From a virus: a stretch of 64,000 nucleotides of DNA. The notes beneath the pieces are model-generated. The model did not search any database. It had not been told where the DNA came from and saw nothing but the letters and a program-made list of their open reading frames with translations. The position numbers and the translations under genes were made by a program. The stretch spans positions 1-64,000 of the IMG/VR virus record IMGVR_UViG_3300027743_000027, one strand, 5' to 3'. Below, one piece after another: positions 1-64,000 of this stretch. How positions within the stretch are numbered: the stretch's first letter is position 1; every line of letters starts with the position of its first letter.

Positions 1-1
1 C

Positions 2-121
2 GATCTCGGCTGCGGCAAGCTGCTCAAGCTCGAGCGCGGCAACGGCACCAGCCTGGTGGCGACCGAGCAAGCTCGCGTGCCGCAGCCCGGGCCACCGATC
101 ACCGAGGCCGAGCCCGCCTGA
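2..121 (+). CDS. 3' end of a gene truncated by the window edge
   Basis: Only the last 39 codons are visible, ending in TGA one base before the next start codon. The fragment has a short Leu/Lys-rich stretch and then a Pro/Glu-rich tail, with a single Cys. The start and most of the protein lie outside the window, so no family can be assigned. It is read in the same direction as everything downstream and probably belongs to the same operon as the Cys-rich protein that follows. Confidence 0.6.
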   Translation, partial: DLGCGKLLKLERGNGTSLVATEQARVPQPGPPITEAEPA

Positions 122-122
122 G

Positions 123-485
123 ATGGCGCAGCGCTGGGCGGTGACGTGCAAGCTGTGCCGCGGGCCTGCCTTCGTCGTCCTGGGCGACCTGCCCAAGCCG
201 ACCGACGTGGTCACCGCTGCGCGCTGCGAGCACCTCGACGGCCGCCCGCTGACAGGTGCTGACGCGCTCGAGTGCGACACCTGCGGCAAGGACTTCACGC
301 TGCAGGGCGTCGAGCCGAGCGACCAGTGGACGCTGCTACCTGATACCTTCCAGGCGCCGCACGTGCCGACCGACTCGCCCTTTGGCCAGGCGGCCGATCC
401 TCGAGATGTCGCCCTCGTTCGCCTCACGATCCAGGCTCTGCAGCGACCGCGGGCGCGGCGGCGCACCGCGAGGACGGCCACATGA
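123..485 (+). CDS. Small zinc-ribbon-like protein
   Basis: A 120-residue protein with a CxxC pair near residue 10 (CKLC), a lone Cys near 34 and a second CxxC (CDTC) near residue 51. The spacing is typical of a small zinc ribbon. The C-terminal third is Arg-rich and probably unstructured. It starts one base after the upstream stop and its own stop overlaps the next start (ATGA). Many short Cys-rich proteins of this kind occur in the right part of the window. Function unknown; metal binding is inferred only from Cys spacing. Confidence 0.7.
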   Translation: MAQRWAVTCKLCRGPAFVVLGDLPKPTDVVTAARCEHLDGRPLTGADALECDTCGKDFTLQGVEPSDQWTLLPDTFQAPHVPTDSPFGQAADPRDVALVRLTIQALQRPRARRRTARTAT

Positions 486-622
486 CGCCCGACGACGAGG
501 AGGAGGTCGCCTTCCACATCAAGCTGCGCTGGTTTATCGCCAGTCTCGTGGCGAGCCTGCTGCTGTGGCTGGGCGCGATCTGCGGCGTGCAGGCCCTCGT
601 GCGGCGGCTGCACGGCGGTTGA
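482..622 (+). CDS. Tiny single-pass membrane protein
   Basis: A 46-residue ORF that starts inside the stop of the preceding gene (ATGA). The N-terminus is acidic (DDEEE), followed by one hydrophobic segment at about residues 18-38 and a basic C-terminus. This is the pattern of a single transmembrane helix. It is the first of four consecutive micro-ORFs with a membrane segment placed before the terminase, all coupled by overlapping starts and stops. Function unknown. Confidence 0.55.
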   Translation: MTPDDEEEVAFHIKLRWFIASLVASLLLWLGAICGVQALVRRLHGG

Positions 623-711
623 GTCGCGACGACGTCATCCTGATCGTGCTGTTCCTGTTCTTCATGGGGCTGGTCCTGGGCACGACGTCGTACATCTTCC
701 TGCACCGCTGA
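619..711 (+). CDS. Tiny membrane protein with TTG start
   Basis: A 30-residue ORF that would start with TTG within the TTGA overlap of the previous stop. Nearly the whole peptide after the charged LSRDD start is hydrophobic (a Phe/Leu/Ile run), so it is a candidate single membrane helix. The TTG start and the small size make it less certain than its neighbours; the overlap arrangement is the main support. Confidence 0.4.
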   Translation: MSRDDVILIVLFLFFMGLVLGTTSYIFLHR

Positions 712-717
712 GGCCCT

Positions 718-728
718 TACCATTGGTA
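718..728 (+). promoter_or_regulatory. Palindromic operator candidate just before the XRE gene
   Basis: The 11-mer TACCATTGGTA is a near-perfect palindrome ending one base before the ATG of the XRE-type gene. The same element, as its exact reverse complement and with the same CCT flank, recurs at 909-919 near the end of that gene. Repressors of this family bind dyad sites of this size, so autoregulation is the simplest reading. Binding is inferred. Confidence 0.5.
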
Positions 729-729
729 C

Positions 730-963
730 ATGCCGGGTCTGATCCGCGTTCGCTTCAAGCACGGCTGGTCGCAGGCCGAGCTAGGCCGTCACCTGGGCGT
801 CTCGGGCGCCACGATCTCGAGATGGGAATCGGGCGCTCGCACGTGCCGCTATCCGCACTGGCTGACGCTGGCCCTCGAGCGCCTCGAGGCCGAGGCCGAC
901 GCGGGCCTTACCAATGGTATGAGCGACCTGCAAGACGATGAGTGGGTCGACCCGGAGGTCTGA
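730..963 (+). CDS. XRE/Cro-CI type HTH DNA-binding protein
   Basis: A 77-residue protein whose first 60 residues form a classic helix-turn-helix (WSQAELGRHLGVSGATISRW, residues 14-33, then ES.. and a final helix). Such proteins are phage repressors or Cro-like regulators that bind short dyads as dimers. There is no clear ribosome-binding site before ATG 730, and the palindrome at 718-728 abuts the start, so the mRNA may be leaderless or autoregulated. It lies four genes upstream of terL. A less likely alternative is that it serves as the DNA-recognition (small terminase) subunit, since no other terS candidate is visible. Confidence 0.85.
   Translation: MPGLIRVRFKHGWSQAELGRHLGVSGATISRWESGARTCRYPHWLTLALERLEAEADAGLTNGMSDLQDDEWVDPEV
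909..919 (+). promoter_or_regulatory. Second copy of the palindrome, inside the 3' part of the XRE gene
   Basis: TACCAATGGTA, the exact reverse complement of the element at 718-728 and preceded by the same GGCCT-like bases. It encodes Leu-Thr-Asn-Gly of the XRE protein, so it is coding as well as a possible operator. Two copies about 190 bp apart could allow looping or cooperative binding. Confidence 0.4.
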
Positions 964-1043
964 TGCGCTGGATGGTGCTGCTCGCGGCCATCGGCCTGCT
1001 GGTCATGATCCTGACGCTGGGCGGCCTGCTGTCGACGCGATGA
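963..1043 (+). CDS. Tiny membrane peptide
   Basis: A 26-residue ORF starting in the TGATG overlap with the XRE gene. Apart from the start and the STR ending it is almost entirely Leu/Val/Ile/Met/Gly, which is one transmembrane helix. Its own stop overlaps the start of the next micro-ORF. Function unknown; support comes from translational coupling and composition. Confidence 0.4.
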   Translation: MRWMVLLAAIGLLVMILTLGGLLSTR

Positions 1044-1120
1044 GCACCAGCGACCAGGCCGTCTGGCTGCTCGGGCTGCTGGCCATCTGGCTGGCCCTGC
1101 TCGCGCTGTGGCCGCGATGA
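1040..1120 (+). CDS. Tiny Trp/Leu-rich membrane peptide
   Basis: A 26-residue ORF coupled on both sides by ATGA overlaps, to the previous micro-ORF and to terL. One hydrophobic helix rich in Leu and Trp is followed by a terminal Pro-Arg. Nothing identifies a function. Its tight coupling to terL suggests that it is translated. Confidence 0.4.
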   Translation: MSTSDQAVWLLGLLAIWLALLALWPR

Positions 1121-2526
1121 GCGTCCTGCTCAAGCACGAGCAACTCGAGCGCCTGGCGCAGGTGGTCAGGCGCTGCAAGCACGACAAGTGCGAGTTCAGC
1201 CGCGTCTTCTTCGGCAAGGACTTGCGCGACAGCCCGTGGCAGGTCGACGCGGTCAACATGGGCGGCACGATCAGCACCAAGGTCGCCGGGCGGCGCTCGG
1301 GCAAGACGCTGACGACGACCGTCGACGCCGTCCATGCCTGTGCCACGGCGGCCAAACAGACGTGGTACGTCACGGGCCCATCACTCGACCAGGCCAGCCT
1401 GTACTTCAACGAGATCGAGCAGGCGGCGCAGCACCCGAACGGCATGATGGAGGCGCTGCTCGAGGGGCCGATCAAGCGCTCACCCTTCCCGAACGTCAAA
1501 CTGGTCACGGGCTCCGAGATCCACGCCCGCTCGACGGCTCGCGATGGCGTGTACCTGCGCGGCAAGGGCGCCAACGGCGTGTGCGTCACCGAGGCGGGCT
1601 TCATCAAGGACAAGGTCTATCAGGAGGTCGTCCGGGCGATGGTGCTCGACCGGGGTGGCGTCATCCGCCTCGAGAGCACGCCCAACGGGCAGAACTACTT
1701 TCAGGTGCTGCACAACCTGGCCAACGGCGAGCAGCGCGTCCTGCTCGATGGCAGCGGCCGCATCTACACCGACCCCTCGCGCTACTACCGCACCATCCAC
1801 GCGACGGTCTACGACAACCTGGCCGTGCCGCGAGACGAGATCGAGCGCATCAAGCTCGAGGTGCCCGAGTACGTCTGGCTGGTCGAGTACCTGGCGCAGT
1901 TCATCGACGACGACGAGTTGGTCTTCTCCTGGGGCCTGCTGGCCGATCTGTTCGACGAGGACTACCCGCAGGCCGTCGGGCCCGAGATCGGTCACCGCTA
2001 CGTCATGGGCGTCGACCTGGCGCAGGTCCGCGACTACACCGCGATCATCCTGCTCGACGTCACGCGCTGGCCGATCCGCCTGGTGCGCTGGCTGCACTAT
2101 CGCGGCAAGCCCTACACGGGCCCAGGTGGCGTGGTCGACGACGTCAACCTGCTGCGGCGCGACTTCAACAACGCCCGCGTGCTGATCGACGCGACGACCG
2201 AGAAGGCCGTGGCCGAGCAGGTGGTGGGCGCCGAGGCGTTCGTCTTCAGCCAGACCAGCCGCAACGCCATCCTGAGCAACCTGCAGGTGCTGCTGCAGAA
2301 CCGCAAGTTCGAGCTACCCGCGGGCTTCACCAGGCTGCGCGACGAGCTACGGGCGCTGCGCCGGGTGCGCACCCGCAGCGGCCAGACGACACGGATCGAC
2401 CATCCGAACGATGGCCACGACGACACGGTCATGGGCCTCGCGCTGGCCGCCTGGCCCTTGCGCGCCACGGTCTCGCCGGGCAGCCGCGAGGCTATCGACG
2501 CGGTGGTGTCGGGGAGCTTCGCCTAA
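1117..2526 (+). CDS. terL: Terminase large subunit (ATPase and nuclease)
   Basis: The motor that pumps DNA into the prohead and cuts it. I start it at ATG 1117, which overlaps the upstream stop, giving 469 residues. The Walker A motif AGRRSGKT is at residues 57-64. The Walker B position reads VCVTEAG around 155-161, keeping the catalytic Glu159 but with Thr where Asp is usual. The coupling motif STPNG is at 187-191. The C-terminal RNase H-like nuclease shows its acidic residues at D300 (GVDLAQ), D358 (LIDAT) and D435/D436 (HDDT). All conserved terminase segments are present, so it looks intact. Portal follows after 28 bases. Confidence 0.96.
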   Translation: MSVLLKHEQLERLAQVVRRCKHDKCEFSRVFFGKDLRDSPWQVDAVNMGGTISTKVAGRRSGKTLTTTVDAVHACATAAKQTWYVTGPSLDQASLYFNEIEQAAQHPNGMMEALLEGPIKRSPFPNVKLVTGSEIHARSTARDGVYLRGKGANGVCVTEAGFIKDKVYQEVVRAMVLDRGGVIRLESTPNGQNYFQVLHNLANGEQRVLLDGSGRIYTDPSRYYRTIHATVYDNLAVPRDEIERIKLEVPEYVWLVEYLAQFIDDDELVFSWGLLADLFDEDYPQAVGPEIGHRYVMGVDLAQVRDYTAIILLDVTRWPIRLVRWLHYRGKPYTGPGGVVDDVNLLRRDFNNARVLIDATTEKAVAEQVVGAEAFVFSQTSRNAILSNLQVLLQNRKFELPAGFTRLRDELRALRRVRTRSGQTTRIDHPNDGHDDTVMGLALAAWPLRATVSPGSREAIDAVVSGSFA

Positions 2527-2554
2527 ACTAGCGCCGACGGGAGGCCCAGCCACG

Positions 2555-4093
2555 ATGCCGAATCCGATCAGGACTGCGCTCACGCGGGCCATGAACCGCT
2601 TGGCCTACGGCGAGACCGACCCCTACGCGCCACTGCGCCACGATGGCGCGGCGATCACGGGCACGGGCTGGTGGCCGTCAGGTGGTGGCGCCTTCGACAC
2701 CAGCCGCGTCGACTACGCTCGCGCCCGCAAGCTCTATCGCAACCAGATCCCGCAGTACAAGCTGGGCGCGCACTTCGCCCGGCCGATCATCAATTTCACC
2801 GCGGGCTACATGGGCGTGCCGCACATGAAATCCAAGGCCGACGTGCCCGAGGCCAACCAGGCGCTGAACGACTTCGACAGCAAGTTCGTCAGCACCTTCC
2901 TGACGACCAATCGCAACATGCTGCGCGACGGCGACGTCTTCCTGCGCCTGGACTACGTGCCCGACCGCTTCAGCAAGCAACGCCGCTTCGACATCCGCCT
3001 CGAGCACCCCGAGTGGTGCACGCCGCTGCTCGACCCGGTGACAGGCGAGTGGGAGGCGCTGGTCATCACCCACCCGGTCTACCCGACCAACAGGCCCGAC
3101 AGCCAGGCGCAGCCGAGCTACCTGATCGTCGAGACGATCACGCCCGAGACGATCACGGTCAGCGCCGACGAGCGAGCGCCCGCGGACATCCGCCTGCGCT
3201 ACCCCGGCCTGCCCGAGCCGAATCCGTGGGGCTTCATCCCGGTGGTTCACTACCGCAACGAGCCCGAGGAGAACCAACTCTACGGCGTCAGCGACCTCGA
3301 GCCGCTCGAGCCGCTGCTACGGGCCTATCACGACACGATGATGGTCGGCAACCAGGGCATCCGCCTGTTCGCCAAGCCCAAGGTCAAGTTCACGCTGAAG
3401 GACGTCAATCGTTTCCTGGCCGACAACTTCCCGGGCTGGAAGCCAGGCCAGCCAGTGGACTTCCAGGGCCACGAGATCTTCCTGCTGACCGAGGGCGAGG
3501 ACGCCAACTACATCACCGCCGAGCCCGGCACCGCGGGCGTGGGCACGCTGCTCGAGTACCTCTTCTACTGCATCATCCAGAACGCGCAGATCCCCGAGTT
3601 CGTCCTGGGCACGGCCGTCGCCTCGAGCCGCGCATCGGTCGACACGCAGATGGGCCCGTTTGTGAAGACCATCGAGCGCAAGCGGATGCTGGTCACCGAC
3701 CCCTACGTCGAGACGCACGAGATGTTCCTGGCGATGGCCAGCAAGGCGCCCGGCTTCGACATGCCCGCGCTGCTGACCTACGAGGTCGAGCCCGCCTGGC
3801 CCGAGATCGCCGCCAAGGACGAGGCGCAGGTGGCACAGACCCTGCTGAGTCTGTTCCAGGCCTTTCAGGTCGGGACGTCGTCGGGGCTGGTTTCCCTGGA
3901 GGCGGCCAACGAGTTCCTCAAGGACTTCGTGCCGACCATCTTGCCGTGGCTGTCTGAGGGCACCGAAGACGAGCGGCGGCGTGTGCTCTCGAGCATGGCC
4001 TGGCTCGAGCGCGTCCAGGCAGGCGGGCTGCCCTTCAACGGCACGGACATCACCGACGACGCTGAGAGCCTGCCGTCAGAGGCGGCTGCCTGA
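2555..4093 (+). CDS. Portal protein (SPP1 gp6-like)
   Basis: The dodecameric ring at the capsid vertex through which DNA passes. The ORF is open further upstream, but ATG 2555 is preceded by a GACGGGAGG ribosome-binding site just after terL, giving 512 residues. The N-terminal part (RPIINFTAGYMGVP near 75) and the LRDGDVFLRLDY segment resemble the SPP1 gp6/A118 portal group. The C-terminus is helical and acidic, as in the clip and crown regions of portals. Position directly after terL supports the call. Confidence 0.9.
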   Translation: MPNPIRTALTRAMNRLAYGETDPYAPLRHDGAAITGTGWWPSGGGAFDTSRVDYARARKLYRNQIPQYKLGAHFARPIINFTAGYMGVPHMKSKADVPEANQALNDFDSKFVSTFLTTNRNMLRDGDVFLRLDYVPDRFSKQRRFDIRLEHPEWCTPLLDPVTGEWEALVITHPVYPTNRPDSQAQPSYLIVETITPETITVSADERAPADIRLRYPGLPEPNPWGFIPVVHYRNEPEENQLYGVSDLEPLEPLLRAYHDTMMVGNQGIRLFAKPKVKFTLKDVNRFLADNFPGWKPGQPVDFQGHEIFLLTEGEDANYITAEPGTAGVGTLLEYLFYCIIQNAQIPEFVLGTAVASSRASVDTQMGPFVKTIERKRMLVTDPYVETHEMFLAMASKAPGFDMPALLTYEVEPAWPEIAAKDEAQVAQTLLSLFQAFQVGTSSGLVSLEAANEFLKDFVPTILPWLSEGTEDERRRVLSSMAWLERVQAGGLPFNGTDITDDAESLPSEAAA

Positions 4094-4099
4094 CCGCTC

Positions 4100-4282
4100 G
4101 TGCCCGGAAGGTGGGTGTACGTGGAACAACGACGGCTCTGGGTGGCGCCTTACGGCGGCACCATCGGCATGCTGATTGCACTGATCGTGCTGGTCGCGGC
4201 GGTCATCCTGTGGTTGACCAACCAGATGGACCCCAAGCTGTGCGCCATGTTCGGCGCGCTCGCCGTGGCCAGATTGCTCTGA
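4100..4282 (+). CDS. Small membrane protein after portal
   Basis: At most 60 residues from GTG 4100. In-frame GTG codons at 4115 and 4121 sit closer to the GGAAGGTGG ribosome-binding site and may be the real start. There is one clear transmembrane helix (LIALIVLVAAVILWL) and a weaker hydrophobic stretch at the C-terminus. It could be holin-like or a small accessory membrane protein, but neither can be shown from sequence. Confidence 0.55.
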   Translation: MPGRWVYVEQRRLWVAPYGGTIGMLIALIVLVAAVILWLTNQMDPKLCAMFGALAVARLL

Positions 4283-4293
4283 GGAGGGCTGTC

Positions 4294-4440
4294 ATGACCG
4301 CACCGAATCCGAACCCGAATCCGCCCCAGCCAGATCCCAACGAGACGCCCGAACAGCGCCAGGCCCGCGAGCAGCGCGAACAGCAACAGCGCGAGCGCGA
4401 GCAGCGCGAGAAGAACGGCGAGAACCAGCCCAAGCGCTAA
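4294..4440 (+). CDS. Small charged coiled-coil protein
   Basis: 48 residues after a GAGGAGGG ribosome-binding site. The N-terminal half is Pro/Asn-rich with an NPNPNP run; the C-terminal half is Gln/Arg/Glu heptad-like and predicted helical. No family recognised. Its stop codon is the first three bases of a hairpin that opens the folded intergenic segment downstream. Confidence 0.6.
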   Translation: MTAPNPNPNPPQPDPNETPEQRQAREQREQQQREREQREKNGENQPKR

Positions 4441-4577
4441 CGCCACGGCGTTAGCTGGCATCCCAGGCCGCCGGGTGTCGCGTCCACCCTGACGGCTTGG
4501 GACGACGCTGCCCTGGGGCAACCGATGTGCGTGTTTGCCATGACACGCTACGGGTCCAGCAGCAAGAGTCCCCGTAG
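4438..4577 (+). ncRNA. Candidate structured RNA between portal operon and head genes
   Basis: The 176 bases between two genes carry no ORF but can fold into consecutive hairpins on the sense strand. They are: 4438-4453 (6 bp, CACG loop); 4461-4502 (10 bp including one G-U, a small internal loop, then GGGTG pairing with CACCC); 4509-4520 (short); 4529-4548 (GCGTGT with ACACGC); and 4548-4577 (CTACGGG with CCCGTAG). The third to fifth helices are close enough to stack. No poly-U run follows, so it is not a simple terminator. It may be a stable untranslated RNA, a processing site or a packaging-related element; the function is unknown. Confidence 0.45.
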
Positions 4578-4616
4578 GCTGCCGGGCGGCGCTGGGGTCA
4601 GCATACACTGCCAGGC

Positions 4617-5249
4617 GTGATCGCGACCTTCGATGAGGTGCGCCCGGGGCAGCGCGGCCTGCGCGAGTACCTCGACAACCAGCCCGTCGATGGGCCGCTG
4701 AACGACACCGAGAGCTACTACACGGGCTCACAGCGGCGCTGGCTCGCAACCTGGCTGCGACGGTGTGCCAACACGCTGCTGCTGAACAACTGGACGGTCC
4801 GCCTGTGGCACGAGCCGCCCAGAGGCGATGCGCACGCCAACGTCACGGCGACGGAGGGCCGCGTGTTCGCCAGCTTCCGCTTCGAAAACGAGATCTTCAC
4901 GCAGGACATTGCCGACGCCAAGAACCACATGGCGCACGAGCTACTGCACGTCATGCTCGAGCAGGCGACACAGATGGTCGAGTACGACCTGAAGGGCCTG
5001 CTGGGCGACCAGGCGCTGGCCATCTTCCAGTCGACCTACAGGCGCCAGATGGAGTTCGCCGTCGACCACCTGGCGAGCGTCATCGAGGCCGCGCTGCCCG
5101 ACCCGCCGTGGGCGGGCCTGCCGCTCAACGAGCGGACCGCCAAGGCCAACACGACCGCCCAGGAGCGCTGGCGCGGCGAGCAGCCGCAGGCCGACGTGGT
5201 CACCTACCTGGCTGTCCCGGATGCCACCAACCCCGCAACCGAGCAATAG
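4617..5249 (+). CDS. HExxH putative zinc metallopeptidase
   Basis: 210 residues from GTG 4617. The motif HELLH at residues 107-111 sits in a helix after a beta-rich segment, the arrangement of zincin-type metallopeptidases. A candidate third ligand is Glu146 or His151 in the next helix (MEFAVDHLA). The protein lies between portal and the MuF polyprotein and its end overlaps that gene by 29 bases. It might process head proteins or act on the host, but small HExxH proteins of phages are mostly uncharacterised. The motif is seen; the activity is inferred. Confidence 0.7.
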   Translation: MIATFDEVRPGQRGLREYLDNQPVDGPLNDTESYYTGSQRRWLATWLRRCANTLLLNNWTVRLWHEPPRGDAHANVTATEGRVFASFRFENEIFTQDIADAKNHMAHELLHVMLEQATQMVEYDLKGLLGDQALAIFQSTYRRQMEFAVDHLASVIEAALPDPPWAGLPLNERTAKANTTAQERWRGEQPQADVVTYLAVPDATNPATEQ

Positions 5250-8200
5250 CCAGATCTACCGCCAGAGCCTGGTCGACGCTCGCGAGGCGTGGGCCAAGCA
5301 GTCGGGCCTGACGCAGGCGCAAGTCAAAGGCGCCTACCAGCAGGCCGCCACCTCACTCGGCTCGCGGGTCGCGGCCGCGCCGCCGACGGCACCCTCGACG
5401 GCCTGGAACCTGAGCCAGCTACAGCAGGTCGTGCAGGACTACGGCAACACGCTCGACCAGCGCGTGCTGGATGCCATGCACGCGGGCATCCAGGCCAGCT
5501 TCCACGATGCCGCCGACAGCGTGCTGAAGACCAAGACCAGCGACGCCTACGGCAGCGTGTTCGGCCCCGAGGCCGTCGACGCGCACGTCCGCGACGTCAA
5601 CCAGCGCGCCGCCGCGAGCTACATCACGCGCACGGGCAAGGATGGCCTGAAGCTCAGCGACCGCATCTGGAAGACCAACGCGCAGTGGCGCCAGGCGACC
5701 CAGCAGGTGGTCCAGACGGCAGTCATCGCGGGCCAGCCGCCCGTGCAGGTGGCCAGGCAGATCGAGCAGTACCTGCAGCCCGGCGTGAACGTGCCCTACA
5801 AGGCCGCGACGGCCAAGCGGCTGAAGGTGCCCAAGGACACCTCGATGCCCGCCATGCGCGTGGCGCGGACCGAGATGCAGAACAGCTTCCACGAGGGCAC
5901 CATCTCGAGCCACTCGAGCATGCCGAGCTACCTGGGCATCCGCTGGCACATCGCCTCTGCGCTGGGCCACGAGACCGACATCTGCGACACCTACGCCGCG
6001 CAGGGCTTCTTCCCGAAGGGCACCGAGCCGCTCAAGCCGCACCCGCACTGCTTCTGCACCGCCGTGCCCGTGCACAAGGACGCCGACGAGGTGCTCGACG
6101 ACCTCGACGAGTGGCTGGCCAAGCCCTCGAGCCACCCGGAACTCGAGGCCTACTACGCGCAGATCAAGCCGCTGCTCGACGTCGAGATCGCGTCGGTCGC
6201 AGGCGCCAGCGGCGGGCCACTCCTGGGCGGCCACGCCAAGGGCGACAAGGTGCTGATCGACGTCAAAGGCACCGAGGTCATCGCCACCGTCGTGGGCGAG
6301 CACGCCACCAAGGGCGTGCTGACGCTCCTCATCGACCCGGGCCAGGGCCTGGCGTCGATCAAGGTCTGGCGCGCCCCGAGCAAGGTCAAGGCCTACGGCG
6401 GGCCGCCGACGCCTGCCATTCCGCTCACGCCCGTGGCGCCGAACCCGCTGGTCTCGCCGTTCGGCGGCCTGGACGTCGGCCACGTGGTCTACGCGACCGC
6501 GGGGCAGCACCTGGGCAAGGTCGGCATCGTCCAGGCCACCAAGGCCGCCAACGGCACGCTGCAGGTCTTCTGGGAGGACGGCACGAGCAACTGGGTGGTC
6601 CACCAGAACCTCCAGGCAACGCCTGCGCCGACGATCACGCCGACCGTTGGCCAGCAGGTCAAGCTGAACATGCCCGAGCAGGCGCTGCTGCACACCCAGC
6701 TTGGCACGATCACGCACATCGACTCGAACGATCTGGTCACGGTCGAGGTAACGATCAACAACCAGGCCTTCGACTTCACGCTCGAGCCGACCAGCGTGTG
6801 GAAGCTCGAGGCGCCCGCGGCGGTCATCGCCGTGCCGCCACCCGTGCCGCCGCACGGCCTGCCAGCGGGCTACCAGACCTCACCCGCCGAGCCCGTGATG
6901 GGCGGCAAGGTGCTGGTCACCGCGCAGGGCCCGAAGTTCGGCCAGGCCGGCACGGTCGACTTCGTCGGCGGCGTGGGCGTCCACATCAAGTTCGACCAGG
7001 GCGGCGGCGACATGCTGCTCAAGGCGAATATCACCGTCATCGAGCCCGTGACGGCGCCGCCAACGCCGAGTGCGCCCGGGGCGCTGCCGACCATCGGCTA
7101 CTTCGATGCACCTGGCGCGCCCAACCACGGCAAGCCCGTGGCCTCGCTCGACGCCGCATCGGGCGCCATGCAGTACACCGACGGCACCTGGGCCTACGGC
7201 ATCGACCCGGCCTGGGTGGTGCCGACGCCACCGCCGGGCAGCCTGCACGCGCCGACGACGCCACCCGCGGCGCCCGCGCCTGTCCAGGCCGCGACACCAG
7301 CGTGGCAACCCAAGGTGGGCGACGCCGTCACGATCAACGACATCTTCAACCCACACCACGGCGCGCAGGGCGTCCTCGACCTCGAGACGCCGAGCTTCTG
7401 GGTGATCAAGCTGCCGACCACGACGGTGGTCATGAGCAAGCCCGACCTGCTGACCAAGACGCTGCCGCAGGGCGCGCCAGCCGCGCCGACGCAGACGCAG
7501 ACGGTCGCCGCGCCCGCGCAGCAGGTGCCGCAACTCGGCAACATCAACCACCTCTACACGGGCCACTTCGTTACCATCCACGACCCTGGCGGGGCACTGC
7601 ACGGCCAGTCCTTCGAACTGGCCGAGGACGTCGACCTGATCTCGGCGCAGGGCGACATCCCGCTGTGGGAAGACGCCACGCACCAGGGCGTGATCTACCT
7701 GCCCAAGCAGAAGGCCTACGACCCGACGCTGCCATTAATCGACCTGCAGGCGCTGGCTCGCCCCGAGGCGACGCTGCAGGATCTGATCGTGGGCGACCAG
7801 GCGGTCGACACACACACGGGCGACACGGTCTACCTGGGCGAGGTGCCGCACTGGTCGCTGAGTGGCGGGCTCATCGTCTACAAGTCCAAGGCCGACTTCG
7901 ACGCGGGCATCAATCCGATCACGCTGCCCGTGGCGGACCTCGACCCGGTGCCGGGCATGCTGATCCACGCCGAGACGCCGCTGCACCAGCTAGCCAAGGG
8001 CGACAAGGCCATCGTCAACGACCCGACCTCGAACTGGCATGGCAAAGAGGTCTACCTCGAGATGGGCGCGCTGGGCATGTACGGCACGAGCACCATCCCC
8101 GTCACCGATGCCAGCGGCGCCATGACGACGCTCAAGCTGAACCAACTGACGACGACCTGGCAGATGACGGCGACCTCGAGCCCGGGTCACCTGGCGCCGC

Positions 8201-11200
8201 CGCCCGCGTCCGCGACAGGCGGGCCAGTCAAGGATCTGCACGCGCACACGGCGGGCGATCTGGTGATGATCAAGCCGGGCATCGGCATCCAAGACGGCGG
8301 CACGGTGGTCGAACTGGTCGACTCGCTGGTCGGCCTGCAGCCGCACGATCTCGTCACCGTCAAGTACGCCAACGGCACCACGAACACCCTCGAGGTCAGC
8401 GAACTGAAGGCGCTGCCGCCCAGCGGCGCGACCATCGGCCAGCAGTTCGAGTCAAAGGACGTCAAGACCCTCCAGGCAGGCGACAAGGTCATCGTCAAGA
8501 GCGGCCACGCCGCGGGCCAGGAGATGACCGTCACCCAGCCCTACGACCCGGCCAGCGACCTGCTCGAGGTCAAGGACGCCAGCGGCGGGCTCGAGGACTT
8601 CTACCCCGACGAGCTTCTGGTCCACCCGGACTCGCAACTGGGCCTCAAGGCCGCACCGCTGCCCAAGAAGCTCGAGGACATGCAGGCGGGCGACACGGTC
8701 ATCGTCAACTCACCGGGCGATCCCTACCACGGCCAGCCCGTGACGCTGATGCACGACCTGTACGGCTACAAGGCGACCGACTTCATCGACCTGACGACGG
8801 CCACGGGCGGCTACCTGAGCTACTACCTGCAGAACCTGGCCGTGCCGCGCCCCGCACCACCACCTGTGGTCCAGGCCGCCACTGCCGCGCCTGTCGGCAG
8901 CGTCGATGTGACACAGAAGGGCACCAAGGTCACCACCGACTACAAGGGCGCCACGGTCACGGGCACCGTCCAGTCCTACAACGCGGGCAAAAAGGTGCTG
9001 GTGATCAAACCAGATGGGCCTGTGCCTGGTTTGACAGCCAAGACGTTCACCAAGAGCCCTGGCAAAGTCCAGGCGCTGGTCACGCCCGCGCCCGCGGCCG
9101 CCGCGCCGCCCGCACCGCCGCCGCCTGTGCAGACGCAGACGCCGCCCGCGGCCGCGCTGCACCCCATCGACCATCTGGTGGCGGGCGATGCCATCGTCAT
9201 CAACTCGCCGGGCAGCATCTACCACGGCCAGACGGGCAAGCTGATGAACCCGAGCGTGGCGCAGACCACCAGCGGCTTCCTCGTGGTCGAGATCGGCGGC
9301 TCGAGCAAGACCTTCCTGAAGGCCGACCTGGCCTCACCCACGCCACCACCACCGCCATCGCCGCAGCAGGTCGCGCTGGATGCCATGACGCAGGGCGCGA
9401 CGGTCATCATCAACGCGCCCGGCAGCGTCAACCACGGCTACGAGGCGCTGCTGCTCGAGGCGACGATGCCGACCAATGCGGCCGACATGGTCAACCTGCA
9501 CATGCTGGCGGGGCCGCAAGCGGGCCAGGACGTCGTCTACTTCAAGACGACGCTGGTCGCGCCCGGGACACCCATCGCGCCAACCGCGCCTGTGCCAGCG
9601 CCGCCCGCGGCGGCTGCGGGCCCGGTCATGACCAAGACGACCAAGGGCGCCATCGTCACCACCGAGTACCAGGGCACGCCCGTGACGGCGATGGTCAAGA
9701 GCTTCAACGCGGGCAAGAACGTGGTCATGCTGAAGCCTGTCACGCCCGGCCTGCCAGGTGTACCAGCACAGTTTCAGAAGTCGCCCAGCAAGGTCACGCT
9801 GGTGCCGCAGCCAGGCGTCAGCGCACCTGCCACACCCGCGGTGCCTGTGGTCACCACGCCGCCGCCAGTGGCCGCCCCGGCGCCTGCCGCGACGCCGACG
9901 CTGCCACCTGGCCTGACGGCCACGCAAGGCAAGCCCGCGACGTCGCCGTCGACCATGCAGGCGACGCATCAGGTGGTCGGCGGCGGCCACACCAAGGCGA
10001 TCTACAAGGACGCCACCGACAACTCGACGTGGATGTTCAAGCCCGATCCGAACGCGGCGCGAGCCGAGCAGGCGGGCTACAACGTCCAGGCGCTGCTCGG
10101 GATCGCCACACCCGAGACGCACGTCATCACCCACAACGGCCAGGTCGGCAGCTTCCAGAAGTTCCACCCGGGCATCAAGGGCGAGGTCGCGCTGCACGCG
10201 GTCAAGAGCCTGACCGACGCCCAGCGCGCCCAGCTACAGCAGCATCAGGTCGTTGACTGGCTGATCAGCCAGCACGACTCCAACGAGGGCGCGATGCTGA
10301 TCGGCGCCAACGACGAGATCCTGGCGGTCGACAAGGGCCAGGCCTTCAAGTTCCTGCTGACACCCGGCGAGAAGCTGCACTGGACCTACAAGCCGAACCC
10401 CAACCAACTGGTCTACCAGCCGCTCTTCGAGGGCTACATCGGCAACAAGTTCGCGCTGCAGCGGAGTGCCATCGAGCCGATCCTGCAGAAGATCGAGGCG
10501 CTCGACGATCAGGTCTTCAAGGACGCCATCAAGCCCTACGTCGACCACGCCGTGCAGCAGGGCCTGGCGCCGAACGAAGCGGCCATCTACGACAAGCTGC
10601 TCAAGCGCAAGCACTCGATCCGCGCCGACTTCGACAAGCTGTACGACCAGGCCGACCAGCAAGCGGGCCGCTCGAGCGGGCCCTCGCTCAGGCAGGCGGC
10701 ACCCGCGGTGCCCGCGCCGCCTGTGGTCGCCGCCACCTCGAGCGCCGTCTCGACCAATCAGGTCACGCCCATCACGCCTGTGCTGGCGACCAACGTCCAG
10801 CGCGCTGGCACACACGGCAAGGCCGTGCTGGTTGGCGGCCGCGACATCGAAAACGGCACCGTCCACGTCTTCCAGATGCCCGTCACGGGCGACGGCACCA
10901 AGCTGGTCATCTCGGCCAAGGTCCGCGCAGGTGCCGAGGCCAAGCTGAAGCAGCACCTCGAGGGCCTGCCTGCCAACAACGCCGCGCCGCCACCCTCGCC
11001 CACCTCCACGGCGCCACCCGCGGACCCGGAGTGGACCAACGTCCTGACGGTGCTGAAGCACGTCGGCTCGCACACCAAGCCCACGGGCGACCAGCAGGTG
11101 ACGGGCTCGAAGGTGGCCGAGCTAATCATCCTGGCCAACAACCTCAAGACCAACAACCTGGGCTGGACGGCGCAGAAGTCGGGCTACTACGCCGACCTGC

Positions 11201-12591
11201 TCGAGAAGATGACGGGGCACAGCGTCGTCGAACTGGCGGCCAAGACACCCGATGTCCTGGCGGCCGAGCTACAGACGCTGTGGATCGGCAACACGGCACT
11301 GCACGCGGCCGCCTTCGGGCCCTACGTCGCACCACCGCCACCGCCACCTGTGGCGTCCGCTGCGCCACCGCCGCCACCGCCGCCACCGACAGGCAAGTTC
11401 AAGGCGCGCTCCGAGTCACCCAGCTATCTGGTGCGACGGCTGAGCAACGGCGACCTGATCACCGACGGCGTGACGCGGACCGACTCATCCTTCCACGGCA
11501 TCCTGGGGCGGCACGAGTGGTTCATCGACGACCTGGGCGGTGGCATGTCGGCGCAGTACATGCCGCACTACGGCAAGTCGCTGTCGCCCTACGAGTCGAG
11601 CGCTCGAGCGCAGAACAACCCGTACAGCCGCATGGGCCGCCTCGAGGTGACGCTCGACAACTGGCAGGGCACGCACACCGAGATCGAGGCGGCGCTGCAG
11701 AAGCTGAACGAACTGGGCCTCGAGGTCGCGCCCGCCTCGCCGCAGGATGTCGAACTGCTGTACCTGGCCAATCAGGTCCACGCCATGGGCCTCGAGTCCT
11801 CGAGCAAGTACACCTCGCTGCAGGCCAGCATCAACGACACCACGCCCGTCAGCGAGCAGATCAGTAAGCACCAGAAGTTCCTGAGCGACCAGCTTGGCAC
11901 CGACGTCACCAAGCTGCCGACTTACGACCCGGTGGCCAGGTTCGACAACGGCTACCGCATCGTGGGCACCAACGGCCACGAGATCGTCCCCGAGGCAGGC
12001 AAGCCCTACTTCGAGCGCCTCGACATCAGCGCCCAGGATCTCGCGCAGAAGCTGCCCAACCGCGTCCTGACCCACGACTCGACCGCAGGCACCGAGAACT
12101 TCCTGAAGGTGCTGCTCGACGGCAACGGCGCGATGGCCAACACCGAGGAGCGCGTCCGCCAGGCGCTCTTCGACCCGAGCCAGGGCATGTCGAGCGTCAC
12201 CGACATGTACACGGGCGGCGCCAGCTACTTCTTCACGCGCCTGGCGCGGACGACGCACGGCGAGGGCAGCCGCGGGCCGTTCTGGTTCGACATCGACCTG
12301 ATGCGACGCACTGATATGCTCGCCTACAAAACGGACACCTACGGGCGGTCCGATCCGAACACCAAGAAGGGGCGCTACACCGACCTCGACGACTGGCGGA
12401 CCAAGCAGCACGTCGCAGGCAACAACGAGGTGGTCATCAAGAACGGCTTCCCGCTGCTCGACTACCTCGTGCGCCTGTCGGCCAAGAACGCCACCGAGCG
12501 GAATCGGTTCATCAAGTACTTCAAGGATCGCGGCATCAGCCAGATTCGCGGCAAGCCCATCGAGGACATCGTGCAGGTCGGCTTCCCATGA
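5221..12591 (+). CDS. Giant MuF-type minor head polyprotein with effector-like domains
   Basis: 2456 residues. Residues about 60-285 match the MuF/SPP1 gp7 head morphogenesis domain, with the RVARTEMQNSFHEG helix near 214 and the closing HPHCFC motif at 274-279. About 15 KOW-like SH3 modules of the form GDxVxI...HGxxG follow from about 340 to 1530, separated by Pro/Ala linkers. Residues about 1580-1770 resemble PI3/4-kinase or HipA-like folds: K1607 in WMFKP, E1616, DWLISQHD ending at D1686 and DKGQAF with D1704; the usual metal-binding Asn appears replaced. The C-terminus (about 2280-2456) has H2285, a GMSS...TGGASY segment and NNE with E2403, like ADP-ribosyltransferases. MuF proteins fused to toxins are known; this combination suggests a capsid-borne effector. 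Confidence 0.85.
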   Translation: MPPTPQPSNSQIYRQSLVDAREAWAKQSGLTQAQVKGAYQQAATSLGSRVAAAPPTAPSTAWNLSQLQQVVQDYGNTLDQRVLDAMHAGIQASFHDAADSVLKTKTSDAYGSVFGPEAVDAHVRDVNQRAAASYITRTGKDGLKLSDRIWKTNAQWRQATQQVVQTAVIAGQPPVQVARQIEQYLQPGVNVPYKAATAKRLKVPKDTSMPAMRVARTEMQNSFHEGTISSHSSMPSYLGIRWHIASALGHETDICDTYAAQGFFPKGTEPLKPHPHCFCTAVPVHKDADEVLDDLDEWLAKPSSHPELEAYYAQIKPLLDVEIASVAGASGGPLLGGHAKGDKVLIDVKGTEVIATVVGEHATKGVLTLLIDPGQGLASIKVWRAPSKVKAYGGPPTPAIPLTPVAPNPLVSPFGGLDVGHVVYATAGQHLGKVGIVQATKAANGTLQVFWEDGTSNWVVHQNLQATPAPTITPTVGQQVKLNMPEQALLHTQLGTITHIDSNDLVTVEVTINNQAFDFTLEPTSVWKLEAPAAVIAVPPPVPPHGLPAGYQTSPAEPVMGGKVLVTAQGPKFGQAGTVDFVGGVGVHIKFDQGGGDMLLKANITVIEPVTAPPTPSAPGALPTIGYFDAPGAPNHGKPVASLDAASGAMQYTDGTWAYGIDPAWVVPTPPPGSLHAPTTPPAAPAPVQAATPAWQPKVGDAVTINDIFNPHHGAQGVLDLETPSFWVIKLPTTTVVMSKPDLLTKTLPQGAPAAPTQTQTVAAPAQQVPQLGNINHLYTGHFVTIHDPGGALHGQSFELAEDVDLISAQGDIPLWEDATHQGVIYLPKQKAYDPTLPLIDLQALARPEATLQDLIVGDQAVDTHTGDTVYLGEVPHWSLSGGLIVYKSKADFDAGINPITLPVADLDPVPGMLIHAETPLHQLAKGDKAIVNDPTSNWHGKEVYLEMGALGMYGTSTIPVTDASGAMTTLKLNQLTTTWQMTATSSPGHLAPPPASATGGPVKDLHAHTAGDLVMIKPGIGIQDGGTVVELVDSLVGLQPHDLVTVKYANGTTNTLEVSELKALPPSGATIGQQFESKDVKTLQAGDKVIVKSGHAAGQEMTVTQPYDPASDLLEVKDASGGLEDFYPDELLVHPDSQLGLKAAPLPKKLEDMQAGDTVIVNSPGDPYHGQPVTLMHDLYGYKATDFIDLTTATGGYLSYYLQNLAVPRPAPPPVVQAATAAPVGSVDVTQKGTKVTTDYKGATVTGTVQSYNAGKKVLVIKPDGPVPGLTAKTFTKSPGKVQALVTPAPAAAAPPAPPPPVQTQTPPAAALHPIDHLVAGDAIVINSPGSIYHGQTGKLMNPSVAQTTSGFLVVEIGGSSKTFLKADLASPTPPPPPSPQQVALDAMTQGATVIINAPGSVNHGYEALLLEATMPTNAADMVNLHMLAGPQAGQDVVYFKTTLVAPGTPIAPTAPVPAPPAAAAGPVMTKTTKGAIVTTEYQGTPVTAMVKSFNAGKNVVMLKPVTPGLPGVPAQFQKSPSKVTLVPQPGVSAPATPAVPVVTTPPPVAAPAPAATPTLPPGLTATQGKPATSPSTMQATHQVVGGGHTKAIYKDATDNSTWMFKPDPNAARAEQAGYNVQALLGIATPETHVITHNGQVGSFQKFHPGIKGEVALHAVKSLTDAQRAQLQQHQVVDWLISQHDSNEGAMLIGANDEILAVDKGQAFKFLLTPGEKLHWTYKPNPNQLVYQPLFEGYIGNKFALQRSAIEPILQKIEALDDQVFKDAIKPYVDHAVQQGLAPNEAAIYDKLLKRKHSIRADFDKLYDQADQQAGRSSGPSLRQAAPAVPAPPVVAATSSAVSTNQVTPITPVLATNVQRAGTHGKAVLVGGRDIENGTVHVFQMPVTGDGTKLVISAKVRAGAEAKLKQHLEGLPANNAAPPPSPTSTAPPADPEWTNVLTVLKHVGSHTKPTGDQQVTGSKVAELIILANNLKTNNLGWTAQKSGYYADLLEKMTGHSVVELAAKTPDVLAAELQTLWIGNTALHAAAFGPYVAPPPPPPVASAAPPPPPPPPTGKFKARSESPSYLVRRLSNGDLITDGVTRTDSSFHGILGRHEWFIDDLGGGMSAQYMPHYGKSLSPYESSARAQNNPYSRMGRLEVTLDNWQGTHTEIEAALQKLNELGLEVAPASPQDVELLYLANQVHAMGLESSSKYTSLQASINDTTPVSEQISKHQKFLSDQLGTDVTKLPTYDPVARFDNGYRIVGTNGHEIVPEAGKPYFERLDISAQDLAQKLPNRVLTHDSTAGTENFLKVLLDGNGAMANTEERVRQALFDPSQGMSSVTDMYTGGASYFFTRLARTTHGEGSRGPFWFDIDLMRRTDMLAYKTDTYGRSDPNTKKGRYTDLDDWRTKQHVAGNNEVVIKNGFPLLDYLVRLSAKNATERNRFIKYFKDRGISQIRGKPIEDIVQVGFP

Positions 12592-12992
12592 GCGAACGGC
12601 CGCCGACCAGCCGCGACCTCATCGAGCGCGCCCGGCGCTACGTCCGCGATGGCGGCGTGGGCACCGTCACGCTGCAGGACGGCAGCACGCTGCCACCCGT
12701 GCCGATCTGCATCCTGTCGCTCGAGCCCGACATGCTGTGGTTCCTGTTCGTCTTCGACGATCACCCGCACGGCTCGTATGTTGCGTCGATCACCGAGGGC
12801 GACGACGGCGAGGTCAACGTCATCGGCCAGGACGGCGAGGCCAGCCTCGAGATCTACACCACCTGGCTGCCCGAGCAGCAGGCGACGCTCAACCGCTGGC
12901 GGACCAGCCTGGCGTCGCAGATGGTCTACCTGGGCGTGTCGCCGCTGCCGCCGAACGTCGTCTACTACGGCGGCCCGCCGCCGCGAGAGTAG
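12588..12992 (+). CDS. Hypothetical protein downstream of MuF
   Basis: 134 residues, coupled to the MuF gene by an ATGA overlap. An N-terminal helix rich in Arg is followed by an alternating beta-rich region and a Pro/Gly tail. It shows no membrane segment, Cys pair or motif that I recognise. Because it is translationally coupled to the MuF polyprotein it may be a partner or an immunity-like protein for it; that is only a positional inference. Confidence 0.65.
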   Translation: MSERPPTSRDLIERARRYVRDGGVGTVTLQDGSTLPPVPICILSLEPDMLWFLFVFDDHPHGSYVASITEGDDGEVNVIGQDGEASLEIYTTWLPEQQATLNRWRTSLASQMVYLGVSPLPPNVVYYGGPPPRE

Positions 12993-12995
12993 CCC

Positions 12996-13322
12996 GTGCC
13001 GCTCTATCAGGCGATGGTCGAGAGCTTCCGCAACGACGACGGCGAGTACACCGCGGGCGTCGCCTGGGTCTTCGATCCGCGCCGCAACCGCATCCAGATC
13101 GAGTGGCTGCCGGGCTTCGACGCCCGCGGCCAGGCCGACATCGAGCGCGTCGCGGGGGCGCGCAACGACGGCTGGCACGATGCCGACATCTGGAACTACT
13201 ACACGTCGGCGCAGAGCTACAACGGCTACGTCACCATGCGCAGCCTGCCCGAGCCGCTGATCGCACCGAGCATGGACGCGGCCGCGTCGGCTGTCTTGCG
13301 GCGCATGGCCACCCAGGCCTAG
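12996..13322 (+). CDS. Hypothetical protein, last gene of the first head operon
   Basis: 108 residues from GTG 12996, three bases after the previous stop. It is rich in Trp/Tyr and acidic residues, with a mixed alpha/beta pattern. No family recognised. It is the last gene before a non-coding segment and a strong terminator-like hairpin, so it probably closes the transcription unit that began upstream of terL. Confidence 0.65.
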   Translation: MPLYQAMVESFRNDDGEYTAGVAWVFDPRRNRIQIEWLPGFDARGQADIERVAGARNDGWHDADIWNYYTSAQSYNGYVTMRSLPEPLIAPSMDAAASAVLRRMATQA

Positions 13323-13461
13323 ACTGCCCCCGCCGTTATTCGAACGGGCCGCTAGCGCTACAGGCACCGTGCGCAGCCCGGGCGGAATCCCGGGGCCACC
13401 CAGGCACCGTCGCACCAGGGCCAGAGGCGCCAAGCTGCCGACAGTTTTGTGACGGCATTGC
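13323..13461 (+). other. Non-coding segment with direct repeats and GC palindromes
   Basis: About 140 bases without an ORF. CAGGCACCGT occurs twice, at 13361-13370 and 13401-13410. Between them CCCGGG occurs twice and can pair across six bases. CCGTTATTCGAACGG near 13332 is another small hairpin. It could be a processed transcript end or a remnant at the edge of an inserted cassette. No promoter is clear in this part. Confidence 0.35.
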
Positions 13462-13497
13462 AACGCCCGGGCTGGCCCGCAACGCTGCCCGGGCGTT
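13462..13497 (+). terminator. Strong GC hairpin, terminator-like
   Basis: AACGCCCGGGC (13462-13472) pairs perfectly with GCCCGGGCGTT (13487-13497) across a 14-base loop. The U-run after it is short (GTTTG), as in many high-GC terminators. A similar stem recurs at 57880-57911. It separates the head operon from the Rpf-like gene. Confidence 0.7.
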
Positions 13498-13524
13498 TGC
13501 CTGTCACCGAGTCGGGTATATACG
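13497..13524 (+). promoter_or_regulatory. Promoter of the Rpf-like gene
   Basis: TTGCCT (13497-13502) and TATACG (13519-13524), or TATATA at 13517, lie at 14-16 bp spacing, with the start codon only 8-10 bases beyond. The box GTCACCGAGTC (13503-13513) sits directly before the -10 region and is shared with the promoter at 62379. The short distance suggests a leaderless or nearly leaderless message. Confidence 0.5.
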
Positions 13525-13532
13525 GTGGCTCG

Positions 13533-14060
13533 ATGCTCAAACGAGTCGCGGTCATTTCTCTGCTGATGACCACATTCGCCACAGCAGCGCACGCCGAGAT
13601 GCTGAGCCCGGGCGAGCCCTGGGAACTCGACGCGCCAGGCACCCTGATCGCAGCAGACGTCGAGGAACTGGCCAACGAGGTGGGCCTCGAGCCGCCACTC
13701 CTGCAAGGCGCGGTGAACACGGTCAAGGCTTCACCACGCGCCTACCTCCAGCATGAAGGGCTGCTCGAGCCGCCCAAGCCTGCCGCAGCCGCCGCGCCAG
13801 CCGGGCCACCACCCGGTATCTGGGACACTCTCGCCAACTGCGAATCGAGCGGCAACTGGGCGATCTCGACTGGCAATGGCTTCTATGGCGGACTGCAGTT
13901 CACGCTCAGCACCTGGCAGAGCTACGGCGGCGTCGGGATGCCCAATCACGCCAGCCGGGCGACCCAGATCGCCGTGGCGCAGCGGACGCAACGGGCCGCG
14001 GGCTGGTGTCAATGGCCTGCCTGTGCGGTGCGGCTGGGCCTGGCCCGGCGCTGCCCATGA
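13533..14060 (+). CDS. Secreted Rpf-like (resuscitation-promoting factor) muralytic protein
   Basis: 175 residues. A signal peptide occupies residues 1-21 (MLKRVAVISL..., ending AHA-E). A variable region and a Pro/Ala linker follow, then an Rpf/transglycosylase-like domain from about 95 to the end: WDTLANCESSGNW with the catalytic-type Glu104, then YGGLQF and a C-terminal CQWPAC. Rpf domains cleave peptidoglycan glycan strands and in Actinomycetota promote exit from dormancy. The gene stands alone between a terminator and its own promoter, unlike the surrounding late genes, which is moron-like. It lacks a holin-dependent endolysin layout. Confidence 0.88.
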   Translation: MLKRVAVISLLMTTFATAAHAEMLSPGEPWELDAPGTLIAADVEELANEVGLEPPLLQGAVNTVKASPRAYLQHEGLLEPPKPAAAAAPAGPPPGIWDTLANCESSGNWAISTGNGFYGGLQFTLSTWQSYGGVGMPNHASRATQIAVAQRTQRAAGWCQWPACAVRLGLARRCP

Positions 14061-14100
14061 GCCATGAGCCAGGAGGCACGGTTGCTGCGACGGTGAGGAG

Positions 14101-14178
14101 ATGCCACGCATTCTGAAGTGCCGCAGGTGCGGCGAGCAGTACGTCGAGGGCAAGCCACATCACTGTGAGCCTGGCTAG
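14101..14178 (+). CDS. 25-residue Cys-rich micro-protein
   Basis: Starts at ATG 14101 immediately after GGTGAGGAG and ends one base before the next start. It contains a CRRC pair and a later HHC, enough for one zinc site. Very small, so the call rests on Cys spacing and on its abutting the next gene. Function unknown. Confidence 0.4.
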   Translation: MPRILKCRRCGEQYVEGKPHHCEPG

Positions 14179-14361
14179 GTGCGGCTCAAGATCATCAGCG
14201 ATGGCACGAGCGCGGGCACGCGCATCGAAAACGAGCAGGGCGAAGACCTGACGCCGCACGTGCGAGCGATCCGCTGGACCATCGAGGCCGGGCGCAACCC
14301 GCAACTCGAGGTCACCCTGGCGCGGCTCGAGGCTGACGTCGAACTCGACCTGAACGTCTAG
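14179..14361 (+). CDS. Small beta-rich phage protein
   Basis: 60 residues from GTG 14179, directly after the previous TAG. It has an alternating beta pattern (LKIISDG..., VRAIRWTIEAG..., QLEVTLARLEADVEL) that resembles a small phage protein family seen beside head genes, but I cannot name it with confidence. Soluble, acidic and with no Cys. Confidence 0.55.
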   Translation: MRLKIISDGTSAGTRIENEQGEDLTPHVRAIRWTIEAGRNPQLEVTLARLEADVELDLNV

Positions 14362-14418
14362 GTGGTCGCCAACCCGGCCATCTGATACGTTGGCCCGGAG
14401 CAGGCTGTGGGGTGAGCG

Positions 14419-15456
14419 ATGCGTGAACGCATGACGGGCCTCGCCCACAGCCTGCGCTCGGGGCCACTGTTCCATGTCATCGGCGGTGCGCTGGCGGGCC
14501 TGCTGGTGATGCTGCTGCTGCTGGCGTGGACGACCGACGAGCGGCAGGCCATCGGCCAGGCGGTGCGCGAGACGACCACGACGGCCGTCACAGCGGTGGC
14601 CGACGCCGCGGGCAACGTCGTCGAGCAGATCACCGAGCGCGAGTCGCTCATCGTCGAGGGGCCGCCGACGCTCATCCAGCCCCGGCCGACCGAGTTTGTG
14701 CTGCCGACGCCCGAGGTCGGCATGACGGCGGTGCCAACGGTGCCAACCGTGCCACCCGAGGAGTCGGCGCTGGTGATCGCCCGGCCCGCCTCGATCTTCA
14801 ATGTGGCGCCGCCGCCGACGCTGGCGCCTGTGATCGGCCCGCAGGCGGTCATCGTGCCGCCGACGCCTGTGCCTGAGCCAGCGCCGCCATCCGAACCCGA
14901 GCCCGAGCCGACCGCCGAGCCCGTGGCCGAGGTGCCGCTCGAGCCTGCTACCGCACCTGCGGTCGCTGCCGCGCCGCCTGTGCCTGTCGTGCCCGCGGCG
15001 CCTGTCGCGGCGGCCGCCGTCGCGCCTGCACCGCCGCCATTGCCGACGTGGACGCCCACGCCACGACCGCGCTCGAGTGGCGGCGGCTCGACCTCGAGCA
15101 GCGCTGCCGAACCGACGGCCACGGCCGAGCCCGAGCCGACCGAGACGCCAAAGCCGCCTGCGGTGGTGCCCACGAGCGCGCCCGCGCCACTGCCGCCCAC
15201 TGCTGCACCACCAGTCGCCACCAGCACACCACTGCCGCCCACGGCCGTCCCAGCGCCACCGACGAACACGCCACGGCCAGGCCCGCCAGCGACCAACACG
15301 CCGAGGCCACCGCAGGCGACCAACACGCCACGGCCAACGCAGCCGCCGCCTGTCGAGGTTGGACGGCCAGGCCCGAAGCCGACCAAGGAGCCCAAACCGA
15401 CCAAGGAGCCCAAGCCGACACCACCGCCCAAGCCGACTCGCCCACCACGTGCTTGA
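14419..15456 (+). CDS. Membrane-anchored Pro/Thr-rich surface protein
   Basis: 345 residues. One transmembrane helix near residues 18-37 is followed by a short helical stretch and about 250 residues of low complexity. The early part is rich in Pro/Ala/Glu; the later part has TNTPRP, PTKEPKP and similar repeats. Such Thr/Pro stalks are common in surface proteins of Chloroflexota and some Actinomycetota, and may be glycosylated. In a phage it could span the wall or alter the cell surface. Together with the Rpf-like gene it forms a non-structural cassette between head genes. Confidence 0.7.
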   Translation: MRERMTGLAHSLRSGPLFHVIGGALAGLLVMLLLLAWTTDERQAIGQAVRETTTTAVTAVADAAGNVVEQITERESLIVEGPPTLIQPRPTEFVLPTPEVGMTAVPTVPTVPPEESALVIARPASIFNVAPPPTLAPVIGPQAVIVPPTPVPEPAPPSEPEPEPTAEPVAEVPLEPATAPAVAAAPPVPVVPAAPVAAAAVAPAPPPLPTWTPTPRPRSSGGGSTSSSAAEPTATAEPEPTETPKPPAVVPTSAPAPLPPTAAPPVATSTPLPPTAVPAPPTNTPRPGPPATNTPRPPQATNTPRPTQPPPVEVGRPGPKPTKEPKPTKEPKPTPPPKPTRPPRA

Positions 15457-15760
15457 GCAGATCCAGGCCTGGCTTGCATCGGTTCTCTCACAGCGCGGCG
15501 AAGACCTGCTCACGCTGGGCGCGGTCATCGGCGCCCTGACAGGCAGCATCTCGTTTCTGTTCCACGCACTGATCGCGTCCAAGGACGCGCAACTCAAGGA
15601 GGCCCGCGCCCACCTCGAGGAGGCCGTTATCGACCGCGACTTCTGGCGTGACGTGGCGCTGGGTGTGGTCCGCCCGAGCGAGAAGGCGGCCTGGCTCGAC
15701 GAGCGCGCCAGCGCGGCCTCGCGCCGCTTGACGGCGCCACTCGAGCCGCCCGTAGACTAG
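15449..15760 (+). CDS. Small membrane protein with coiled coil
   Basis: 103 residues from GTG 15449, overlapping the surface-protein gene by eight bases. One transmembrane helix (LLTLGAVIGALTGSISFLF, about residues 20-38) is followed by a charged helix (KDAQLKEARAHLEE) and a basic tail. This resembles small phage membrane proteins of the spanin or holin type, but it is far from the lysis cassette. Function unknown. Confidence 0.6.
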   Translation: MLEQIQAWLASVLSQRGEDLLTLGAVIGALTGSISFLFHALIASKDAQLKEARAHLEEAVIDRDFWRDVALGVVRPSEKAAWLDERASAASRRLTAPLEPPVD

Positions 15761-15924
15761 CGCCGTCCTGACGTCCCACCCCGGTGCGCTGTCCACGCCT
15801 GGCGAGCAAACCGGGCGACCGCGCCTCTCCAGCTATGCCCATTGGTCACGTCGTCCGTGGGCAGGTTCGGACATCGCACACACGGGCGCGGCGCCAGGAC
15901 ACCTTCCTTCCCCGGGGCTGGTCC

Positions 15925-15952
15925 TTGCGCGACGGGAGCGTCGTGCTACGCT
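15925..15952 (+). promoter_or_regulatory. Candidate promoter for the capsid operon
   Basis: TTGCGC (15925-15930) and TACGCT (15947-15952) are separated by 16 bp, and TGC precedes the -10 as in extended -10 promoters. The gene start at 15980 follows with an ACAGGAGGG ribosome-binding site. The rest of the 15761-15979 gap shows no ORF or notable repeat. Confidence 0.45.
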
Positions 15953-15979
15953 AACGACCCCGTGACAGGAGGGCCGCTG

Positions 15980-16222
15980 ATGGCGAACGTGGTCATCGTC
16001 AACCGCAAGGGCGTGCAGATGCGCCAGTCGAATGGCCGCTACGCACCCAAGATCGTGCCGCCTGCGGTGGCCGCGTCGGTTGGCCCGCGCAACATCACGC
16101 AGCGCGCACCTGGCCCGAACGGCGTCGTCCCGGTCGACCGGGGCACACCACGGCAGAGCGGCGAGGGCATCGTCCAGTCGAGCCCGGTGCCGCCGAGCGC
16201 GGCCTACCGCGTGGTCAAGTGA
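15980..16222 (+). CDS. Small hypothetical protein, first of the capsid operon
   Basis: 80 residues from ATG 15980, which has a good ribosome-binding site; the ORF extends further upstream but without one. Pro/Gly/Val-rich, basic at the N-terminus and largely unstructured in appearance. No family recognised. It precedes the protease/scaffold gene and may be a minor virion protein. Confidence 0.6.
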   Translation: MANVVIVNRKGVQMRQSNGRYAPKIVPPAVAASVGPRNITQRAPGPNGVVPVDRGTPRQSGEGIVQSSPVPPSAAYRVVK

Positions 16223-16233
16223 GGGAGGCCTGA

Positions 16234-16443
16234 ATGGCAACAGGACGCACGGGCAGTAGTGGCTACGTGGTCAAGGCGAGCGCGAGCCAGAATCCCTACC
16301 TGAAGCAGAACAGTGGCTTCATCGTCACCAACACGGGCGGCAATCTCAGTTCGCAGGTGCCGCGCTACGCCGCTGCCAGCCTCAACTACAGCGGCCCCAT
16401 CAAGAGCACGTCGACTGGTCTGATCGTCACGGTCCCGCGCTAA
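16234..16443 (+). CDS. Small Ser/Thr/Gly-rich protein
   Basis: 69 residues with an upstream GAGGGAGG ribosome-binding site. Composition is Ser/Thr/Asn/Gly-rich with short hydrophobic strands, as in small phage surface or decoration peptides. No recognised domain. It is placed between the first small gene and the prohead protease. Confidence 0.55.
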   Translation: MATGRTGSSGYVVKASASQNPYLKQNSGFIVTNTGGNLSSQVPRYAAASLNYSGPIKSTSTGLIVTVPR

Positions 16444-16448
16444 GGGCC

Positions 16449-18086
16449 GTGCTGCTGCGCATCAACCGCACGCGGGTTTCGACACGGCCCTGGTCTGAGG
16501 CCGAGGCGCTCGCGCTGCGTGACCAACTGGCCGACGCCGACGAGGCCATCGCGCACGAGGTCTACGCCGCCCGGCTGGCCGCAGGCACGCACTGGGGCGC
16601 GCACCACGAGATCTCGAGCGACGGTGAGGTCATCCTCAACCGCCAGGGCCTGCAGGCCGCCACGGCCGCGCTGGGCGACCTGAGCGAGGCCGAGCGCAGC
16701 GTCGCCATCCGCCACCTGAGCAAGCACTACGTCGAGCACGACCTGCCGCTGCCCGACGGCTTTGTGGCTCGAGCGGGTGAGATGCACGTCCTGGCAGGCG
16801 CGGTGGGCGAGATGGCGCCGAGCGACATCCCCCTCTCGAGCGCCTTCACCGAGGCCGAGCGTCAGCACCTGCTGAAGGGCGACGACGACCCGATGGAGGT
16901 GGTCATCGAGGTCGCGCCAGGCAAGAGCAGCCGGGGCTGGAACTACACGCCCGCGGCGCTGCAGAAGATGGTCACGCACGTCCAGACCAAGACGCTGGCG
17001 GGCATCAAGGGCCACCAGCGCGACGAGGACGTCGCCAGCCAGTTCGTCGACCCGGCCACGCACTGGATCGGCGCCCTGTGGCAGAACGACAAGGCCTACT
17101 TCCGAGGCGTTATCGACAAGACCGCCCCGGATCTGAAGCGCTGGATTCGAGCCAAGCGCATTACGCAGCCCAGCATCTTCACGCGGCCCGTGCTGTCACG
17201 CGTCGGCGGTGAGACGCAGGTGGTCGACCTCGAGCCGCTGGGGATCGACTGGGCGCCACTGGATCGAGCCGGGATGCCCTCATCCAGAGTGGTCGCCTGG
17301 GGCGAGATGGATGCCATCGGCGGCGAGCCGTTCGAAAGTCGGGCGCCGCTCGACGACGACCAGATCACAACTACAGGGAGCGGTCATATGACAACCGTCC
17401 GAGAAGCGCTCGACGCGCTGCGTGAACACGGCGCACCCGCCAGCCAGGTGCTGCAGGCGATGAACTGGCGCGCCAACGATGTGCTGCCCGGGCTGCTGGC
17501 CACTGACCGTCGTGGCGTGGCCGAGGCCCTCGACCAGGCGACCCTGCAGCACGTGGCCGCGGGCGAGATGGCCAAGGCGCACCGCCCGCAGGACTTGCTG
17601 GCGGCCATGAACCTCGACCTGGCCACCGTGGCGCCGCTGATCGACGCGGCGCAGTGGCAGCGGCTGCAGGCGGCCGAGACGGCCGTGGGCGAGATGCGCA
17701 GCGCGCTGGGCCTGGCCGAGACGGCCGATGCGGCGGCGGTCCGCACGCGGGTGACCGACCTCCAGACGGCCGTCGCCACGACCTCGCAGCAGGCGCTGCG
17801 CTCGAGTGTCGAAGCGATTGTCGCCCGTGGCGAGATGGCGGTGCCCACGGCGGTCCGCCCGCTGGTCACCAGCACGGCGCTGCTCGAGCTACAGCCAGGC
17901 GCCGACGAGACCGCGATCAAGAGCGCCATCACCAAGGCCAAGGGCGTGCCCGAGATCAAGCCGATCCTCGAGGCCAGCCTGGGCAGCGCGCATATCCGCC
18001 CGACCGCGACCGGGTCCGCGGGTGAGATGCACAACGGCGCCAGCCGCGAGCCCGTGGGCTTGCCGACGCGCCGACGGTCGATCTGA
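16449..18086 (+). CDS. Prohead protease-scaffold fusion with repeated GEM motifs
   Basis: 545 residues from GTG 16449. Residues 1-110 are a helical pro-region. Residues about 123-284 look like a capsid maturation serine protease: GHQ with His189, WIGALW, ITQPSIF with Ser242 and the closing LEPLGIDWAPLDRAGMPSS segment, in the order seen in phage prohead proteases. The rest (290-545) is Ala/Leu-rich helix typical of internal scaffold. Gly-Glu-Met occurs at 110, 120, 285, 372, 414, 461 and 525, bracketing the protease and cutting the scaffold into pieces; the capsid protein has one at 42. I read these as self-processing sites. The catalytic residues are inferred by pattern. Confidence 0.78.
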   Translation: MLLRINRTRVSTRPWSEAEALALRDQLADADEAIAHEVYAARLAAGTHWGAHHEISSDGEVILNRQGLQAATAALGDLSEAERSVAIRHLSKHYVEHDLPLPDGFVARAGEMHVLAGAVGEMAPSDIPLSSAFTEAERQHLLKGDDDPMEVVIEVAPGKSSRGWNYTPAALQKMVTHVQTKTLAGIKGHQRDEDVASQFVDPATHWIGALWQNDKAYFRGVIDKTAPDLKRWIRAKRITQPSIFTRPVLSRVGGETQVVDLEPLGIDWAPLDRAGMPSSRVVAWGEMDAIGGEPFESRAPLDDDQITTTGSGHMTTVREALDALREHGAPASQVLQAMNWRANDVLPGLLATDRRGVAEALDQATLQHVAAGEMAKAHRPQDLLAAMNLDLATVAPLIDAAQWQRLQAAETAVGEMRSALGLAETADAAAVRTRVTDLQTAVATTSQQALRSSVEAIVARGEMAVPTAVRPLVTSTALLELQPGADETAIKSAITKAKGVPEIKPILEASLGSAHIRPTATGSAGEMHNGASREPVGLPTRRRSI

Positions 18087-18115
18087 GCTAGCCAGGAGAG
18101 GAGGACCAGCTACCA

Positions 18116-18490
18116 ATGGCAAACACCAATGGCCACAAGATGGCCGATGGCCTGAGCGTTGACGTGACCGTGCCGAGCGGCACCGTCGTCGCGCAGGGGG
18201 AGTTCGTATACATCGACGGTTTCTTCGGCCTGGCCGAGTTCGACGACAAGCCCGTCTCGACCGGGGCGGCGGTCATCGCCATCAACATCGAGCAGGGTCA
18301 GTACGACACGGATCAGATCACGACGGCTGAGGCCTACGCGGTGGGCGACGTCGTCAACTTCAACATCACGACCAAGCTGTTCACCAAGGCGGCCGTCTCG
18401 GGCACGATCCTCCCGGTGGGCCGCATCACCATCGCCAAGAACGCGGATAACGTCATCGGCTTCTTGATGCTGCCGCAGCGGCTGGCCTGA
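18116..18490 (+). CDS. Capsid decoration protein (DUF2190-like)
   Basis: 124 residues after a GGAGAGGAGG ribosome-binding site. It is almost all beta and Gly-rich: an N-terminal VTVPSGTVVAQGEFVYIDG segment, a central repeat of short strands and a closing VGRITIAKNADNVIGFLML. This is the pattern of DUF2190-type capsid cement proteins, which sit on the outside of the capsid between protease and major capsid genes, as here. Confidence 0.75.
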   Translation: MANTNGHKMADGLSVDVTVPSGTVVAQGEFVYIDGFFGLAEFDDKPVSTGAAVIAINIEQGQYDTDQITTAEAYAVGDVVNFNITTKLFTKAAVSGTILPVGRITIAKNADNVIGFLMLPQRLA

Positions 18491-18504
18491 GGGAGGAGTA
18501 GACG

Positions 18505-19599
18505 ATGGCTATCCGAATCATTGACGCCCCAACGCTGCGCGCTGAACGGCGTCAGGGCGAGCGCACCTACACGGCCCAGGCGACCATCTGGGATCAGCCC
18601 TTCGAGGTGCCGATCCACATCGCCGCGGGCGAGATGGACACCTACGACCTCAACCGCCCGGTGCGCGAGTACCTGGCCACGCTCAACGCCCGCCCGGTGG
18701 CTGGTGAGATCATCGCCACGCCGCCCAACCTGGCGCAGTTCGTCACCAAGACGGTCGTCGACCTGAACCTGGGCCGCGAGCAGGTGCCGCTGCTGTACCC
18801 GGCGGTCTACACGCGGACGATCACCGACGCCAACCTGACCGAGAACGTCGATGTCGGCGCGATCATGGCGCGAGCGTCGGTCGTCTTCCTGCAGCACATG
18901 GAAGGCGGCGAGGTCCGCTTCGGCACGCGCACGCTCACGCCACGCCAGACGGTGCCGCTGGTCACCTACGCCGCGGGCTTCGAGTACACCGAGGATCTGG
19001 TCGAGTACGACAAGACGTGGGAGATCACGCAACTCAATGAGGCCCTGGGGCGGGCCTACAACGCGCTGCTGAACCACATCCACCTCTACCCGATCACCAG
19101 CTACACCTACGCGGCCAAGAACCAGACGCCCGCGGACGCGACGGCCAACACCACCTTCCGCGAGAAGATGCGCGCCACGCTCAAGGCGGGCCTGATCCAC
19201 GCAGGCAGCGACACGGGCACCGACACGGGCCTGGGCCGCTCGCCCAACGTCCTGCTGGCGCACTCGAGCCGCCGCTGGGACATCGAGGAGGCGCTGCAGC
19301 GCTTCGTGGTCAGCGGCACCGAGTACCCGGCACTGGCAGGCATCGACACGCTGGTCTTCTACGACGGCTACAGCATCACCGTCGGCGCCCGGAAGTACGT
19401 CTATCCCGGCGTGGCGACCAACAAAGCCTACCTCGTGGACACCAGCACCTACCTCATCGAACTGGTCAAGCACGACCTGCGGACCGACGCGGGCGTGGGC
19501 GATCTCAGCCGCCTCATCCAGCAGCAGATCGTGTCTCGCGCCCGCCGAGGCGTCTTCATCTCGCCGCCCAACTGCGTCGAGGAAGTCACGCTGCCGTAA
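18505..19599 (+). CDS. Major capsid protein
   Basis: 364 residues after a GGGAGGAG ribosome-binding site. It lies in the canonical position after protease/scaffold and decoration genes. It contains a long extended segment followed by alternating helices and strands, with a conserved-looking C-terminal RRGVFISPPNCVEEV. The first 43 residues end in the AAGEM motif shared with the protease/scaffold gene, so I predict removal of an N-terminal propeptide during maturation. An HK97-type fold is likely but is not demonstrated by a motif. Confidence 0.8.
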   Translation: MAIRIIDAPTLRAERRQGERTYTAQATIWDQPFEVPIHIAAGEMDTYDLNRPVREYLATLNARPVAGEIIATPPNLAQFVTKTVVDLNLGREQVPLLYPAVYTRTITDANLTENVDVGAIMARASVVFLQHMEGGEVRFGTRTLTPRQTVPLVTYAAGFEYTEDLVEYDKTWEITQLNEALGRAYNALLNHIHLYPITSYTYAAKNQTPADATANTTFREKMRATLKAGLIHAGSDTGTDTGLGRSPNVLLAHSSRRWDIEEALQRFVVSGTEYPALAGIDTLVFYDGYSITVGARKYVYPGVATNKAYLVDTSTYLIELVKHDLRTDAGVGDLSRLIQQQIVSRARRGVFISPPNCVEEVTLP

Positions 19600-19608
19600 G
19601 GAGGGCAC

Positions 19609-20208
19609 ATGACCGAGCAGCCTGCTGAGCAGACGCCGACCCCGGCGCCTGCTCCCGCGCCTACCACGACGACCACCACGCGTCGCACGAGGACTGCCGT
19701 GACCGCAGCACCCGAGCCCGCCAAGAGCGGCGAGGACATCGAAGCCAGCCCGACCGAGACGCCTGTCGAGGTCCAGCACACGCCGACCTACCCGGTCGGC
19801 ACCGTCGGTATGCACGCCGAGGGCGTGACCAATATTCCGCCAGGCACGCCGATCACCGTGGCGCCCGACCCGACCGACCCGGCGGCGGTGGCGGCCGCGC
19901 CAACCGTCTCGCCCGCGCCAGGCACCATCGAGGTGGCTGGCCCCGCGCCGCTGCCCCGGCCAGGTGACGAGCAACTTATTCGCGGCACGGCCGCGGGCAA
20001 CGAACTGTGGGCCGAACTGACGGGCAACACGCTCGAGGCGCCTGATGCCCAGGCGGCTGAGGTGAGCGCTCGCGAGGCGGCGGAAACCAAACTCGAGCAG
20101 GACCGCGAGGCGGCCGAGGCCGCGCAGGCCAATCAGCAGAAGCTGCTCGATGCCACCGCCGCGCAGCAGGAGCAGCAGCGCGCCGCCCGGGAGCAGCAGC
20201 GCGCCTAA
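19609..20208 (+). CDS. Low-complexity Pro/Ala/Thr protein
   Basis: 199 residues with a GGAGGG ribosome-binding site. The N-terminal half is Pro/Thr/Ala-rich with a TTTTTT run, the middle has Pro/Gly strands, and the C-terminal 60 residues are an Ala/Gln/Glu/Arg helix likely to form a coiled coil. It lies between major capsid and connector genes, where head fibres or minor head proteins occur. Function unknown. Confidence 0.6.
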   Translation: MTEQPAEQTPTPAPAPAPTTTTTTRRTRTAVTAAPEPAKSGEDIEASPTETPVEVQHTPTYPVGTVGMHAEGVTNIPPGTPITVAPDPTDPAAVAAAPTVSPAPGTIEVAGPAPLPRPGDEQLIRGTAAGNELWAELTGNTLEAPDAQAAEVSAREAAETKLEQDREAAEAAQANQQKLLDATAAQQEQQRAAREQQRA

Positions 20209-20214
20209 ATCACC

Positions 20215-20781
20215 ATGACGCCGACCGACGACCTGCGGCTGACGCTGCGCATGAATCTCGACGAGACGATCCCGCCCGGCGGGAGCGACGCAGACACCAT
20301 GTTTGCGGATGCCGAGATCGACAACCTGCTCATCCAGAGCCAGACCATCGAGGAGGCTTCGTGGCGCGGCTGGGTGGTCAAGTGCATGCGCCTGTCACTG
20401 CAGGCGCTCGAGTCGGGCGGCGGCACGCTGGTCTCGGCGCAGATGGGCAGCGAGCAGTTCAAGTGGTCCGAGGCCGCCGCGGGCGACGTCACGGGCATCT
20501 GCGAGAACATCGTCCAGTACTGGTGGAACCAGATCCCCATCGGCTCTGCACCAGCCGTCGGCGGCGGTGGGGCGCGCATCCTGAGCATCCGAGCGGTGGC
20601 GCTGCCAGGCATCAACGCGCCCTACACGGCCTCGAGCGATCCGAACAGCTACGGCGATCCGTGGCTGGGCTCGGGCGCCACGCCCTGGTGGCCAGGCGAC
20701 CCCTCACGGCTGCTGTACTACATCAAGGCGGGCTGGCGCTGGCCATCGGCCGAGACCTACACCGCGACGCTCCCTGAGTGA
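20215..20781 (+). CDS. Head-tail connector (adaptor-like) protein
   Basis: 188 residues. The N-terminal MTPTDDLRLTLRMNLDET and the following acidic helices match the general form of phage head-completion adaptors that bind below the portal. A central LESGGGTLVSAQMGSEQFKW strand pair and a long Gly/Pro loop follow. The call relies on this pattern and on position: first of four genes between capsid and sheath. Confidence 0.65.
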   Translation: MTPTDDLRLTLRMNLDETIPPGGSDADTMFADAEIDNLLIQSQTIEEASWRGWVVKCMRLSLQALESGGGTLVSAQMGSEQFKWSEAAAGDVTGICENIVQYWWNQIPIGSAPAVGGGGARILSIRAVALPGINAPYTASSDPNSYGDPWLGSGATPWWPGDPSRLLYYIKAGWRWPSAETYTATLPE

Positions 20782-21212
20782 CCATGCCGACCTTGACGCT
20801 GCTGGCGCAACAGGTGCTCGGGGCTCGCGAGCAGACCATCGACAAGCTGGGCTGTCAGGTGACGCTCGAGGCAGCCATCCGCCAGGCGCGCCAGCCTGGT
20901 GAGGGCTACCTGCGCAAGGCCCGCTCGAGCTTCGGCCCGTACCAGGCCTACGTCTACTGGCAGGGCGGCGCCAGCGCGGATCGCGGCAACCAGGGCGGTG
21001 AGCTACTGCGCCAGGACCGCGACATCACCTGGGGCGCGAGCTTCAAGCTGGCCGACGGGCTCGAGATGTGGCCCAGCGGCGAGATCGACGCGCAATCCGA
21101 GTTCGAGCTAGCCCACCCCGTCTACGGTCGCTTCCGCCTCGACCGGGTCCAGCAGATGAGCGTCCAGGGCCAGAACGTCGGCTGGCAGTGCGGCCTGGTG
21201 CGGGTCAGCTAG
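20778..21212 (+). CDS. Head completion (stopper-like) protein
   Basis: 144 residues, overlapping the previous stop (GTGA start, with ATG two codons later). Beta-rich in the C-terminal half (FELAHPVYGRFRLDRVQQMS). It takes the second connector position, where head-closure or stopper proteins occur, but I see no diagnostic motif. Medium confidence for the role, high for the gene. Confidence 0.6.
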   Translation: MTMPTLTLLAQQVLGAREQTIDKLGCQVTLEAAIRQARQPGEGYLRKARSSFGPYQAYVYWQGGASADRGNQGGELLRQDRDITWGASFKLADGLEMWPSGEIDAQSEFELAHPVYGRFRLDRVQQMSVQGQNVGWQCGLVRVS

Positions 21213-21568
21213 TGCCCTACGTCAATCATCAGAACGTCGGCGGCTCGATCTACAACAAGGTCCGCCGTCACATCGCCGCCACGATCATGGCCATCCAGCC
21301 GCTGGGTGGCGAGGCCGAGGCGCACATGAAGACACATGCGCCCTGGCAGGACATCACGCGCAACGCCCGCAACAGCCTGACAGGCACGGTCGCAGTGGCC
21401 CAGGCGCCGCAGCGCACGCGCATCTCGCTGCGGCTGAGCCACGGCATGGACTACGGCATCTGGCTCGAGTTGAAGAACGCGGGCAAGTACGCCATCGTGC
21501 GGCCCACGGCGCTGATCTACCGCCAGCGGGTGCGGCGCGCCTACCAGCGCGTGTGGGCGAACTGGTGA
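21212..21568 (+). CDS. HK97 gp10-like neck protein
   Basis: 118 residues from GTG 21212, after the upstream TAG. An N-terminal helix and PWQDITRNARNSL are followed by strands and a DYGIWLELKNAGKYAIVRPT segment, which is the hallmark of the HK97 gp10 family of neck and tail proteins. The basic C-terminal helix is also typical. It is coupled to the tail completion gene by a GTGA overlap. Confidence 0.75.
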   Translation: MPYVNHQNVGGSIYNKVRRHIAATIMAIQPLGGEAEAHMKTHAPWQDITRNARNSLTGTVAVAQAPQRTRISLRLSHGMDYGIWLELKNAGKYAIVRPTALIYRQRVRRAYQRVWANW

Positions 21569-22521
21569 CGCTACGCGAGGCCGTCCGCGTGGCGCTGATC
21601 GGGGATGGCTCCGATCCGTGGCGCGACGACGTCATCGAACTCGAGGGCGCCAAGACGCAGGGTGACCTGGCCAGCCCGATTGCCACGGGCCAGGCGCAAG
21701 CGCTGCCGTTCGTCATCGTCCGCTTCGGGCCGCAGACCGTCGGCCAGTACTGGGGCAACCTGGGCGATGCCATCGAGATCTGGCCCTACGCCGACGACGA
21801 GACCTGGCAGGCGCTCGACCTGCTGTGCGGCCTGGTGCTGCTGCGCCTGGACAAGCAGATCCTTGACGTCGACGGCACGGCCTACCAGTTGAGCTACGCG
21901 GGCGTCTCGACGCAGGACACGCCCGTGGCCGAGTGGGACGCCTACACGCGGCCCTTGCGCTTCGACAGCATCAAGATCGCCAGCACCACGCCGGGCGCCA
22001 TCCACCCGCTGGCCGAGGCCTTCAACGCCTGGAGCACGACGACCTTCGGCCCAAACGCCAACATCTGGTGGCAGGTGACCTCGAGCCCGCGGATCAGCCA
22101 GGAGACCGACCACTACAACGTCTGGCTCGACAAGATGCGGGCGACGCTCAATGGGCACATCGTGACCACCGACCCGCAGGAGGTCATCCAGCACCTCGAC
22201 AGGCTGGCGGCGATCCTGCCGCGAGCCACCATTCGGTACGCCGACACCTACCTGGCGACCATCGAGGCCACTCGCGCCGAGCCCGAGGCCGACCCGCATC
22301 AGGACGGTCAGATCAGCGTGGACGTCAGCTACGGCGCAGTCAACGGCAACTACTGGGCGAGCGTACCTGGCGACCCGAACCATCCCTGGGTGCCGACCGA
22401 CCCGAACCATCCGTGGATCGAGCACCCCGTGCCGCCTGACCCAGCCATCTCGATTCCACTCGAGCACGTCGAGGTGCGAGACGGCACGTTGGTTGGCGAA
22501 TCGCCTGAACCACAACCCTGA
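21565..22521 (+). CDS. Tail completion (terminator) protein
   Basis: 318 residues from GTG 21565. The N-terminal 150 residues alternate strands and helices (VIVRFGPQTVGQYWGNLGDAIEIWPY) in the manner of tail terminator proteins that cap the tail tube. The C-terminal part contains a duplicated DPNHPW motif and an acidic end. It directly precedes the small gene and sheath, the usual place of this protein in myoviruses. The C-terminal extension is longer than I expect for the family. Confidence 0.65.
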   Translation: MTLREAVRVALIGDGSDPWRDDVIELEGAKTQGDLASPIATGQAQALPFVIVRFGPQTVGQYWGNLGDAIEIWPYADDETWQALDLLCGLVLLRLDKQILDVDGTAYQLSYAGVSTQDTPVAEWDAYTRPLRFDSIKIASTTPGAIHPLAEAFNAWSTTTFGPNANIWWQVTSSPRISQETDHYNVWLDKMRATLNGHIVTTDPQEVIQHLDRLAAILPRATIRYADTYLATIEATRAEPEADPHQDGQISVDVSYGAVNGNYWASVPGDPNHPWVPTDPNHPWIEHPVPPDPAISIPLEHVEVRDGTLVGESPEPQP

Positions 22522-22533
22522 CGGGAGGAATGC

Positions 22534-22794
22534 ATGACCCAGCCAGAACCGCAATCCGTTGAAGTGCCGACCGAGCCGCTGTACGGCGCCGAGGATGTGG
22601 CCCGCGCCCTGAGTAGCTCTGGCGACCGGGCCCTCGCGCAGGCGTGGTTTCAGAGCAACGACAAGGTGGGCATCACCAAGGCCGAGGCCGACGCGCTGAT
22701 CCAGCAGATCGAGAGCGGGCAATCGCCGCAGCAGCAGGCCGCACCAGACCAGCAGGCCGCGCCTGCCGAGGACGCTGAGGGAGGCACCGCCTGA
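22534..22794 (+). CDS. Small acidic helical protein
   Basis: 86 residues with an ACGGGAGGAA ribosome-binding site. One helical domain (about residues 18-63) is followed by a Gln/Ala/Pro tail. No family recognised. Its stop overlaps the sheath start by one base. Confidence 0.6.
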   Translation: MTQPEPQSVEVPTEPLYGAEDVARALSSSGDRALAQAWFQSNDKVGITKAEADALIQQIESGQSPQQQAAPDQQAAPAEDAEGGTA

Positions 22795-24245
22795 TGCCGG
22801 GCCAGATCGTTCGTCCAAACGAGGTGATGATTCGCGCAGGCGTCGGTCTGCGGATCACCACCAGCACGCCGCTGCCGAGCTTCATTCGCGGCCGCTTCGG
22901 CTATGTCGGCAAGGCCAACTGGGGCCCGCTCAACACGGCCGTCGAGATGCTCAGCCGCAGCCAGATCTCCGACACCTACGGCCCCTCTGGCGAGGCGGGC
23001 AACACGATGGATGGCGCCGAGGAGGTCTTCAACGGCGGCGCCGTGACAGGCGTCGTGGTCAGGCTGGGCACGGGCGGCACGGCAGGCACCGACACGCTGA
23101 CCGATACCGCGTCGGCCACCGTCGGCAACATCCGTGTGCTCTACCCCGGGACTCGAGCGTTCGGCTACAGCGTGCGCGCCAATCTGAGCGACCCGAACGT
23201 GCGCGAACTGGTCGTCTACGAGGGCACGGTGCAGCGCGAACTGTGGTCCTTCCCGAAAAAGAACGGCACCTACAACGAGATCGACGGCCTGATCGCGGCG
23301 GTGGGCAACAGGAGCCAGTTCATCACGGTGACCAAGACCGCGCCAGGCGACGGCACGATCAAGGACGTCGCGCAGAAGGCCATCCCGGCAGGCACGCCAC
23401 CGACCGTCGACGACGCCAGCTACAGCGCCGCGCTGACCGAACTGGGCAAGGAGAACTTCTTCGTCACCGTCGTCGACAGCGAGGATGAGGACGTCCACGA
23501 CATCATCCAGGCCTGGGTCGACGATCAGCAGATGCACGGCCGCCGTCGCGTCGCGGTGCTGGGCATTCCGATCACCGAGACGTGGGCCAGCCGCAAGGCG
23601 CGAGCGTCGGGCTCGAACAACCCGGCCATCATCATCGTCGGCAACGGCTTCGAGCGGCATGGGCCCGACGGGCTCGAGGTCATCGCCTGCGACGGCTACC
23701 TGGCCGCCGCCCGCTTCGCGGGCGCCTACACCGCCTGCAAGCCCAACCAGCAACTGACGCACCGCGTCATCCCCGACGCGACTGGCCTGGTCGGCGCGCT
23801 GACCGACGACCAGCTAACCGAGGCCAAGCTGTCGGGCCTGTCGACTTTCAGCATGAGCTTCCGCGGGCGGGTGTGGATCTCTGAAGGCGTCAACACCCTG
23901 GTCGACCCGGCGCTGCCGCCAGTGTGGGCCGAGGGCATGTCGAGCGCCTGGAGCAAGATGCGCCGAGTGATGACGCGCTTCTACCTGATTGACGACATCA
24001 CGGCGCAGTGGGACGACATGATCGGCCAGGTCAACAACACAGAGACGGGGCGCGGCGTGCTCAAGACGGCGGCGCAGGCCATCGTCAACAGCTACATCGC
24101 CAGCGGCGCGCTGATCAGCGGCACGGTGGCCGTCGACGTCACGCGCCAGCCCAACGCGGCCGCCGACGAGGCCTTCTTCGTCTTCACCAATCTGGTCGAC
24201 GCCGACGGTGCTGAGCGCCTGATCCTGAACGCGATGTTCCCATAG
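22794..24245 (+). CDS. Contractile tail sheath protein
   Basis: 483 residues. The start with PNEVMIRAG, the GxVGKANWGPLNTAVEM segment and the C-terminal region (TAAQAIVNSYIASGALISG followed by FFVFTNLVDADGAERLILN) match phage sheath proteins of the XkdK/FI type. This defines the particle as contractile-tailed. The fold's two halves are both present and the length is usual. The tube gene follows two genes later. Confidence 0.9.
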   Translation: MPGQIVRPNEVMIRAGVGLRITTSTPLPSFIRGRFGYVGKANWGPLNTAVEMLSRSQISDTYGPSGEAGNTMDGAEEVFNGGAVTGVVVRLGTGGTAGTDTLTDTASATVGNIRVLYPGTRAFGYSVRANLSDPNVRELVVYEGTVQRELWSFPKKNGTYNEIDGLIAAVGNRSQFITVTKTAPGDGTIKDVAQKAIPAGTPPTVDDASYSAALTELGKENFFVTVVDSEDEDVHDIIQAWVDDQQMHGRRRVAVLGIPITETWASRKARASGSNNPAIIIVGNGFERHGPDGLEVIACDGYLAAARFAGAYTACKPNQQLTHRVIPDATGLVGALTDDQLTEAKLSGLSTFSMSFRGRVWISEGVNTLVDPALPPVWAEGMSSAWSKMRRVMTRFYLIDDITAQWDDMIGQVNNTETGRGVLKTAAQAIVNSYIASGALISGTVAVDVTRQPNAAADEAFFVFTNLVDADGAERLILNAMFP

Positions 24246-24258
24246 GAGTACAGCAGCC

Positions 24259-24534
24259 ATGACCCAGCCTCCCGACAACGACAAGGACAAGGAGCATCCG
24301 CGAGGCGGACCACCCGGCCAGACGGGCGCGCACCCACAGGGTGGCCCGCCTGGCCAGACAGGCGCACATCCGCAGGGCGGCCCGCCAGGCCAGGCCGACC
24401 AGCCCGCACCCGATCAGAGCCTGCCGCAGCCACAACCGCAGCCCGATCAGGACTTGCCGCAGCCGCAGCCAGAGCCGACACCGCTGCCCGCCGCGGGCGA
24501 CCAAGACGAGGAGGACGCTGAGCAGAAGCCATGA
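24259..24534 (+). CDS. Gly/Pro/Gln repeat protein
   Basis: 91 residues, acidic and unstructured. The unit GGPPGQTGAHPQ occurs about three times (residues 16-50) and is followed by Pro/Gln runs and an acidic end. It lies between sheath and tube genes and its stop overlaps the tube start. Similar small low-complexity genes follow other structural genes here; function unknown. Confidence 0.6.
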   Translation: MTQPPDNDKDKEHPRGGPPGQTGAHPQGGPPGQTGAHPQGGPPGQADQPAPDQSLPQPQPQPDQDLPQPQPEPTPLPAAGDQDEEDAEQKP

Positions 24535-24980
24535 CGATGAACACCCGGCCCGTCGATCCGACGCTGCTGATCGCGGGCTTCCGAGGCGCCTTCTACTGGG
24601 ACGGCCAGCCGTTCGGCGCCACAAGTGCCTGGGAGATTCAGGAGAACTACAGCAACAGCGACACGCAGCCAGTCGGGGTGATCGCGCCCATCCCGGTCCT
24701 GCAGAGTGTCACCTTCACGCTGACGTTCACCGAGATCACCATCGACGACACCCTGCCTGTCGAGCGCCTGCGGATGCTGAAGTCGGTCGCGCAACCCAAC
24801 TTCAGGTTCGTTGGCGAGGTCTTCCGTCCCGATGGGTCGGTTGGCCGCTACATCTGCGACAAGTGCGTGCCTGACGGCGCCTTCCGCCTGGCGGCGGTCA
24901 GCCCGGGCGACACCATGACTCGCGACCACAGCTACCGCGTCCTCGAGATCCCGGACATCGACGCGGCACTCGGCGCGTAA
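24531..24980 (+). CDS. Tail tube protein (XkdM-like)
   Basis: 149 residues. Beta-rich, with a QPVGVIAPIPVLQSVTFTLT strand pair and a closing TRDHSYRVLEIP segment. Size and position after the sheath are those of myovirus tail tube proteins of the XkdM group. A CDKC pair near residue 110 is unusual for the family. Confidence 0.78.
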   Translation: MTMNTRPVDPTLLIAGFRGAFYWDGQPFGATSAWEIQENYSNSDTQPVGVIAPIPVLQSVTFTLTFTEITIDDTLPVERLRMLKSVAQPNFRFVGEVFRPDGSVGRYICDKCVPDGAFRLAAVSPGDTMTRDHSYRVLEIPDIDAALGA

Positions 24981-24999
24981 GCGCCCACAAGGTCTTCCA

Positions 25000-25665
25000 A
25001 TGCAGCAGCAGCCTATCGTCCACATTCCCGAGAGCGACCTGCCGAGCAACGGCATCACCCACCTCGAGGAGGAACTCGAGGTCAAGCCCGCGGTCCTGCA
25101 CACGCCCGAGGACGGCAGCACGCCACCGCGCACGGCCGAGCAGGAGCGGGCGTTCTACCAGGCAGCCGAGCCCGACATCCTGGCCGGGCTCTTCGGCGCC
25201 ATCGAGGAAGCGCAGGTGGCGGTCGCGGTGGCAACCTTCCCGAGGTTCCAGTTCCCACTGAGCCGCCCGGACGGCACCTACGTGACGGACGCGCAGGGCG
25301 AACGGGTGACCGAGCCCATGCGCGTCCGCTTCCTGAAACAGAATGACGCCGACATCGAGGCCGCCACGCGGCGCGGCACGACCTGGGTGCCCAACCCGGA
25401 CATCCCCGGCGGGCCACGCGTCGAGCGCGTCAACCAGGCCCGGATGCGCGCCTGGGTGATCTACAACGCGACCGTGCCCGAGGACAAGGCCAAGTACTGG
25501 GACCGCAAGGAACTGGTGCAGAAGCTGCGCGCAGGCAACGGCGTCGAGGTCATCGAGGCGATGCTCGACGCGGGCGAGAAGCTGCAGGCTGTCAACGTCA
25601 TCTACGGCCACTCGGGGCTGATGACGCGCAGCGAGTCCGAGGCCGAGCAGGTCGCAAAACCATAA
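25000..25665 (+). CDS. Tail assembly chaperone (upstream frame, XkdN-like)
   Basis: 221 residues. The acidic N-terminus, the SRPDGTYVTDAQGERVTEPMR segment around a helical core and the position between tube and tape measure match tail assembly chaperones. The last codons are GCA AAA CCA TAA. Backing up one base after AAA opens 80 further codons to 25901, directly before the tape measure, which is the usual arrangement for a programmed -1 frameshift. Confidence 0.78.
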   Translation: MQQQPIVHIPESDLPSNGITHLEEELEVKPAVLHTPEDGSTPPRTAEQERAFYQAAEPDILAGLFGAIEEAQVAVAVATFPRFQFPLSRPDGTYVTDAQGERVTEPMRVRFLKQNDADIEAATRRGTTWVPNPDIPGGPRVERVNQARMRAWVIYNATVPEDKAKYWDRKELVQKLRAGNGVEVIEAMLDAGEKLQAVNVIYGHSGLMTRSESEAEQVAKP

Positions 25666-25901
25666 GGTTCGGCGGGCGCCGCCTGACGCTCTATCACCGC
25701 CTCTGGCAGAAGCATCACCTCACACCATGCCAGTACGAGGGTCGGGCGTCAGCCGCCGAGCCGATGTGCCGGGGGTGTCGCGTGTTCATTTACGCCAGTG
25801 AGCTAGAGAGCGGCCGCCAGGAGTCCGAGCAACTCGAGCACCTGCGGCGGCAGCAGACGGCCGCTGGCCAGGCGCCACCTGCGCGCCCGAGGCGGCACTA
25901 G
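25659..25901 (+). CDS. Frameshift extension of the tail assembly chaperone
   Basis: In the -1 frame relative to the chaperone, an 80-codon ORF runs from the AAAA slip site at 25656-25659 to the TAG at 25899-25901, abutting the tape measure GTG. It has no good start of its own near the beginning and no ribosome-binding site. The product is basic, with a HHLTPCQ...CRGC four-Cys cluster and a Gln/Glu/Arg helix. It would be made only as a fusion to the upstream 219 residues. The exact slip codon is inferred. Confidence 0.6.
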   Translation, partial: TIRFGGRRLTLYHRLWQKHHLTPCQYEGRASAAEPMCRGCRVFIYASELESGRQESEQLEHLRRQQTAAGQAPPARPRRH

Positions 25902-28847
25902 GTGGCCGCCAACCAGATCTACCACGAGGTCATTCAGGTCGAGGTCCGCGACCAGTCGCAGGCCGCGCTGAACACCGTCCAGAAGAACGTCCAGAAGACC
26001 GAGGCCGACCTCAACCGCATCAGCAAGGCGCCCTTCAACGTCGTCGTCAAGGTCACCGACATGCTGACGCGGCCGCTGATGAGCATGGTCAACAGCGCCG
26101 TCGCCCTGGCCCGGCGCGGTGCGCAGGTGCCCGTGACGATGCTGGATCGGTTTAGCCAGCCGTTCCACAACATGCTCAACAACATGCGCGGTGCGGGCAA
26201 CCAGATCCTGCAGGGCGTCGGGCAGGGCATCGGCTCGATGGCCTTCAGCCTGATCGCGCAGGGCGCGGGCATGGTCCAGGGCGCGATTCTGGGCATGAAC
26301 AGCAGCCTCGAGACGAGCCAGATGCAGTTCGAGACGCTGATGGGCGATGCCGACGCGGCGCGGACGCACGTGGCCGACCTGTTCGAGTTCGCCAAGAAGA
26401 CGCCCTTCGAGTCTGAGCCCGTCATCGCCGCTGCGCGCACGCTGCGCACCTTCGGCGGCGGCGCGCTCGACACGATGGAGAACATGACCATGTTCGGCAA
26501 TGCCGCCGCGGGCACCTCGAGCGACATCAAGGAGGTGTCGTTCTGGTTCGGCCGCGCCTACGCCGCGATCCAGGCAGGTCAGCCCTTTGGCGAGGCGCGC
26601 ATGCGCCTGCAGGAGCTAGCCATTCTGAGCCCGCAGGCGGCGGCCAAGATCGAGGCGCTCGAGAAGGCAGGCAAGAAGGGCGACGAGGTCTGGAAGGCCA
26701 TGACGGCCGATCTGGGCCGCTTCAACGGCGCGATGGACAAGCAGGCCACGACGTGGACGGGCCTGACCAGCACGCTCAGCGACGTCATCAAGATCACGTC
26801 GGCCAAGATGTTCGAGCCGTTCTTCAAGACGGCCAAGCGCTGGGCGGGCGCGCTCAACGACATGCTGGCGACCGAGCAGTTCGAAGAGTGGGCCAAGGGC
26901 GCGGGCGATGCCGTCAACAAGTTCGTCGAGGACGCGGCCGACCTGTTCGGCACGGCGGTCGACGCCGTCAAGGCGCTGCAGAAGGCCTTCGACGATACGC
27001 CCGGCGCCATCGGCGTGATCCACGACCTGATCCGCAAGACCTTCGGTGACAGCGTCGCCAACTTCCTGCAGCCGTTCCTCGACAGGTTCATGCGGCTGAT
27101 CCCGACGCTCAAAGAGGTCGGCAAGTGGCTGGGCTTCGCCTTCCAAGATCTGCAGAAGGGCAACCTGCGCAACGCGGTGATCTCGCTGGGCGCGGCCTTC
27201 ACCACGCTCACGGGCATGGACGTGACGGGCCTGACCAGCTTCATCAACGACATCGCCGGGCCCGCGGTCGGCAACGCGCTGAACTGGATGGCGACGACCG
27301 CCTGGCCCGCGATCCAAGAGGCGATGGGCGCGGTCATGAGCTTCATCGTCCGCGAGGTCATCCCCAAGCTCGGGGAGCTGTGGTCGTGGGTGGGCGAGAA
27401 GAGCCAGGCGGCCTGGCACTGGTTCACGCAGGAAGCCTGGCCCGCGGTCATGCAAATCCTGCAGCAGGTCAAAGACTTTATCGAGTCGCAAGTACTGCCC
27501 CGGCTGCGCGACCTGGCCGCCGCGCTCAAGCCGCTGCTCGAGGAAGCCTGGAAGGCGGCGCAGAAGGCCGCGCAGTCCTTCTACGACACGGTCACCACCG
27601 GGCAGCCCGCGGTCGAGCAGGCGCAACGCGACTTCGGCGTCCTGGCGATTGTGCTGAACCCGCTGGCAGGCATCGCCGCCGAACTGAACGGCATCTGGGG
27701 CGAGATGGGCCGCCTGTGGGAGAAGATGCGTGACCCGCTGGCTGGCCTGGTCGACTGGCTGACGCAGTTCAAGGATCAGGCCTGGCTGCTGCTGGCCGTG
27801 CCGCTCGGGCCGTTCGTCCTGCAGGTGGTCGGCATCCTGAACACGCTGTGGGCCGCGCTGAAGGTCGTCCACGGCGCGCTGTTCAACCTGAACAACCTGC
27901 TCGAGGCCGCGAGCCCGCTATGGGACGCCGTGACGGCCGCCATCGGCCGCTTCTTCGACATGGTCGGCACCACGATCAGCAAGATCCGCCAGGCGGGCGC
28001 GGACATCATCGGCGGCCTGATCTCGGGCATGAGCAGCGTCAACCTCGAGGCCTGGATTCGGTCCAACGTCACCGACAAGATCCCCGAGTTCATCAAGAAC
28101 GCGCTGGGCATCCACTCGCCCTCGACGGTCATGATGGAGATCGGCTCGAGCCTGATGGGCGGCCTGATCAGCGGCCTCGAGGCGCGCATGCCCGAGATCA
28201 TGTCGTTCATGTCGGGCCTGTCGAACGTCTTCGGCGGCAGCGACGTCGGCGGCTGGATCGACGCGGCCATCCGCGCCACGGGCGTGCCCGCAAGCTGGGC
28301 CGGGCCGCTCAGCCAGATCATCCAGCACGAGTCGGGCGGCAATCCGCTGGCGGCCAACATGACCGACGTCAACGCCCAGGCAGGCAACGCCAGCGTCGGT
28401 CTGATGCAGCTAACGGGCAGCAACCGCGCCGCCTACACGCCGCCGGGCCTCGACCCGATGGACCCCATCGCGCAGATCATCGCTGGCATCCGCTACATCC
28501 AGAGCCGCTACGGCGACATCGCGGCGGTGCCAGGTGTACGTTCACTCGCCGCGGGCGGCGCCTACCAGCCCTACGACAGCGGTGGCGTGCTGCCACCGGG
28601 CCTGACGCTGGCCGCCAACGGCACGGGCAGCAACGAGTTCGTCCTGACGCCCGGCCAGCTACGCGGCCTGGGCGGCGGCGTGGTCTTCGCGCCCGTCTTC
28701 GAGATCCACGCCGAGGGTGCGGCGCCCGGTGTGGGCGAGGAGATCACCGCCGCGCTCGAGGCCGAGAGCAATCGCCTCTTCAGTCTCCTGGGCAGCCAGC
28801 TACGGCTGGCGTTCGGCAACCTGGCGCTCGAGGGCGGGGCCACATGA
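25902..28847 (+). CDS. Tape measure protein with lytic transglycosylase domain
   Basis: 981 residues from GTG 25902, immediately after the frameshift product. A long alpha-helical, Ala/Gly-rich body contains the Met-rich GSMAFSLIAQGAGMVQGAI stretch and repeated WPxI/WPAVM segments. Near the C-terminus is an SLT domain: IIQHESGGNP with catalytic-type Glu810, then VGLMQLT and a closing Tyr-rich helix. Tape measures set tail length and often carry muralytic domains for entry. At about 1.5 angstroms per residue the tail would be roughly 145 nm. The only GAGCTG hexamer that I found in the window lies in this gene (27375-27380). Confidence 0.92.
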   Translation: MAANQIYHEVIQVEVRDQSQAALNTVQKNVQKTEADLNRISKAPFNVVVKVTDMLTRPLMSMVNSAVALARRGAQVPVTMLDRFSQPFHNMLNNMRGAGNQILQGVGQGIGSMAFSLIAQGAGMVQGAILGMNSSLETSQMQFETLMGDADAARTHVADLFEFAKKTPFESEPVIAAARTLRTFGGGALDTMENMTMFGNAAAGTSSDIKEVSFWFGRAYAAIQAGQPFGEARMRLQELAILSPQAAAKIEALEKAGKKGDEVWKAMTADLGRFNGAMDKQATTWTGLTSTLSDVIKITSAKMFEPFFKTAKRWAGALNDMLATEQFEEWAKGAGDAVNKFVEDAADLFGTAVDAVKALQKAFDDTPGAIGVIHDLIRKTFGDSVANFLQPFLDRFMRLIPTLKEVGKWLGFAFQDLQKGNLRNAVISLGAAFTTLTGMDVTGLTSFINDIAGPAVGNALNWMATTAWPAIQEAMGAVMSFIVREVIPKLGELWSWVGEKSQAAWHWFTQEAWPAVMQILQQVKDFIESQVLPRLRDLAAALKPLLEEAWKAAQKAAQSFYDTVTTGQPAVEQAQRDFGVLAIVLNPLAGIAAELNGIWGEMGRLWEKMRDPLAGLVDWLTQFKDQAWLLLAVPLGPFVLQVVGILNTLWAALKVVHGALFNLNNLLEAASPLWDAVTAAIGRFFDMVGTTISKIRQAGADIIGGLISGMSSVNLEAWIRSNVTDKIPEFIKNALGIHSPSTVMMEIGSSLMGGLISGLEARMPEIMSFMSGLSNVFGGSDVGGWIDAAIRATGVPASWAGPLSQIIQHESGGNPLAANMTDVNAQAGNASVGLMQLTGSNRAAYTPPGLDPMDPIAQIIAGIRYIQSRYGDIAAVPGVRSLAAGGAYQPYDSGGVLPPGLTLAANGTGSNEFVLTPGQLRGLGGGVVFAPVFEIHAEGAAPGVGEEITAALEAESNRLFSLLGSQLRLAFGNLALEGGAT

Positions 28848-29605
28848 TCGAGTTCATCCTGCGCGGGCCCGACGACCCGGGTGGCGTCAACGCGCTGATC
28901 CTGCCATCCAACCCGACCGAGTTCACCGTGCTCAGCGCGCCGAACTTCACCACGGTCAACATCGACGGCCTGGGCGAGGTCCGCCTGCCGAACGGCCGCG
29001 CCAGCACGACCTACGCCTGGGATGCGACCTTCTATGGCCCGGCCCGCGTGGCGCTGACGCCGCTGATCAGGAACTGGCGGCCGCCTGTCGACATCGTCGC
29101 GCAGATCGACAACTGGGTCGACCAGCAGGTGCGGCAGCGGCGCACGCTGAGCCTGGTCATCAGCGATTCGAACGTCAACAAGGACGTCTGGATCGCCCGC
29201 TGGTCCTACAAGCCCACGGGCGGCTTCGGTGACATCGCCTACTCGCTCGAGCTAGTCGAGGCGCGGACCATCCAGATCAGCATCGACGGCGACGCCGCGG
29301 GCACGATCAGCGGTGGTGTCTCGAGCGAGGGTCCAACGCCCGACGACGGCGGCGAGACGGCGCCCACGCCGAGCACGTGGATCGTCCAGCAAGGCGACTA
29401 CCTGATCAAGATCGCCAAGGCGGTCTACGGCGACTCGAGCCGCTGGCGCGAGATCTACGACGCCAACAAGGAACTCATCGGCAGCAACCCCGACCTGATC
29501 CACCCCGGCATGGAGCTACAGATCCCGGGTGGCCAGCGCGCCGACGTCGAGCCCTCGACCGACGAGCTTGGGCCCGCCAACGATGTCTTCGTCGAGGCCG
29601 CCTGA
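28844..29605 (+). CDS. LysM-containing tail/baseplate protein (XkdP-like)
   Basis: 253 residues, coupled to the tape measure by ATGA. The N-terminal 145 residues are beta-rich. An acidic linker leads to a LysM domain at about 178-227 (WIVQQGDYLIKIAKAVYGD ... NPDLIHPGMELQIP). This is the architecture of XkdP-type proteins, which attach the hub to the tail tube; LysM may bind peptidoglycan or structure the hub. Confidence 0.85.
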   Translation: MIEFILRGPDDPGGVNALILPSNPTEFTVLSAPNFTTVNIDGLGEVRLPNGRASTTYAWDATFYGPARVALTPLIRNWRPPVDIVAQIDNWVDQQVRQRRTLSLVISDSNVNKDVWIARWSYKPTGGFGDIAYSLELVEARTIQISIDGDAAGTISGGVSSEGPTPDDGGETAPTPSTWIVQQGDYLIKIAKAVYGDSSRWREIYDANKELIGSNPDLIHPGMELQIPGGQRADVEPSTDELGPANDVFVEAA

Positions 29606-31275
29606 TGTCGGTCGTGCCCGAGGAGATCCTGGCGCTGCTCGACCGGGCCACCGAGGCCGACGTCGCGCCGTCGGTCAACCTGGCGCGACCAACGCTCGAG
29701 GATCTGTCGTCGACGCGTTACAGCCTGGCGCTGAGCAGCCCCACCGACGCCAAGCTGCGCCACATCCCGTTCGTCTCGCTCAGCTTCGAACAGCAGGAGG
29801 GCGAGGTCGCCTCGCGGGTCAGCGCAGGCATCCCGGACGTCGACAGCGATCTGGGCCCGCTCTGGGAACTGTGCACGATGGGCACGCCGCTGTGGCTGCT
29901 GGCGGGCCAGAGCACGCTGGTCGAGATGTTTCGCGGCACGATCATGGAGGTGGGCGACCGCACCACCAACGGCGCCAGCTTTGGCATCGTCGCCTACGAC
30001 GGCCTGCACAATGCCCTGCGCAGCAAGTACGACCTGATCTTCGGCCCTGACACCACGCTGACCGAGGTCATCCGCGCCTACGCCGCCAAGGCCACCATCG
30101 AGCTTGGCTACATCGAGGAGCCGGGCGTCAAGCTGGGCGTGCTGACGATGCGCCAGGACACGATGATCGACGGCCTGACCAAGGCGCTCAACCGGGTCGC
30201 CGTCCTGGGCGGCGGCTCGCTCAAGCTGCGCGCCGTCCAGGGCAAGCTCGAGTGCATCCGCCCGGCCAGCAACCCCGTCATATACCACTTCCGCACGGGC
30301 GGTGTGGCGGTCAACACCACGATCAAGGGCTCGATCAGCGATCTGATCAACACCGTGCAGGTGGTCGCGACGGTGCCTGGCAGCGACGAAGACGACGAGA
30401 ACGCGCAGGTGCAGGTCATCAAGACCCTCTCGAGCGACGCGGGCTTCACGGGCGCGCAGGAGATGGTCTACAGCGCAGAGGCCGACTCGCACGAGGCGGC
30501 GCGGCTCGAGGCCGAGAGCATCCTGGCCGAGAAGGGTTTCCCGACGTGGACCTACTCGCACACGGGCTTCGCGGTGCCTGGGGTCTACAAGTGGGAGCGG
30601 GTGCACATCACTGACGGCATCGTCGACAACCACTTCATCGTCGCGGGCCTGAGCATGGACCTCGTCGGCCGCACGATGCAGATGAGCCTGACGACGACCG
30701 AGGAGATCGCTCGCAAGACGCGCCAGACCGCGCTCGAGGCGGCGCTCGCGGACCTGAAGCAGACGAGTGCCAGCACGGGCACGGCGAGCACGGGCACCAC
30801 CGCGGGCGCGACGCTACTGAAGCAGATCGCCAAGCCTGTCATGGGCCTGGCCTACGTCGCTGGCGGCGCCGCGGGGCGGACCGACTTCAGCAAGGACATG
30901 CACCACGTCGGCACCGACTGCAGCGGCTTCGTCTCGTGGATGACGCGCCAGCTTGGCGGCACCACGGGCACGACCACCGACGCCATCGCGCAGGCCAGCG
31001 CGCTGATCCAGACCAACGGCACCGACCAGGCCATGCCGGGCGACTACATCCTGTACTGGGACGGCGGTGCCAGCCAGACAGGGATGGCCTACCCGCACGT
31101 GGCGATGTGGCTGGGCGGCGGCCAGGTGCTCGAGTCGGGCGGCAGCGTCAAGCCCTCGAGCATCGGCATCGGCTCGCTGCTGAACGGCTATAGCCGCTAT
31201 GAGGTACGGCGCAACGACGCCGTCTTCAAGAAGGTCAACGCCACCCCCACCAAGACCTCGAGCAAGAAGGCCTGA
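29605..31275 (+). CDS. Baseplate hub protein fused to NlpC/P60 peptidase
   Basis: 556 residues in TGATG overlap with the LysM gene. Residues 1-385 resemble XkdQ/late-control-D hub proteins. After a Ser/Thr/Gly linker comes an NlpC/P60 domain (about 410-540) with Cys439 in TDCSGF and His498 in YPHVAMW, the catalytic pair of these cell-wall endopeptidases. The fusion puts a peptidoglycan cutter at the tail tip; together with the SLT domain in the tape measure the tail carries two different muralytic activities. Confidence 0.88.
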
Positions 31276-32462
31276 TGGTCGGCCGTCTCGACGGCGCCTC
31301 GAGCGTCGCGGTGGCCGTCCGCGATTTCCTGGCCGCGACGCGCTCGGGCGACATGCCGGGCTACGAGCGCGGCGTGGTCAACAGCGACGGCTCGCTGCAG
31401 CCCGATAGCTGGACCGGGCCACCGTTTGCGCCACCGGGCGAGGGCGGCGGCCAGGTGCTCGAGTTCCTGCTGGGCACGCCGCTCGACGAGGGCTACACCG
31501 AGACGGCGCTGATCGGCATCACCATCGACGGCACCAGCGTCGAGCACAGCCATCACCACAATGGCCTGCTGCCCGGCGACCGGGTGATGCTCATCTGGCT
31601 CAACCACGGCTCGCCCACGGCGCAGCCCGTGGTCATCCAGAATCTGAGTGGCCAGCCTGGCTCGGGCACCCAGCCGAACGGCGGCGAGCCCGGGCCACCT
31701 GGGCCGACCGGGCCGCCTGGACCTGCGGGGCCTGCAGGCACACCAGGCGCGCCCGGTCCGACAGGCGCCAAGGGCGATACGGGCGCCACGGGTCCGCCCG
31801 GCTCGACTGGACCCGCAGGCGAGGACGGTCCCGCTGGACCACGTGGCAATCCAGGGCCAACGGGTGCGACAGGCGCTGTCGGGCCGCCGGGCGCGACCGG
31901 GCCGCAGGGTGCTCCTGGCCCGGTCGGCCCCGTTGGTCCGCCAGGCACGCCTGGTCCGAGTGCCACCTGGCGCGGCGCCTGGTCCGCCGTGACCGACTAC
32001 GTCATCTGGGACGCGGTCGACTACCAGGGCTCGAGCTACATGGCCTCTGCCGACCCGGCCGTCGGCACCTCGCCGCTGGTCTACCCGTGGGTGCTGATCG
32101 CCGCTCGCGGCGCGCAAGGCCCGGCAGGCACCGCGGGTACGGGCGCAGGCGTCCACGAGGAGTTCCTGCCCGCGGCGGCGGCCACCTTCGTCGACCTGGC
32201 GCAAGCGCCCGCGGTGCTGCTGACCGTCGCTCGAGCGGGCGTGGTCCAGAGCCAGGTCAACGGCGACTACTCGCTGAGCGGCCAGCGGGTGACGTTTGCG
32301 GATGCCTTCAACGGCAGCCAGCGGCTGGTCATCGCCTACCAGGCCGCGGGCACGGGCGGCGGCGGGCCGACCCCCGACTATGGCGTGGACTCCGACCTGC
32401 GCGCTTACATTCAGCGTGTCATGGCGGTCATCGACCCCGGCGGCGCACCGCCACCACCCTAA
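31275..32462 (+). CDS. Baseplate protein with collagen-like stalk
   Basis: 395 residues in TGATG overlap. The N-terminal domain (to about 130) has the [12 protein letters not shown]...QPVVIQNL pattern of XkdR-type baseplate proteins. Residues about 137-232 are an uninterrupted Gly-X-Y collagen-like repeat. A Trp/Tyr-rich module follows ([20 protein letters not shown], about 235-290) that resembles small carbohydrate-binding modules, then a beta-rich end. Likely a trimeric, adhesive baseplate extension. Confidence 0.75.
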
Positions 32463-32476
32463 GGAGAAGCGAGACT

Positions 32477-32878
32477 ATGGCAGGCTCCAAGACCGACACG
32501 TTCGAGACGCGGCTGCTCAACCACATCTTCAAGGGTGGCGCCACGCCAGCCTTCACCGCGCTCTCAACGGTCTACATCGCGCTGATGACGACGGTGCCCA
32601 GCGACGCGAGCGCAGGCGTCGAGGTCTCGGGCTCGAGCTACGCTCGGGCGGCGGTCGCGGCGGCGGGCTGGACGTCACCGACCAATCAGGTCCAGAACAA
32701 CGCCGAGGTCACCTTCCCGGCGGTTACCGGGTCGGCCTACACGGTCGTCGGCTGGGCCATCTTCGACGCCAGCACCAGCGGCAACATGCTGTACTGGGGC
32801 GACACCACCTCGACGACGATGAACGTGGGCGACGTACCGCGCTTCGCGCCAAACGCCATCACCGTCACTGAAGACTGA
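32477..32878 (+). CDS. Small tail fibre protein
   Basis: 133 residues with an AAGGAGAAG ribosome-binding site. The segment LLNHIFKGGATP...LSTVYIALMTTVPSD and then GSSYARAAVAAAGW is typical of a family of small phage tail fibre proteins found in many actinophages. Beta-rich and no Cys. It directly follows the collagen-like baseplate protein and may be the distal receptor-binding unit. Confidence 0.75.
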   Translation: MAGSKTDTFETRLLNHIFKGGATPAFTALSTVYIALMTTVPSDASAGVEVSGSSYARAAVAAAGWTSPTNQVQNNAEVTFPAVTGSAYTVVGWAIFDASTSGNMLYWGDTTSTTMNVGDVPRFAPNAITVTED

Positions 32879-32879
32879 G

Positions 32880-33188
32880 GTGGCCTGGGCCGATCTGACA
32901 CCGACGGCGGACGAGACCGTCCGCATCGAGCGCCAGGAGCCAGGCTACGTGCTCTACCAGTCCACCGATGGGCGGCGCTGGGAGGTGCGGGGCGTGTGTG
33001 ATCGGCGCGGCGACTGTCTGATCGGCGCGGTCATCGCCACGCCCGAGGGCCTGGTCGAGATCGAGTCCCTCGCGCACCTGGCCTGGCTGGTCGCGGAACT
33101 GGGCCGCGAGCGCATCGACGCGGAGATGGATGTGCCCGTCGGGCCTGGCTTCAGCGGCTGCTGCCCGCTCGAGGTCACCGAGTTGTAG
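32880..33188 (+). CDS. Hypothetical protein in tail region
   Basis: 102 residues from GTG 32880. The N-terminal half is beta-rich (VRIERQEPGYVLYQSTDGRRW) and contains one Cys; the C-terminal half is a helix and then SGCCPLEV. No family recognised. Its stop overlaps the start of the next gene. Confidence 0.55.
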   Translation: MAWADLTPTADETVRIERQEPGYVLYQSTDGRRWEVRGVCDRRGDCLIGAVIATPEGLVEIESLAHLAWLVAELGRERIDAEMDVPVGPGFSGCCPLEVTEL

Positions 33189-34525
33189 TGCCCACCAAGT
33201 TCTACCTGCATCGCACGGCCAGCGAGGTCCAGCCGACGCTGCCTGCCACCAATGCCAGCGCGTCGACAACGACGCCGACGTGGACGCCTGGCGTTAGCAA
33301 TGGGCAAGCCGCCACACCGCTGCTCTTCAACCGCACGATGAACACCACCATCGGCACGGTCGCCCAAACGAGCCTGGCGTATACAACGGCCAACAATACG
33401 CTGGACCAAAAGCAGCCGTTCCTCAGGTTCGTCAGCCCACCACTGGCGGCGCAGACCATTGCGGCCCAGAGCATTTCGGTGCAGTACGGCTATTCAAATA
33501 GCAACACCGCCAGTTTCTTCCAGCCTACAAGCTTCGTCGGGGTGTGGCGGCCGTCAACAGGTGCGCTGGTCGGCACGTTAGCGACAGTCGGGCAGAACGT
33601 CGCAAATGCAGCCACGACGAGCCAAGGCTTTTCCAACAACAACATGACCTGTGCGGCGGTGACGTGCGCCGCTGGCGACGTCATCGTTGTGGAGATCTGG
33701 CGCTCCGCGTCGGTCCAGACGATGGGCACGGCCTACACCAACACCATCTTCTACGACGGCAGCGGCGGCGACTCCAGCACCACAAATATCTCCGCTTACC
33801 TCAACTTCGCCAACACCCTCACCCTGCAGACGCTGCCAGCCGAGATCACCTTCCGGGCAGCGGTCGGCACGCAGGCCAACGCTGGGGCTTTCACGCTCGC
33901 CTTGCCACCAGGCACGACCGACGGTGACTTTCTGGTCGTTTGGGCTGAGTCTAGCTCTGCCGTCTCTTCGACGGGCCCGCTCACTGCCCCGGCCGGGTGG
34001 ATTAAGGGCACGACGTTCAGCCCCAACGGAACAAGCGGCTTCTGTTGCTTCTACTGGGCACCATACAGCGCTGCCTTGTCGCGGGCGTTCATGAACAATG
34101 GCTCTAGCTCGTGGTGCGTCGGGGCGTATTACAAGACAGGCGAAGTCTTGGATGTGGACGGCGCCGCAGTTGCGACGTATGTCACGTCCAACACAACGAC
34201 GGTCACTATCGGGCAGCCAACGACGACTGGCGCAGGCCGCTATGAGGTCGTGGGTATCAGCCATCCCGCGACAGGCACCCTGAACACCACGGCGACGGTG
34301 AGCCTTGACGCGGCGGGTACGTCTGGCATTCCAACGTCACAAAGCTGGCTTGGGCACTACTTGGTGCATCCCTTGGGCGCGAGCGTCACCTGCCCCGCCC
34401 ACAACTTCAATTTTACGGCCAATATCGCCAACAAGACCGGGGCGGGGTTGCTGCTGAAGGCCGCGCCATCCATCAGCGAGCCAGACAACGCGCTGGCCGG
34501 GCCCGTGGACAACTTCGAGGCCTAG
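33188..34525 (+). CDS. Beta-rich tail protein, compositionally atypical
   Basis: 445 residues from GTG 33188. Ser/Thr/Asn/Gly-rich with long beta stretches and pairs of Trp/Phe (GFCCFYWAPY), like tail fibre or adhesin domains. Codon use differs from all neighbours: many A/T-ending codons and few of the CTC-GAG or TCG-AGC pairs that mark the rest. This suggests recent transfer of a receptor-binding module. A two-domain split is likely near residue 215 (AEITFRAAVGTQANAG). Confidence 0.65.
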   Translation: MPTKFYLHRTASEVQPTLPATNASASTTTPTWTPGVSNGQAATPLLFNRTMNTTIGTVAQTSLAYTTANNTLDQKQPFLRFVSPPLAAQTIAAQSISVQYGYSNSNTASFFQPTSFVGVWRPSTGALVGTLATVGQNVANAATTSQGFSNNNMTCAAVTCAAGDVIVVEIWRSASVQTMGTAYTNTIFYDGSGGDSSTTNISAYLNFANTLTLQTLPAEITFRAAVGTQANAGAFTLALPPGTTDGDFLVVWAESSSAVSSTGPLTAPAGWIKGTTFSPNGTSGFCCFYWAPYSAALSRAFMNNGSSSWCVGAYYKTGEVLDVDGAAVATYVTSNTTTVTIGQPTTTGAGRYEVVGISHPATGTLNTTATVSLDAAGTSGIPTSQSWLGHYLVHPLGASVTCPAHNFNFTANIANKTGAGLLLKAAPSISEPDNALAGPVDNFEA

Positions 34526-37500
34526 ATGCCCATCGACACGGGCCTGTGGACCGTCTGGGGCACGGGCACGCAGGACGAATCTGGCGGCACGCTGAACCAG
34601 ACGCCGTCGGGTGTGGCCGGGCAGTACATCGGCATCTATAGCAACGCCACCTTCGACCTGACCAACAAGGAAGTCCAGGCGCAGATCGCCCAGCTTCCAA
34701 GCTCTGCGACAGGCGTCCAGGCGGTCTTCCGCGTCGAGATCGACGCCAACAACGCGGTGACCATGTGCTACAGCGACGGCCAGTTGCTGTGCCAGCACCA
34801 GATCGCCAGCACGATGACCAACGTCAGCCTGCAGGCCTGGACGGCCAACACGCTGGCGTTCCGCATCAACTTCGACAACACGCAGAGCCTGGTCTGGTTC
34901 GACATCTACGTCGCGGGTAGCGGCTGGGTCAACAAGTTCTACGAGGCGCTGCCGATAGCCACCACGGCGCTGCGAATCAGCATCGCCACGGGCTGCTACG
35001 CCACGGTCGGCTCGCCTGGCACGACCAAGTGGGAAAGCACGGGCCTGCCGATTGTCCGCAACCTCGTGGCCTCGAGCGCGGGCACCGCCACGGCGGCAGG
35101 CGCGACCTCACGCCGTCGTGCCCTGACGGGCTCGAGCACGGGCGCCGCGACGGCTGCCGCCACCATCCGCCGAGGCAAGTCGGTCGGCAGCGTCTCGAGC
35201 GCGGGTGTGGCGACGGCGGCCAGCACGCCGAGCAGGCGGCGCTCGTTGGGCTCGCGGACGACCGCAGGCGTGGCGACCGCTGCGGCGACGATCAGCAAGA
35301 CCAGCGGTGCGCCGCCCGAGGACGTTTACGGCGACCTGATCCGTGGCGAGCCAAGTCTGACGGTCTACTGGCCGATGCACGAGGCCGCGGGCGCGGGGCT
35401 GATCAACGATGAGGTCGGCAGCACCGACCTGACTATCTTCAGCGGCGTCACGCAGGGCGTCGCCAGCGGCATCCCGGGCGACTCGAGCCCGACGTCGATT
35501 CGCCTCGATGGCACGGTCAACAGCCGGGTGATGAACACCAACCCGACCGACATCGTGGCCTTGGCAACGACGAACTTCACCTTCGAGTGGTGGTTCTTCC
35601 AGACCGCTGCCGATAACGCGGCAAACCAGTCCTGGGGCGCGCCGTTCTTCGAGTTCGGTGACGGTGCCAGCAACATCGGCCTGAACGCCTGGAACTACGA
35701 CTCGCTGACCAAGTTCTACGTCGGGCTGACGCCCACGCAGGCGATGTCGGCCGCAGGCGTCACGACGACCGATGCCTGGCAGCACTATGCCGTTGTCCGC
35801 AACGGCCTCAATGGCATCCTGTACGTCGACGGGGTAGAGGTTGTCCGCGTCACTGATGTCGGCACGACGCAGATCCTGAACTGGCGTTTCCAGCTTGGCT
35901 TCCGCGAGACACCCGACTACGGCGGCCAGTACCTCTACCGACGCGGCTGGTTCACCCAGGTGGCGGTCTACGATGCCGCGCTCAGCCCGCTGACCATCGC
36001 CACGCACCACGCCGTTGGCATGGGCGAGGAGCTACCGCAGCCGAGCCCCACCGAGTGGCAGAGCATCCAGGGTGAGGTGCCCAACCCGGCAGGCGCCGAC
36101 GAGTACGGCTACAACGCCATCGCCGTCGACGCCTTCACCCCGGACACGGTCTACCTGGGCACCAACCACCAGGGCATCTGGCGCTCGACCGACGCGGGCC
36201 TGACCTGGGCATACCGCAGCACGGGCACGGGCTCGAGCCAACTGCTGGGCGGCGGCAACTGGACGCTGGCGGTCGATCCGTTCAACGGCGCCATCTACAC
36301 CACCGTCGGCCACGGCGCGCAGGGCGTCTGGAAGTCGACCGACGGCGGCGTCAACTGGGTCGATACGTTCAACAGCACGATCAGCACGCTGGTCGGCACC
36401 AACGACATCTACACCATCTCGGCCGACCCGCACCTCGAGGATCACCTGCTGGTCACCTTCCACTACTACTGGACCAACCCCGTCCCGGACAGTGGCTCGG
36501 GCATCTGCGAGAGCTTCGACGGCGGCGCGACGTGGACGGCGCACTTCCCGCCCGCGGGCTCAGCCTGGGGCGCAGGCAACGGCGTCTGGTTCGGCAACGA
36601 CAGCAACACGTGGGTCTTCGGCAGCCAGAACGACGGCTTCTGGATCACGCACGACGGTGGCGACACGTGGGCGCAGTGGACCGCGCTGACGATGGCGCAC
36701 GGCGCCACGCACGCGCTCACGCGCACGCCCAGCGGCGTCCTGCTGGTGGCCGTCGACCAGACCGTCTTCCGCTCGACTGACAACGGCTACACCTGGGTCA
36801 ACGTCGGCACGGGCCTGAGCGGCGGCTACTTCCAGGCGGTGGCCAGCGACGGCGTCAACATGTTCACCGCCGCCGCGTTCCCGACCAACGGCGATAACGG
36901 CGACCACCCGTGGCTGAGCAAGGCTGTCCTGGCATCCGCGGGCACGGCCTGGACGACCTTCGGCCCGGCGCCCATGTCGGCCGAGGGCCAGCGCAACGGC
37001 CCGGTCCAGGCCGCCTTCGACACCGTCACGGGCGTCATCTACACGGCCAACTGGCGCGGCGGCGTGTGGCGCCTGCAGGGGACGCCACCCGAGCCAGGCG
37101 CGCTACCACCTGTGACGGCTACGGGTGGCGCGGTGGCCAGCGCGGCGATCTCGGGCGGCTCGACGCCCGCCACCGACTTCCTCACCGACACCTTCACCGA
37201 CGCCGACGGTACCAACATCGGTGCGCACACGCCCACGACGGGCGGTGCCTGGGTGGTTCAGATGTGGAATCCCGAGGACGGTCTCGAGATCGGCATCTAC
37301 AGCAACACGCTGACCTGCGAGCCCTTCGGCCAGCGCCACGCGCTGAACCTGGCCACGCCACCCGCCGCCGACTACGAGGTCCAGGCGCAGATCAAGTGCA
37401 ACGGTAGCGACGACAACAAGGTCGGCGTCCGCCTGCGCGGCCAGAACGCCGCGGGCTTCAACCCGCCGAGCTACGTGGCCATGTTCGATGCGCAGGTCAT

Positions 37501-40261
37501 GACGTGGAAGCTGCTGGGCTGGGACGGCGGTCAGGTCGAGCGCGGCACATGGGCCGATAGCGGCTTCACCACGGGCGTGACCCGGAGTGTCAGGCTGAAG
37601 GCCACGGGCAGCCTGCTCGAGGTCTACGTCGACAGCACGCTGCGGATCAGCGCGACCGACACGGGCCTGAGCGCGACAGGCTACGCCGGGGTGTGGATGG
37701 AGGGCGGCGGCCGCTACGTCTACGTCCTCGACAACATCCGCGCTGGCGGCGAGGAGGAGGTCGGCCCGGGCTACAAGGATCTGAGCGGCTCGAGCGCGGG
37801 CCAGGCGACCTGCGCAGGCGCCATCTCGGGCGGCGCGGTGGCCCCGCCGGGCGCCTACGAACTGGTGGCGCAGGTTCGAGGCCGCTCGCCAGGCTCGCCC
37901 TTCGGCACGCTCTTCACGACCACCGACATCGACACCACGGGTGCCAACCTGCTGCTCGCCTGCTACGTGCACAACGAGAACCCGCCGCCCGTGCTCAGCG
38001 ACAGCAAGGGCAACACCTGGCTCGAGGGCGTCTCGAACACGGCCTTCTGGGGCGCCCGGATCTACTACGTCAAGGCCGCGGGCATCAGCGTCGGCCCGGG
38101 CCACACCTTCAAGCTCGAGGTGCCAGGCAGCCCCGATGCGACCTTCTTCGGCAACCTGCAGGTTTACGCCTTCAAGGGTGCCGACGCGAACCCGCTCGAC
38201 GACACCAATCAGGAGACCAGCTTCGGCACCACCACGCTGCAGCCTGGCCCGGTCGACCCGACCACCGACGGCCAACTGATCATCACCGTCCTGAACCACA
38301 ACCGCAGCGTGGCGCCGACGATCAACGCGGGCTTCACGACGCCCTACGGCTACGTGGAGGGCGACTACTTCGGCTATCTCGGCGCGCACTCGAGCTACCT
38401 GCTGCAGCCCACCGCCGCGACCAGCGACCCGACATGGACAGGCACTGACGGCAGCTACTACGGCGCCATCGCCAGCTTCAAGGCAGGCGTCGCGGGCGGC
38501 CCGATCTACAAGAACCTGAGCGGTACCAGCAACGGCGTGGCCAGCAGCCCGCTGCTCGAGCCCAGCCGCCAGCGGCCGCTCGTGGCGACCGCGAGCGCCA
38601 GCAGCACGACCACGGCGAGCCTCTCGCGCAAGCGGCGGATCGCGGCTGCGGCGCAGGCCAATGGCACGGCAACCACGACAGCCAGCGTCGCCCGGCGCGT
38701 GCCACTGGGCGTGCGCACGAGCGCGGGCGTGGCGACCACGAGCGCGGTGGCCTCGCGGCAGCGGCGCCTGGCGTCCGTGCAGAGCGCGGGTATCGCCACC
38801 ACCACGGCCGCGCCCGCTCGCCGCCGAGCGCTGAACGCGCTCAGCCAGGGTAGCGCCAGCGTCCTGGCGCTGCTCACCAAGAGCAGCCCGACCGTGCCAC
38901 CTGTGAGCATCACGGGTGCCGCCACCACGACGGCGCAGGCGAGTCGCAGGCGCCGGGTCGGGCCAGTCAGTGCGAATGGCCTGGCGACGGTGAGCGGCAC
39001 GGCCAGCAAGGTCACGCCGACTGTTACGCCCGCCCCGGCGAACGGCCTGGCGACCGCCACGGCGCTCCTGTCCCGACGGCGGACACCAGGCCTGGTCAGC
39101 AGTGTAGGCCTCGCCAGCACCACCGCCACCGCCTCGCGCCGCAGGCCGCTGGCTGCGCTGAGCGCGGGCACCTCGAGCACGGTGGCCGCCGTTGGCCGCA
39201 GGCGCACGCTGACGGCTGTCTCGAGCGCGGGCGTGGCGACCACCGCGGGTCGGCTGACGAAGCCGCTGGCGGCCATCCTGAGCGCAGGCAAGGCCACGGT
39301 CGTGGGCTTCGCCTACAAGGTCACGCCGCAGGTGCCACCCGTGTTGAGCGCAGGCCGAGCGACCGTCACGGGCAGCGTCGGCAATCGCCGCCTGCTGGGC
39401 ACGATCTCGAGCGCGGGCAAGGCCACCACCACGGCGACCACGACGCGCAAGCGCTCGCTCAGCGTCGCCAGCCTGGGCGTCGCGAGCACGACGGCCACGG
39501 CCTCACGCCAGCGGCGCCTGGCGCCTGTGGCCACTGCGGGTGTGGCCAGCCCGACCGCTGCGCCAGCCCGGCGGCGGCCACTGCTGGCGAGCACCGCAGG
39601 TGTGGCCACGACCACGGCGGTCCTGGCAGGCGGCGCGCTGCGCGTCACCAGTGCAGGCCTGGCCACCACGACGGCGCAGGTGGCCGCTCGCAGGCGCCTG
39701 GCAGGCACCAGTGCGGCCGCGAGCACCACCAGTGCCAGCATCGTCCGCAAGCGCTCCCTGGGCTCGCGCAGCACGCTTGGCCAGGCCACCACGACCGCCG
39801 TGCTATCCAAGACGCGAGCCACGATCAGCGGCACGAGCGCAGGCAAGACGACTGTCACGGCGGTGCCGAGCCGCAGGCGCACGCTCGCGGGCTCGACGAG
39901 CGCAGGCCAGGCGACGGTCAGCGTCACGTTGATCAAGGGCCGCGCCCGCGACCTCGTGGCCGCCAGCACGGGCACCTCGAGCACGCTGGGCAAGACGACA
40001 GCGCGGCGCTGGATCGGCCTGATCACCATCGTCGTCGGCACTTCGAGCAGCAGCAGCAGCCTCAAGGTCAAGCGCTCGCTCAGCGGCACCAGCGCCGGGC
40101 GAACCATCGCCGCGGGCTCGCTGGGTGTCACCATCGGCCAGGTGCAGGTGTTCTGGAACACGCCTGGCGAGCAGTTCGTCTTCGCCCCGACGCCTGGCCT
40201 CGCAGAAGTAACCTGGGGCGTCGAGAGCGACCAGTTCATGCCCGGTGAGGTCAGCGTGTGA
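34526..40261 (+). CDS. Giant multidomain adhesin-like tail protein
   Basis: 1911 residues. A beta N-terminal domain (1-180) is followed by four copies of a short SAGxATxA...RRR unit (183-262); a LamG/concanavalin-like domain (about 269-500); and a sialidase-type beta-propeller (about 510-850) with five Asp-boxes (STDAGLTW, STDGGVNW, SFDGGATW, THDGGDTW, STDNGYTW). A second LamG-like domain (about 889-1078) and a further beta domain (1108-1320) follow. About 25 more units of the 18-22 residue repeat fill 1330-1870 before a small C-terminal domain. It probably binds or trims host glycans; catalytic residues are not evident, so it may only bind. Confidence 0.75.
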   Translation: MPIDTGLWTVWGTGTQDESGGTLNQTPSGVAGQYIGIYSNATFDLTNKEVQAQIAQLPSSATGVQAVFRVEIDANNAVTMCYSDGQLLCQHQIASTMTNVSLQAWTANTLAFRINFDNTQSLVWFDIYVAGSGWVNKFYEALPIATTALRISIATGCYATVGSPGTTKWESTGLPIVRNLVASSAGTATAAGATSRRRALTGSSTGAATAAATIRRGKSVGSVSSAGVATAASTPSRRRSLGSRTTAGVATAAATISKTSGAPPEDVYGDLIRGEPSLTVYWPMHEAAGAGLINDEVGSTDLTIFSGVTQGVASGIPGDSSPTSIRLDGTVNSRVMNTNPTDIVALATTNFTFEWWFFQTAADNAANQSWGAPFFEFGDGASNIGLNAWNYDSLTKFYVGLTPTQAMSAAGVTTTDAWQHYAVVRNGLNGILYVDGVEVVRVTDVGTTQILNWRFQLGFRETPDYGGQYLYRRGWFTQVAVYDAALSPLTIATHHAVGMGEELPQPSPTEWQSIQGEVPNPAGADEYGYNAIAVDAFTPDTVYLGTNHQGIWRSTDAGLTWAYRSTGTGSSQLLGGGNWTLAVDPFNGAIYTTVGHGAQGVWKSTDGGVNWVDTFNSTISTLVGTNDIYTISADPHLEDHLLVTFHYYWTNPVPDSGSGICESFDGGATWTAHFPPAGSAWGAGNGVWFGNDSNTWVFGSQNDGFWITHDGGDTWAQWTALTMAHGATHALTRTPSGVLLVAVDQTVFRSTDNGYTWVNVGTGLSGGYFQAVASDGVNMFTAAAFPTNGDNGDHPWLSKAVLASAGTAWTTFGPAPMSAEGQRNGPVQAAFDTVTGVIYTANWRGGVWRLQGTPPEPGALPPVTATGGAVASAAISGGSTPATDFLTDTFTDADGTNIGAHTPTTGGAWVVQMWNPEDGLEIGIYSNTLTCEPFGQRHALNLATPPAADYEVQAQIKCNGSDDNKVGVRLRGQNAAGFNPPSYVAMFDAQVMTWKLLGWDGGQVERGTWADSGFTTGVTRSVRLKATGSLLEVYVDSTLRISATDTGLSATGYAGVWMEGGGRYVYVLDNIRAGGEEEVGPGYKDLSGSSAGQATCAGAISGGAVAPPGAYELVAQVRGRSPGSPFGTLFTTTDIDTTGANLLLACYVHNENPPPVLSDSKGNTWLEGVSNTAFWGARIYYVKAAGISVGPGHTFKLEVPGSPDATFFGNLQVYAFKGADANPLDDTNQETSFGTTTLQPGPVDPTTDGQLIITVLNHNRSVAPTINAGFTTPYGYVEGDYFGYLGAHSSYLLQPTAATSDPTWTGTDGSYYGAIASFKAGVAGGPIYKNLSGTSNGVASSPLLEPSRQRPLVATASASSTTTASLSRKRRIAAAAQANGTATTTASVARRVPLGVRTSAGVATTSAVASRQRRLASVQSAGIATTTAAPARRRALNALSQGSASVLALLTKSSPTVPPVSITGAATTTAQASRRRRVGPVSANGLATVSGTASKVTPTVTPAPANGLATATALLSRRRTPGLVSSVGLASTTATASRRRPLAALSAGTSSTVAAVGRRRTLTAVSSAGVATTAGRLTKPLAAILSAGKATVVGFAYKVTPQVPPVLSAGRATVTGSVGNRRLLGTISSAGKATTTATTTRKRSLSVASLGVASTTATASRQRRLAPVATAGVASPTAAPARRRPLLASTAGVATTTAVLAGGALRVTSAGLATTTAQVAARRRLAGTSAAASTTSASIVRKRSLGSRSTLGQATTTAVLSKTRATISGTSAGKTTVTAVPSRRRTLAGSTSAGQATVSVTLIKGRARDLVAASTGTSSTLGKTTARRWIGLITIVVGTSSSSSSLKVKRSLSGTSAGRTIAAGSLGVTIGQVQVFWNTPGEQFVFAPTPGLAEVTWGVESDQFMPGEVSV
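38512..40130 (+). repeat. Coding tandem repeat, about 25 units of 18-22 codons
   Basis: Within the giant tail protein, units of the form (S)SAGxATTTAxxSRRRxLxxx follow each other. The same unit occurs four times near 35072-35310, before the first LamG domain. Units vary in sequence and length, so this is an old, diverged protein repeat and not a recent DNA satellite. Strong positive charge recurs at each RRR. Confidence 0.8.
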
Positions 40262-42759
40262 GAACCCTTGTCCCGAATGAGATGCTGCTCAACCCGGCGG
40301 TCGGGCTGCTATCTGCGCCCAGCCCGGCTGGGCCGCTGACCATCTCGAGTACCACCAGCCTGGTCGGCAGCCTGAGCGTCAGCGGCCTGATCACGGGCAG
40401 CGGCAGCGTCCCGGCGGGCGGCTCGAGCGGTCAGGTGCTGGCCAAGAGCAGCGCGGCGGACTATGCGCTGGGCTGGACCACGCCGTCGCCGGGCCTGACG
40501 ATGCCGCTGACCCAGCCGCTGACCTTCAGCCCGGACAGCACGCACGACATCGGCAGCACGGCGACGCTGCGCCCTCGCGACCTGTTCCTGGCCCGCAGCG
40601 CTGTCGTGGGCGGCACCTCGAGGCTCGTCGGCACGGTCACCTACGGCGCGGACGCCACCGCGCCGCCGATCTCCCGGGCGCCGCAGTTCGCGCCCCGGGA
40701 TCTGTCGCACGAGGCACCTGGCGGGTACAGCATGTTTTCGGGCCGAGATGGCACCAATGCCTGCGCGAACCTGTACTGGGACGGCAGCAACTACCAGCGC
40801 TACAACGTCGCTCAGCCCAGCACGATGTGGGGACTCGGGCCGAACAATGGCTTCACCGTCTACGCTGTCGCAGCGGGTGCGAACCCGGCGTCGACACTGA
40901 ACACCGTCTTCAACGTCACGAACGCCGGGGTAGCAACGCTCTACAACAGCCTGCTGTTTGGCACCGACAACGCTCTCGACATCGGCCAGAACGGCGCGGC
41001 CCGCCCGCGAGACGTCTACGTTGGCCGCAACCTGAACGTCGCGGGCGTCGCCACCGTGCAAGACGAGGGCGCCGACACGCCCAGCCTGGTCAACCAGGGC
41101 ATGACTGCCTTGGGCGGCAGGATCAACATCGGCGGCACGGGCGGCGGCGACCGTATCGGCTGGATGCTGACCGGGATCAATACGCCCTCGCAGACGATCA
41201 TGAACGGCTCGACGCAGGTGCTGTGGTATGCCGAGTACTGGAGCAACGACCTGGCGACCAGCGACACCCGCGGCATGGACTTCGGCGTCATCGGCCCGCC
41301 GACGGTCAAGCCCAACGCACTGACAGTGCTGCGCATTCGCGGTGTCGGCGCTCGAGCGCAGGGACCGAACTACGCCACGGGTATCCGCATCGAGCCGATC
41401 AACAACGGCACGCTCGAGAACTGGGGCCTCGATATCGCCGCGCCAGGCACGTCGGCGCCCACGGCCTACGGCATCCGCAACGAAGGCAAGGCCTGGTTCA
41501 AGGGCCAGGTCGATATCGGCCCCGACGGCACCGCTGCCAATCGCCCGATCATCAGGACCGTCCCGGGCTACACCCAGTCGCTGAGCATCGAGGTGAAGCA
41601 ATACGCGTTCATCGGGTCGGCCAATGGCTCGCACCTGTGTGGCAATGCGTACTGGGACGGTAGCTGGCAGCGCTTCAACGTCGCGACGCCCGCGAGCCTG
41701 ATGGTCGCTTCGGGCGACGGCACCATCCAGATCCAGCAAGCCGCCGCGGGGGCAAACCCGATTGGCACGTGGGCGGTGATCCTGGCCGTCAACCCCACAG
41801 GCATTGTGCAGTTCAAGCGGGTTGGGACAATGGCCGATCCGACCATCGAGATTCCCTGGCAGGGCTGGCTCAGCACGCGGACCTCGAGTGGCGGCTTGAA
41901 CCCGATGCTCTCCACGACGGGCGATGATTACGTCGCGCTCTACTGCGGCCCGACCGGGCTGCTCTTCACCAACTACAACAACACGCTCCGCATCGGCACG
42001 CTCGACAACGGTGGCAACCTGTCGGTCAATGGCCAGGTGCAAGGCGCCTCGCTGAACATCACCCCCGGCGGCGGGTCGTTCGCTGGCCGAACGAACTTCT
42101 TCGGCGCGACCACCACGGGCATCGCCACGACCGCCGCGAGCCAAGGCTCGCTCGAGGTCCAGCCGTCGGGCGGTGGCGCGGCGATGATCTGCTTCCACCG
42201 CCCCGGCGCGTTCGCGACGTACTTCGGCGTCGACACCGACAGCATCTTCCGCGTCGGCGGCTGGAGTATGGGCGCGGCAGCCTACCGCCTCATCCTGGGC
42301 GACGGCTATCCGAGCAACCCCAGCCTGGGCCTCAACGGCGCCAACGTTGGCACGAACGGCGTGATCTTCTCGTGTCACGCCAACCTGTACGGCGGCGTCT
42401 ACTACTCGACCAGCGGGGCGTTTGTGGCCTGGCCCAGCGAAGGCCGCTTCAAGGCGCGTCAGGCGGCGCTGCCAGACCCGCTGGCGCTGCTCGAGCGGCC
42501 CGCGATCAGCTATCGCCAGCCGTCGGTTGCCTGGGCCGACGGTGAGGCGCTGGTGAGCAGCGCCGAGGACGGTGAGCCGTCCTGGGGCTTTCGCGCCGAG
42601 GACTGGCGCGACATCCCGGAGCTTGTCCAGCCTGGGCCCGCCGGGATCGACAGCTTCAACCTGACGGGCATGATCCCGCTGACCTGGGACGCCGTCCGGG
42701 CGATCTACGCCGAACTCGTGACGCTACGCCACCGCGTCGAAGAATTGGAGCGCGCATGA
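40258..42759 (+). CDS. Tail fibre with C-terminal chaperone-like domain
   Basis: 833 residues starting in a GTGA overlap. The body is beta-structured with repeated TLRPRDLFLARSAVV- and NAGVATLYNSLLF-like segments, as in trimeric fibres. The C-terminal part (about 727-833) begins SEGRFKARQ and ends in a helix (LRHRVEELERA), the layout of S74-type intramolecular chaperones that trimerise fibres and may be released. I do not see a clear Ser/Lys catalytic pair, so release is uncertain. Confidence 0.75.
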   Translation: MRTLVPNEMLLNPAVGLLSAPSPAGPLTISSTTSLVGSLSVSGLITGSGSVPAGGSSGQVLAKSSAADYALGWTTPSPGLTMPLTQPLTFSPDSTHDIGSTATLRPRDLFLARSAVVGGTSRLVGTVTYGADATAPPISRAPQFAPRDLSHEAPGGYSMFSGRDGTNACANLYWDGSNYQRYNVAQPSTMWGLGPNNGFTVYAVAAGANPASTLNTVFNVTNAGVATLYNSLLFGTDNALDIGQNGAARPRDVYVGRNLNVAGVATVQDEGADTPSLVNQGMTALGGRINIGGTGGGDRIGWMLTGINTPSQTIMNGSTQVLWYAEYWSNDLATSDTRGMDFGVIGPPTVKPNALTVLRIRGVGARAQGPNYATGIRIEPINNGTLENWGLDIAAPGTSAPTAYGIRNEGKAWFKGQVDIGPDGTAANRPIIRTVPGYTQSLSIEVKQYAFIGSANGSHLCGNAYWDGSWQRFNVATPASLMVASGDGTIQIQQAAAGANPIGTWAVILAVNPTGIVQFKRVGTMADPTIEIPWQGWLSTRTSSGGLNPMLSTTGDDYVALYCGPTGLLFTNYNNTLRIGTLDNGGNLSVNGQVQGASLNITPGGGSFAGRTNFFGATTTGIATTAASQGSLEVQPSGGGAAMICFHRPGAFATYFGVDTDSIFRVGGWSMGAAAYRLILGDGYPSNPSLGLNGANVGTNGVIFSCHANLYGGVYYSTSGAFVAWPSEGRFKARQAALPDPLALLERPAISYRQPSVAWADGEALVSSAEDGEPSWGFRAEDWRDIPELVQPGPAGIDSFNLTGMIPLTWDAVRAIYAELVTLRHRVEELERA

Positions 42760-43049
42760 CCATCCCCGAGACTCCCCCACCGCCCGCGGTGACAGGCACC
42801 GCGCCACGCACCGCCGATGAGGTCAACGGCATCATCGGCCTGCACCTGCGCCAGTTCAAGTCGCTCAAGGCGATCATCGGCAACGATCAGGAGTGGCTGG
42901 TCGCCTGCGACCTGCAGGCCGCCCCATACCACTTCACGGCCGATCAGGAGACGCTGCTCAAGAGCGCCATCTTCGGCCTGGACACCTCGCTCGACGGCGT
43001 CGATATGACTTTCATCAACCGCCTGGTGGGCATGTTCGGGTCGCTCTAG
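42756..43049 (+). CDS. Small protein after tail fibre
   Basis: 97 residues in ATGA overlap with the fibre gene. Pro-rich start, then two helices (ADEVNGIIGLHLRQFKSLKA and DQETLLKSAIFGLDTSL). No family recognised. It may be a fibre assembly helper, given its coupling. Confidence 0.55.
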   Translation: MTIPETPPPPAVTGTAPRTADEVNGIIGLHLRQFKSLKAIIGNDQEWLVACDLQAAPYHFTADQETLLKSAIFGLDTSLDGVDMTFINRLVGMFGSL

Positions 43050-43052
43050 GCC

Positions 43053-43532
43053 ATGACGATGACCCAGCCGTTGTTCCCGACGATTCCGAATCCGCCGCCG
43101 CCGAGCACCAGCGTCCGCAGCCCGATCTCGCCGCGGGCGTTCCTGCCGACGGTGCGGATCGACTGGAACACGGTCAACGGCCCGGACTGGAACATCAACA
43201 CGCTGGGGCAGATCGGCATCGCCACGCGGGCGCAGGGCTGGGCGCAGGACGGCATCGTCGCCTCACTGACGCAGCGCGGCGCGCATCTGGTCTTCCCGCT
43301 GTGGTTCGGCTGGGACATCGAGCGGGCGCTGCTGCGCGAGACGCACGCGCAGGTCGAGGCCGACATCAAGCGCGGCCTGCTGTACGCCTGGACGCGCTGC
43401 ACGCAGGGCCGCACCATCGACGTCCAGCAGTTCGGCTTCGAGTGGGACGGCGACCGCGTGACCGTCTCGTTTCTGCCCATTCCGACGGCCGAGCTAGGGC
43501 TGCACGGCGTCCGCCTCGAGGTGACCTACTAG
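43053..43532 (+). CDS. Baseplate wedge protein (gp25/XkdS-like)
   Basis: 159 residues. After a Pro-rich start, the WNINTLGQIGIATRAQGWAQ segment, the RETHAQVEADIKRGLLYAWTR helix and strands with GDRVTVSFLPIP fit gp25/DUF2634 (XkdS) baseplate wedge proteins. Position directly before the baseplate J-like gene supports this. Confidence 0.72.
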   Translation: MTMTQPLFPTIPNPPPPSTSVRSPISPRAFLPTVRIDWNTVNGPDWNINTLGQIGIATRAQGWAQDGIVASLTQRGAHLVFPLWFGWDIERALLRETHAQVEADIKRGLLYAWTRCTQGRTIDVQQFGFEWDGDRVTVSFLPIPTAELGLHGVRLEVTY

Positions 43533-45154
43533 TGACGTTCCCACCCGAGATCGAGATCAATCAAAACGCCGACGTGATCCTGGCGCGGATGAAGTCGAAC
43601 GATGCCATGATCGGCATCGACACCAGCCCCAACAGCCCGATGAACATGGCGCTGGCGCCTGTCAGCATCGAGCTAGCCGAGGCCTACCGCCAACTCGAGG
43701 CGATGCTGTGGCGCAACCGCCTGGTCGGGCCCGAGGGCGAGGTGGCCAGCGGCGACGACCTCGACGCCGTGGGCGACGAGCGCGGCATCTACCGCCTGCC
43801 TGGCATCCAGGCCACGGGCATCGTCCGCTTCCTGGGCCCGAGCGGCACGGCCATCGCGGCCAACACGGTGGTCACCACGCTGGGGCCGAACGTGCGGCGC
43901 TACACGACCGACGCGGCGGTGGTCATCCCGGTGGGCGAGGAGGTCGACGTGGCGGCCACGGCCATCGAGGTGGGCACCTCGAGTAACGTGCCCGCGGGCG
44001 CCATCCAGCTACTCGAGATCCCGATCACGCGTACCCGGGTGACCAATCCCGACGCCTTTCGCGGCGGCGTGGACGTCGAGAACGATGACGCCTACCGCGC
44101 TCGCGTTGTCGAGTTCGTCCGCGATCCGCCGAACGGCAGCAACCCGGCGCAGTACCGCAAGTGGGCGCGAGACATCCCGGGTGTCGGCGGCGCGATCACG
44201 CTGCGGCCAGGCGAGGTCGACGCGGGCCCACCCGGCACGGTCGACCTGTACATCGTGAACGCGCTGATGCTGCCCGCCGAGCAGGCGCTGGTCGACGCCG
44301 TGCAGGACTACATCGCGCCGCCGCGCATCATCACCGTCCAGGCCGAGGTCTTTACCATCGGTAATGCCAACGGCGTCAGCAACGTCAGCCAGCCCGGCGC
44401 CACGGGTCAGGCCGTCAGGCTGGCCTACAGCGCGGCTGGCCAGGGCGAGATCCACTACCGCCCGACGCTGGTCCAGGGCGGCAACTGGACCGCTCGCGTG
44501 CGTCTCGAGGCCAGCGCGGTGGCGGGCACGACCAGCCTGCTGCAGATCCACGCCTACAACGTCACGGGCGGCGTCATCGCGCCCGACGAGGCGGGCCACG
44601 CCGACGGCACCTCGAGCAAGACGCTGCGCGCCGTGGACATGAGCCTGACGTGGGTCGACTTCACCGTGCCCTTCTACTGGAATGGCACCGACATCATCGA
44701 GCTATACCTGACCCGGCTGGCCACCGACACGACCACCGAGGTCTTCGTCGACAGCGTCACCTGGCGCTCGCGCTTCAGCAACTACGAACTCGAGGGCCTG
44801 GCGCCGATCCTCGACGAGGTCCGCGTGAAGCCCGCCATCGGGCGGCCCATCGACGTCGCGGCCAGCATCCACATCCAGCCCGGCTACGCCTGGACGGGCA
44901 CGGGCAGCGTCCAGAGCCTGGTCGCGGCCGCGCTCAACGCCTACCTGCGCGAGCAGGCGCTGGCCAACGCGACCTCGCCCAGCACGGCCGTCAACGACAT
45001 CATCTACGGCGAGATCGGCGCGGTCATCCAGGCCACGCCGGGCGTCGACTACTACGACCCCGTCACGCTCCGAGTGAACGGCGCCACGGCCAACATCAGC
45101 GTCGCCAAGCGCGAGGTCGCGGTGCCCGGCGTCTACACGTTCACCCAAATCTAG
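43532..45154 (+). CDS. Baseplate J-like protein (XkdT-like) with an inserted beta domain
   Basis: 540 residues from GTG 43532. Residues 1-285 match gpJ/XkdT: YRQLEAMLWRNR, a beta segment with ATGIVRFLGPSGT, the GGVDVENDDAYRARV motif and RDIPGVGGA. The family's C-terminal part resumes near 415 (EVRVKPAIGRPIDVAASIHI). Between them, about residues 285-415, lies a jelly-roll-like module (GNWTARVRLEASA...TEVFVDSVTW) that resembles a carbohydrate-binding domain and is not part of the usual family. The insertion is seen; the sugar-binding role is inferred. Confidence 0.82.
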   Translation: MTFPPEIEINQNADVILARMKSNDAMIGIDTSPNSPMNMALAPVSIELAEAYRQLEAMLWRNRLVGPEGEVASGDDLDAVGDERGIYRLPGIQATGIVRFLGPSGTAIAANTVVTTLGPNVRRYTTDAAVVIPVGEEVDVAATAIEVGTSSNVPAGAIQLLEIPITRTRVTNPDAFRGGVDVENDDAYRARVVEFVRDPPNGSNPAQYRKWARDIPGVGGAITLRPGEVDAGPPGTVDLYIVNALMLPAEQALVDAVQDYIAPPRIITVQAEVFTIGNANGVSNVSQPGATGQAVRLAYSAAGQGEIHYRPTLVQGGNWTARVRLEASAVAGTTSLLQIHAYNVTGGVIAPDEAGHADGTSSKTLRAVDMSLTWVDFTVPFYWNGTDIIELYLTRLATDTTTEVFVDSVTWRSRFSNYELEGLAPILDEVRVKPAIGRPIDVAASIHIQPGYAWTGTGSVQSLVAAALNAYLREQALANATSPSTAVNDIIYGEIGAVIQATPGVDYYDPVTLRVNGATANISVAKREVAVPGVYTFTQI

Positions 45155-45161
45155 GACAGCC

Positions 45162-45815
45162 ATGACCAGCAGCAGCACGCCACCACCACCGCCCAAGACC
45201 AACGGCCTGGTCGAGTGGCCGATCTCGAGCGAGGTCGGCCGCGACATGCAGCGCATGGAGCCGTGGTTCATTCGCCGCTCGCCTGTGCTGTCGCGCCTGC
45301 TCGACGTCTACGGCGACGAGCTAGACACCTTCCTGGGCCTGCACGCCGAGATCCTGGCGCAGATGTTCGTCCGCACCAGCACCTGGGGCCTGACCTACTG
45401 GGAACTCGAGCTAGGCCTGCCCTACGTCACGGGCCTGACCGACACCGAGCGCGCTGATCGGATCATCGCCAAGATGCGGAGCTACCGCCAGGGCACGCCG
45501 TTCGTCATCCAGCTTGTCGCCAACTCGTACAACCTGGGCCACGTCACGCCCATCGAGGACTTCCCGGGGCGGCGGCTGATCATCCGTTTCGACGACATTC
45601 GCGGCGTGCCCAACAACCTGGCCAGCCTGCAGGACACGCTCGAGCATCTGGTCCGTGCCAGCGCCCTGCTCGAGTACCAGTTCAGTTACATGCTGTGGCA
45701 GGAGGTCAAGGCCAGCGGCGTCCTGTGGGGCCAGATGAAGGCCTCCAACACGACCTGGGAGCAACTGCGGACGATGTCGCCCGCGGATCTGCCGACCGAC
45801 ACCCCGTACCCGTGA
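45162..45815 (+). CDS. Baseplate protein (XkdU/DUF2313-like)
   Basis: 217 residues. The RRSPVLSRLLDVYGDELDTF helix, the WELELGLP segment and the RADRIIAKMRSYRQGTP motif are those of DUF2313/XkdU-type proteins, which end the wedge gene set after gpJ. Normal length. It is followed by another fibre gene. Confidence 0.78.
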   Translation: MTSSSTPPPPPKTNGLVEWPISSEVGRDMQRMEPWFIRRSPVLSRLLDVYGDELDTFLGLHAEILAQMFVRTSTWGLTYWELELGLPYVTGLTDTERADRIIAKMRSYRQGTPFVIQLVANSYNLGHVTPIEDFPGRRLIIRFDDIRGVPNNLASLQDTLEHLVRASALLEYQFSYMLWQEVKASGVLWGQMKASNTTWEQLRTMSPADLPTDTPYP

Positions 45816-45825
45816 GGAGTAACCG

Positions 45826-47349
45826 ATGGCGCTGAGCCCACGCTTCCAACTCGACGACATCCTGGGCAACGAGGTCGTCGATTTCGCTGTCCTGCAGGCC
45901 AACAACGACAAGCTCGACGTGGCCGCCGCCAGCCAGGCGCTGGCCAACACGTTCACCAACGTCCAGACGATCCACCGGGCAGCGGTGGGCAACCCGGCGC
46001 TGCAGGTCCGCCTGACCGCCGACGGCTCGCCGCGCCTGGCGATCAATGCCGACGGCTCGCTCAACTGGGGGCCCTCGAGCCTGCAGGTGGCCAGCGGCGT
46101 GATGACCATCGGCAGCGCGGCGCTGCGCGCTCCCTCGCTGCAGGTGGCTGCGGGCGCCGCTGCCACGCCCAGCCTGAGCTTCAGCACCGACCCGGACACG
46201 GGCATCTTCAGCGGCGGCGCCGACATCCTGGCGCTGGCGGTTGGCGGCGTCGAGACCAACCGCATCAACAATCAGGGCGAGATCCGCTTCAACCGCACCA
46301 ATGCCCGCATCGCCGCGGGCACGGGCGACGACCCCGCAACGCCTGGCGAGCGCCTGGTCCAGATCAACGCGCTGACGATCACGCCCGGCCGCCTCTTCGC
46401 CGCCTCGCTGGCGGTCGCGGGCACGAGCGCCCACACGGGCGCGGCGACCTTCGCGGCGGGCGTCAACGTCACGGGCAACAGCGTCTTCAACCAGTCGCTG
46501 CAGGTCGCGGGCGACCTGAACGCCTACGGCGGCCGGGTCAACTTCGAGGGCAGCAACGTCGTCTACATCCAGTGGCGCGGCGACCTGGGCGCGCTCTACA
46601 TCCCGTATGGCAACGGCATCTACACCACCGCAGGCACGTTTACGGGTGTGCTCAGCACCTCGAGCGACCTGCGCGCCAGCGGGCGGCTGATCGTTGGCGG
46701 CTACGACGCGGGCTGGACAGCCAACTTCGCCGCCAACGCCATCACCGCGGGCCGCTTCTACCAGCAGAACAACGCGGGCGCCTACTGCCTGGACATCACC
46801 GATGCCAGCGTCAGCTACAACGCGGCCAACAAGATCGTGCAGCGCGACGGCGCGGGCGGCATCCAGTGCGCGGGCCTGTACATCCCGACGGGTGCGCAGG
46901 GCGGCAAGCCGACGCATGTCATGGGCCAGACAGGCGACGGGAATGCGCGCTGGTGGCCAGCCTCTGCCGTCGGCCCTCCAGCTAGTCCTGTGACGCTGGC
47001 CCAGGGCTGGACCTGCACCGTTGACTACCCTGACTTCGGACAACAGGTCAGTGCGTTCGGTGTCGACCGAACGGGTTACTGGCTGATTGTCATGCGCGGT
47101 CAGCTTGGCACGGGGCATGGCGGCGGGCATTACTACCGCCTCGACATCGACGGCGTCGGTGGCAGTGTCGATACCGGGATGTCTGACGCGGGTGGCGACG
47201 AATCGCTGACCGCCTCAGTCGGCTTACGCTATGGCCCCGTGCTGATCGGCCCCGGCAACGTCATTCGCACCTACGCCAACAAGGCGGAAGGTTCTTTCAC
47301 GGGCACGACCTACGCCTACTTCATGCCCACCAGCAGCTACAACGGCTGA
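45826..47349 (+). CDS. Second tail fibre protein
   Basis: 507 residues with a GTGAGGAG ribosome-binding site. The N-terminus (SPRFQLDDILGNEVVDFAVL) looks like an attachment domain. The middle has TPSLSFSTDPDTGIFSGGAD and repeated short strands typical of trimeric fibres. The last 130 residues form a compact beta domain (GWTCTVDYPDFGQQV onward) with slightly different codon use, probably the receptor-binding tip. Confidence 0.75.
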   Translation: MALSPRFQLDDILGNEVVDFAVLQANNDKLDVAAASQALANTFTNVQTIHRAAVGNPALQVRLTADGSPRLAINADGSLNWGPSSLQVASGVMTIGSAALRAPSLQVAAGAAATPSLSFSTDPDTGIFSGGADILALAVGGVETNRINNQGEIRFNRTNARIAAGTGDDPATPGERLVQINALTITPGRLFAASLAVAGTSAHTGAATFAAGVNVTGNSVFNQSLQVAGDLNAYGGRVNFEGSNVVYIQWRGDLGALYIPYGNGIYTTAGTFTGVLSTSSDLRASGRLIVGGYDAGWTANFAANAITAGRFYQQNNAGAYCLDITDASVSYNAANKIVQRDGAGGIQCAGLYIPTGAQGGKPTHVMGQTGDGNARWWPASAVGPPASPVTLAQGWTCTVDYPDFGQQVSAFGVDRTGYWLIVMRGQLGTGHGGGHYYRLDIDGVGGSVDTGMSDAGGDESLTASVGLRYGPVLIGPGNVIRTYANKAEGSFTGTTYAYFMPTSSYNG

Positions 47350-47361
47350 GAGGACCACCAC

Positions 47362-47727
47362 ATGGCAGAACAGTTCACGATGCAGGTCAGCGACCGCTCG
47401 CTGCGCCGCGTGCAGATCTCGATGGCGGCGGTCCAGGCCGCCGACCAGACCGCGCAGGCCGCGCTGCAGGCCCTGCAGAACATGGTCGGCCAGGCGCGCA
47501 AGGGCCTCGACGACGCGCTGGGCGCGCTCTGCGACGCCAATGACCAGACGCTGCCCGCCGACTACACGCTGACGGTCAACCAGGCCGCGGGCTCGATCAC
47601 CATCAGCACCGACGTGCAGCCCGCGGGCGTGACCATGCTGCCACCGCTCGAGGGCCAGACCAACGGCCAGGCGAACGGCCAGGGCCTGCTGAGCGCGGTC
47701 CCCGCGGATGCGCAGCGCGACCCATGA
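47362..47727 (+). CDS. Coiled-coil hypothetical protein
   Basis: 121 residues with a GAGAGGACC ribosome-binding site. A long Ala/Gln helix (residues 15-50) precedes a short beta region and a Gln/Asn-rich tail. Its stop overlaps the LGFP-like gene. No family recognised. Confidence 0.55.
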   Translation: MAEQFTMQVSDRSLRRVQISMAAVQAADQTAQAALQALQNMVGQARKGLDDALGALCDANDQTLPADYTLTVNQAAGSITISTDVQPAGVTMLPPLEGQTNGQANGQGLLSAVPADAQRDP

Positions 47728-47945
47728 GCATGATCGACCACGTCATCTGGGACGTCGGCGGTGGCGGTGACTTCAACCCGGATGGCGCGATCTACAAGCT
47801 GTGGCGCGGTTATCGCGACGCCGGGCAGTACCTGGGCTTGCCGATCTCGCCCGAGGTGCAGGTGTCCGACGAGGAGGTGCAGCAGCCGTTCTCGAGCGGC
47901 GCCGTGATCGCCTGGAACCCTCGCGATGGGGCGCGCCTGGTGTGA
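47724..47945 (+). CDS. LGFP-like cell-wall binding module
   Basis: 73 residues in ATGA overlap. After a short lead, GAIYKLWRGYRDAGQYLGLP, then Phe-Ser-Ser-Gly and IAWNPRDGARLV, follow the LGFP repeat pattern (W, LG.P, F..G, W, GA..V). LGFP repeats bind the envelope of mycolate-type Actinomycetota. Here a single module is encoded as a separate gene and is coupled by a GTGA overlap to the GH25 lysin, so I infer it acts as the lysin's binding subunit. Confidence 0.65.
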   Translation: MSMIDHVIWDVGGGGDFNPDGAIYKLWRGYRDAGQYLGLPISPEVQVSDEEVQQPFSSGAVIAWNPRDGARLV

Positions 47946-48571
47946 GCCTGGCGCCCGCGCTGCTGTGGCCGCCGCAGGCCCGCCTCGAGCCGCCCACGCC
48001 GCCACTCGACCTGGGCATCAAGAACTGGATCGACGTCTCGAACTACCAGGGCACGCTGACCCCGGACTGGTTCGCGCACTGGACCGCCCGCGGCTACGGC
48101 GGCCTGGTCGTCCAGGCGGTGCGCGGCTACGCGGGTGAGGTGCTGACGCAGCAGCAACTGACCGCCGCACTCGAGGTGGGCTGGGACATTGCGGGCTACA
48201 TCTGGTGCTGGGCGCGCCAGGCGCAGAACATGGCCAGCGTGCGCGAGCGGCTGAGCTACTTCGACGGCTTCGCGCTCGACTTCCTGGCGGTCGACGTCGA
48301 GGACATGAACACCACCACGGGCGACGTCGAGGCGACGCTGGCGGCCGCTGACGAGTATCAGGAGGACCGCGCCTGGATCTACACGGGCAAGTGGGTCTTC
48401 GACAAGCTGGGCTGGAGCAACCAGCGTCACTGGGCCGACCGCAAGCTGTGGTTCTCGGCCTACGATGGCATCGCGGACGTCGACGTGGGCTTCGTCCCGT
48501 TCGGTGGCTGGACGCAGGGCGAGATGAAGCAGTGGACCGACATGCCCGTTGACCAGAACGTCCGCCGATGA
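47942..48571 (+). CDS. GH25-family endolysin
   Basis: 209 residues from GTG 47942. A Pro-rich start leads into IDVSNYQGTL with Asp31, then LAVDVED with Asp118 and Glu120, the acidic D-x-E of GH25 muramidases, and a late LWFSAYDG and Trp-rich end. These enzymes cut the glycan backbone of peptidoglycan. No wall-binding domain is attached; the upstream LGFP-like protein may supply it. Coupled to the C39-like gene by ATGA. Confidence 0.85.
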   Translation: MSLAPALLWPPQARLEPPTPPLDLGIKNWIDVSNYQGTLTPDWFAHWTARGYGGLVVQAVRGYAGEVLTQQQLTAALEVGWDIAGYIWCWARQAQNMASVRERLSYFDGFALDFLAVDVEDMNTTTGDVEATLAAADEYQEDRAWIYTGKWVFDKLGWSNQRHWADRKLWFSAYDGIADVDVGFVPFGGWTQGEMKQWTDMPVDQNVRR

Positions 48572-49137
48572 CGGTTGCGCCGCCGCTACTCTATTGCCCG
48601 CCGCGGGTCTGGGAGCACGAGCCCTGGCCCGAGCCCGTCGACCCGCCGCTACTGCAGTTCGACCGCCAGGAGCCGCGAGTCGACCAGACCGCCAACTGGA
48701 CGTGCGCGTGCGCCAGCCTGGCCTGGGTCATGAACGCGCTGGGCGAGCCCGCGCCAGACGACGGCGGCAAGTGGAACGAATGGACGGCCGTGGTCGAGCT
48801 ACGGCGCGTGGCAGGCGACCGGGCGGTGACGCCCGAGTACGGCCTGGCGTGGGCCTCTGGCGTGGACCTCGAGTTGCTTTACAACACGTATGGCTACGCC
48901 TGTGAGCGGCTGCTCGATGCCTCGTGGGCCGATCTGGTCTACCTGTGTGACCTGGGCGTCGGCCAGCTTGGCGGCGCCCGCTGGTATCACTGGAGCGGCC
49001 TGCGCGACTACGACGGCCTCGAGTTCGAACTGGCCAACCCGGCGGCGCGCTGGAAGAACGTCGGCCAGCAACTCGACGCGGCCGAATGGAACGCCTGGGG
49101 CCGCTGGAATGCGGTCGTCGTCACCGAGCGCCTGTGA
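48568..49137 (+). CDS. C39-like cysteine peptidase, second lysin
   Basis: 189 residues. TANWTCACASLAWVMNALG places the catalytic Cys (46 or 48) at a helix start; ARWYHWSGLRDYDG supplies His141, and ELANPA supplies Asn157. This is the papain-like order of C39-like peptidases found in phage lysins. Located between the GH25 lysin and a holin-like gene, it likely cuts peptide cross-links during lysis. Confidence 0.75.
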   Translation: MTVAPPLLYCPPRVWEHEPWPEPVDPPLLQFDRQEPRVDQTANWTCACASLAWVMNALGEPAPDDGGKWNEWTAVVELRRVAGDRAVTPEYGLAWASGVDLELLYNTYGYACERLLDASWADLVYLCDLGVGQLGGARWYHWSGLRDYDGLEFELANPAARWKNVGQQLDAAEWNAWGRWNAVVVTERL

Positions 49138-49140
49138 GCC

Positions 49141-49362
49141 ATGTCGATGAGCCCGGAGCGACTGCGGGCGCTGCACCTGTGGCTGGCGGTGCTGTGGCTG
49201 GTGGTCGGCATTCCCGCGGGCGTCTACATCACCTACTTCATGGCCGAGCCCCACGCCGCGTTCGCCATTCTGGTGGTCAGCCTGTACGCCAACTCGGTCA
49301 CCCACCTGTCGGCCTACGGCGCGGCGCGAGCCGAGATCACCACCCCAACCGAGGAGACGTGA
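49141..49362 (+). CDS. Holin-like membrane protein
   Basis: 73 residues with two transmembrane helices (LHLWLAVLWLVVGIPAGVYI and FAILVVSLYANSVTHL) and a short charged tail. It lies directly after the two lysin genes, the usual place for a holin. No specific family motif, so the role is from topology and context. Confidence 0.7.
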   Translation: MSMSPERLRALHLWLAVLWLVVGIPAGVYITYFMAEPHAAFAILVVSLYANSVTHLSAYGAARAEITTPTEET

Positions 49363-49364
49363 GT

Positions 49365-49544
49365 ATGCGCACTGTGATCGGCCCACGTGGCGAGCCCGCG
49401 GGCGGTGCCTCTGGCTTCGTTCAGCCTGTCAGCCCGACCAGCGGCGGCAAGCCGAACCCGGGCACCAAGAAGGACCGCCGCCTCAAGGAGAATCGCACCA
49501 AGACGAGCAAGACGAGCAAGAGCGGCGCGATCAAGCGGAGGTGA
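49365..49544 (+). CDS. Small basic protein
   Basis: 59 residues. Gly/Pro-rich first half, then a Lys/Arg/Ser/Thr tail (KKDRRLKENRTK, KTSKTSK). Likely unstructured and nucleic-acid binding by charge. It ends just before a second, still smaller Lys-rich gene. Confidence 0.55.
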   Translation: MRTVIGPRGEPAGGASGFVQPVSPTSGGKPNPGTKKDRRLKENRTKTSKTSKSGAIKRR

Positions 49545-49545
49545 T

Positions 49546-49644
49546 ATGGGCAAGGGCAAGCTGAGCAACCTGGGCGGCAAGAAGGCCAAGCCGTTCGGCA
49601 CCAAGGGCGGCGGCAAAGTGCCGAAAGGCGGCAAGAAAAAGTAG
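49546..49644 (+). CDS. Tiny Lys/Gly-rich protein
   Basis: 32 residues starting at ATG 49546 after GGAGGT. About a third of the residues are Lys and another third Gly, ending KKK. It resembles small basic packaging or DNA-condensing peptides, but that is only compositional. It is the last gene before the first early-type promoter. Confidence 0.5.
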   Translation: MGKGKLSNLGGKKAKPFGTKGGGKVPKGGKKK

Positions 49645-49655
49645 CGCTCGAATCC

Positions 49656-49685
49656 TTGCACTCTGGTGTGCTTGGCGCGTATAGT
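49656..49685 (+). promoter_or_regulatory. Promoter of the 49.7 kb operon
   Basis: TTGCAC (49656-49661), 18 bp, then TATAGT (49680-49685) preceded by GCG. The -10 core with its GCG/ACG prefix is shared by several promoters to the right (50464, 52257, 54639, 56923, 60244). A leader hairpin follows. Confidence 0.65.
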
Positions 49686-49692
49686 GGTGTCA

Positions 49693-49711
49693 CCAGCCGA
49701 TGGAGGGCTGG
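49693..49711 (+). promoter_or_regulatory. Leader hairpin with Shine-Dalgarno in loop (copy 1)
   Basis: CCAGCC (49693-49698) pairs with GGCTGG (49706-49711) around the loop GATGGAG, which contains the start of the GGAGG ribosome-binding site for ATG 49717. Copies at 54653 and 56939 keep the loop exactly but change one stem pair in a compensatory way. Confidence 0.6.
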
Positions 49712-49716
49712 CAGCC

Positions 49717-49941
49717 ATGAACATCTGCGACGACACCTGCGGCAGCGAAGGCTACTTCGATCCGAGCCGCGAAGCGTTGATGTGTGATTCCTGCGGCAAG
49801 GCCGATCTCGGCCTGGCGCTGACCCGGCTCAGCAAGAGCCTGATCCGCAAGGACGACGACGCCGCCGTGCGGCGCTACGCTCGCCTGGTGTGCGGCACCT
49901 GGGCCGTGGCCGTCGAGGCCACCTGGCAGGTGCCCGCGTGA
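49717..49941 (+). CDS. Small Cys-rich protein
   Basis: 74 residues starting at ATG 49717, downstream of the leader hairpin. Cys pairs CDDTC and CDSC form a likely zinc ribbon, followed by a basic helix (RRYARLVCG). Function unknown. Coupled to the next gene by GTGA. Confidence 0.65.
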   Translation: MNICDDTCGSEGYFDPSREALMCDSCGKADLGLALTRLSKSLIRKDDDAAVRRYARLVCGTWAVAVEATWQVPA

Positions 49942-50213
49942 CGCCAACCAACTACTACGGCGTGCGGCTGGCCAAGCTGCCGCCCGCCGAGCGGATCGGG
50001 CGCCTGCGGCTGATCCTGGGCGAGACGCTGACGGCGGTGCCACGCCAGCATCGCTACGGCCAGTGCCCGAATGGGAAGGGCGCTCGCTGCGACCACGGCG
50101 CGGCCTGGACCTCGAGTGAGCTTGACGGCCTGACGTACACGCTGTGGAAGGTCGGCCGCTTCGACAAGGACGGCGCCATCGTCGGCGGCGCGCATGATGG
50201 AGCCCCGACGTGA
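49938..50213 (+). CDS. Hypothetical protein
   Basis: 91 residues from GTG 49938. Basic N-terminal helix (LAKLPPAERIGRLRLILGETL), then CPNGKGARCDHG, which could bind a metal, and a beta end. No family recognised. Coupled on both sides by GTGA overlaps. Confidence 0.55.
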   Translation: MTPTNYYGVRLAKLPPAERIGRLRLILGETLTAVPRQHRYGQCPNGKGARCDHGAAWTSSELDGLTYTLWKVGRFDKDGAIVGGAHDGAPT

Positions 50214-50398
50214 AGCGCGCCTGGTGTGCCATCCACGGCGCCGAGCGGCACCTGCTGGTGTGGGTGTGCGGCAACTGCGGCACCCGCCTCGACGGCTGGG
50301 GCGAGCGCACCTGCGAGCGCACCTGCCACGGCGCCTGGCGCAAGACCTGGCTGCCCGACGGCGAGGCGCAGACCTCCTGGCGCTGCATCGAGAGCTAG
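50210..50398 (+). CDS. Small zinc-ribbon-like protein
   Basis: 62 residues from GTG 50210. Six Cys, including CGNC and CERTC, plus several Trp and His. Probably one or two zinc sites. Last gene of the operon; no terminator is visible before the next promoter. Confidence 0.6.
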   Translation: MKRAWCAIHGAERHLLVWVCGNCGTRLDGWGERTCERTCHGAWRKTWLPDGEAQTSWRCIES

Positions 50399-50426
50399 CG
50401 CCAGTGGCCTTTTGTGACGCGAATAT

Positions 50427-50469
50427 GTCACCGAAATTGTTGTCAGCCGCTGAGCTTGACGCGTATATT
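50427..50469 (+). promoter_or_regulatory. Promoter with upstream box; probably leaderless
   Basis: GTCACCGAAATT (50427-50438), TTGTCA (50440-50445), 18 bp, TATATT (50464-50469). ATG 50476 starts only seven bases after the -10, so transcription should begin at or next to the start codon. The upstream box lies 13 bp before the -35, as at 54603, 56886 and 58654. Confidence 0.7.
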
Positions 50470-50475
50470 GTCGGC

Positions 50476-50670
50476 ATGACCAGCAGCCAACCAGCAGCCT
50501 TCCACGGCTACTGCCGCATTGCCGATGAGTTCCGCACCCCAGTCCACGCCGCCCAGCTTGTGGTCAGCTTCAAGAGCGACCCGCACAACACCCCGATCAA
50601 GTGCTGCCACACGTGCCAGCAGTCCTTCGACTGGAACAGCCTGCTGAACGTGCTCGAGGTGCTCGCGTGA
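50476..50670 (+). CDS. Small protein ahead of DNA methyltransferase
   Basis: 64 residues from ATG 50476, which lies directly at the predicted transcription start; the longer upstream reading frame lacks any start signal. It contains a CCHTC cluster near residue 43 and short helices. Coupled to the methyltransferase by GTGA, so it may be an accessory protein. No family recognised. Confidence 0.6.
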   Translation: MTSSQPAAFHGYCRIADEFRTPVHAAQLVVSFKSDPHNTPIKCCHTCQQSFDWNSLLNVLEVLA

Positions 50671-51413
50671 GCGACCGCCCGCGCCTGCTCGACCTGTGCT
50701 GTGGCGTCGGCGGCGCCAGCGTTGGCTACCTGCGCGCTGGCTGGGCCGTGACAGGCGTCGACCTCAAGCCGCAGCCCAACTACGGCGGCACCGACTTCGT
50801 CCAGGCCGACGCCATCGAGTACCTGGCCGCGAACATCCACCAGTTCGATGCCGTCCACGCCAGCTTCCCGTGCCAGGGCTACAGCATCGCCACGCCGACG
50901 TGGGCCAAGCAGCAGGAGGCCGAGGGCTGGTATCGGACCGACCTGATCCCGACGGCTCGAGCGATCTGCGACGACTACGGCATGCCGCTGGTCATGGAGA
51001 ACGTGCCGCGGGCCGAGCGCGACTACCGCCACCCGAGCCTGGTCGTCAACACCTACGGCACCGACCTGGGGCCCGAGTTTGACGGCACGCCCGAGCAGAT
51101 GCTGCTGCCCGTGCAGCGGCCGATCACCCTGTGCGGCCAGCAGTTCGGCCTGCCGATCATCCGCCACCGCGTCTTCGAGGTCGGTGAGATGGTCAGCCCG
51201 CTGCCGCACCAGCCGCACCAGGGCAGCGTGCGCGGCGGCGAGATCATCACCGTCGCAGGCCACGGTGCCGACAACGCCAAGGGCAACTCGAGCCTGAACG
51301 CCTGGCGCTGGGCGATGGCCATGCCGTGGGCCAAGTCCAGGCACGAGCTAGCCGAGGCCATTCCACCCGCCTACACCCAGTACCTGGGCGAGCAGATCCT
51401 CCGATGGCTGTGA
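50667..51413 (+). CDS. C5 cytosine DNA methyltransferase
   Basis: 248 residues from GTG 50667. The SAM-binding start (LLDLCCGVGGASVGYLRAGW), then FPCQGYS with catalytic Cys69, and MENVP at about 110-114 are motifs I, IV and VI of C5 methyltransferases. A short target-recognition region is followed by the C-terminal IPPAYTQYLGEQI, like motif X. Phage-encoded enzymes of this type protect DNA from restriction or mimic host methylation. No partner endonuclease is adjacent. Target sequence unknown. Confidence 0.9.
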   Translation: MSDRPRLLDLCCGVGGASVGYLRAGWAVTGVDLKPQPNYGGTDFVQADAIEYLAANIHQFDAVHASFPCQGYSIATPTWAKQQEAEGWYRTDLIPTARAICDDYGMPLVMENVPRAERDYRHPSLVVNTYGTDLGPEFDGTPEQMLLPVQRPITLCGQQFGLPIIRHRVFEVGEMVSPLPHQPHQGSVRGGEIITVAGHGADNAKGNSSLNAWRWAMAMPWAKSRHELAEAIPPAYTQYLGEQILRWL

Positions 51414-52189
51414 ACCCGGCGCGCCTGCCCACGTCGCTCACCGAGGCGCCCCAGGCACGGCCTGCGCGGCCGACGGTGCCGCTATGGGTCAAGGACGAAC
51501 AGTGGGACGTGTGGCACATCTGGCCGATCTACGAGCGCCTGAGCGCCACGGGCGAGACGCGCACGCTGTGCGGCGATGAGTTCACGTGGACGCCGACGGT
51601 GGTCACCAGCTACCACGTCCTCGAGGCCGTTGGCTGCTACCTGTGCCGCCTGGCGCTCGAGGGCACACCCGTGCCGCGCCGCGGGCGCCGTCGCCACCTG
51701 CCCGGCGGGCCAGGCCAGACGCAACGTGCCAGCAACGCGCCGCAGGCCTCCCGGCGGGCACGCGCCATCGAGCAGGGCGCGACGGTCAAGGTCTACACCA
51801 CGCCGACAGGCGGCACCAGCCAGCGCGCCGTGCCCACGCCGACGATGAAGGCGCGCATGGCGGCCGAGGACGTCGCCTGGGCAGGCACCTTCGAGGTCGG
51901 CACGCGGCTGCAGACGTCACCCTGCCCGTTCTGCGGGCAGTCGAACGTGGGCGCGGCCTTCTGTTCGGCCTGGTGCCAGCGCGAGTGGAATCGCGAGGCG
52001 CAGGATGACAAGCACGAGCGCTCGGGGCGACGCATGGCCAAGCGCCACTTCCTCGAGCAGTTGTACGGCGTCAAGCGCCGCGACACGATCACCTCGTGGA
52101 CGCCACCCGTGCGGCAGATCCGCCAGGGCGCGGGCGGCAGGACCGACAGCGACAACGCGATGCTCTACATCGCGACGAACTACATCTGA
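51404..52189 (+). CDS. Hypothetical protein with C-terminal zinc finger
   Basis: 261 residues from ATG 51404, overlapping the methyltransferase end by ten bases. The N-terminal domain has CGDEF...CYLCRLAL; a basic linker follows; and the C-terminal part has CPFCGQ...FCSAWCQREW, which looks like a zinc finger, then a basic helix. Seven T residues follow the stop. Possibly DNA-binding; no family recognised. Confidence 0.6.
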   Translation: MAVNPARLPTSLTEAPQARPARPTVPLWVKDEQWDVWHIWPIYERLSATGETRTLCGDEFTWTPTVVTSYHVLEAVGCYLCRLALEGTPVPRRGRRRHLPGGPGQTQRASNAPQASRRARAIEQGATVKVYTTPTGGTSQRAVPTPTMKARMAAEDVAWAGTFEVGTRLQTSPCPFCGQSNVGAAFCSAWCQREWNREAQDDKHERSGRRMAKRHFLEQLYGVKRRDTITSWTPPVRQIRQGAGGRTDSDNAMLYIATNYI

Positions 52190-52232
52190 TTTTTTTGTGA
52201 CACGATGACACCGAATCCGATGCCAATAAATG

Positions 52233-52262
52233 TTGACGTCAAGCATGCTTGGCGCGTATAAA
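52233..52262 (+). promoter_or_regulatory. Promoter, probably leaderless
   Basis: TTGACG (52233-52238), 18 bp, TATAAA (52257-52262), then ATG 52269 six bases later. A GACACCGAATCC box occurs further upstream at 52207-52218, but at a different distance from the boxes of the other promoters. The T-run just before (52191 onward) may end the upstream transcript, though without a clear stem. Confidence 0.65.
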
Positions 52263-52268
52263 CACGGC

Positions 52269-53213
52269 ATGCACTTCACCACGTTGACCGAAGCCGAGAG
52301 CTTCATCGTTGCCAGCCAGATCCCGGGCCGCAAGTTCGAGATCACCGATCTGACCGCCGACCTCGAGCAGGCCGCTCGCACGGTCTCGCTGAATTGGATC
52401 TCGCCGTCGAACGGCCACTGGGCCAACAACTTCATGTACGACATGAAGACGCGAGCGCTTGGCAAGGGCCTGTCGGTCGGCCAGGCCAAGGGTGTCCTGA
52501 ACGTCGTCCGCGCCGAGGCCAAGCCTGCGGCGCCCGTGGCCACCACCGCCAGCCTCGAATTGAACGTCGCCAAGGTCCGCACCGCCCGCTTCCGGGTGGT
52601 CGCTGACGACAGCCAGAGCATCGCGGTCCGCCTGAGCGTGCCGACGATGTGGACCGACGCGCCGAAAGGCACGCGCAAGCTGAGCGTCCGCCAGGCCGAC
52701 GGCTGGAGCACGGTTGGCAAGATCTCGCCCGCGGGCGACGTCCAGATCTTCAAGAAGGCTGGCCCGACGCTCGAGGCCCGCGTCCGCCAGGCGCTGACCA
52801 CGCTGGCCAATGCCGACGACGACCTCGTGTACATCCTGGCCTACGCGATGGAAGGCAGCGAGTGCGGCTTCTGCGGCAAGGAACTCGACACGGTCGAGAG
52901 CCTGACGGTCGGCTACGGCCCGACCTGCGCCAAGAAGTTCGGCCTGCCGTGGGGCGCCAAGGCCGTCCCAGCCAAGGTGGCGCTGGCCAAGGCGGGCCTC
53001 GCGCCCGCCGAGGTCGAGACGATCACGGTCAAGGCGGGCCGCACCTACGACGAGATCTTCGGCCAGCAGAAGGCCGACTACGACCTGCAGTACGACACCG
53101 ACGGCGCGGTCGTCACGGGCGCGGGCGTCATCCTGCGCCCCAAGGCTGCCAGCTACGCCGACGACCTGGCCGCTGACGCCGACCTGGCCAACGACCTGGC
53201 GGCAGGCAACTGA
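52269..53213 (+). CDS. Protein with a DUF6011-like Cys4 motif
   Basis: 314 residues. The reading frame is open to ATG 52230, but that codon lies inside the promoter -35, so I use ATG 52269. The N-terminal helical region is followed by an AKVRTARFRVVADD beta domain, then ECGFCGKELDTVESLTVGYG and PTCAKKFG (about 198-225). This Cys4 signature is common in phage and actinobacterial proteins of unknown role. The acidic C-terminus is typical of nucleic-acid or protein mimicry, but no function is known. Confidence 0.72.
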   Translation: MHFTTLTEAESFIVASQIPGRKFEITDLTADLEQAARTVSLNWISPSNGHWANNFMYDMKTRALGKGLSVGQAKGVLNVVRAEAKPAAPVATTASLELNVAKVRTARFRVVADDSQSIAVRLSVPTMWTDAPKGTRKLSVRQADGWSTVGKISPAGDVQIFKKAGPTLEARVRQALTTLANADDDLVYILAYAMEGSECGFCGKELDTVESLTVGYGPTCAKKFGLPWGAKAVPAKVALAKAGLAPAEVETITVKAGRTYDEIFGQQKADYDLQYDTDGAVVTGAGVILRPKAASYADDLAADADLANDLAAGN

Positions 53214-53224
53214 AAGGACCGACC

Positions 53225-53575
53225 ATGAAAGACCCGAATTGCGCGGCCTGCCAGGCAGGCGTGGCCAACCCGATCTCGCACCAGGCGGGCTGCCGCTACG
53301 GCGACGACTACCGCCGTGGGCACGAGGCCGTCGAGGCTGAGGGCGACAAGGTGCGCGCCAGCCAGACTGCCGCTCGCGAGGCCAGCAAGGCCGTCCAGCG
53401 CACGCTGGACATCAGCTACATCCTGCAGGGCCAGGACATCGACGGCGCGACGCTCGACCTGTTGAAGGCCGTCTGGGACCGCGCCTACGTCATGGGCCAG
53501 TGGCGTGGCATGGACACGCTGAAGGCGAACCTCGAGGCGGCGGTCGGCCAGACGTTGAGTGAGGGCCCACGATGA
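53225..53575 (+). CDS. Hypothetical helical protein
   Basis: 116 residues with a GAAAGGACC ribosome-binding site. CAACQ and a later Cys occur near the N-terminus, followed by charged helices and an acidic end. Similar Cys-plus-helix proteins recur in this region. Coupled to the next gene by ATGA. No family recognised. Confidence 0.6.
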   Translation: MKDPNCAACQAGVANPISHQAGCRYGDDYRRGHEAVEAEGDKVRASQTAAREASKAVQRTLDISYILQGQDIDGATLDLLKAVWDRAYVMGQWRGMDTLKANLEAAVGQTLSEGPR

Positions 53576-53805
53576 TCGACCGCTGCTGCTGCGACCGCTG
53601 TGAGGGCCGCGAGGACGGCCTCTGGCGCGACGACGACGCTTACGCGCTGCGGCGCCCGGCGCTGGCGCCCAGCACGCTCCCAGCGCGCCCCTGTGCGTGC
53701 TGCGGACAGCCTGTGCTCGAGGATGGCTCGTGCACCTGCGGCTACGCGCCTGGCCAGCTACTCGGCCCACACCTCCTGGCGTGCCCGGCGGCACTGCCGT
53801 TCTGA
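53572..53805 (+). CDS. Small double zinc-ribbon-like protein
   Basis: 77 residues. CCCDRC at the start and CACCGQ...CTCG in the second half give two sets of CxxC pairs, likely one structural zinc site or two. Pro-rich linkers. Function unknown. Confidence 0.6.
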   Translation: MIDRCCCDRCEGREDGLWRDDDAYALRRPALAPSTLPARPCACCGQPVLEDGSCTCGYAPGQLLGPHLLACPAALPF

Positions 53806-53821
53806 AAGGACACCGTTTCAC

Positions 53822-54019
53822 GTGGCACAGACCCAAGTTCTCTCGATCCGCCTGACCCTCGAGGAGGTCGCCAAGCTGAGCAAGGTGGCGATCTGCCCGT
53901 GCTGCAAGCAGCGCATCAGCAAGCCCACCACGGCCGCGCAGGCCATCCTCCGCGCCGCGCTGGCCAACGGCGCCGAGGCGCCTGAGCCCGACGACGACGA
54001 CGAGGCGGCGGGCTCGTGA
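53822..54019 (+). CDS. Ribbon-helix-helix-like protein with CPCC motif
   Basis: 65 residues from GTG 53822. VLSIRLTLEEVAKLSKVA followed by CPCC and TTAAQAILRAAL resembles a ribbon-helix-helix strand and two helices with a Cys turn inserted between them. Acidic tail. If correct it is a small DNA-binding regulator; the Cys turn is unusual. Coupled to the secreted protein downstream. Confidence 0.5.
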   Translation: MAQTQVLSIRLTLEEVAKLSKVAICPCCKQRISKPTTAAQAILRAALANGAEAPEPDDDDEAAGS

Positions 54020-54483
54020 AGGCGCTGCGCATCGCCGCCGCGGGCGTCGCGCTCATCGCGGGCGTGCTGCTCGTGGCGCCCGTCACGCCAGCCCGCGCCG
54101 AGTCGATGACCGACATCCTCGCCCGGCACGACGCCAAGAAGGCCGCTGAAGCGGCCGCCCAGAAGGCCCAGGCCGACGCGACCACCGCCGCGATCCTGGC
54201 GCAGCCACGCCCGAGCACGGCTGAGCCGACGCTGCCAGGTACGCCCACCATCATCCTCGACCGACCGCTCAAGCCCGAGGAGACGCCCGCGGAGCGCGAA
54301 GCCCGCTTGAAGCGCGACGAAGCCGACATCATCGCGGTCGAGACCCTGGTCAGGCGCATCCACTCGGGCGTGGTGGTCAAGGCGTGGTTCGACGACGCGC
54401 TCGTGCTGCACCGCGTCTGGCTTGGCCCTGAGGGCCGCTGGCACGAGGCAGGCGGCTCATTCGACTACGTCTCGGCGGACTGA
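54016..54483 (+). CDS. Secreted or envelope protein
   Basis: 155 residues from GTG 54016. A signal peptide (residues 1-28, ending ARAES) is followed by an Ala/Lys/Gln helix, a Pro-rich linker and a mixed C-terminal domain (VVVKAWFDDALVLHRVWLGP). No catalytic motif recognised. It could act in the envelope during infection, for example in superinfection exclusion; that is a guess from location and signal peptide. Confidence 0.6.
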   Translation: MKALRIAAAGVALIAGVLLVAPVTPARAESMTDILARHDAKKAAEAAAQKAQADATTAAILAQPRPSTAEPTLPGTPTIILDRPLKPEETPAEREARLKRDEADIIAVETLVRRIHSGVVVKAWFDDALVLHRVWLGPEGRWHEAGGSFDYVSAD

Positions 54484-54484
54484 G

Positions 54485-54601
54485 GTGGGCAGCTTCACCT
54501 CGTTTCTGATCCTGCTGCTGGTGCTGACGCTGATCGGCTATACGGTCTACATCGTGTGGCTGGTCGCGGGTGGCGGCATGGCCTGGCGACTCGCCCCGTA
54601 G
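54485..54601 (+). CDS. Tiny membrane protein
   Basis: 38 residues from GTG 54485, one base after the previous stop. One transmembrane helix (FLILLLVLTLIGYTVYIVWLV) with a Gly-rich end. It follows the secreted protein and may be its membrane partner. It ends just before the next promoter. Confidence 0.5.
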   Translation: MGSFTSFLILLLVLTLIGYTVYIVWLVAGGGMAWRLAP

Positions 54602-54602
54602 A

Positions 54603-54644
54603 GTCACCGTCATTGTTGACAAGCGCAGCCTTGGCGCGTATATT
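54603..54644 (+). promoter_or_regulatory. Consensus-like promoter with upstream box
   Basis: GTCACCGTCATT box (54603-54614), TTGACA (54616-54621), 17 bp, TATATT (54639-54644). This is the best match to a sigma-70-type consensus in the window. The box is phased 13 bp from the -35, as at 50427, 56886 and 58654. A leader hairpin follows. Confidence 0.8.
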
Positions 54645-54652
54645 CCTCGTGT

Positions 54653-54669
54653 CGGCCGATGGAGGGCCG
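54653..54669 (+). promoter_or_regulatory. Leader hairpin with Shine-Dalgarno in loop (copy 2)
   Basis: CGGCC (54653-54657) pairs with GGCCG (54665-54669) around the invariant loop GATGGAG. Compared with copies 1 and 3 the second stem pair is G-C in place of A-U, a compensatory change. ATG 54675 follows after the GGAGGG. Confidence 0.65.
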
Positions 54670-54674
54670 CAATC

Positions 54675-55334
54675 ATGATCAACCCCACCGTTCGCGCACT
54701 GGTTCCGACCTACTTCTACCTGTCCGTCCGCTACATGGATGGCCTCAAGGACCAGGCCGCCCGCGACAGCTACACGGGCGTCGCGCTCAGCATTGAGTAC
54801 AACGACGGCGTCTACGCGGCGCCTAGCGCGAAGCCCGAGCAGAAGATGGTCTTCTTCAGCGGCGACTTCGGCCAGGACTACAACGACGTGGTCGACTTCG
54901 TTCAGACGATCAACGTCAACGAGGCGCCCTTCATGTGCTCGAGCAGCTTCGACGACTACCTGTTCGACGCGGGCTACGACGCCGTCGAGCCCGTGGCCGA
55001 CGAGATCCCCGTCGCGACCGAGGCCGACCTCGAGGCCGACCAGGCCGCGAGCCAGGCCGAATGGCTCGCCTACTCGACGCCCAGCGCGGCGAGCGTGGCG
55101 CGCTTCACCGCCGTCACCGACCGCGCCCTCGAGATCGACCGCAAGCTCGAGGCCGCGTGGGCCAAGGTGCCCGCCGCCAAGCTGCGTTGGGCGCTGGCCA
55201 ACGTGATCGCGTCGAGCGACTACAACACCAGCTACCCGGGCGCGCCGCTGGGCCGCGCCGAGGCGATGGACGCCATCACGGTGCTCAACGCGCTGCTGGC
55301 CGACCAGGCCGAGGCCGAGGCGCTGCGGCCGTGA
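54675..55334 (+). CDS. Hypothetical acidic protein
   Basis: 219 residues from ATG 54675, set by the leader ribosome-binding site; the frame is open upstream through the promoter. The N-terminal half is beta with many aromatic residues (FYLSVRYMDG, EYNDGVYAA); the C-terminal half is acidic helix. No family recognised. It is driven by the strongest promoter in the region, so it is likely abundant early in infection. Confidence 0.65.
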   Translation: MINPTVRALVPTYFYLSVRYMDGLKDQAARDSYTGVALSIEYNDGVYAAPSAKPEQKMVFFSGDFGQDYNDVVDFVQTINVNEAPFMCSSSFDDYLFDAGYDAVEPVADEIPVATEADLEADQAASQAEWLAYSTPSAASVARFTAVTDRALEIDRKLEAAWAKVPAAKLRWALANVIASSDYNTSYPGAPLGRAEAMDAITVLNALLADQAEAEALRP

Positions 55335-55855
55335 GCAAGCGCAAGCCGAACCAGCAGGCCGGGGTGACCCGGCCTGTTCCATCTCTGGCGCCGTGGACGC
55401 CGTTTCTGCCCGCGACGCCCGTGCACCCGACGCCTGAGAAGGTGGCCGAGCTAGCGCAGATCACGGGCTCGTCGCCCGACGAGGTGTGGGCCTCGATGGT
55501 CCACGACATGGTCAACGGCGAGTGGTGGATTAACAGCCGCTATCTGGTGATCAAGCCTCGCGAGCCGCGCCACGATGGGCTGGGCTACGTGTGGCACCTG
55601 AGCTTCCGCCGCCTGGACCGCCAGCCCGTGGGCCGCGAGCACTTCCGCGACTTCCAGCGCATCAAGAACGAATTGCTCGGGCCCGAGGCCTGCGCCTTCG
55701 AGATCTACCCTGCCGAAAGTCGCCTGGCCGACACGTCAAATCAATTCCATCTTTTTGCCTACGACGATCTCCGCAGTTTCCCTTTCGGGTTCATCAATCG
55801 CGGTGTCCTTGACGACGACTCGGGCATGGTGCAACGCCCGCTCAACGAGGACTAG
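55331..55855 (+). CDS. DUF7694-like phage protein
   Basis: 174 residues from GTG 55331 in GTGA overlap. The core (about 60-160) has WWINSRYLVIKP, HLSFRRLDRQPVGREHFRDF, QRIKNELLGPE and EIYPAESRLADTSNQFHLFA, the signature order of a domain common in phages, with unknown function. The first 40 codons contain a strong hairpin (55355-55376). The last 100 bases are A/T-richer than the rest. Confidence 0.7.
   Translation: MSKRKPNQQAGVTRPVPSLAPWTPFLPATPVHPTPEKVAELAQITGSSPDEVWASMVHDMVNGEWWINSRYLVIKPREPRHDGLGYVWHLSFRRLDRQPVGREHFRDFQRIKNELLGPEACAFEIYPAESRLADTSNQFHLFAYDDLRSFPFGFINRGVLDDDSGMVQRPLNED
55355..55376 (+). terminator. Terminator-like hairpin inside the start of a gene
   Basis: CAGGCCGGG (55355-55363) pairs perfectly with CCCGGCCTG (55368-55376) around GTGA, followed by TTCCATCT. 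It lies 24 bases into the next reading frame, so it may be an attenuator; alternatively the downstream gene may start later than GTG 55331. Confidence 0.45.
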
Positions 55856-56266
55856 ATGGCCAGGCCAGGGCCCAAGCGCGAGCCGCTCGAGGTGCGCTAC
55901 TGGCGCCACGTCGAGATCCGAGGCGACCGCGACTGTTGGCCCTGGACAGGCGCTACCAACGGTAAGGGCTACGGCGTCGTGGCCCGGGGCGGTGACAGCA
56001 ATGGCGTCTCACCGCTCTACGCCCACCGCGTCGCCTACGCACTGGAGCGCGGCATAGACCCGCGCTCGCCGCTGATGCCGCCAGTGGTGCGCCACTTCAA
56101 GTGCAACAACCCGGCATGCCAGAACCCGACGCATCTGCGCGGCGGGTCACATTGGGACAACCACCACGACATGATCAGCCAGGGCCGTGGCTGGTGGCAG
56201 AACCCCGCCACTGTGGCGCGGTCGATGGCCACTCGAGCCGCCCGGCGAGCCAAGGAGAACGCGTGA
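55856..56266 (+). CDS. HNH endonuclease
   Basis: 136 residues. CWPWTGATNGKGYGVV, AHRVAYALE and VRHFKCNNPACQNPTHLRGG followed by DNHHDM are the motifs of HNH_3-type nucleases found in phages. The two Cys and final His/Asn residues form the metal site. It may be a homing-type nuclease or a packaging or recombination nuclease. Coupled to the next gene by GTGA. Confidence 0.85.
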   Translation: MARPGPKREPLEVRYWRHVEIRGDRDCWPWTGATNGKGYGVVARGGDSNGVSPLYAHRVAYALERGIDPRSPLMPPVVRHFKCNNPACQNPTHLRGGSHWDNHHDMISQGRGWWQNPATVARSMATRAARRAKENA

Positions 56267-56874
56267 CCTACTACCACATGACCAGCATCTACCACCTGCC
56301 CGTGATCCTCGAGAGCCGCTACCTGAAGGTGGTCGAGTCGAACGTCGATCTCAACCCGGCCAATGAGCACGCCGGGCCCGACGTGGTCTGGGTGACCACG
56401 AGCCCGCGGCCGCACCAGGGCTGGGCCGAGATGCTGCGGCCCGAGCACGACCACATCGACAAGTGCCGCATCATCATCGAGGTCGATCCGCCCGCGGCCG
56501 ACGTCCACGCCTGGTGGGACTGGTCGACCGCGCACGGCGCCACCGACCACCACAAGTGGGCGCTAGCGGTGTCCGGGACGGTCACCATCCGAGGTGGGCG
56601 CAAGCGCGAGCCCGAACTCGAGCAGCGCCTCCTGGCAGCGGCGCGGGCCGAGTGGCACGTCATCGAGCGCCGCGTGCCGTGGCAGGAGTGGGTGCGCATC
56701 ACCGACCAGCTTTCGGGGCAGATCATCTGGCAGCGCGACGAGGCGCAACTCGCGGGCGGCTTCCGCATGCCACGCCTGTTCCAGCCGCGCCTGGTCAGCA
56801 AGGCGGAAGAGCGCGCCTACTTCGACCGCGTCGCGCCGTCGGTCAATATCGCTCGCGACCTGGGCCTGCTCTGA
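56263..56874 (+). CDS. ADP-ribosyltransferase-fold-like protein
   Basis: 203 residues from GTG 56263. The start YYHMTSIYHLPVILESRYL, followed by SNVDLN and GPDVVWVTTSP, resembles the opening of DarT-like ART folds (H-T-S, a helix before a Gly/Ser turn, then strands). WWDWSTAHG and a later Glu within WHVIERRV fit the rest of such a fold. Similar uncharacterised proteins occur in actinophages. It may modify a host or DNA target; activity is not established. Confidence 0.5.
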   Translation: MTYYHMTSIYHLPVILESRYLKVVESNVDLNPANEHAGPDVVWVTTSPRPHQGWAEMLRPEHDHIDKCRIIIEVDPPAADVHAWWDWSTAHGATDHHKWALAVSGTVTIRGGRKREPELEQRLLAAARAEWHVIERRVPWQEWVRITDQLSGQIIWQRDEAQLAGGFRMPRLFQPRLVSKAEERAYFDRVAPSVNIARDLGLL

Positions 56875-56885
56875 CGCCCCGCCAT

Positions 56886-56928
56886 GTCACCCGAATTGTT
56901 GTCAGGCAGGGGTGATGCGACGTATATT
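56886..56928 (+). promoter_or_regulatory. Promoter with upstream box
   Basis: GTCACCCGAATT (56886-56897), TTGTCA (56899-56904), 18 bp, TATATT (56923-56928) preceded by ACG. Same layout as at 50427 and 54603. A leader hairpin follows. Confidence 0.75.
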
Positions 56929-56938
56929 GTCGGCACAT

Positions 56939-56955
56939 CAGCCGATGGAGGGCTG
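56939..56955 (+). promoter_or_regulatory. Leader hairpin with Shine-Dalgarno in loop (copy 3)
   Basis: CAGCC (56939-56943) pairs with GGCTG (56951-56955) around GATGGAG, extended by a possible U-G pair. ATG 56961 follows. Stem as in copy 1, loop identical in all three. Confidence 0.6.
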
Positions 56956-56960
56956 GACCG

Positions 56961-57083
56961 ATGACCAAGACTCGCTGCACCTGCGGCCACACTCGCAACG
57001 CACACTCGCGCTTCGGCCTTGGCAAGCTGTGGTGCTTCATTCTCGGCTGCCCGTGCGTGAGCATGGAGGAGGCACAATCGTGA
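56961..57083 (+). CDS. 40-residue Cys/His zinc-binding micro-protein
   Basis: Starts at ATG 56961 after the leader ribosome-binding site. CTCGHTRNAH near the start and CFILGCPC near the end give a compact rubredoxin-like or zinc-knuckle arrangement. Coupled to the next gene by a GTGA overlap. It is the first gene behind a strong promoter, so it is probably made in quantity. Function unknown. Confidence 0.65.
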   Translation: MTKTRCTCGHTRNAHSRFGLGKLWCFILGCPCVSMEEAQS

Positions 57084-57838
57084 CGGAGGAAGTGACGTTG
57101 ACAACCGTGGGCCCGACCAGCGTGGTCGCGATGGCCCAGGCGCTCGAGCAGGGCGTGCCGCTGTCGACCGAGGCGGTCCAGGCGGTCTCGCTCGAGCCAC
57201 ACACGTGGACGCCTGACGCGGCGTGCCCGATGCGGTCGCACAACCGCAAGGTCGGCAGCCTGGTCAGTCTGTACGACCTGGCGCACCCGCAGAGCACCAT
57301 CGTAGTCCCGCCGGGCGTGAGCAACGTCGCCTGGCTGGCCCGGTGCGAGACGCACGCCGCCGACTTCTACAGCCGCACCATCAGCCCGGCCTGGAAGGCG
57401 CGCAACCGCCCGTGGGAGTTCTGCCCCGAGTGCGCCGCCGTGTTCGCCTCGCGCTTCGGCGGCGGGCTCAGCAAGCCACGCCGCACGGGCCGCAAGACCA
57501 AGACCATCGCGGTCGCGCCTGCCGCACCCACGGCCAAGCCCAAGCAGTCGAGCGCGGCGCCCGCGCTCATCGAGGCCGTGCCACCCATGCCCGAGGATGC
57601 CATCGACCCGGTCGAGGAAGCCGTCTGGAACGCGTGGTCGAGCAAGCTAGTGACGCTGGCGCCCGCGGGCTCGAGCATCGAGTGGGTCGAGAACTACCAC
57701 TACGAGATCGTCCTGCCCGACAAGCGGACCATCGAGCTACGCGTGCACAACGGCGACGGCATCTACCGCCACCGCGACGCCGCAGGCAAGAGCCACTACC
57801 ACGACGACCTCACCGCGCTGCTGGCCGAGATCGGCTGA
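57080..57838 (+). CDS. Hypothetical protein with zinc motif
   Basis: 252 residues from GTG 57080 with a GGAGGAGG ribosome-binding site. The N-terminal domain carries a Cys near 44, a Cys near 78 and CPEC near 114, likely one zinc site. A Lys/Ala/Pro linker leads to a C-terminal alpha/beta domain (VENYHYEIVLPDKRTIELRV). No family recognised. Followed by a terminator-like hairpin. Confidence 0.65.
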   Translation: MTEEVTLTTVGPTSVVAMAQALEQGVPLSTEAVQAVSLEPHTWTPDAACPMRSHNRKVGSLVSLYDLAHPQSTIVVPPGVSNVAWLARCETHAADFYSRTISPAWKARNRPWEFCPECAAVFASRFGGGLSKPRRTGRKTKTIAVAPAAPTAKPKQSSAAPALIEAVPPMPEDAIDPVEEAVWNAWSSKLVTLAPAGSSIEWVENYHYEIVLPDKRTIELRVHNGDGIYRHRDAAGKSHYHDDLTALLAEIG

Positions 57839-57879
57839 CCGACCTATAGTTGGCCGTGGGCCTCCATCGCCCACTCGCG

Positions 57880-57911
57880 AAGCGCCTGGCTGCCCTTTCG
57901 GCCGGGCGTTT
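57880..57911 (+). terminator. Terminator-like hairpin
   Basis: AAGCGCCTGGC (57880-57890) pairs with GCCGGGCGTTT (57901-57911) over 11 positions including two G-U pairs, ten-base loop, then CGTTTGG. Closely resembles the hairpin at 13462-13497. Ends the 56.9 kb operon. Confidence 0.7.
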
Positions 57912-57939
57912 CGTTTGGCCCATTCCGACACCGAACTGG

Positions 57940-58740
57940 ATGACAAGAACCATGACCTATGAACCTGATGTGACCTGGCTGGCGACGTCCACGCCGTGGA
58001 CCGCCGACGAGTGGTTGAGCGACCGTGAGCCCGCGCCGATGTGGCTGTCCAAAAAGGCGCGCAAGAAGGCCCGCAAGCGCGCCAAGCGCCTCGAGCGCCT
58101 GCGCGCCTGGCAACAGCCGTTGTGGTCGCTGCCGCCGCTCCCAGCGCGGCCCAGGCGCACCGTGGACCGCACGGTCAGCCTCGAGCCGACCGAGGGCAAG
58201 CTGCGCCTGATCTTCACCGACTTCGACGGCGTCCTGAACCAGCACGCCAGCGGCGCCTACGAACTGGCGCCCGCGCAGGTCTCCCGCCTGGATCGCCTGG
58301 CGGCCGAGACCGACGCGGTGGTCGTGGTCTCAAGCTGGTGGCGCTGGATCGGCGTGGCCGCGCTGCGCCGCGACCTGGCGGCGGCGGGCTTCACCGGGCG
58401 ACTTATCGGCCGCACGCCCTGGCTGGGCGAGACCGAGGCCTGGGATGCCCGCGAGCGCGGCACCGAGATCGACGCCGTGCTGGCCTACCTGGGCGACCGC
58501 GTCGAGAGCTTCGTCATCCTCGACGACCACGACCGCATGGGCGTCCTGCTGCCGAGCCTGGTGCAGACGCTGGCGACTGACGGGCTGACCGACGACGACG
58601 TCGAACGGGCGCGAGCGATGCTGCTCTCGCCCCGAACCTCGCGCCTCGAATGCGTCACCGAATCGGTTGACGCGGAAGGACGCGCCAAGCTACACTCTCT
58701 GCAGCCGCTCGTTGGGGCGGCGGAAGGAAAGGACTACTGA
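57940..58740 (+). CDS. HAD-type phosphatase (SAK RNA-repair-like)
   Basis: 266 residues from ATG 57940; ATG 57952 is possible. A basic N-terminal helix (KKARKKARKRAKRLERLRAW) precedes a HAD domain: FTDFDG with D94/D96, SSW with S131/S132 and LDDHD with D195/D196. The order and the short cap match the HAD domain of Swiss-army-knife RNA repair proteins. It could remove phosphates from nucleic acid ends, for instance to counter tRNA- or RNA-cleaving defences; that is inference from family. The next gene's promoter lies inside its 3' end. Confidence 0.75.
   Translation: MTRTMTYEPDVTWLATSTPWTADEWLSDREPAPMWLSKKARKKARKRAKRLERLRAWQQPLWSLPPLPARPRRTVDRTVSLEPTEGKLRLIFTDFDGVLNQHASGAYELAPAQVSRLDRLAAETDAVVVVSSWWRWIGVAALRRDLAAAGFTGRLIGRTPWLGETEAWDARERGTEIDAVLAYLGDRVESFVILDDHDRMGVLLPSLVQTLATDGLTDDDVERARAMLLSPRTSRLECVTESVDAEGRAKLHSLQPLVGAAEGKDY
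58654..58696 (+). promoter_or_regulatory. Promoter inside the HAD gene for the DUF932-like gene
   Basis: GTCACCGAATC box (58654-58664), TTGACG (58667-58672), 18 bp, TACACT (58691-58696). Transcription would start about 35 bases before ATG 58740, leaving room for the GGAAGGAAAGGA ribosome-binding site. Box-to--35 distance again 13 bp. Confidence 0.65.
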
Positions 58741-59873
58741 TGAAACAGGGTCTCTCGCTCACCGAATTCGCGACCGAGGTCGAGCAGCGCGACGCGGCCA
58801 AGGTCGACTACCTGACGCCTGTGCGTCTGCTCGACGTCCGCACCAACGATCACGGCACGCGGCTGGCGCTGCGCGACATCGAGAGCGCCGACGGCAACGA
58901 ACTCGAGCCGATGAACATGCTGCCGACCGCGCACAACCAGCTAGCGCAGTACCTGGGCGTGCCCAAGGCCTTCTACGACGGCCTGCAGACGACGCCCGAC
59001 ATCCTCGATCCGAACGATCCGACGCAGCCGCTGTACGACACGCTGATCAACGGCCTGCTGCGCTCGCGGCGCGAGGACACGCGCCTGGTGCGCACCCTCT
59101 ACGGCGAGGCCCGCGGCTTCCTGTCCGACCGCTACCGCCAGATGGACAACCTCGAGATCCTGATGCGCCTGCTGCCCGTGATCCAGAAGCTGCCCGCGGT
59201 CGACTGGACCGCCTCGAGCCTGCAGGTCACCGACCAGAAGATGTACCTGCAACTGGTCGACACCTCGAAGCCCGTGGTCATCCAGAGCGGCACGCACAAC
59301 CGCATGAGCGATGTGCTGCAGCGCGGCGTCATCATCAGCAACAGCGAGGTCGGCCTGGGCTCCTTCAGCGTCCAGCCGCTGGTCTTCCGCCAGGTGTGCA
59401 GCAACGGCCTGGTCATCACCGAGTACGCCCAGCGCAAGTTCCACGTGGGCGGCAAGAACAACAGCGACGCGGGCGTCGTGTGGCAGAGCGATACGCAGCG
59501 GGCGCGCAACGAGACGACGATCCTCGAGATGCGCGACCTGATGATCACCGCGATGTCCGACGACTTCCTCGACAAGATCGCCGCTCGAGCGCAGGGCGCG
59601 GCCGACCTGCAGATCAAGGGCAATCAGGTGGTCAACGCGATCACCAACGTCACCGAGCGCTTTCGCCTGACGCAGGACGAGCGCTCGAACGTCGAGAGCA
59701 CCTTCTTCGAAGGCGGCGACCTGAGCCTGTGGGGCCTGGTGAACGCCATCACCCGCACCGCGCAGGACGTGCCCAGCTACGACCGCAGCGTCGAGCTACA
59801 GGGCATCGGCGGCAACCTCCTGGCGCTGCCCAAGCACGAGGTTGGCGCGCTCCTGGCAGCGGCCAGCAACTGA
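58740..59873 (+). CDS. DUF932 (phage/plasmid-like) protein
   Basis: 377 residues. The features FYDGLQTTPDILD, EARGFLSDRYRQMDN, NSEVGLGSFSVQP, RQVCSNGL and the following helices are those of the DUF932 family common in phages and plasmids; full length. Function is not established. It has its own promoter and terminator, which suggests high or separately timed expression. Confidence 0.85.
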   Translation: MKQGLSLTEFATEVEQRDAAKVDYLTPVRLLDVRTNDHGTRLALRDIESADGNELEPMNMLPTAHNQLAQYLGVPKAFYDGLQTTPDILDPNDPTQPLYDTLINGLLRSRREDTRLVRTLYGEARGFLSDRYRQMDNLEILMRLLPVIQKLPAVDWTASSLQVTDQKMYLQLVDTSKPVVIQSGTHNRMSDVLQRGVIISNSEVGLGSFSVQPLVFRQVCSNGLVITEYAQRKFHVGGKNNSDAGVVWQSDTQRARNETTILEMRDLMITAMSDDFLDKIAARAQGAADLQIKGNQVVNAITNVTERFRLTQDERSNVESTFFEGGDLSLWGLVNAITRTAQDVPSYDRSVELQGIGGNLLALPKHEVGALLAAASN

Positions 59874-59883
59874 TCACCGACCT

Positions 59884-59906
59884 GGCCCGGGCGAACCGCC
59901 CGGGCC
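59884..59906 (+). terminator. Terminator-like hairpin after DUF932 gene
   Basis: GGCCCGGGCG (59884-59893) pairs perfectly with CGCCCGGGCC (59897-59906) around AAC, then GTTCCGCGTCTT. Ten G-C-rich pairs directly after the stop make a strong stop signal despite the weak U-run. Confidence 0.7.
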
Positions 59907-59932
59907 GTTCCGCGTCTTGATGGAGACCCGAC

Positions 59933-60232
59933 ATGCATGAGCCACATCCGTTCGAGCCGAACTGGCGGACGTTGAAAGTCACCGCGCTGCGCCAGTGGGC
60001 GCGCACCAACGGCGGCGGCCCACCGCACTTCAATGAGTTCACCAAGGCCGAGGTCGTCGCCTGGATTGAGAAGCACCACCCGGAGACGGCGGTGGGCCAG
60101 CCGAGGCGGCTCTACTGCGACTCGTGCTACCGCGAGCAGCCTGTCGAGGTGGGCGGCGATGGATCGGTCGTCGAGTGCGCCGTGTGCGGCTACCGCATCG
60201 CGCCAGCGCGCCTGCTGCGAGCCAACCGATGA
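59933..60232 (+). CDS. SAP-like helical domain with zinc ribbon
   Basis: 99 residues. LKVTALRQWARTNGGG...EFTKAEVVAWIEKH looks like a short two-helix DNA-binding domain of the SAP/LEM kind, and the C-terminus has CDSCYRE...CAVCGYR, a zinc ribbon. Possible nucleic-acid-binding protein; the family is not certain. Confidence 0.6.
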   Translation: MHEPHPFEPNWRTLKVTALRQWARTNGGGPPHFNEFTKAEVVAWIEKHHPETAVGQPRRLYCDSCYREQPVEVGGDGSVVECAVCGYRIAPARLLRANR

Positions 60233-60243
60233 GCCGCGGGGCG

Positions 60244-60249
60244 TATAGT
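60244..60249 (+). promoter_or_regulatory. -10 element before pilin-like gene
   Basis: TATAGT preceded by GCG, as in the 49680 promoter. GTG 60258 lies eight bases downstream, so the message would be leaderless. No convincing -35 hexamer is visible. Confidence 0.4.
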
Positions 60250-60257
60250 GCGGCCAC

Positions 60258-60404
60258 GTGGCCCCGTCGCGTGGTCAGAGCACGGTCGAGTACGCGCTGC
60301 TCCTGGCGACCATCACCATCTCGATCCTGCTGGGTGGCGCGGCCTTCGGGCCCGCCGTCGCGGCCTGGCTGCACGCATTGGTCGCCTACATCGTCGCCAC
60401 CTGA
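60258..60404 (+). CDS. Flp/Tad pilin-like micro-protein
   Basis: 48 residues from GTG 60258. MAPSRG followed by QSTVEYALLLATITIS and a second hydrophobic stretch matches the prepilin pattern: Gly before the cut, then Glu at position 5 and Tyr at 6 of the mature chain, as in Flp pilins and TadE-like proteins. Flp pilins are typical of Chloroflexota and Actinomycetota Tad systems. A phage copy could poison or decorate host pili. Short, but the motif is exact. Confidence 0.6.
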   Translation: MAPSRGQSTVEYALLLATITISILLGGAAFGPAVAAWLHALVAYIVAT

Positions 60405-60413
60405 GCGCCGGGC

Positions 60414-60659
60414 GTGATCGCCGTGGCGGAACGGATGGATGCCCGCCAGCAGTGGCTGGCCTGCAGCCGCAAGCAGCGCTACGGCTCCGAGGAGTCGGCG
60501 CGCACCGCGATGATCAGGCTCTGGCTCGATGGGCGCGGCGATGGGTTGAAGGTCTACCGCTGCCGCGTGCCCGAGCAGACCGCGCACTGGCACATCGGCC
60601 ACGTCCAGACCTACTGGATGCGGCGCGCTGGGCGGCTCGAGGAGGACGCTGACAGTTAG
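60414..60659 (+). CDS. Small Cys/His protein
   Basis: 81 residues from GTG 60414 (GTG 60423 also possible). ACSRKQRYGSEESARTA, VYRCRVP and WHIGH recall a common small phage protein with a C-C-H metal site and an Arg/Lys-rich helix. Function unknown. Last gene before the regulated promoter at 60.7 kb. Confidence 0.55.
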   Translation: MIAVAERMDARQQWLACSRKQRYGSEESARTAMIRLWLDGRGDGLKVYRCRVPEQTAHWHIGHVQTYWMRRAGRLEEDADS

Positions 60660-60660
60660 C

Positions 60661-60728
60661 GCACAACAACGCACAACACTTGACAGTCATCCGCAGCGGC
60701 ATGCTAGAGTCCACCTCGCATGCCGCTG
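60661..60728 (+). promoter_or_regulatory. Promoter with direct repeats and an 11-bp inverted-repeat operator
   Basis: TTGACA (60680-60685) and TAGAGT (60705-60710, 19 bp spacing). GCACAAC occurs twice just upstream (60661-60667, 60671-60677). CAGCGGCATGC (60694-60704) and GCATGCCGCTG (60718-60728) form a perfect 11-bp dyad around the -10 and ATG 60720. A protein bound there would block transcription. This is the clearest operator in the window. Confidence 0.7.
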
Positions 60729-61691
60729 TTGGCATGTGGAAGGAAGGAACTGGAACTGGTGCACGACAAGCGCGCACAACTGATCGCGGAAGGGCGGCAG
60801 GTGGTCAAGGAGGTCTTGAACCGCCAGTGGAAGCTGGGCGACCTGGGCATCGCCTACGCCTACGCCGACCCGGCCGCGCACGGCGACGCTCGAGCCAAGA
60901 TCCTCGAGTACGCCGAGGCCATCGAGATGGAGAACCCGAGCAACATGCTCACCTACGTCCGCGTGTGCCAGGCCTGGGGCCTGACGCGGACGGCCGAGAT
61001 CCCGTGGACGTGCTACCGCGACCTGGCCAATCGCCCGGATCGGTTCGGCGTCATGGCGGCGTTCCAGGCGCACTGCGAGCAGCAGGGCATCACGACGAAC
61101 CACTACCGCGCCCTGCAGGCGTTCGACGGCCGCAAGCCCACCTCCGAATTCTCGGCGGGCCGGGCCGTCGAGCAGGGCGCGCTGGCGCTCGAGGCGATGC
61201 CGACCGCCGATGCGGTCCGCCTGGCGCAGAGCGTCCTCACCCGGGCTGACGTCCAGGCCGTCCTGCCGTCGGTCCTGGGCGAGGTGGCGCTGGCCCAGCC
61301 GCAGGCCTTCCGCGAGGCCGTCAGGCGCGATCCGAACGTCCGCCGCGAGGTGGCGAGCGCGCAGATCGAGGACTGGCGGGCCCGCAACGACGGCATCCAG
61401 CGCATCACCGCGGGCAATCCGACGCTGCGCCACCTGGCCGAGGGCGACGCGCTGCTCGACCTGACCGAGGCCGTCAACGACTTCACCATGCGCGTCGAGG
61501 CGATCTGGCCGCGCCTGGGCCAGGTGCCCGCGGAGGCCGCGGGTGGGCTCGACACGGGCGCCACGCGCCTGCTGCGCGAGACGCTCGAGCGCGGCGAGGA
61601 GACGCTCGCCAAGGTCCGCAACATGCTCACGCACGGCAAGTCCGATCTCGAATCGTTCCTGGGCGACGTCCTGGGCAAGGGAGTCCGCTAA
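60720..61691 (+). CDS. RacO/DUF6192-like DNA-binding protein
   Basis: 323 residues from ATG 60720. GTG 60759 has a better ribosome-binding site (AAGGAAGGA) and would give 310. The N-terminal region (LNRQWKLGDLGIAYAYADP... then TYVRVCQAWGL and an RDLANRPDRFGVMAAF helix) resembles DUF6192 proteins of Streptomyces, which have an HTH-like core. The C-terminal half is helical and acidic. The start lies inside the operator, so it may repress itself. The following gene resembles RacP, a known neighbour of this family. Confidence 0.6.
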   Translation: MPLLACGRKELELVHDKRAQLIAEGRQVVKEVLNRQWKLGDLGIAYAYADPAAHGDARAKILEYAEAIEMENPSNMLTYVRVCQAWGLTRTAEIPWTCYRDLANRPDRFGVMAAFQAHCEQQGITTNHYRALQAFDGRKPTSEFSAGRAVEQGALALEAMPTADAVRLAQSVLTRADVQAVLPSVLGEVALAQPQAFREAVRRDPNVRREVASAQIEDWRARNDGIQRITAGNPTLRHLAEGDALLDLTEAVNDFTMRVEAIWPRLGQVPAEAAGGLDTGATRLLRETLERGEETLAKVRNMLTHGKSDLESFLGDVLGKGVR

Positions 61692-62101
61692 TGGCGTTCC
61701 AGCGACTGGCCTGGGTCCAGGCCCTCGAGCCCGCGATCCCGCACGACGGCGAAGACCCGAAGTCGTTCGCCACACTCAGCCACGAGACGGGTCTGACACA
61801 CGGCCAGGTGGGCGAGGCCATCGCGGACATCCGCGACGCCAGCCCGGCGGTGCCGCTGGTCACCAGCAACCAGGGCGCCCTCTTCACGCAGGTCGACTGG
61901 CGCGTGACCAAGTTCGCGCTGTGGCGGATGCGGACGTGCCGCACGGTCATCCGCCGCCTGCTGACGGGCGTGCTGATGCCCTACTGGCACATGCAGGGCC
62001 TGAGCGAGGCGCAGATGCGCCAGCGGTCGCGGGCCCTGGTCAACGCCATCGAGGCGATGGATGACGAGATCGCGGTGGCGCGAGAGGCGCTGACCGCGTG
62101 A
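61691..62101 (+). CDS. RacP-like winged-helix protein
   Basis: 136 residues in TAATG overlap. A winged-helix-like core (FATLSHETGLTHGQVGEAIADI, then beta wing PLVTSNQGALFTQVDW) is followed by two long helices. This matches the general form of RacP proteins, which sit next to RacO/DUF6192 genes in actinobacterial mobile DNA. Probable DNA-binding partner; precise role unknown. Confidence 0.55.
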   Translation: MAFQRLAWVQALEPAIPHDGEDPKSFATLSHETGLTHGQVGEAIADIRDASPAVPLVTSNQGALFTQVDWRVTKFALWRMRTCRTVIRRLLTGVLMPYWHMQGLSEAQMRQRSRALVNAIEAMDDEIAVAREALTA

Positions 62102-62319
62102 CCAGTGCGGCAATGGACGAGCACCTGTGGACCGTCGCGGAGGTCTCCAGCAAGCTACGCGTGACACCCCAGACGGTGCAGCGCTGGCTGCTGAGCGGCC
62201 GCGTGGCGGGCTACAAGCTCGCCCATGGCCGCGTCGGCTGGCGTATCCCGCAGAGCGAGGTCGAGCGGCTGCTGACCGAGTCCTACAGCCCGCCGACCAC
62301 CGACCAACCCGACGCGTAG
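62098..62319 (+). CDS. Excisionase/MerR-type HTH protein
   Basis: 73 residues from GTG 62098 (ATG 62113 possible). LWTVAEVSSKLRVTPQTVQRWLLSGRVAGYKL and GWRIPQSEVERLL are a complete HTH_17 excisionase-type domain. Such proteins act as excisionases or regulators. With no integrase visible here, a regulatory role is as likely. Followed by a true terminator. Confidence 0.85.
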   Translation: MTSAAMDEHLWTVAEVSSKLRVTPQTVQRWLLSGRVAGYKLAHGRVGWRIPQSEVERLLTESYSPPTTDQPDA

Positions 62320-62337
62320 TTCCGAGCGCCGTGCCGC

Positions 62338-62363
62338 AGGGCGACCACCCCGGTCGCCCTTTT
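62338..62363 (+). terminator. Rho-independent terminator
   Basis: AGGGCGACC (62338-62346) pairs with GGTCGCCCT (62352-62360) around ACCCC and is followed by TTT. The best intrinsic terminator in the window; ends the RacO/RacP-like/excisionase operon. Confidence 0.85.
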
Positions 62364-62378
62364 CCCATGCCCGATGCA

Positions 62379-62399
62379 GTCACCGAATTGGGCTACAGT
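62379..62399 (+). promoter_or_regulatory. Box plus -10 promoter candidate
   Basis: GTCACCGAATT (62379-62389) stands four bases before TACAGT (62394-62399). Unlike the other boxed promoters there is no -35 between; the arrangement matches that at 13503-13522. ATG 62418 follows with a GAGGAGGG ribosome-binding site. Confidence 0.45.
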
Positions 62400-62417
62400 T
62401 CCGAGGAGGGACAATCC

Positions 62418-62642
62418 ATGACTCAGGTTCTGCCGAACGGCGTGGTCCCCAAGCGCTCGCGCCACCAGGCGCATCTGCCCGCGGTCATCGAGGCCGCCTA
62501 CCAGGCCAGCGAGACGCGCCGCCAGGGCACCAAGACCAGCCGCCTGGACTACGCCGCAGGCTATGAGGACGGCTACCGCGACGCCATCGAGGCGCTGCAG
62601 AGCGAAGCGCGGCGGCTGCAGCGCGGGCTGATGAAGCCATGA
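62418..62642 (+). CDS. Small helical protein
   Basis: 74 residues from ATG 62418, set by the strong ribosome-binding site. Basic N-terminus, then a helix with AAYQASETRRQ and a repeating YEDGYRDAIEAL pattern common in small phage proteins. No family recognised. Coupled to the membrane protein by overlap. Confidence 0.6.
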   Translation: MTQVLPNGVVPKRSRHQAHLPAVIEAAYQASETRRQGTKTSRLDYAAGYEDGYRDAIEALQSEARRLQRGLMKP

Positions 62643-62872
62643 CCATGATCGACCGCCTCGAGCGCGTGTGGGTCGGCGCGGCGGCGATCACCATCACCGT
62701 CCTGGGCGTGACCGCCGACCTGCTGGCGCCGTTTGTCATCGGCTGGCTGGTGGCCGACGTCTCGGGCGCCACCGCAGGCCTGCTGGTGGGCGTGCCGCTG
62801 GCGCTGCTGATGTGGCCCGGCGCCTACTTCCTCGTGCGCAGCGTCCGCCGCATGTGGCCGCCGACGGCCTGA
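62639..62872 (+). CDS. Two-helix membrane protein
   Basis: 77 residues in ATGA overlap. Two transmembrane helices (WVGAAAITITVLGVTADLLA and AGLLVGVPLALLMWPGAYFL) with a basic C-terminus. Holin-like topology but far from the lysis genes; an early membrane protein, for example for exclusion, is possible. Confidence 0.6.
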   Translation: MTMIDRLERVWVGAAAITITVLGVTADLLAPFVIGWLVADVSGATAGLLVGVPLALLMWPGAYFLVRSVRRMWPPTA

Positions 62873-62883
62873 CCATCCGACCA

Positions 62884-63045
62884 GTGCCGCGCCCGCGCCA
62901 GCATCCCTTCACGCCCTATGCCAGCGAGTACTGCCGTAAGTCGATGCATTGGGCTTGCCACGGGTGGTTCGGTGCGCCCGGCAAAGACCACAAGCGGCGC
63001 AAGCCGTGCGAGTGCCGCTGCCATGCAGGACAGGAGTCCCGATGA
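62884..63045 (+). CDS. Small Cys/His-rich protein
   Basis: 53 residues from GTG 62884. A spaced set of Cys/His residues (YCRKSMHWACHGW and CECRCH) points to a zinc site; basic middle. Coupled to the next gene by ATGA. Function unknown. Confidence 0.55.
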   Translation: MPRPRQHPFTPYASEYCRKSMHWACHGWFGAPGKDHKRRKPCECRCHAGQESR

Positions 63046-63314
63046 CCACCACCAACACCGATCTGCTGCTCACCATCGAGCAGTTCAGTCACCACCTGGG
63101 CCGCGCTGGCGCGGCGTGGAACTTCGATCAGTTCTGCCGGGCGCAGGGCTGGACGACCACGAGCCTGCACGATGGCGAGTCGATGTACCGCTACGCCGTC
63201 GAGAAGTTCCACAAGTTTCAGGACGTGGCCCATTTCCTCAACAACAACGATCCGATCCTCCTGCAGCGCATCGTGCTCGCGCACCTGGCCGAGCAGGCCC
63301 AGGCCCGCCAGTGA
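63042..63314 (+). CDS. Hypothetical helical protein
   Basis: 90 residues in ATGA overlap. Helical throughout, with many His/Phe/Trp residues; no Cys pair beyond a single Cys. No family recognised. Confidence 0.55.
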   Translation: MTTTNTDLLLTIEQFSHHLGRAGAAWNFDQFCRAQGWTTTSLHDGESMYRYAVEKFHKFQDVAHFLNNNDPILLQRIVLAHLAEQAQARQ

Positions 63315-63364
63315 CGTTTACAAAGCGGCCGATTCGCACATGTACCTCTCGAGGAGAGACCACC

Positions 63365-63730
63365 ATGAAGTGCGCAAGCTGCGGCTGGACGATGCTGCCG
63401 CCGCAATGTCAGAACCCCGACTGTACGCAAGGCAACAAGAAGCGCCGCCCACAGTTCCTGCCGCCGCTGCGGACCAGCCGTGGCCACGGCCCGGGTGCGC
63501 GGGTGCGCACGTACCAGGCGTCGGGTGACGTGACGCTCGAGAACTGGCGCGAGCAGGGCCGCGACGCGGGCTGGGACAACTACACCACCGAGGACTGCCG
63601 CCGCGAGTGGGCCGCGATGACGCCCGCGGAGCGCGCTCGCGTCGAGGCCGAGCTACGCGGCTGGGACGACGCACCCGAGCGCGTGCAGCAGGTGATCGAG
63701 CGCGGGCTCGAGCGACTGAACGATGGCTGA
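63365..63730 (+). CDS. Zinc-ribbon protein
   Basis: 121 residues with a CGAGGAGAG ribosome-binding site. MKCASCGW and QCQNPDC give a four-Cys ribbon at the N-terminus; a basic linker is followed by acidic helices (TPAERARVEAELRGWDD). Possibly a nucleic-acid-binding protein. Its end overlaps the next gene by eight bases. Confidence 0.6.
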   Translation: MKCASCGWTMLPPQCQNPDCTQGNKKRRPQFLPPLRTSRGHGPGARVRTYQASGDVTLENWREQGRDAGWDNYTTEDCRREWAAMTPAERARVEAELRGWDDAPERVQQVIERGLERLNDG

Positions 63731-64000
63731 GTCTGAGATCGAGGCCGACACGCGACCGTCTCAAGACGAGATCGACATCATGCGGGTCACGATCAAGACG
63801 CAGAAGGAATGGGTCGACGGTTGCCACCGCGAACTGAAGGCCAAGGACGCTGAGATCGTGCATTTGCGCGACATCAACGCCGATCAGGATCACGCCCTCG
63901 ATCAGGCGCGGCGTGAGATCGAGCGGCTGCAGACAGCCTACGCGCACGACATGGCCCTCGCCGCCGCTGAAGGCCAGGCCGACCACCAGGCCGCGCAGCG
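63723..64000 (+). CDS. Coiled-coil protein, cut by the window end
   Basis: At least 92 residues from ATG 63723, still open at 64000. After an acidic start, long charged heptad-like helices (KTQKEWVDGCHRELKAKDAEI, ARREIERLQTAYAHD) indicate a coiled coil. The rest lies outside the window; family unknown. Confidence 0.6.
   Translation, partial: MAESEIEADTRPSQDEIDIMRVTIKTQKEWVDGCHRELKAKDAEIVHLRDINADQDHALDQARREIERLQTAYAHDMALAAAEGQADHQAAQ

Follow-up and report, generated by a model that had tools for sequence, protein, structure and literature searches.

Why should the tripeptide Gly-Glu-Met (GEM) recur seven times in one protein of a phage head gene cluster and appear once more near the N-terminus of the major capsid protein? 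The question is raised by a 64,000-nucleotide stretch of viral DNA (the window), which is contained in an IMG/VR virus record of 70159 bases. Here it is proposed, with a probability of about 0.88, that the 545-residue protein is a Glu-specific prohead serine protease fused to a scaffold, which cuts after Gly-Glu, frees itself, shreds the scaffold and trims the capsid protein. The motif itself almost certainly marks the sites cut by the protease in head maturation. The original prediction, made from the sequence alone, had offered this interpretation, and it is supported here with one correction, that of the capsid cut site.

Gene order and the motif in the window

A portal-like protein (phrog_64) and a MuF-type head morphogenesis protein are encoded 5' of the protease/scaffold gene, which is followed in the window by the genes for the cement and capsid proteins:

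16449..18086, + strand: protease-scaffold fusion gene (545 aa, GTG start, PHROG 3219 family)
18116..18490, + strand: head decoration (cement) protein (PF09956, phrog_122), without GEM
18505..19599, + strand: major capsid protein (364 aa; PF25209, phrog_3116; homologue of phiCD508 gp49, PDB 9gay)

The capsid ORF matches Pfam Phage_capsid_4 (1.7e-7), phrog_3116 (2e-101) and phiCD508 gp49 (9gay, E 9e-61). The same order of MuF, protease/scaffold, decoration and capsid genes is found in Clostridioides phage phiCD27 as well as in the Bacillus phages BalMu-1 and BSP7 and in Weizmannia phage Youna2, where the protease/scaffold homologues are annotated as hypothetical or, in BSP7, as a transcriptional regulator. 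In the window and in these four phages, the gene is thus placed between the MuF-type and the cement/capsid genes, as expected of capsid maturation proteases, and the neighbors implied by the original prediction are the ones present. The 545-residue protein matches the PHROG 3219 profile over residues 110-290 (E 1.9e-69), a match shared by all 17 members scanned; the PHROGs function entry of this family is "unknown", and it is the sole match of the protein, as scans of Pfam and NCBIfam returned no family. PHROG head maturation protease matches in two relatives were set aside and not used as evidence because they fall in the coiled scaffold, outside the catalytic domain.

The seven GEM copies claimed for the 545-residue protein (ORF 16449-18086) are exact, at residues 110, 120, 285, 372, 414, 461 and 525, and so is the copy at residue 42 of the capsid protein (ORF 18505-19599), whose codons, 18628-18636, explain why the region first described ended at 18636. 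By composition, 0.066 copies would be expected in the 545-residue protein, in agreement with the earlier estimate of well under one; none of 2000 shuffles gave more than two GEM, and the next commonest tripeptide of the real protein occurs three times. All six frames of the window hold 12 GEM, 8 of them in the protease/scaffold and capsid genes. The residues preceding the motif are mostly V, A, R, S or W, much as had been noticed.

For comparison across the family, 160 complete protease/scaffold and 171 capsid proteins were extracted from 189 loci and clustered, which left 42 protease/scaffold representatives (≤70% identity) and 60 capsid representatives (<90% identity). Against the former, the parts of the 545-residue protein are as follows:

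16449..16781, + strand: N-terminal domain (residues 1-111), predicted to be cut off; absent from several relatives
16776..16784, + strand: GEM site 1 (residues 110-112); E in 36/41 relatives
16806..16814, + strand: GEM site 2 (residues 120-122); E in 37/42, next residue M/I/V/L in 42/42
16815..17300, + strand: protease domain (residues 123-284), with Foldseek matches to T4 gp21 (5jbl) and viral prohead proteases
17013-17015, 17172-17174 and 17247-17249, + strand: predicted triad His189, Ser242 and Asp267
17301..17309, + strand: GEM site 3 (residues 285-287); Gly-Glu 42/42, then M in 32, I in 7, Q in 2, L in 1
17307..18083, + strand: helical scaffold part (residues 287-545), divided by sites 4-7
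17562..17570, + strand: GEM site 4 (residues 372-374), clade-specific; of the representatives, just L002 and the window protein carry it in that alignment column
17688..17696, + strand: GEM site 5 (residues 414-416); E in 25/42
17829..17837, + strand: GEM site 6 (residues 461-463); E in 36/42, GEM in about half
18021..18029, + strand: GEM site 7 (residues 525-527), not conserved by column

Protease fold and proposed processing

A ColabFold model built with 15 family members reached a mean pLDDT of 64.5, with values mostly of 75-90 over residues 123-284, except for the loop around 187-200. Residues 1-100 of the N-terminal domain, which is missing in L003, L009 and the cultured-phage relatives, are at about 80. 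In the scaffold part, helices are modeled with mixed confidence at 317-345, 354-376, 400-419, 428-459, 467-478, 487-498 and 504-511.

The best PDB matches of the model (Foldseek) are three chains of T4 gp21 (5jbl; prob 1.00, E 1.1e-3 to 4.5e-3, TM-scores <0.5), followed mainly by herpesvirus proteases. Of the viral models, 136 match at E≤0.001, down to 1e-13, many of them named prohead protease. Three residues, His189, Ser242 and Asp267, are invariant in 42/42 representatives, including the Ser and His that had been proposed as catalytic; Asp267 is added here as the inferred third member of the triad, from its spacing. The Ser-Asp distance of 25 is that of SPN3US gp245 (S153 and D178; PMC5694885). 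In an hhalign alignment with T4 gp21 (pairwise E 0.063, a weak score), His189 falls on His85 and Ser242 on Ser140; with no significant sequence similarity and no (L/I)-x-E motif, the protein is not placed in the T4 gp21 family proper. No protease, gp21 included, turned up when PDB sequences were searched by profile, so the homology is visible by structure and not by sequence. With the herpesvirus-protease-fold class, the window protein has in common the fold, the invariant Ser, His and acidic residue, and the gene neighborhood; HK97 gp4 and herpesvirus assemblin belong to the same fold class, with no sequence similarity to it detected. The protease identity, at first a guess, is thus supported by the fold and the invariant residues, through a model of moderate confidence.

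From these observations, we infer that this protein is the processing enzyme and that it would act as follows. The protease-scaffold would assemble in the prohead with the capsid protein and then be switched on. Cleavage would take place after the Glu of (hydrophobic)-(V/A/I/T/S)-Gly-Glu, followed by Met or, less often, Ile. Self-release would occur at site 3, on the C-terminal edge of the protease, and at site 2, which predicts Met122 as the new N-terminus, giving a catalytic core of residues 122-286 (165 aa, 18.3 kDa). The scaffold would be chopped into pieces of 42-87 residues able to leave the head, and the N-terminal propeptide of the capsid protein would be removed, the final cut being probably that after Glu68 and Glu43 a further site. 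The predicted products of the window protein are residues 1-111, 112-121, 122-286, 287-373, 374-415, 416-462, 463-526 and 527-545.

The capsid protein and its two Gly-Glu sites

A second protein has the motif as an invariant feature as well: the capsid protein, which prohead proteases process, carries it at its N-terminus. Here there are two sites, with the following residues among the 60 capsid representatives:

18628..18636, + strand: capsid site A (residues 42-44, GEM); Gly-Glu 60/60, then M in 56, L in 2, I in 1, V in 1
18703..18711, + strand: capsid site B (residues 67-69, GEI); Gly-Glu 60/60, then M in 49, L in 9, I in 2

Within residues 1-68, the only positions conserved at ≥95% are G42, E43, G67, E68 and Pro52. 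The conservation of the motif in capsid homologues, proposed at first as a check, was thus found at site A; the predicted N-terminus at Met44 is the part put in doubt, by the second invariant Gly-Glu (E68) and by the length of a solved homologue. This homologue is phiCD508 gp49, which was reached through a poor model of the window capsid protein (mean pLDDT 43.6) used only for this purpose and for the modeled length of the homologue. Of the 345 aa encoded, 287, 286, 280 and 274 residues are modeled in the four chains (9gay/9gb0), so every chain is without about 58 or more residues, which may be missing through disorder and not through removal. The comparison is one of residue counts only, with the phiCD27 capsid sequence as a stand-in, as it is of the same length (345 aa) and agrees with the residues shown for phiCD508 around the two sites. 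In phiCD27, a cut after E43 leaves 302 residues and a cut after E55 leaves 290. The phiCD508 maximum of 287 is nearer to 290 than to 302, and the second Gly-Glu site is therefore favored as the final cut.

From the modeled length, Ile69 is a likelier mature capsid N-terminus than Met44, E43 may be an extra cut, and the mature product of the window would be residues 69-364 (32.7 kDa). A mature protein starting at residue 44, with the cleavage code otherwise unchanged, is unlikely but is the best of the alternatives: site A is invariant and carries the best motif (KIVNGEM), whereas site B is equally invariant and the modeled length fits the shorter product better. The two readings predict different N-terminal peptides for gp49, taking the sequence common with phiCD27: MMTFSSTSNLK for a cut after E55, and METLELNKPLGEMMTF... 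for one after E43. A literature search found nothing usable on N-terminal sequencing of phiCD27 or its relatives, and no direct cleavage data for any family member.

Mass spectrometry of phiCD508 virions found the capsid protease gp47 and the scaffold gp46 (PMC11948020). By the gene order of phiCD27, this gp47 is probably the homologue of the window protease-scaffold. The same paper describes its proteins as modeled at or close to full length and does not mention processing; cleavage, a motif and a propeptide, all part of the reading given here, are absent from it (PMC11948020).

The motif across the family and among known cleavage codes

The original prediction had named homologues that keep the protease and lose GEM as evidence against it. 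Instead, repeated GEM is kept, with at least two copies, in 42/42 representatives at ≤70% identity. Together, these contain 217 GEM compared with about 4.3 expected (4.47, or 4.2 without the start Met), although the representatives share ancestry and the counts are not independent events; the turnover of sites shows repeated origin. GEM is the most over-represented tripeptide of the family, and GEI is second outside the protease domain (77 compared with 6.7 expected). The permuted motifs GME (3), EGM (0) and MEG (0) are not raised over the 4.2 expected of each. The other ORFs of the same loci, in 374 protein clusters, have 9 GEM where 9.4 are expected, and so no excess; GEM occurs at most once in any other ORF of the loci, and no further substrates are proposed. 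An apparent avoidance of GEM in other virion genes (raw counts 12 compared with 26.2 expected) is not claimed, because it is gone after clustering at 60% identity. Within phages, the residues that follow the cut in protease and capsid proteins show a correlation of only 0.20, and co-variation is not claimed either.

Counted from Glu, the positions around the motif that carry information are just -3 (V, A or I) and -2 (V, A, I, T or S). At the conserved sites, Gly-Glu is strictly kept and is followed by Met more than by Ile (16x and 3.8x background, respectively). This graded tolerance, strict at Gly-Glu, looser after it and hydrophobic at -3/-2, is typical of a protease subsite. In the alignment, the site of column 337 is present in 30 representatives and reads LQAMNW in the window protein. 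Such sites, always required yet free to shift, would be expected of a cleavage code carried by a disposable scaffold.

Alternatively, GEM could serve in docking or assembly and stay uncut, as a ligand of one shared partner (capsid, portal or protease). This would also account for its presence in both the scaffold and the capsid N-terminus, as scaffolds and capsid delta regions interact and some GEM sites are in predicted helices. Sites 372 and 414 are inside helices of low confidence, and cutting there would need local unfolding. Nevertheless, this explanation is improbable: 215 of the 217 GEM are outside the protease domain and only two inside, yet an invariant Gly-Glu stands exactly at the edge of this domain; Glu is strict with a looser hydrophobic residue after it; sites turn over, with that at 337 lost and that at 373 gained in the clade of the window; and the residues missing in mature phiCD508 fit cutting better.

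It is very improbable that the Met of GEM starts separate scaffold products by internal translation, as in lambda Nu3 or T4 gp21'. Prohead protease genes such as T4 gene 21 do use internal starts, and Met is the commonest residue of the motif; however, conservation of Gly and Glu would then be needless, GEI is also systematic (84 compared with 8.6 expected) although translation does not usually start at Ile codons, the capsid gene, too, contains the motif as an invariant feature, and no properly spaced ribosome-binding site is visible upstream of GEM in the window contexts. The codons of the motif Gly and Glu vary as in the rest of the genes, with eight DNA combinations, so selection acts on the protein. 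Hence coincidence, a DNA-level repeat or a repeat-protein duplication has a negligible chance of being correct: the word GG[CT]GAGATG is common in the window owing to its GC content, but the codons are free to vary across relatives, the flanks share nothing beyond -3/-2, and the count of GEM already contradicts chance.

The preferred reading, a cleavage code after Gly-Glu, can be set beside the known proteases. Those of T4, phiKZ, 201phi2-1 and SPN3US cut after Glu in a short motif (PMC5694885). The T4 enzyme, as proposed for the window protein, has the scaffold and the capsid N-terminus as substrates: the core is digested to peptides that presumably leave through the shell, and 65 residues are removed from gp23 (PMC9958956). 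Unlike the window protein, gp21 is separate from the main scaffold, gp22. The T4 code is (L/I)-x-E, compared with V/A/I/T/S two residues before Glu and always Gly directly before it in the repeated motif of this family. Herpesvirus assemblin is fused to a scaffold and frees itself, and the specificities of assemblin and HK97 gp4 differ from the window code. Similarly, phiKZ gp175 and SPN3US gp245 (MEROPS S80) resemble the window reading in the cut after Glu, V/A at P4-P3 (for gp245, V at P4 and A at P3; PMC10052503), self-cleavage and several propeptide sites; the SPN3US protease cleaves off its C-terminal propeptide, and several A-x-E sites are used when it cuts propeptides (PMC10052503, PMC5694885). 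They differ in the motif, A-x-E or S-x-E, in the preference of SPN3US for Ser as the next residue, in not being fused to a long scaffold and in having many more substrates.

It is fairly probable that PHROG 3219 is a separate prohead protease family, widespread among phages of Bacillota and uncultured phages, with its own code of Gly-Glu before Met/Ile in which, unlike the Glu-x codes of T4 and phiKZ, the Met after the cut matters, and which can be read from sequence in the fused scaffold and the two invariant capsid sites. Beside the codes of T4 and phiKZ, this would be a third one for Glu, in which the residue following the cut is constrained. The enzyme type is already known, whereas the protein family, the code and the two-site capsid propeptide appear undescribed in the literature searched. 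A function would thereby be given to PHROGs families 3219 and 3116, both listed as unknown, and exact cut sites, fragment sizes and mature N-termini are predicted for a large phage group, among them a Clostridioides difficile phage with a solved capsid structure whose maturation is undiscussed. The maturation code was readable from motif excess in the scaffold and propeptide, and other unannotated phage heads could be read in this way too. As a positive control, the [IL]xE motif of T4 was counted: the scaffold gp22 has 16 copies compared with 5.7 expected, the 65-residue propeptide of gp23 has four, ending at E65, and the tail tube gp19 has no excess. The excess of GEM is far stronger than this T4 signal.

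N-terminal domain and annotation of the protease/scaffold

16449-16764: separate N-terminal domain of the protease/scaffold, residues 1-105
L024 3476-4621: protease/scaffold gene of Bacillus phage BSP7

Residues 1-105 of the protease/scaffold, which carry the conserved pattern HWGPHHE...LNR...HYR, are predicted to form a well-folded domain and to be removed via Gly-Glu-Met (GEM) sites 1 and 2 (residues 110 and 120). This domain is present in some members of the family and absent from others. In public records, the protease/scaffold genes of BSP7 and the matches in BSTP5 carry the label "putative transcriptional regulator" or the label "repressor protein cI", which are apparently misannotations.

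Residue after the predicted cut and capsid insertion

18664-18702: 13-residue insertion, capsid residues 54-66

In the divergent relative L078, GEL replaces the capsid GEM of the other members, and in its protease/scaffold GEL occurs three times and GEM twice. This usage hints that the preference for the residue following the predicted cut has shifted. Across phages, the residue after the predicted cut in the protease/scaffold correlated weakly overall with that in the capsid protein (0.20). The capsid insertion, located between the two invariant GE sites, is rare, being found in few of the 60 capsid representatives (<90% identical).

Long MuF-type protein

5221-12591 (+): MuF-type protein, 2456 aa, phrog_1657 match at residues 13-316

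This protein, of unusual length for a MuF protein, has an N-terminal MuF-type head morphogenesis domain followed by ~2000 residues with numerous Pro/Ala-rich linkers and recurring SH3/KOW-like segments (weak Pfam matches). It contains no GEM, and therefore its cleavage is not predicted. It is possibly an injected effector.
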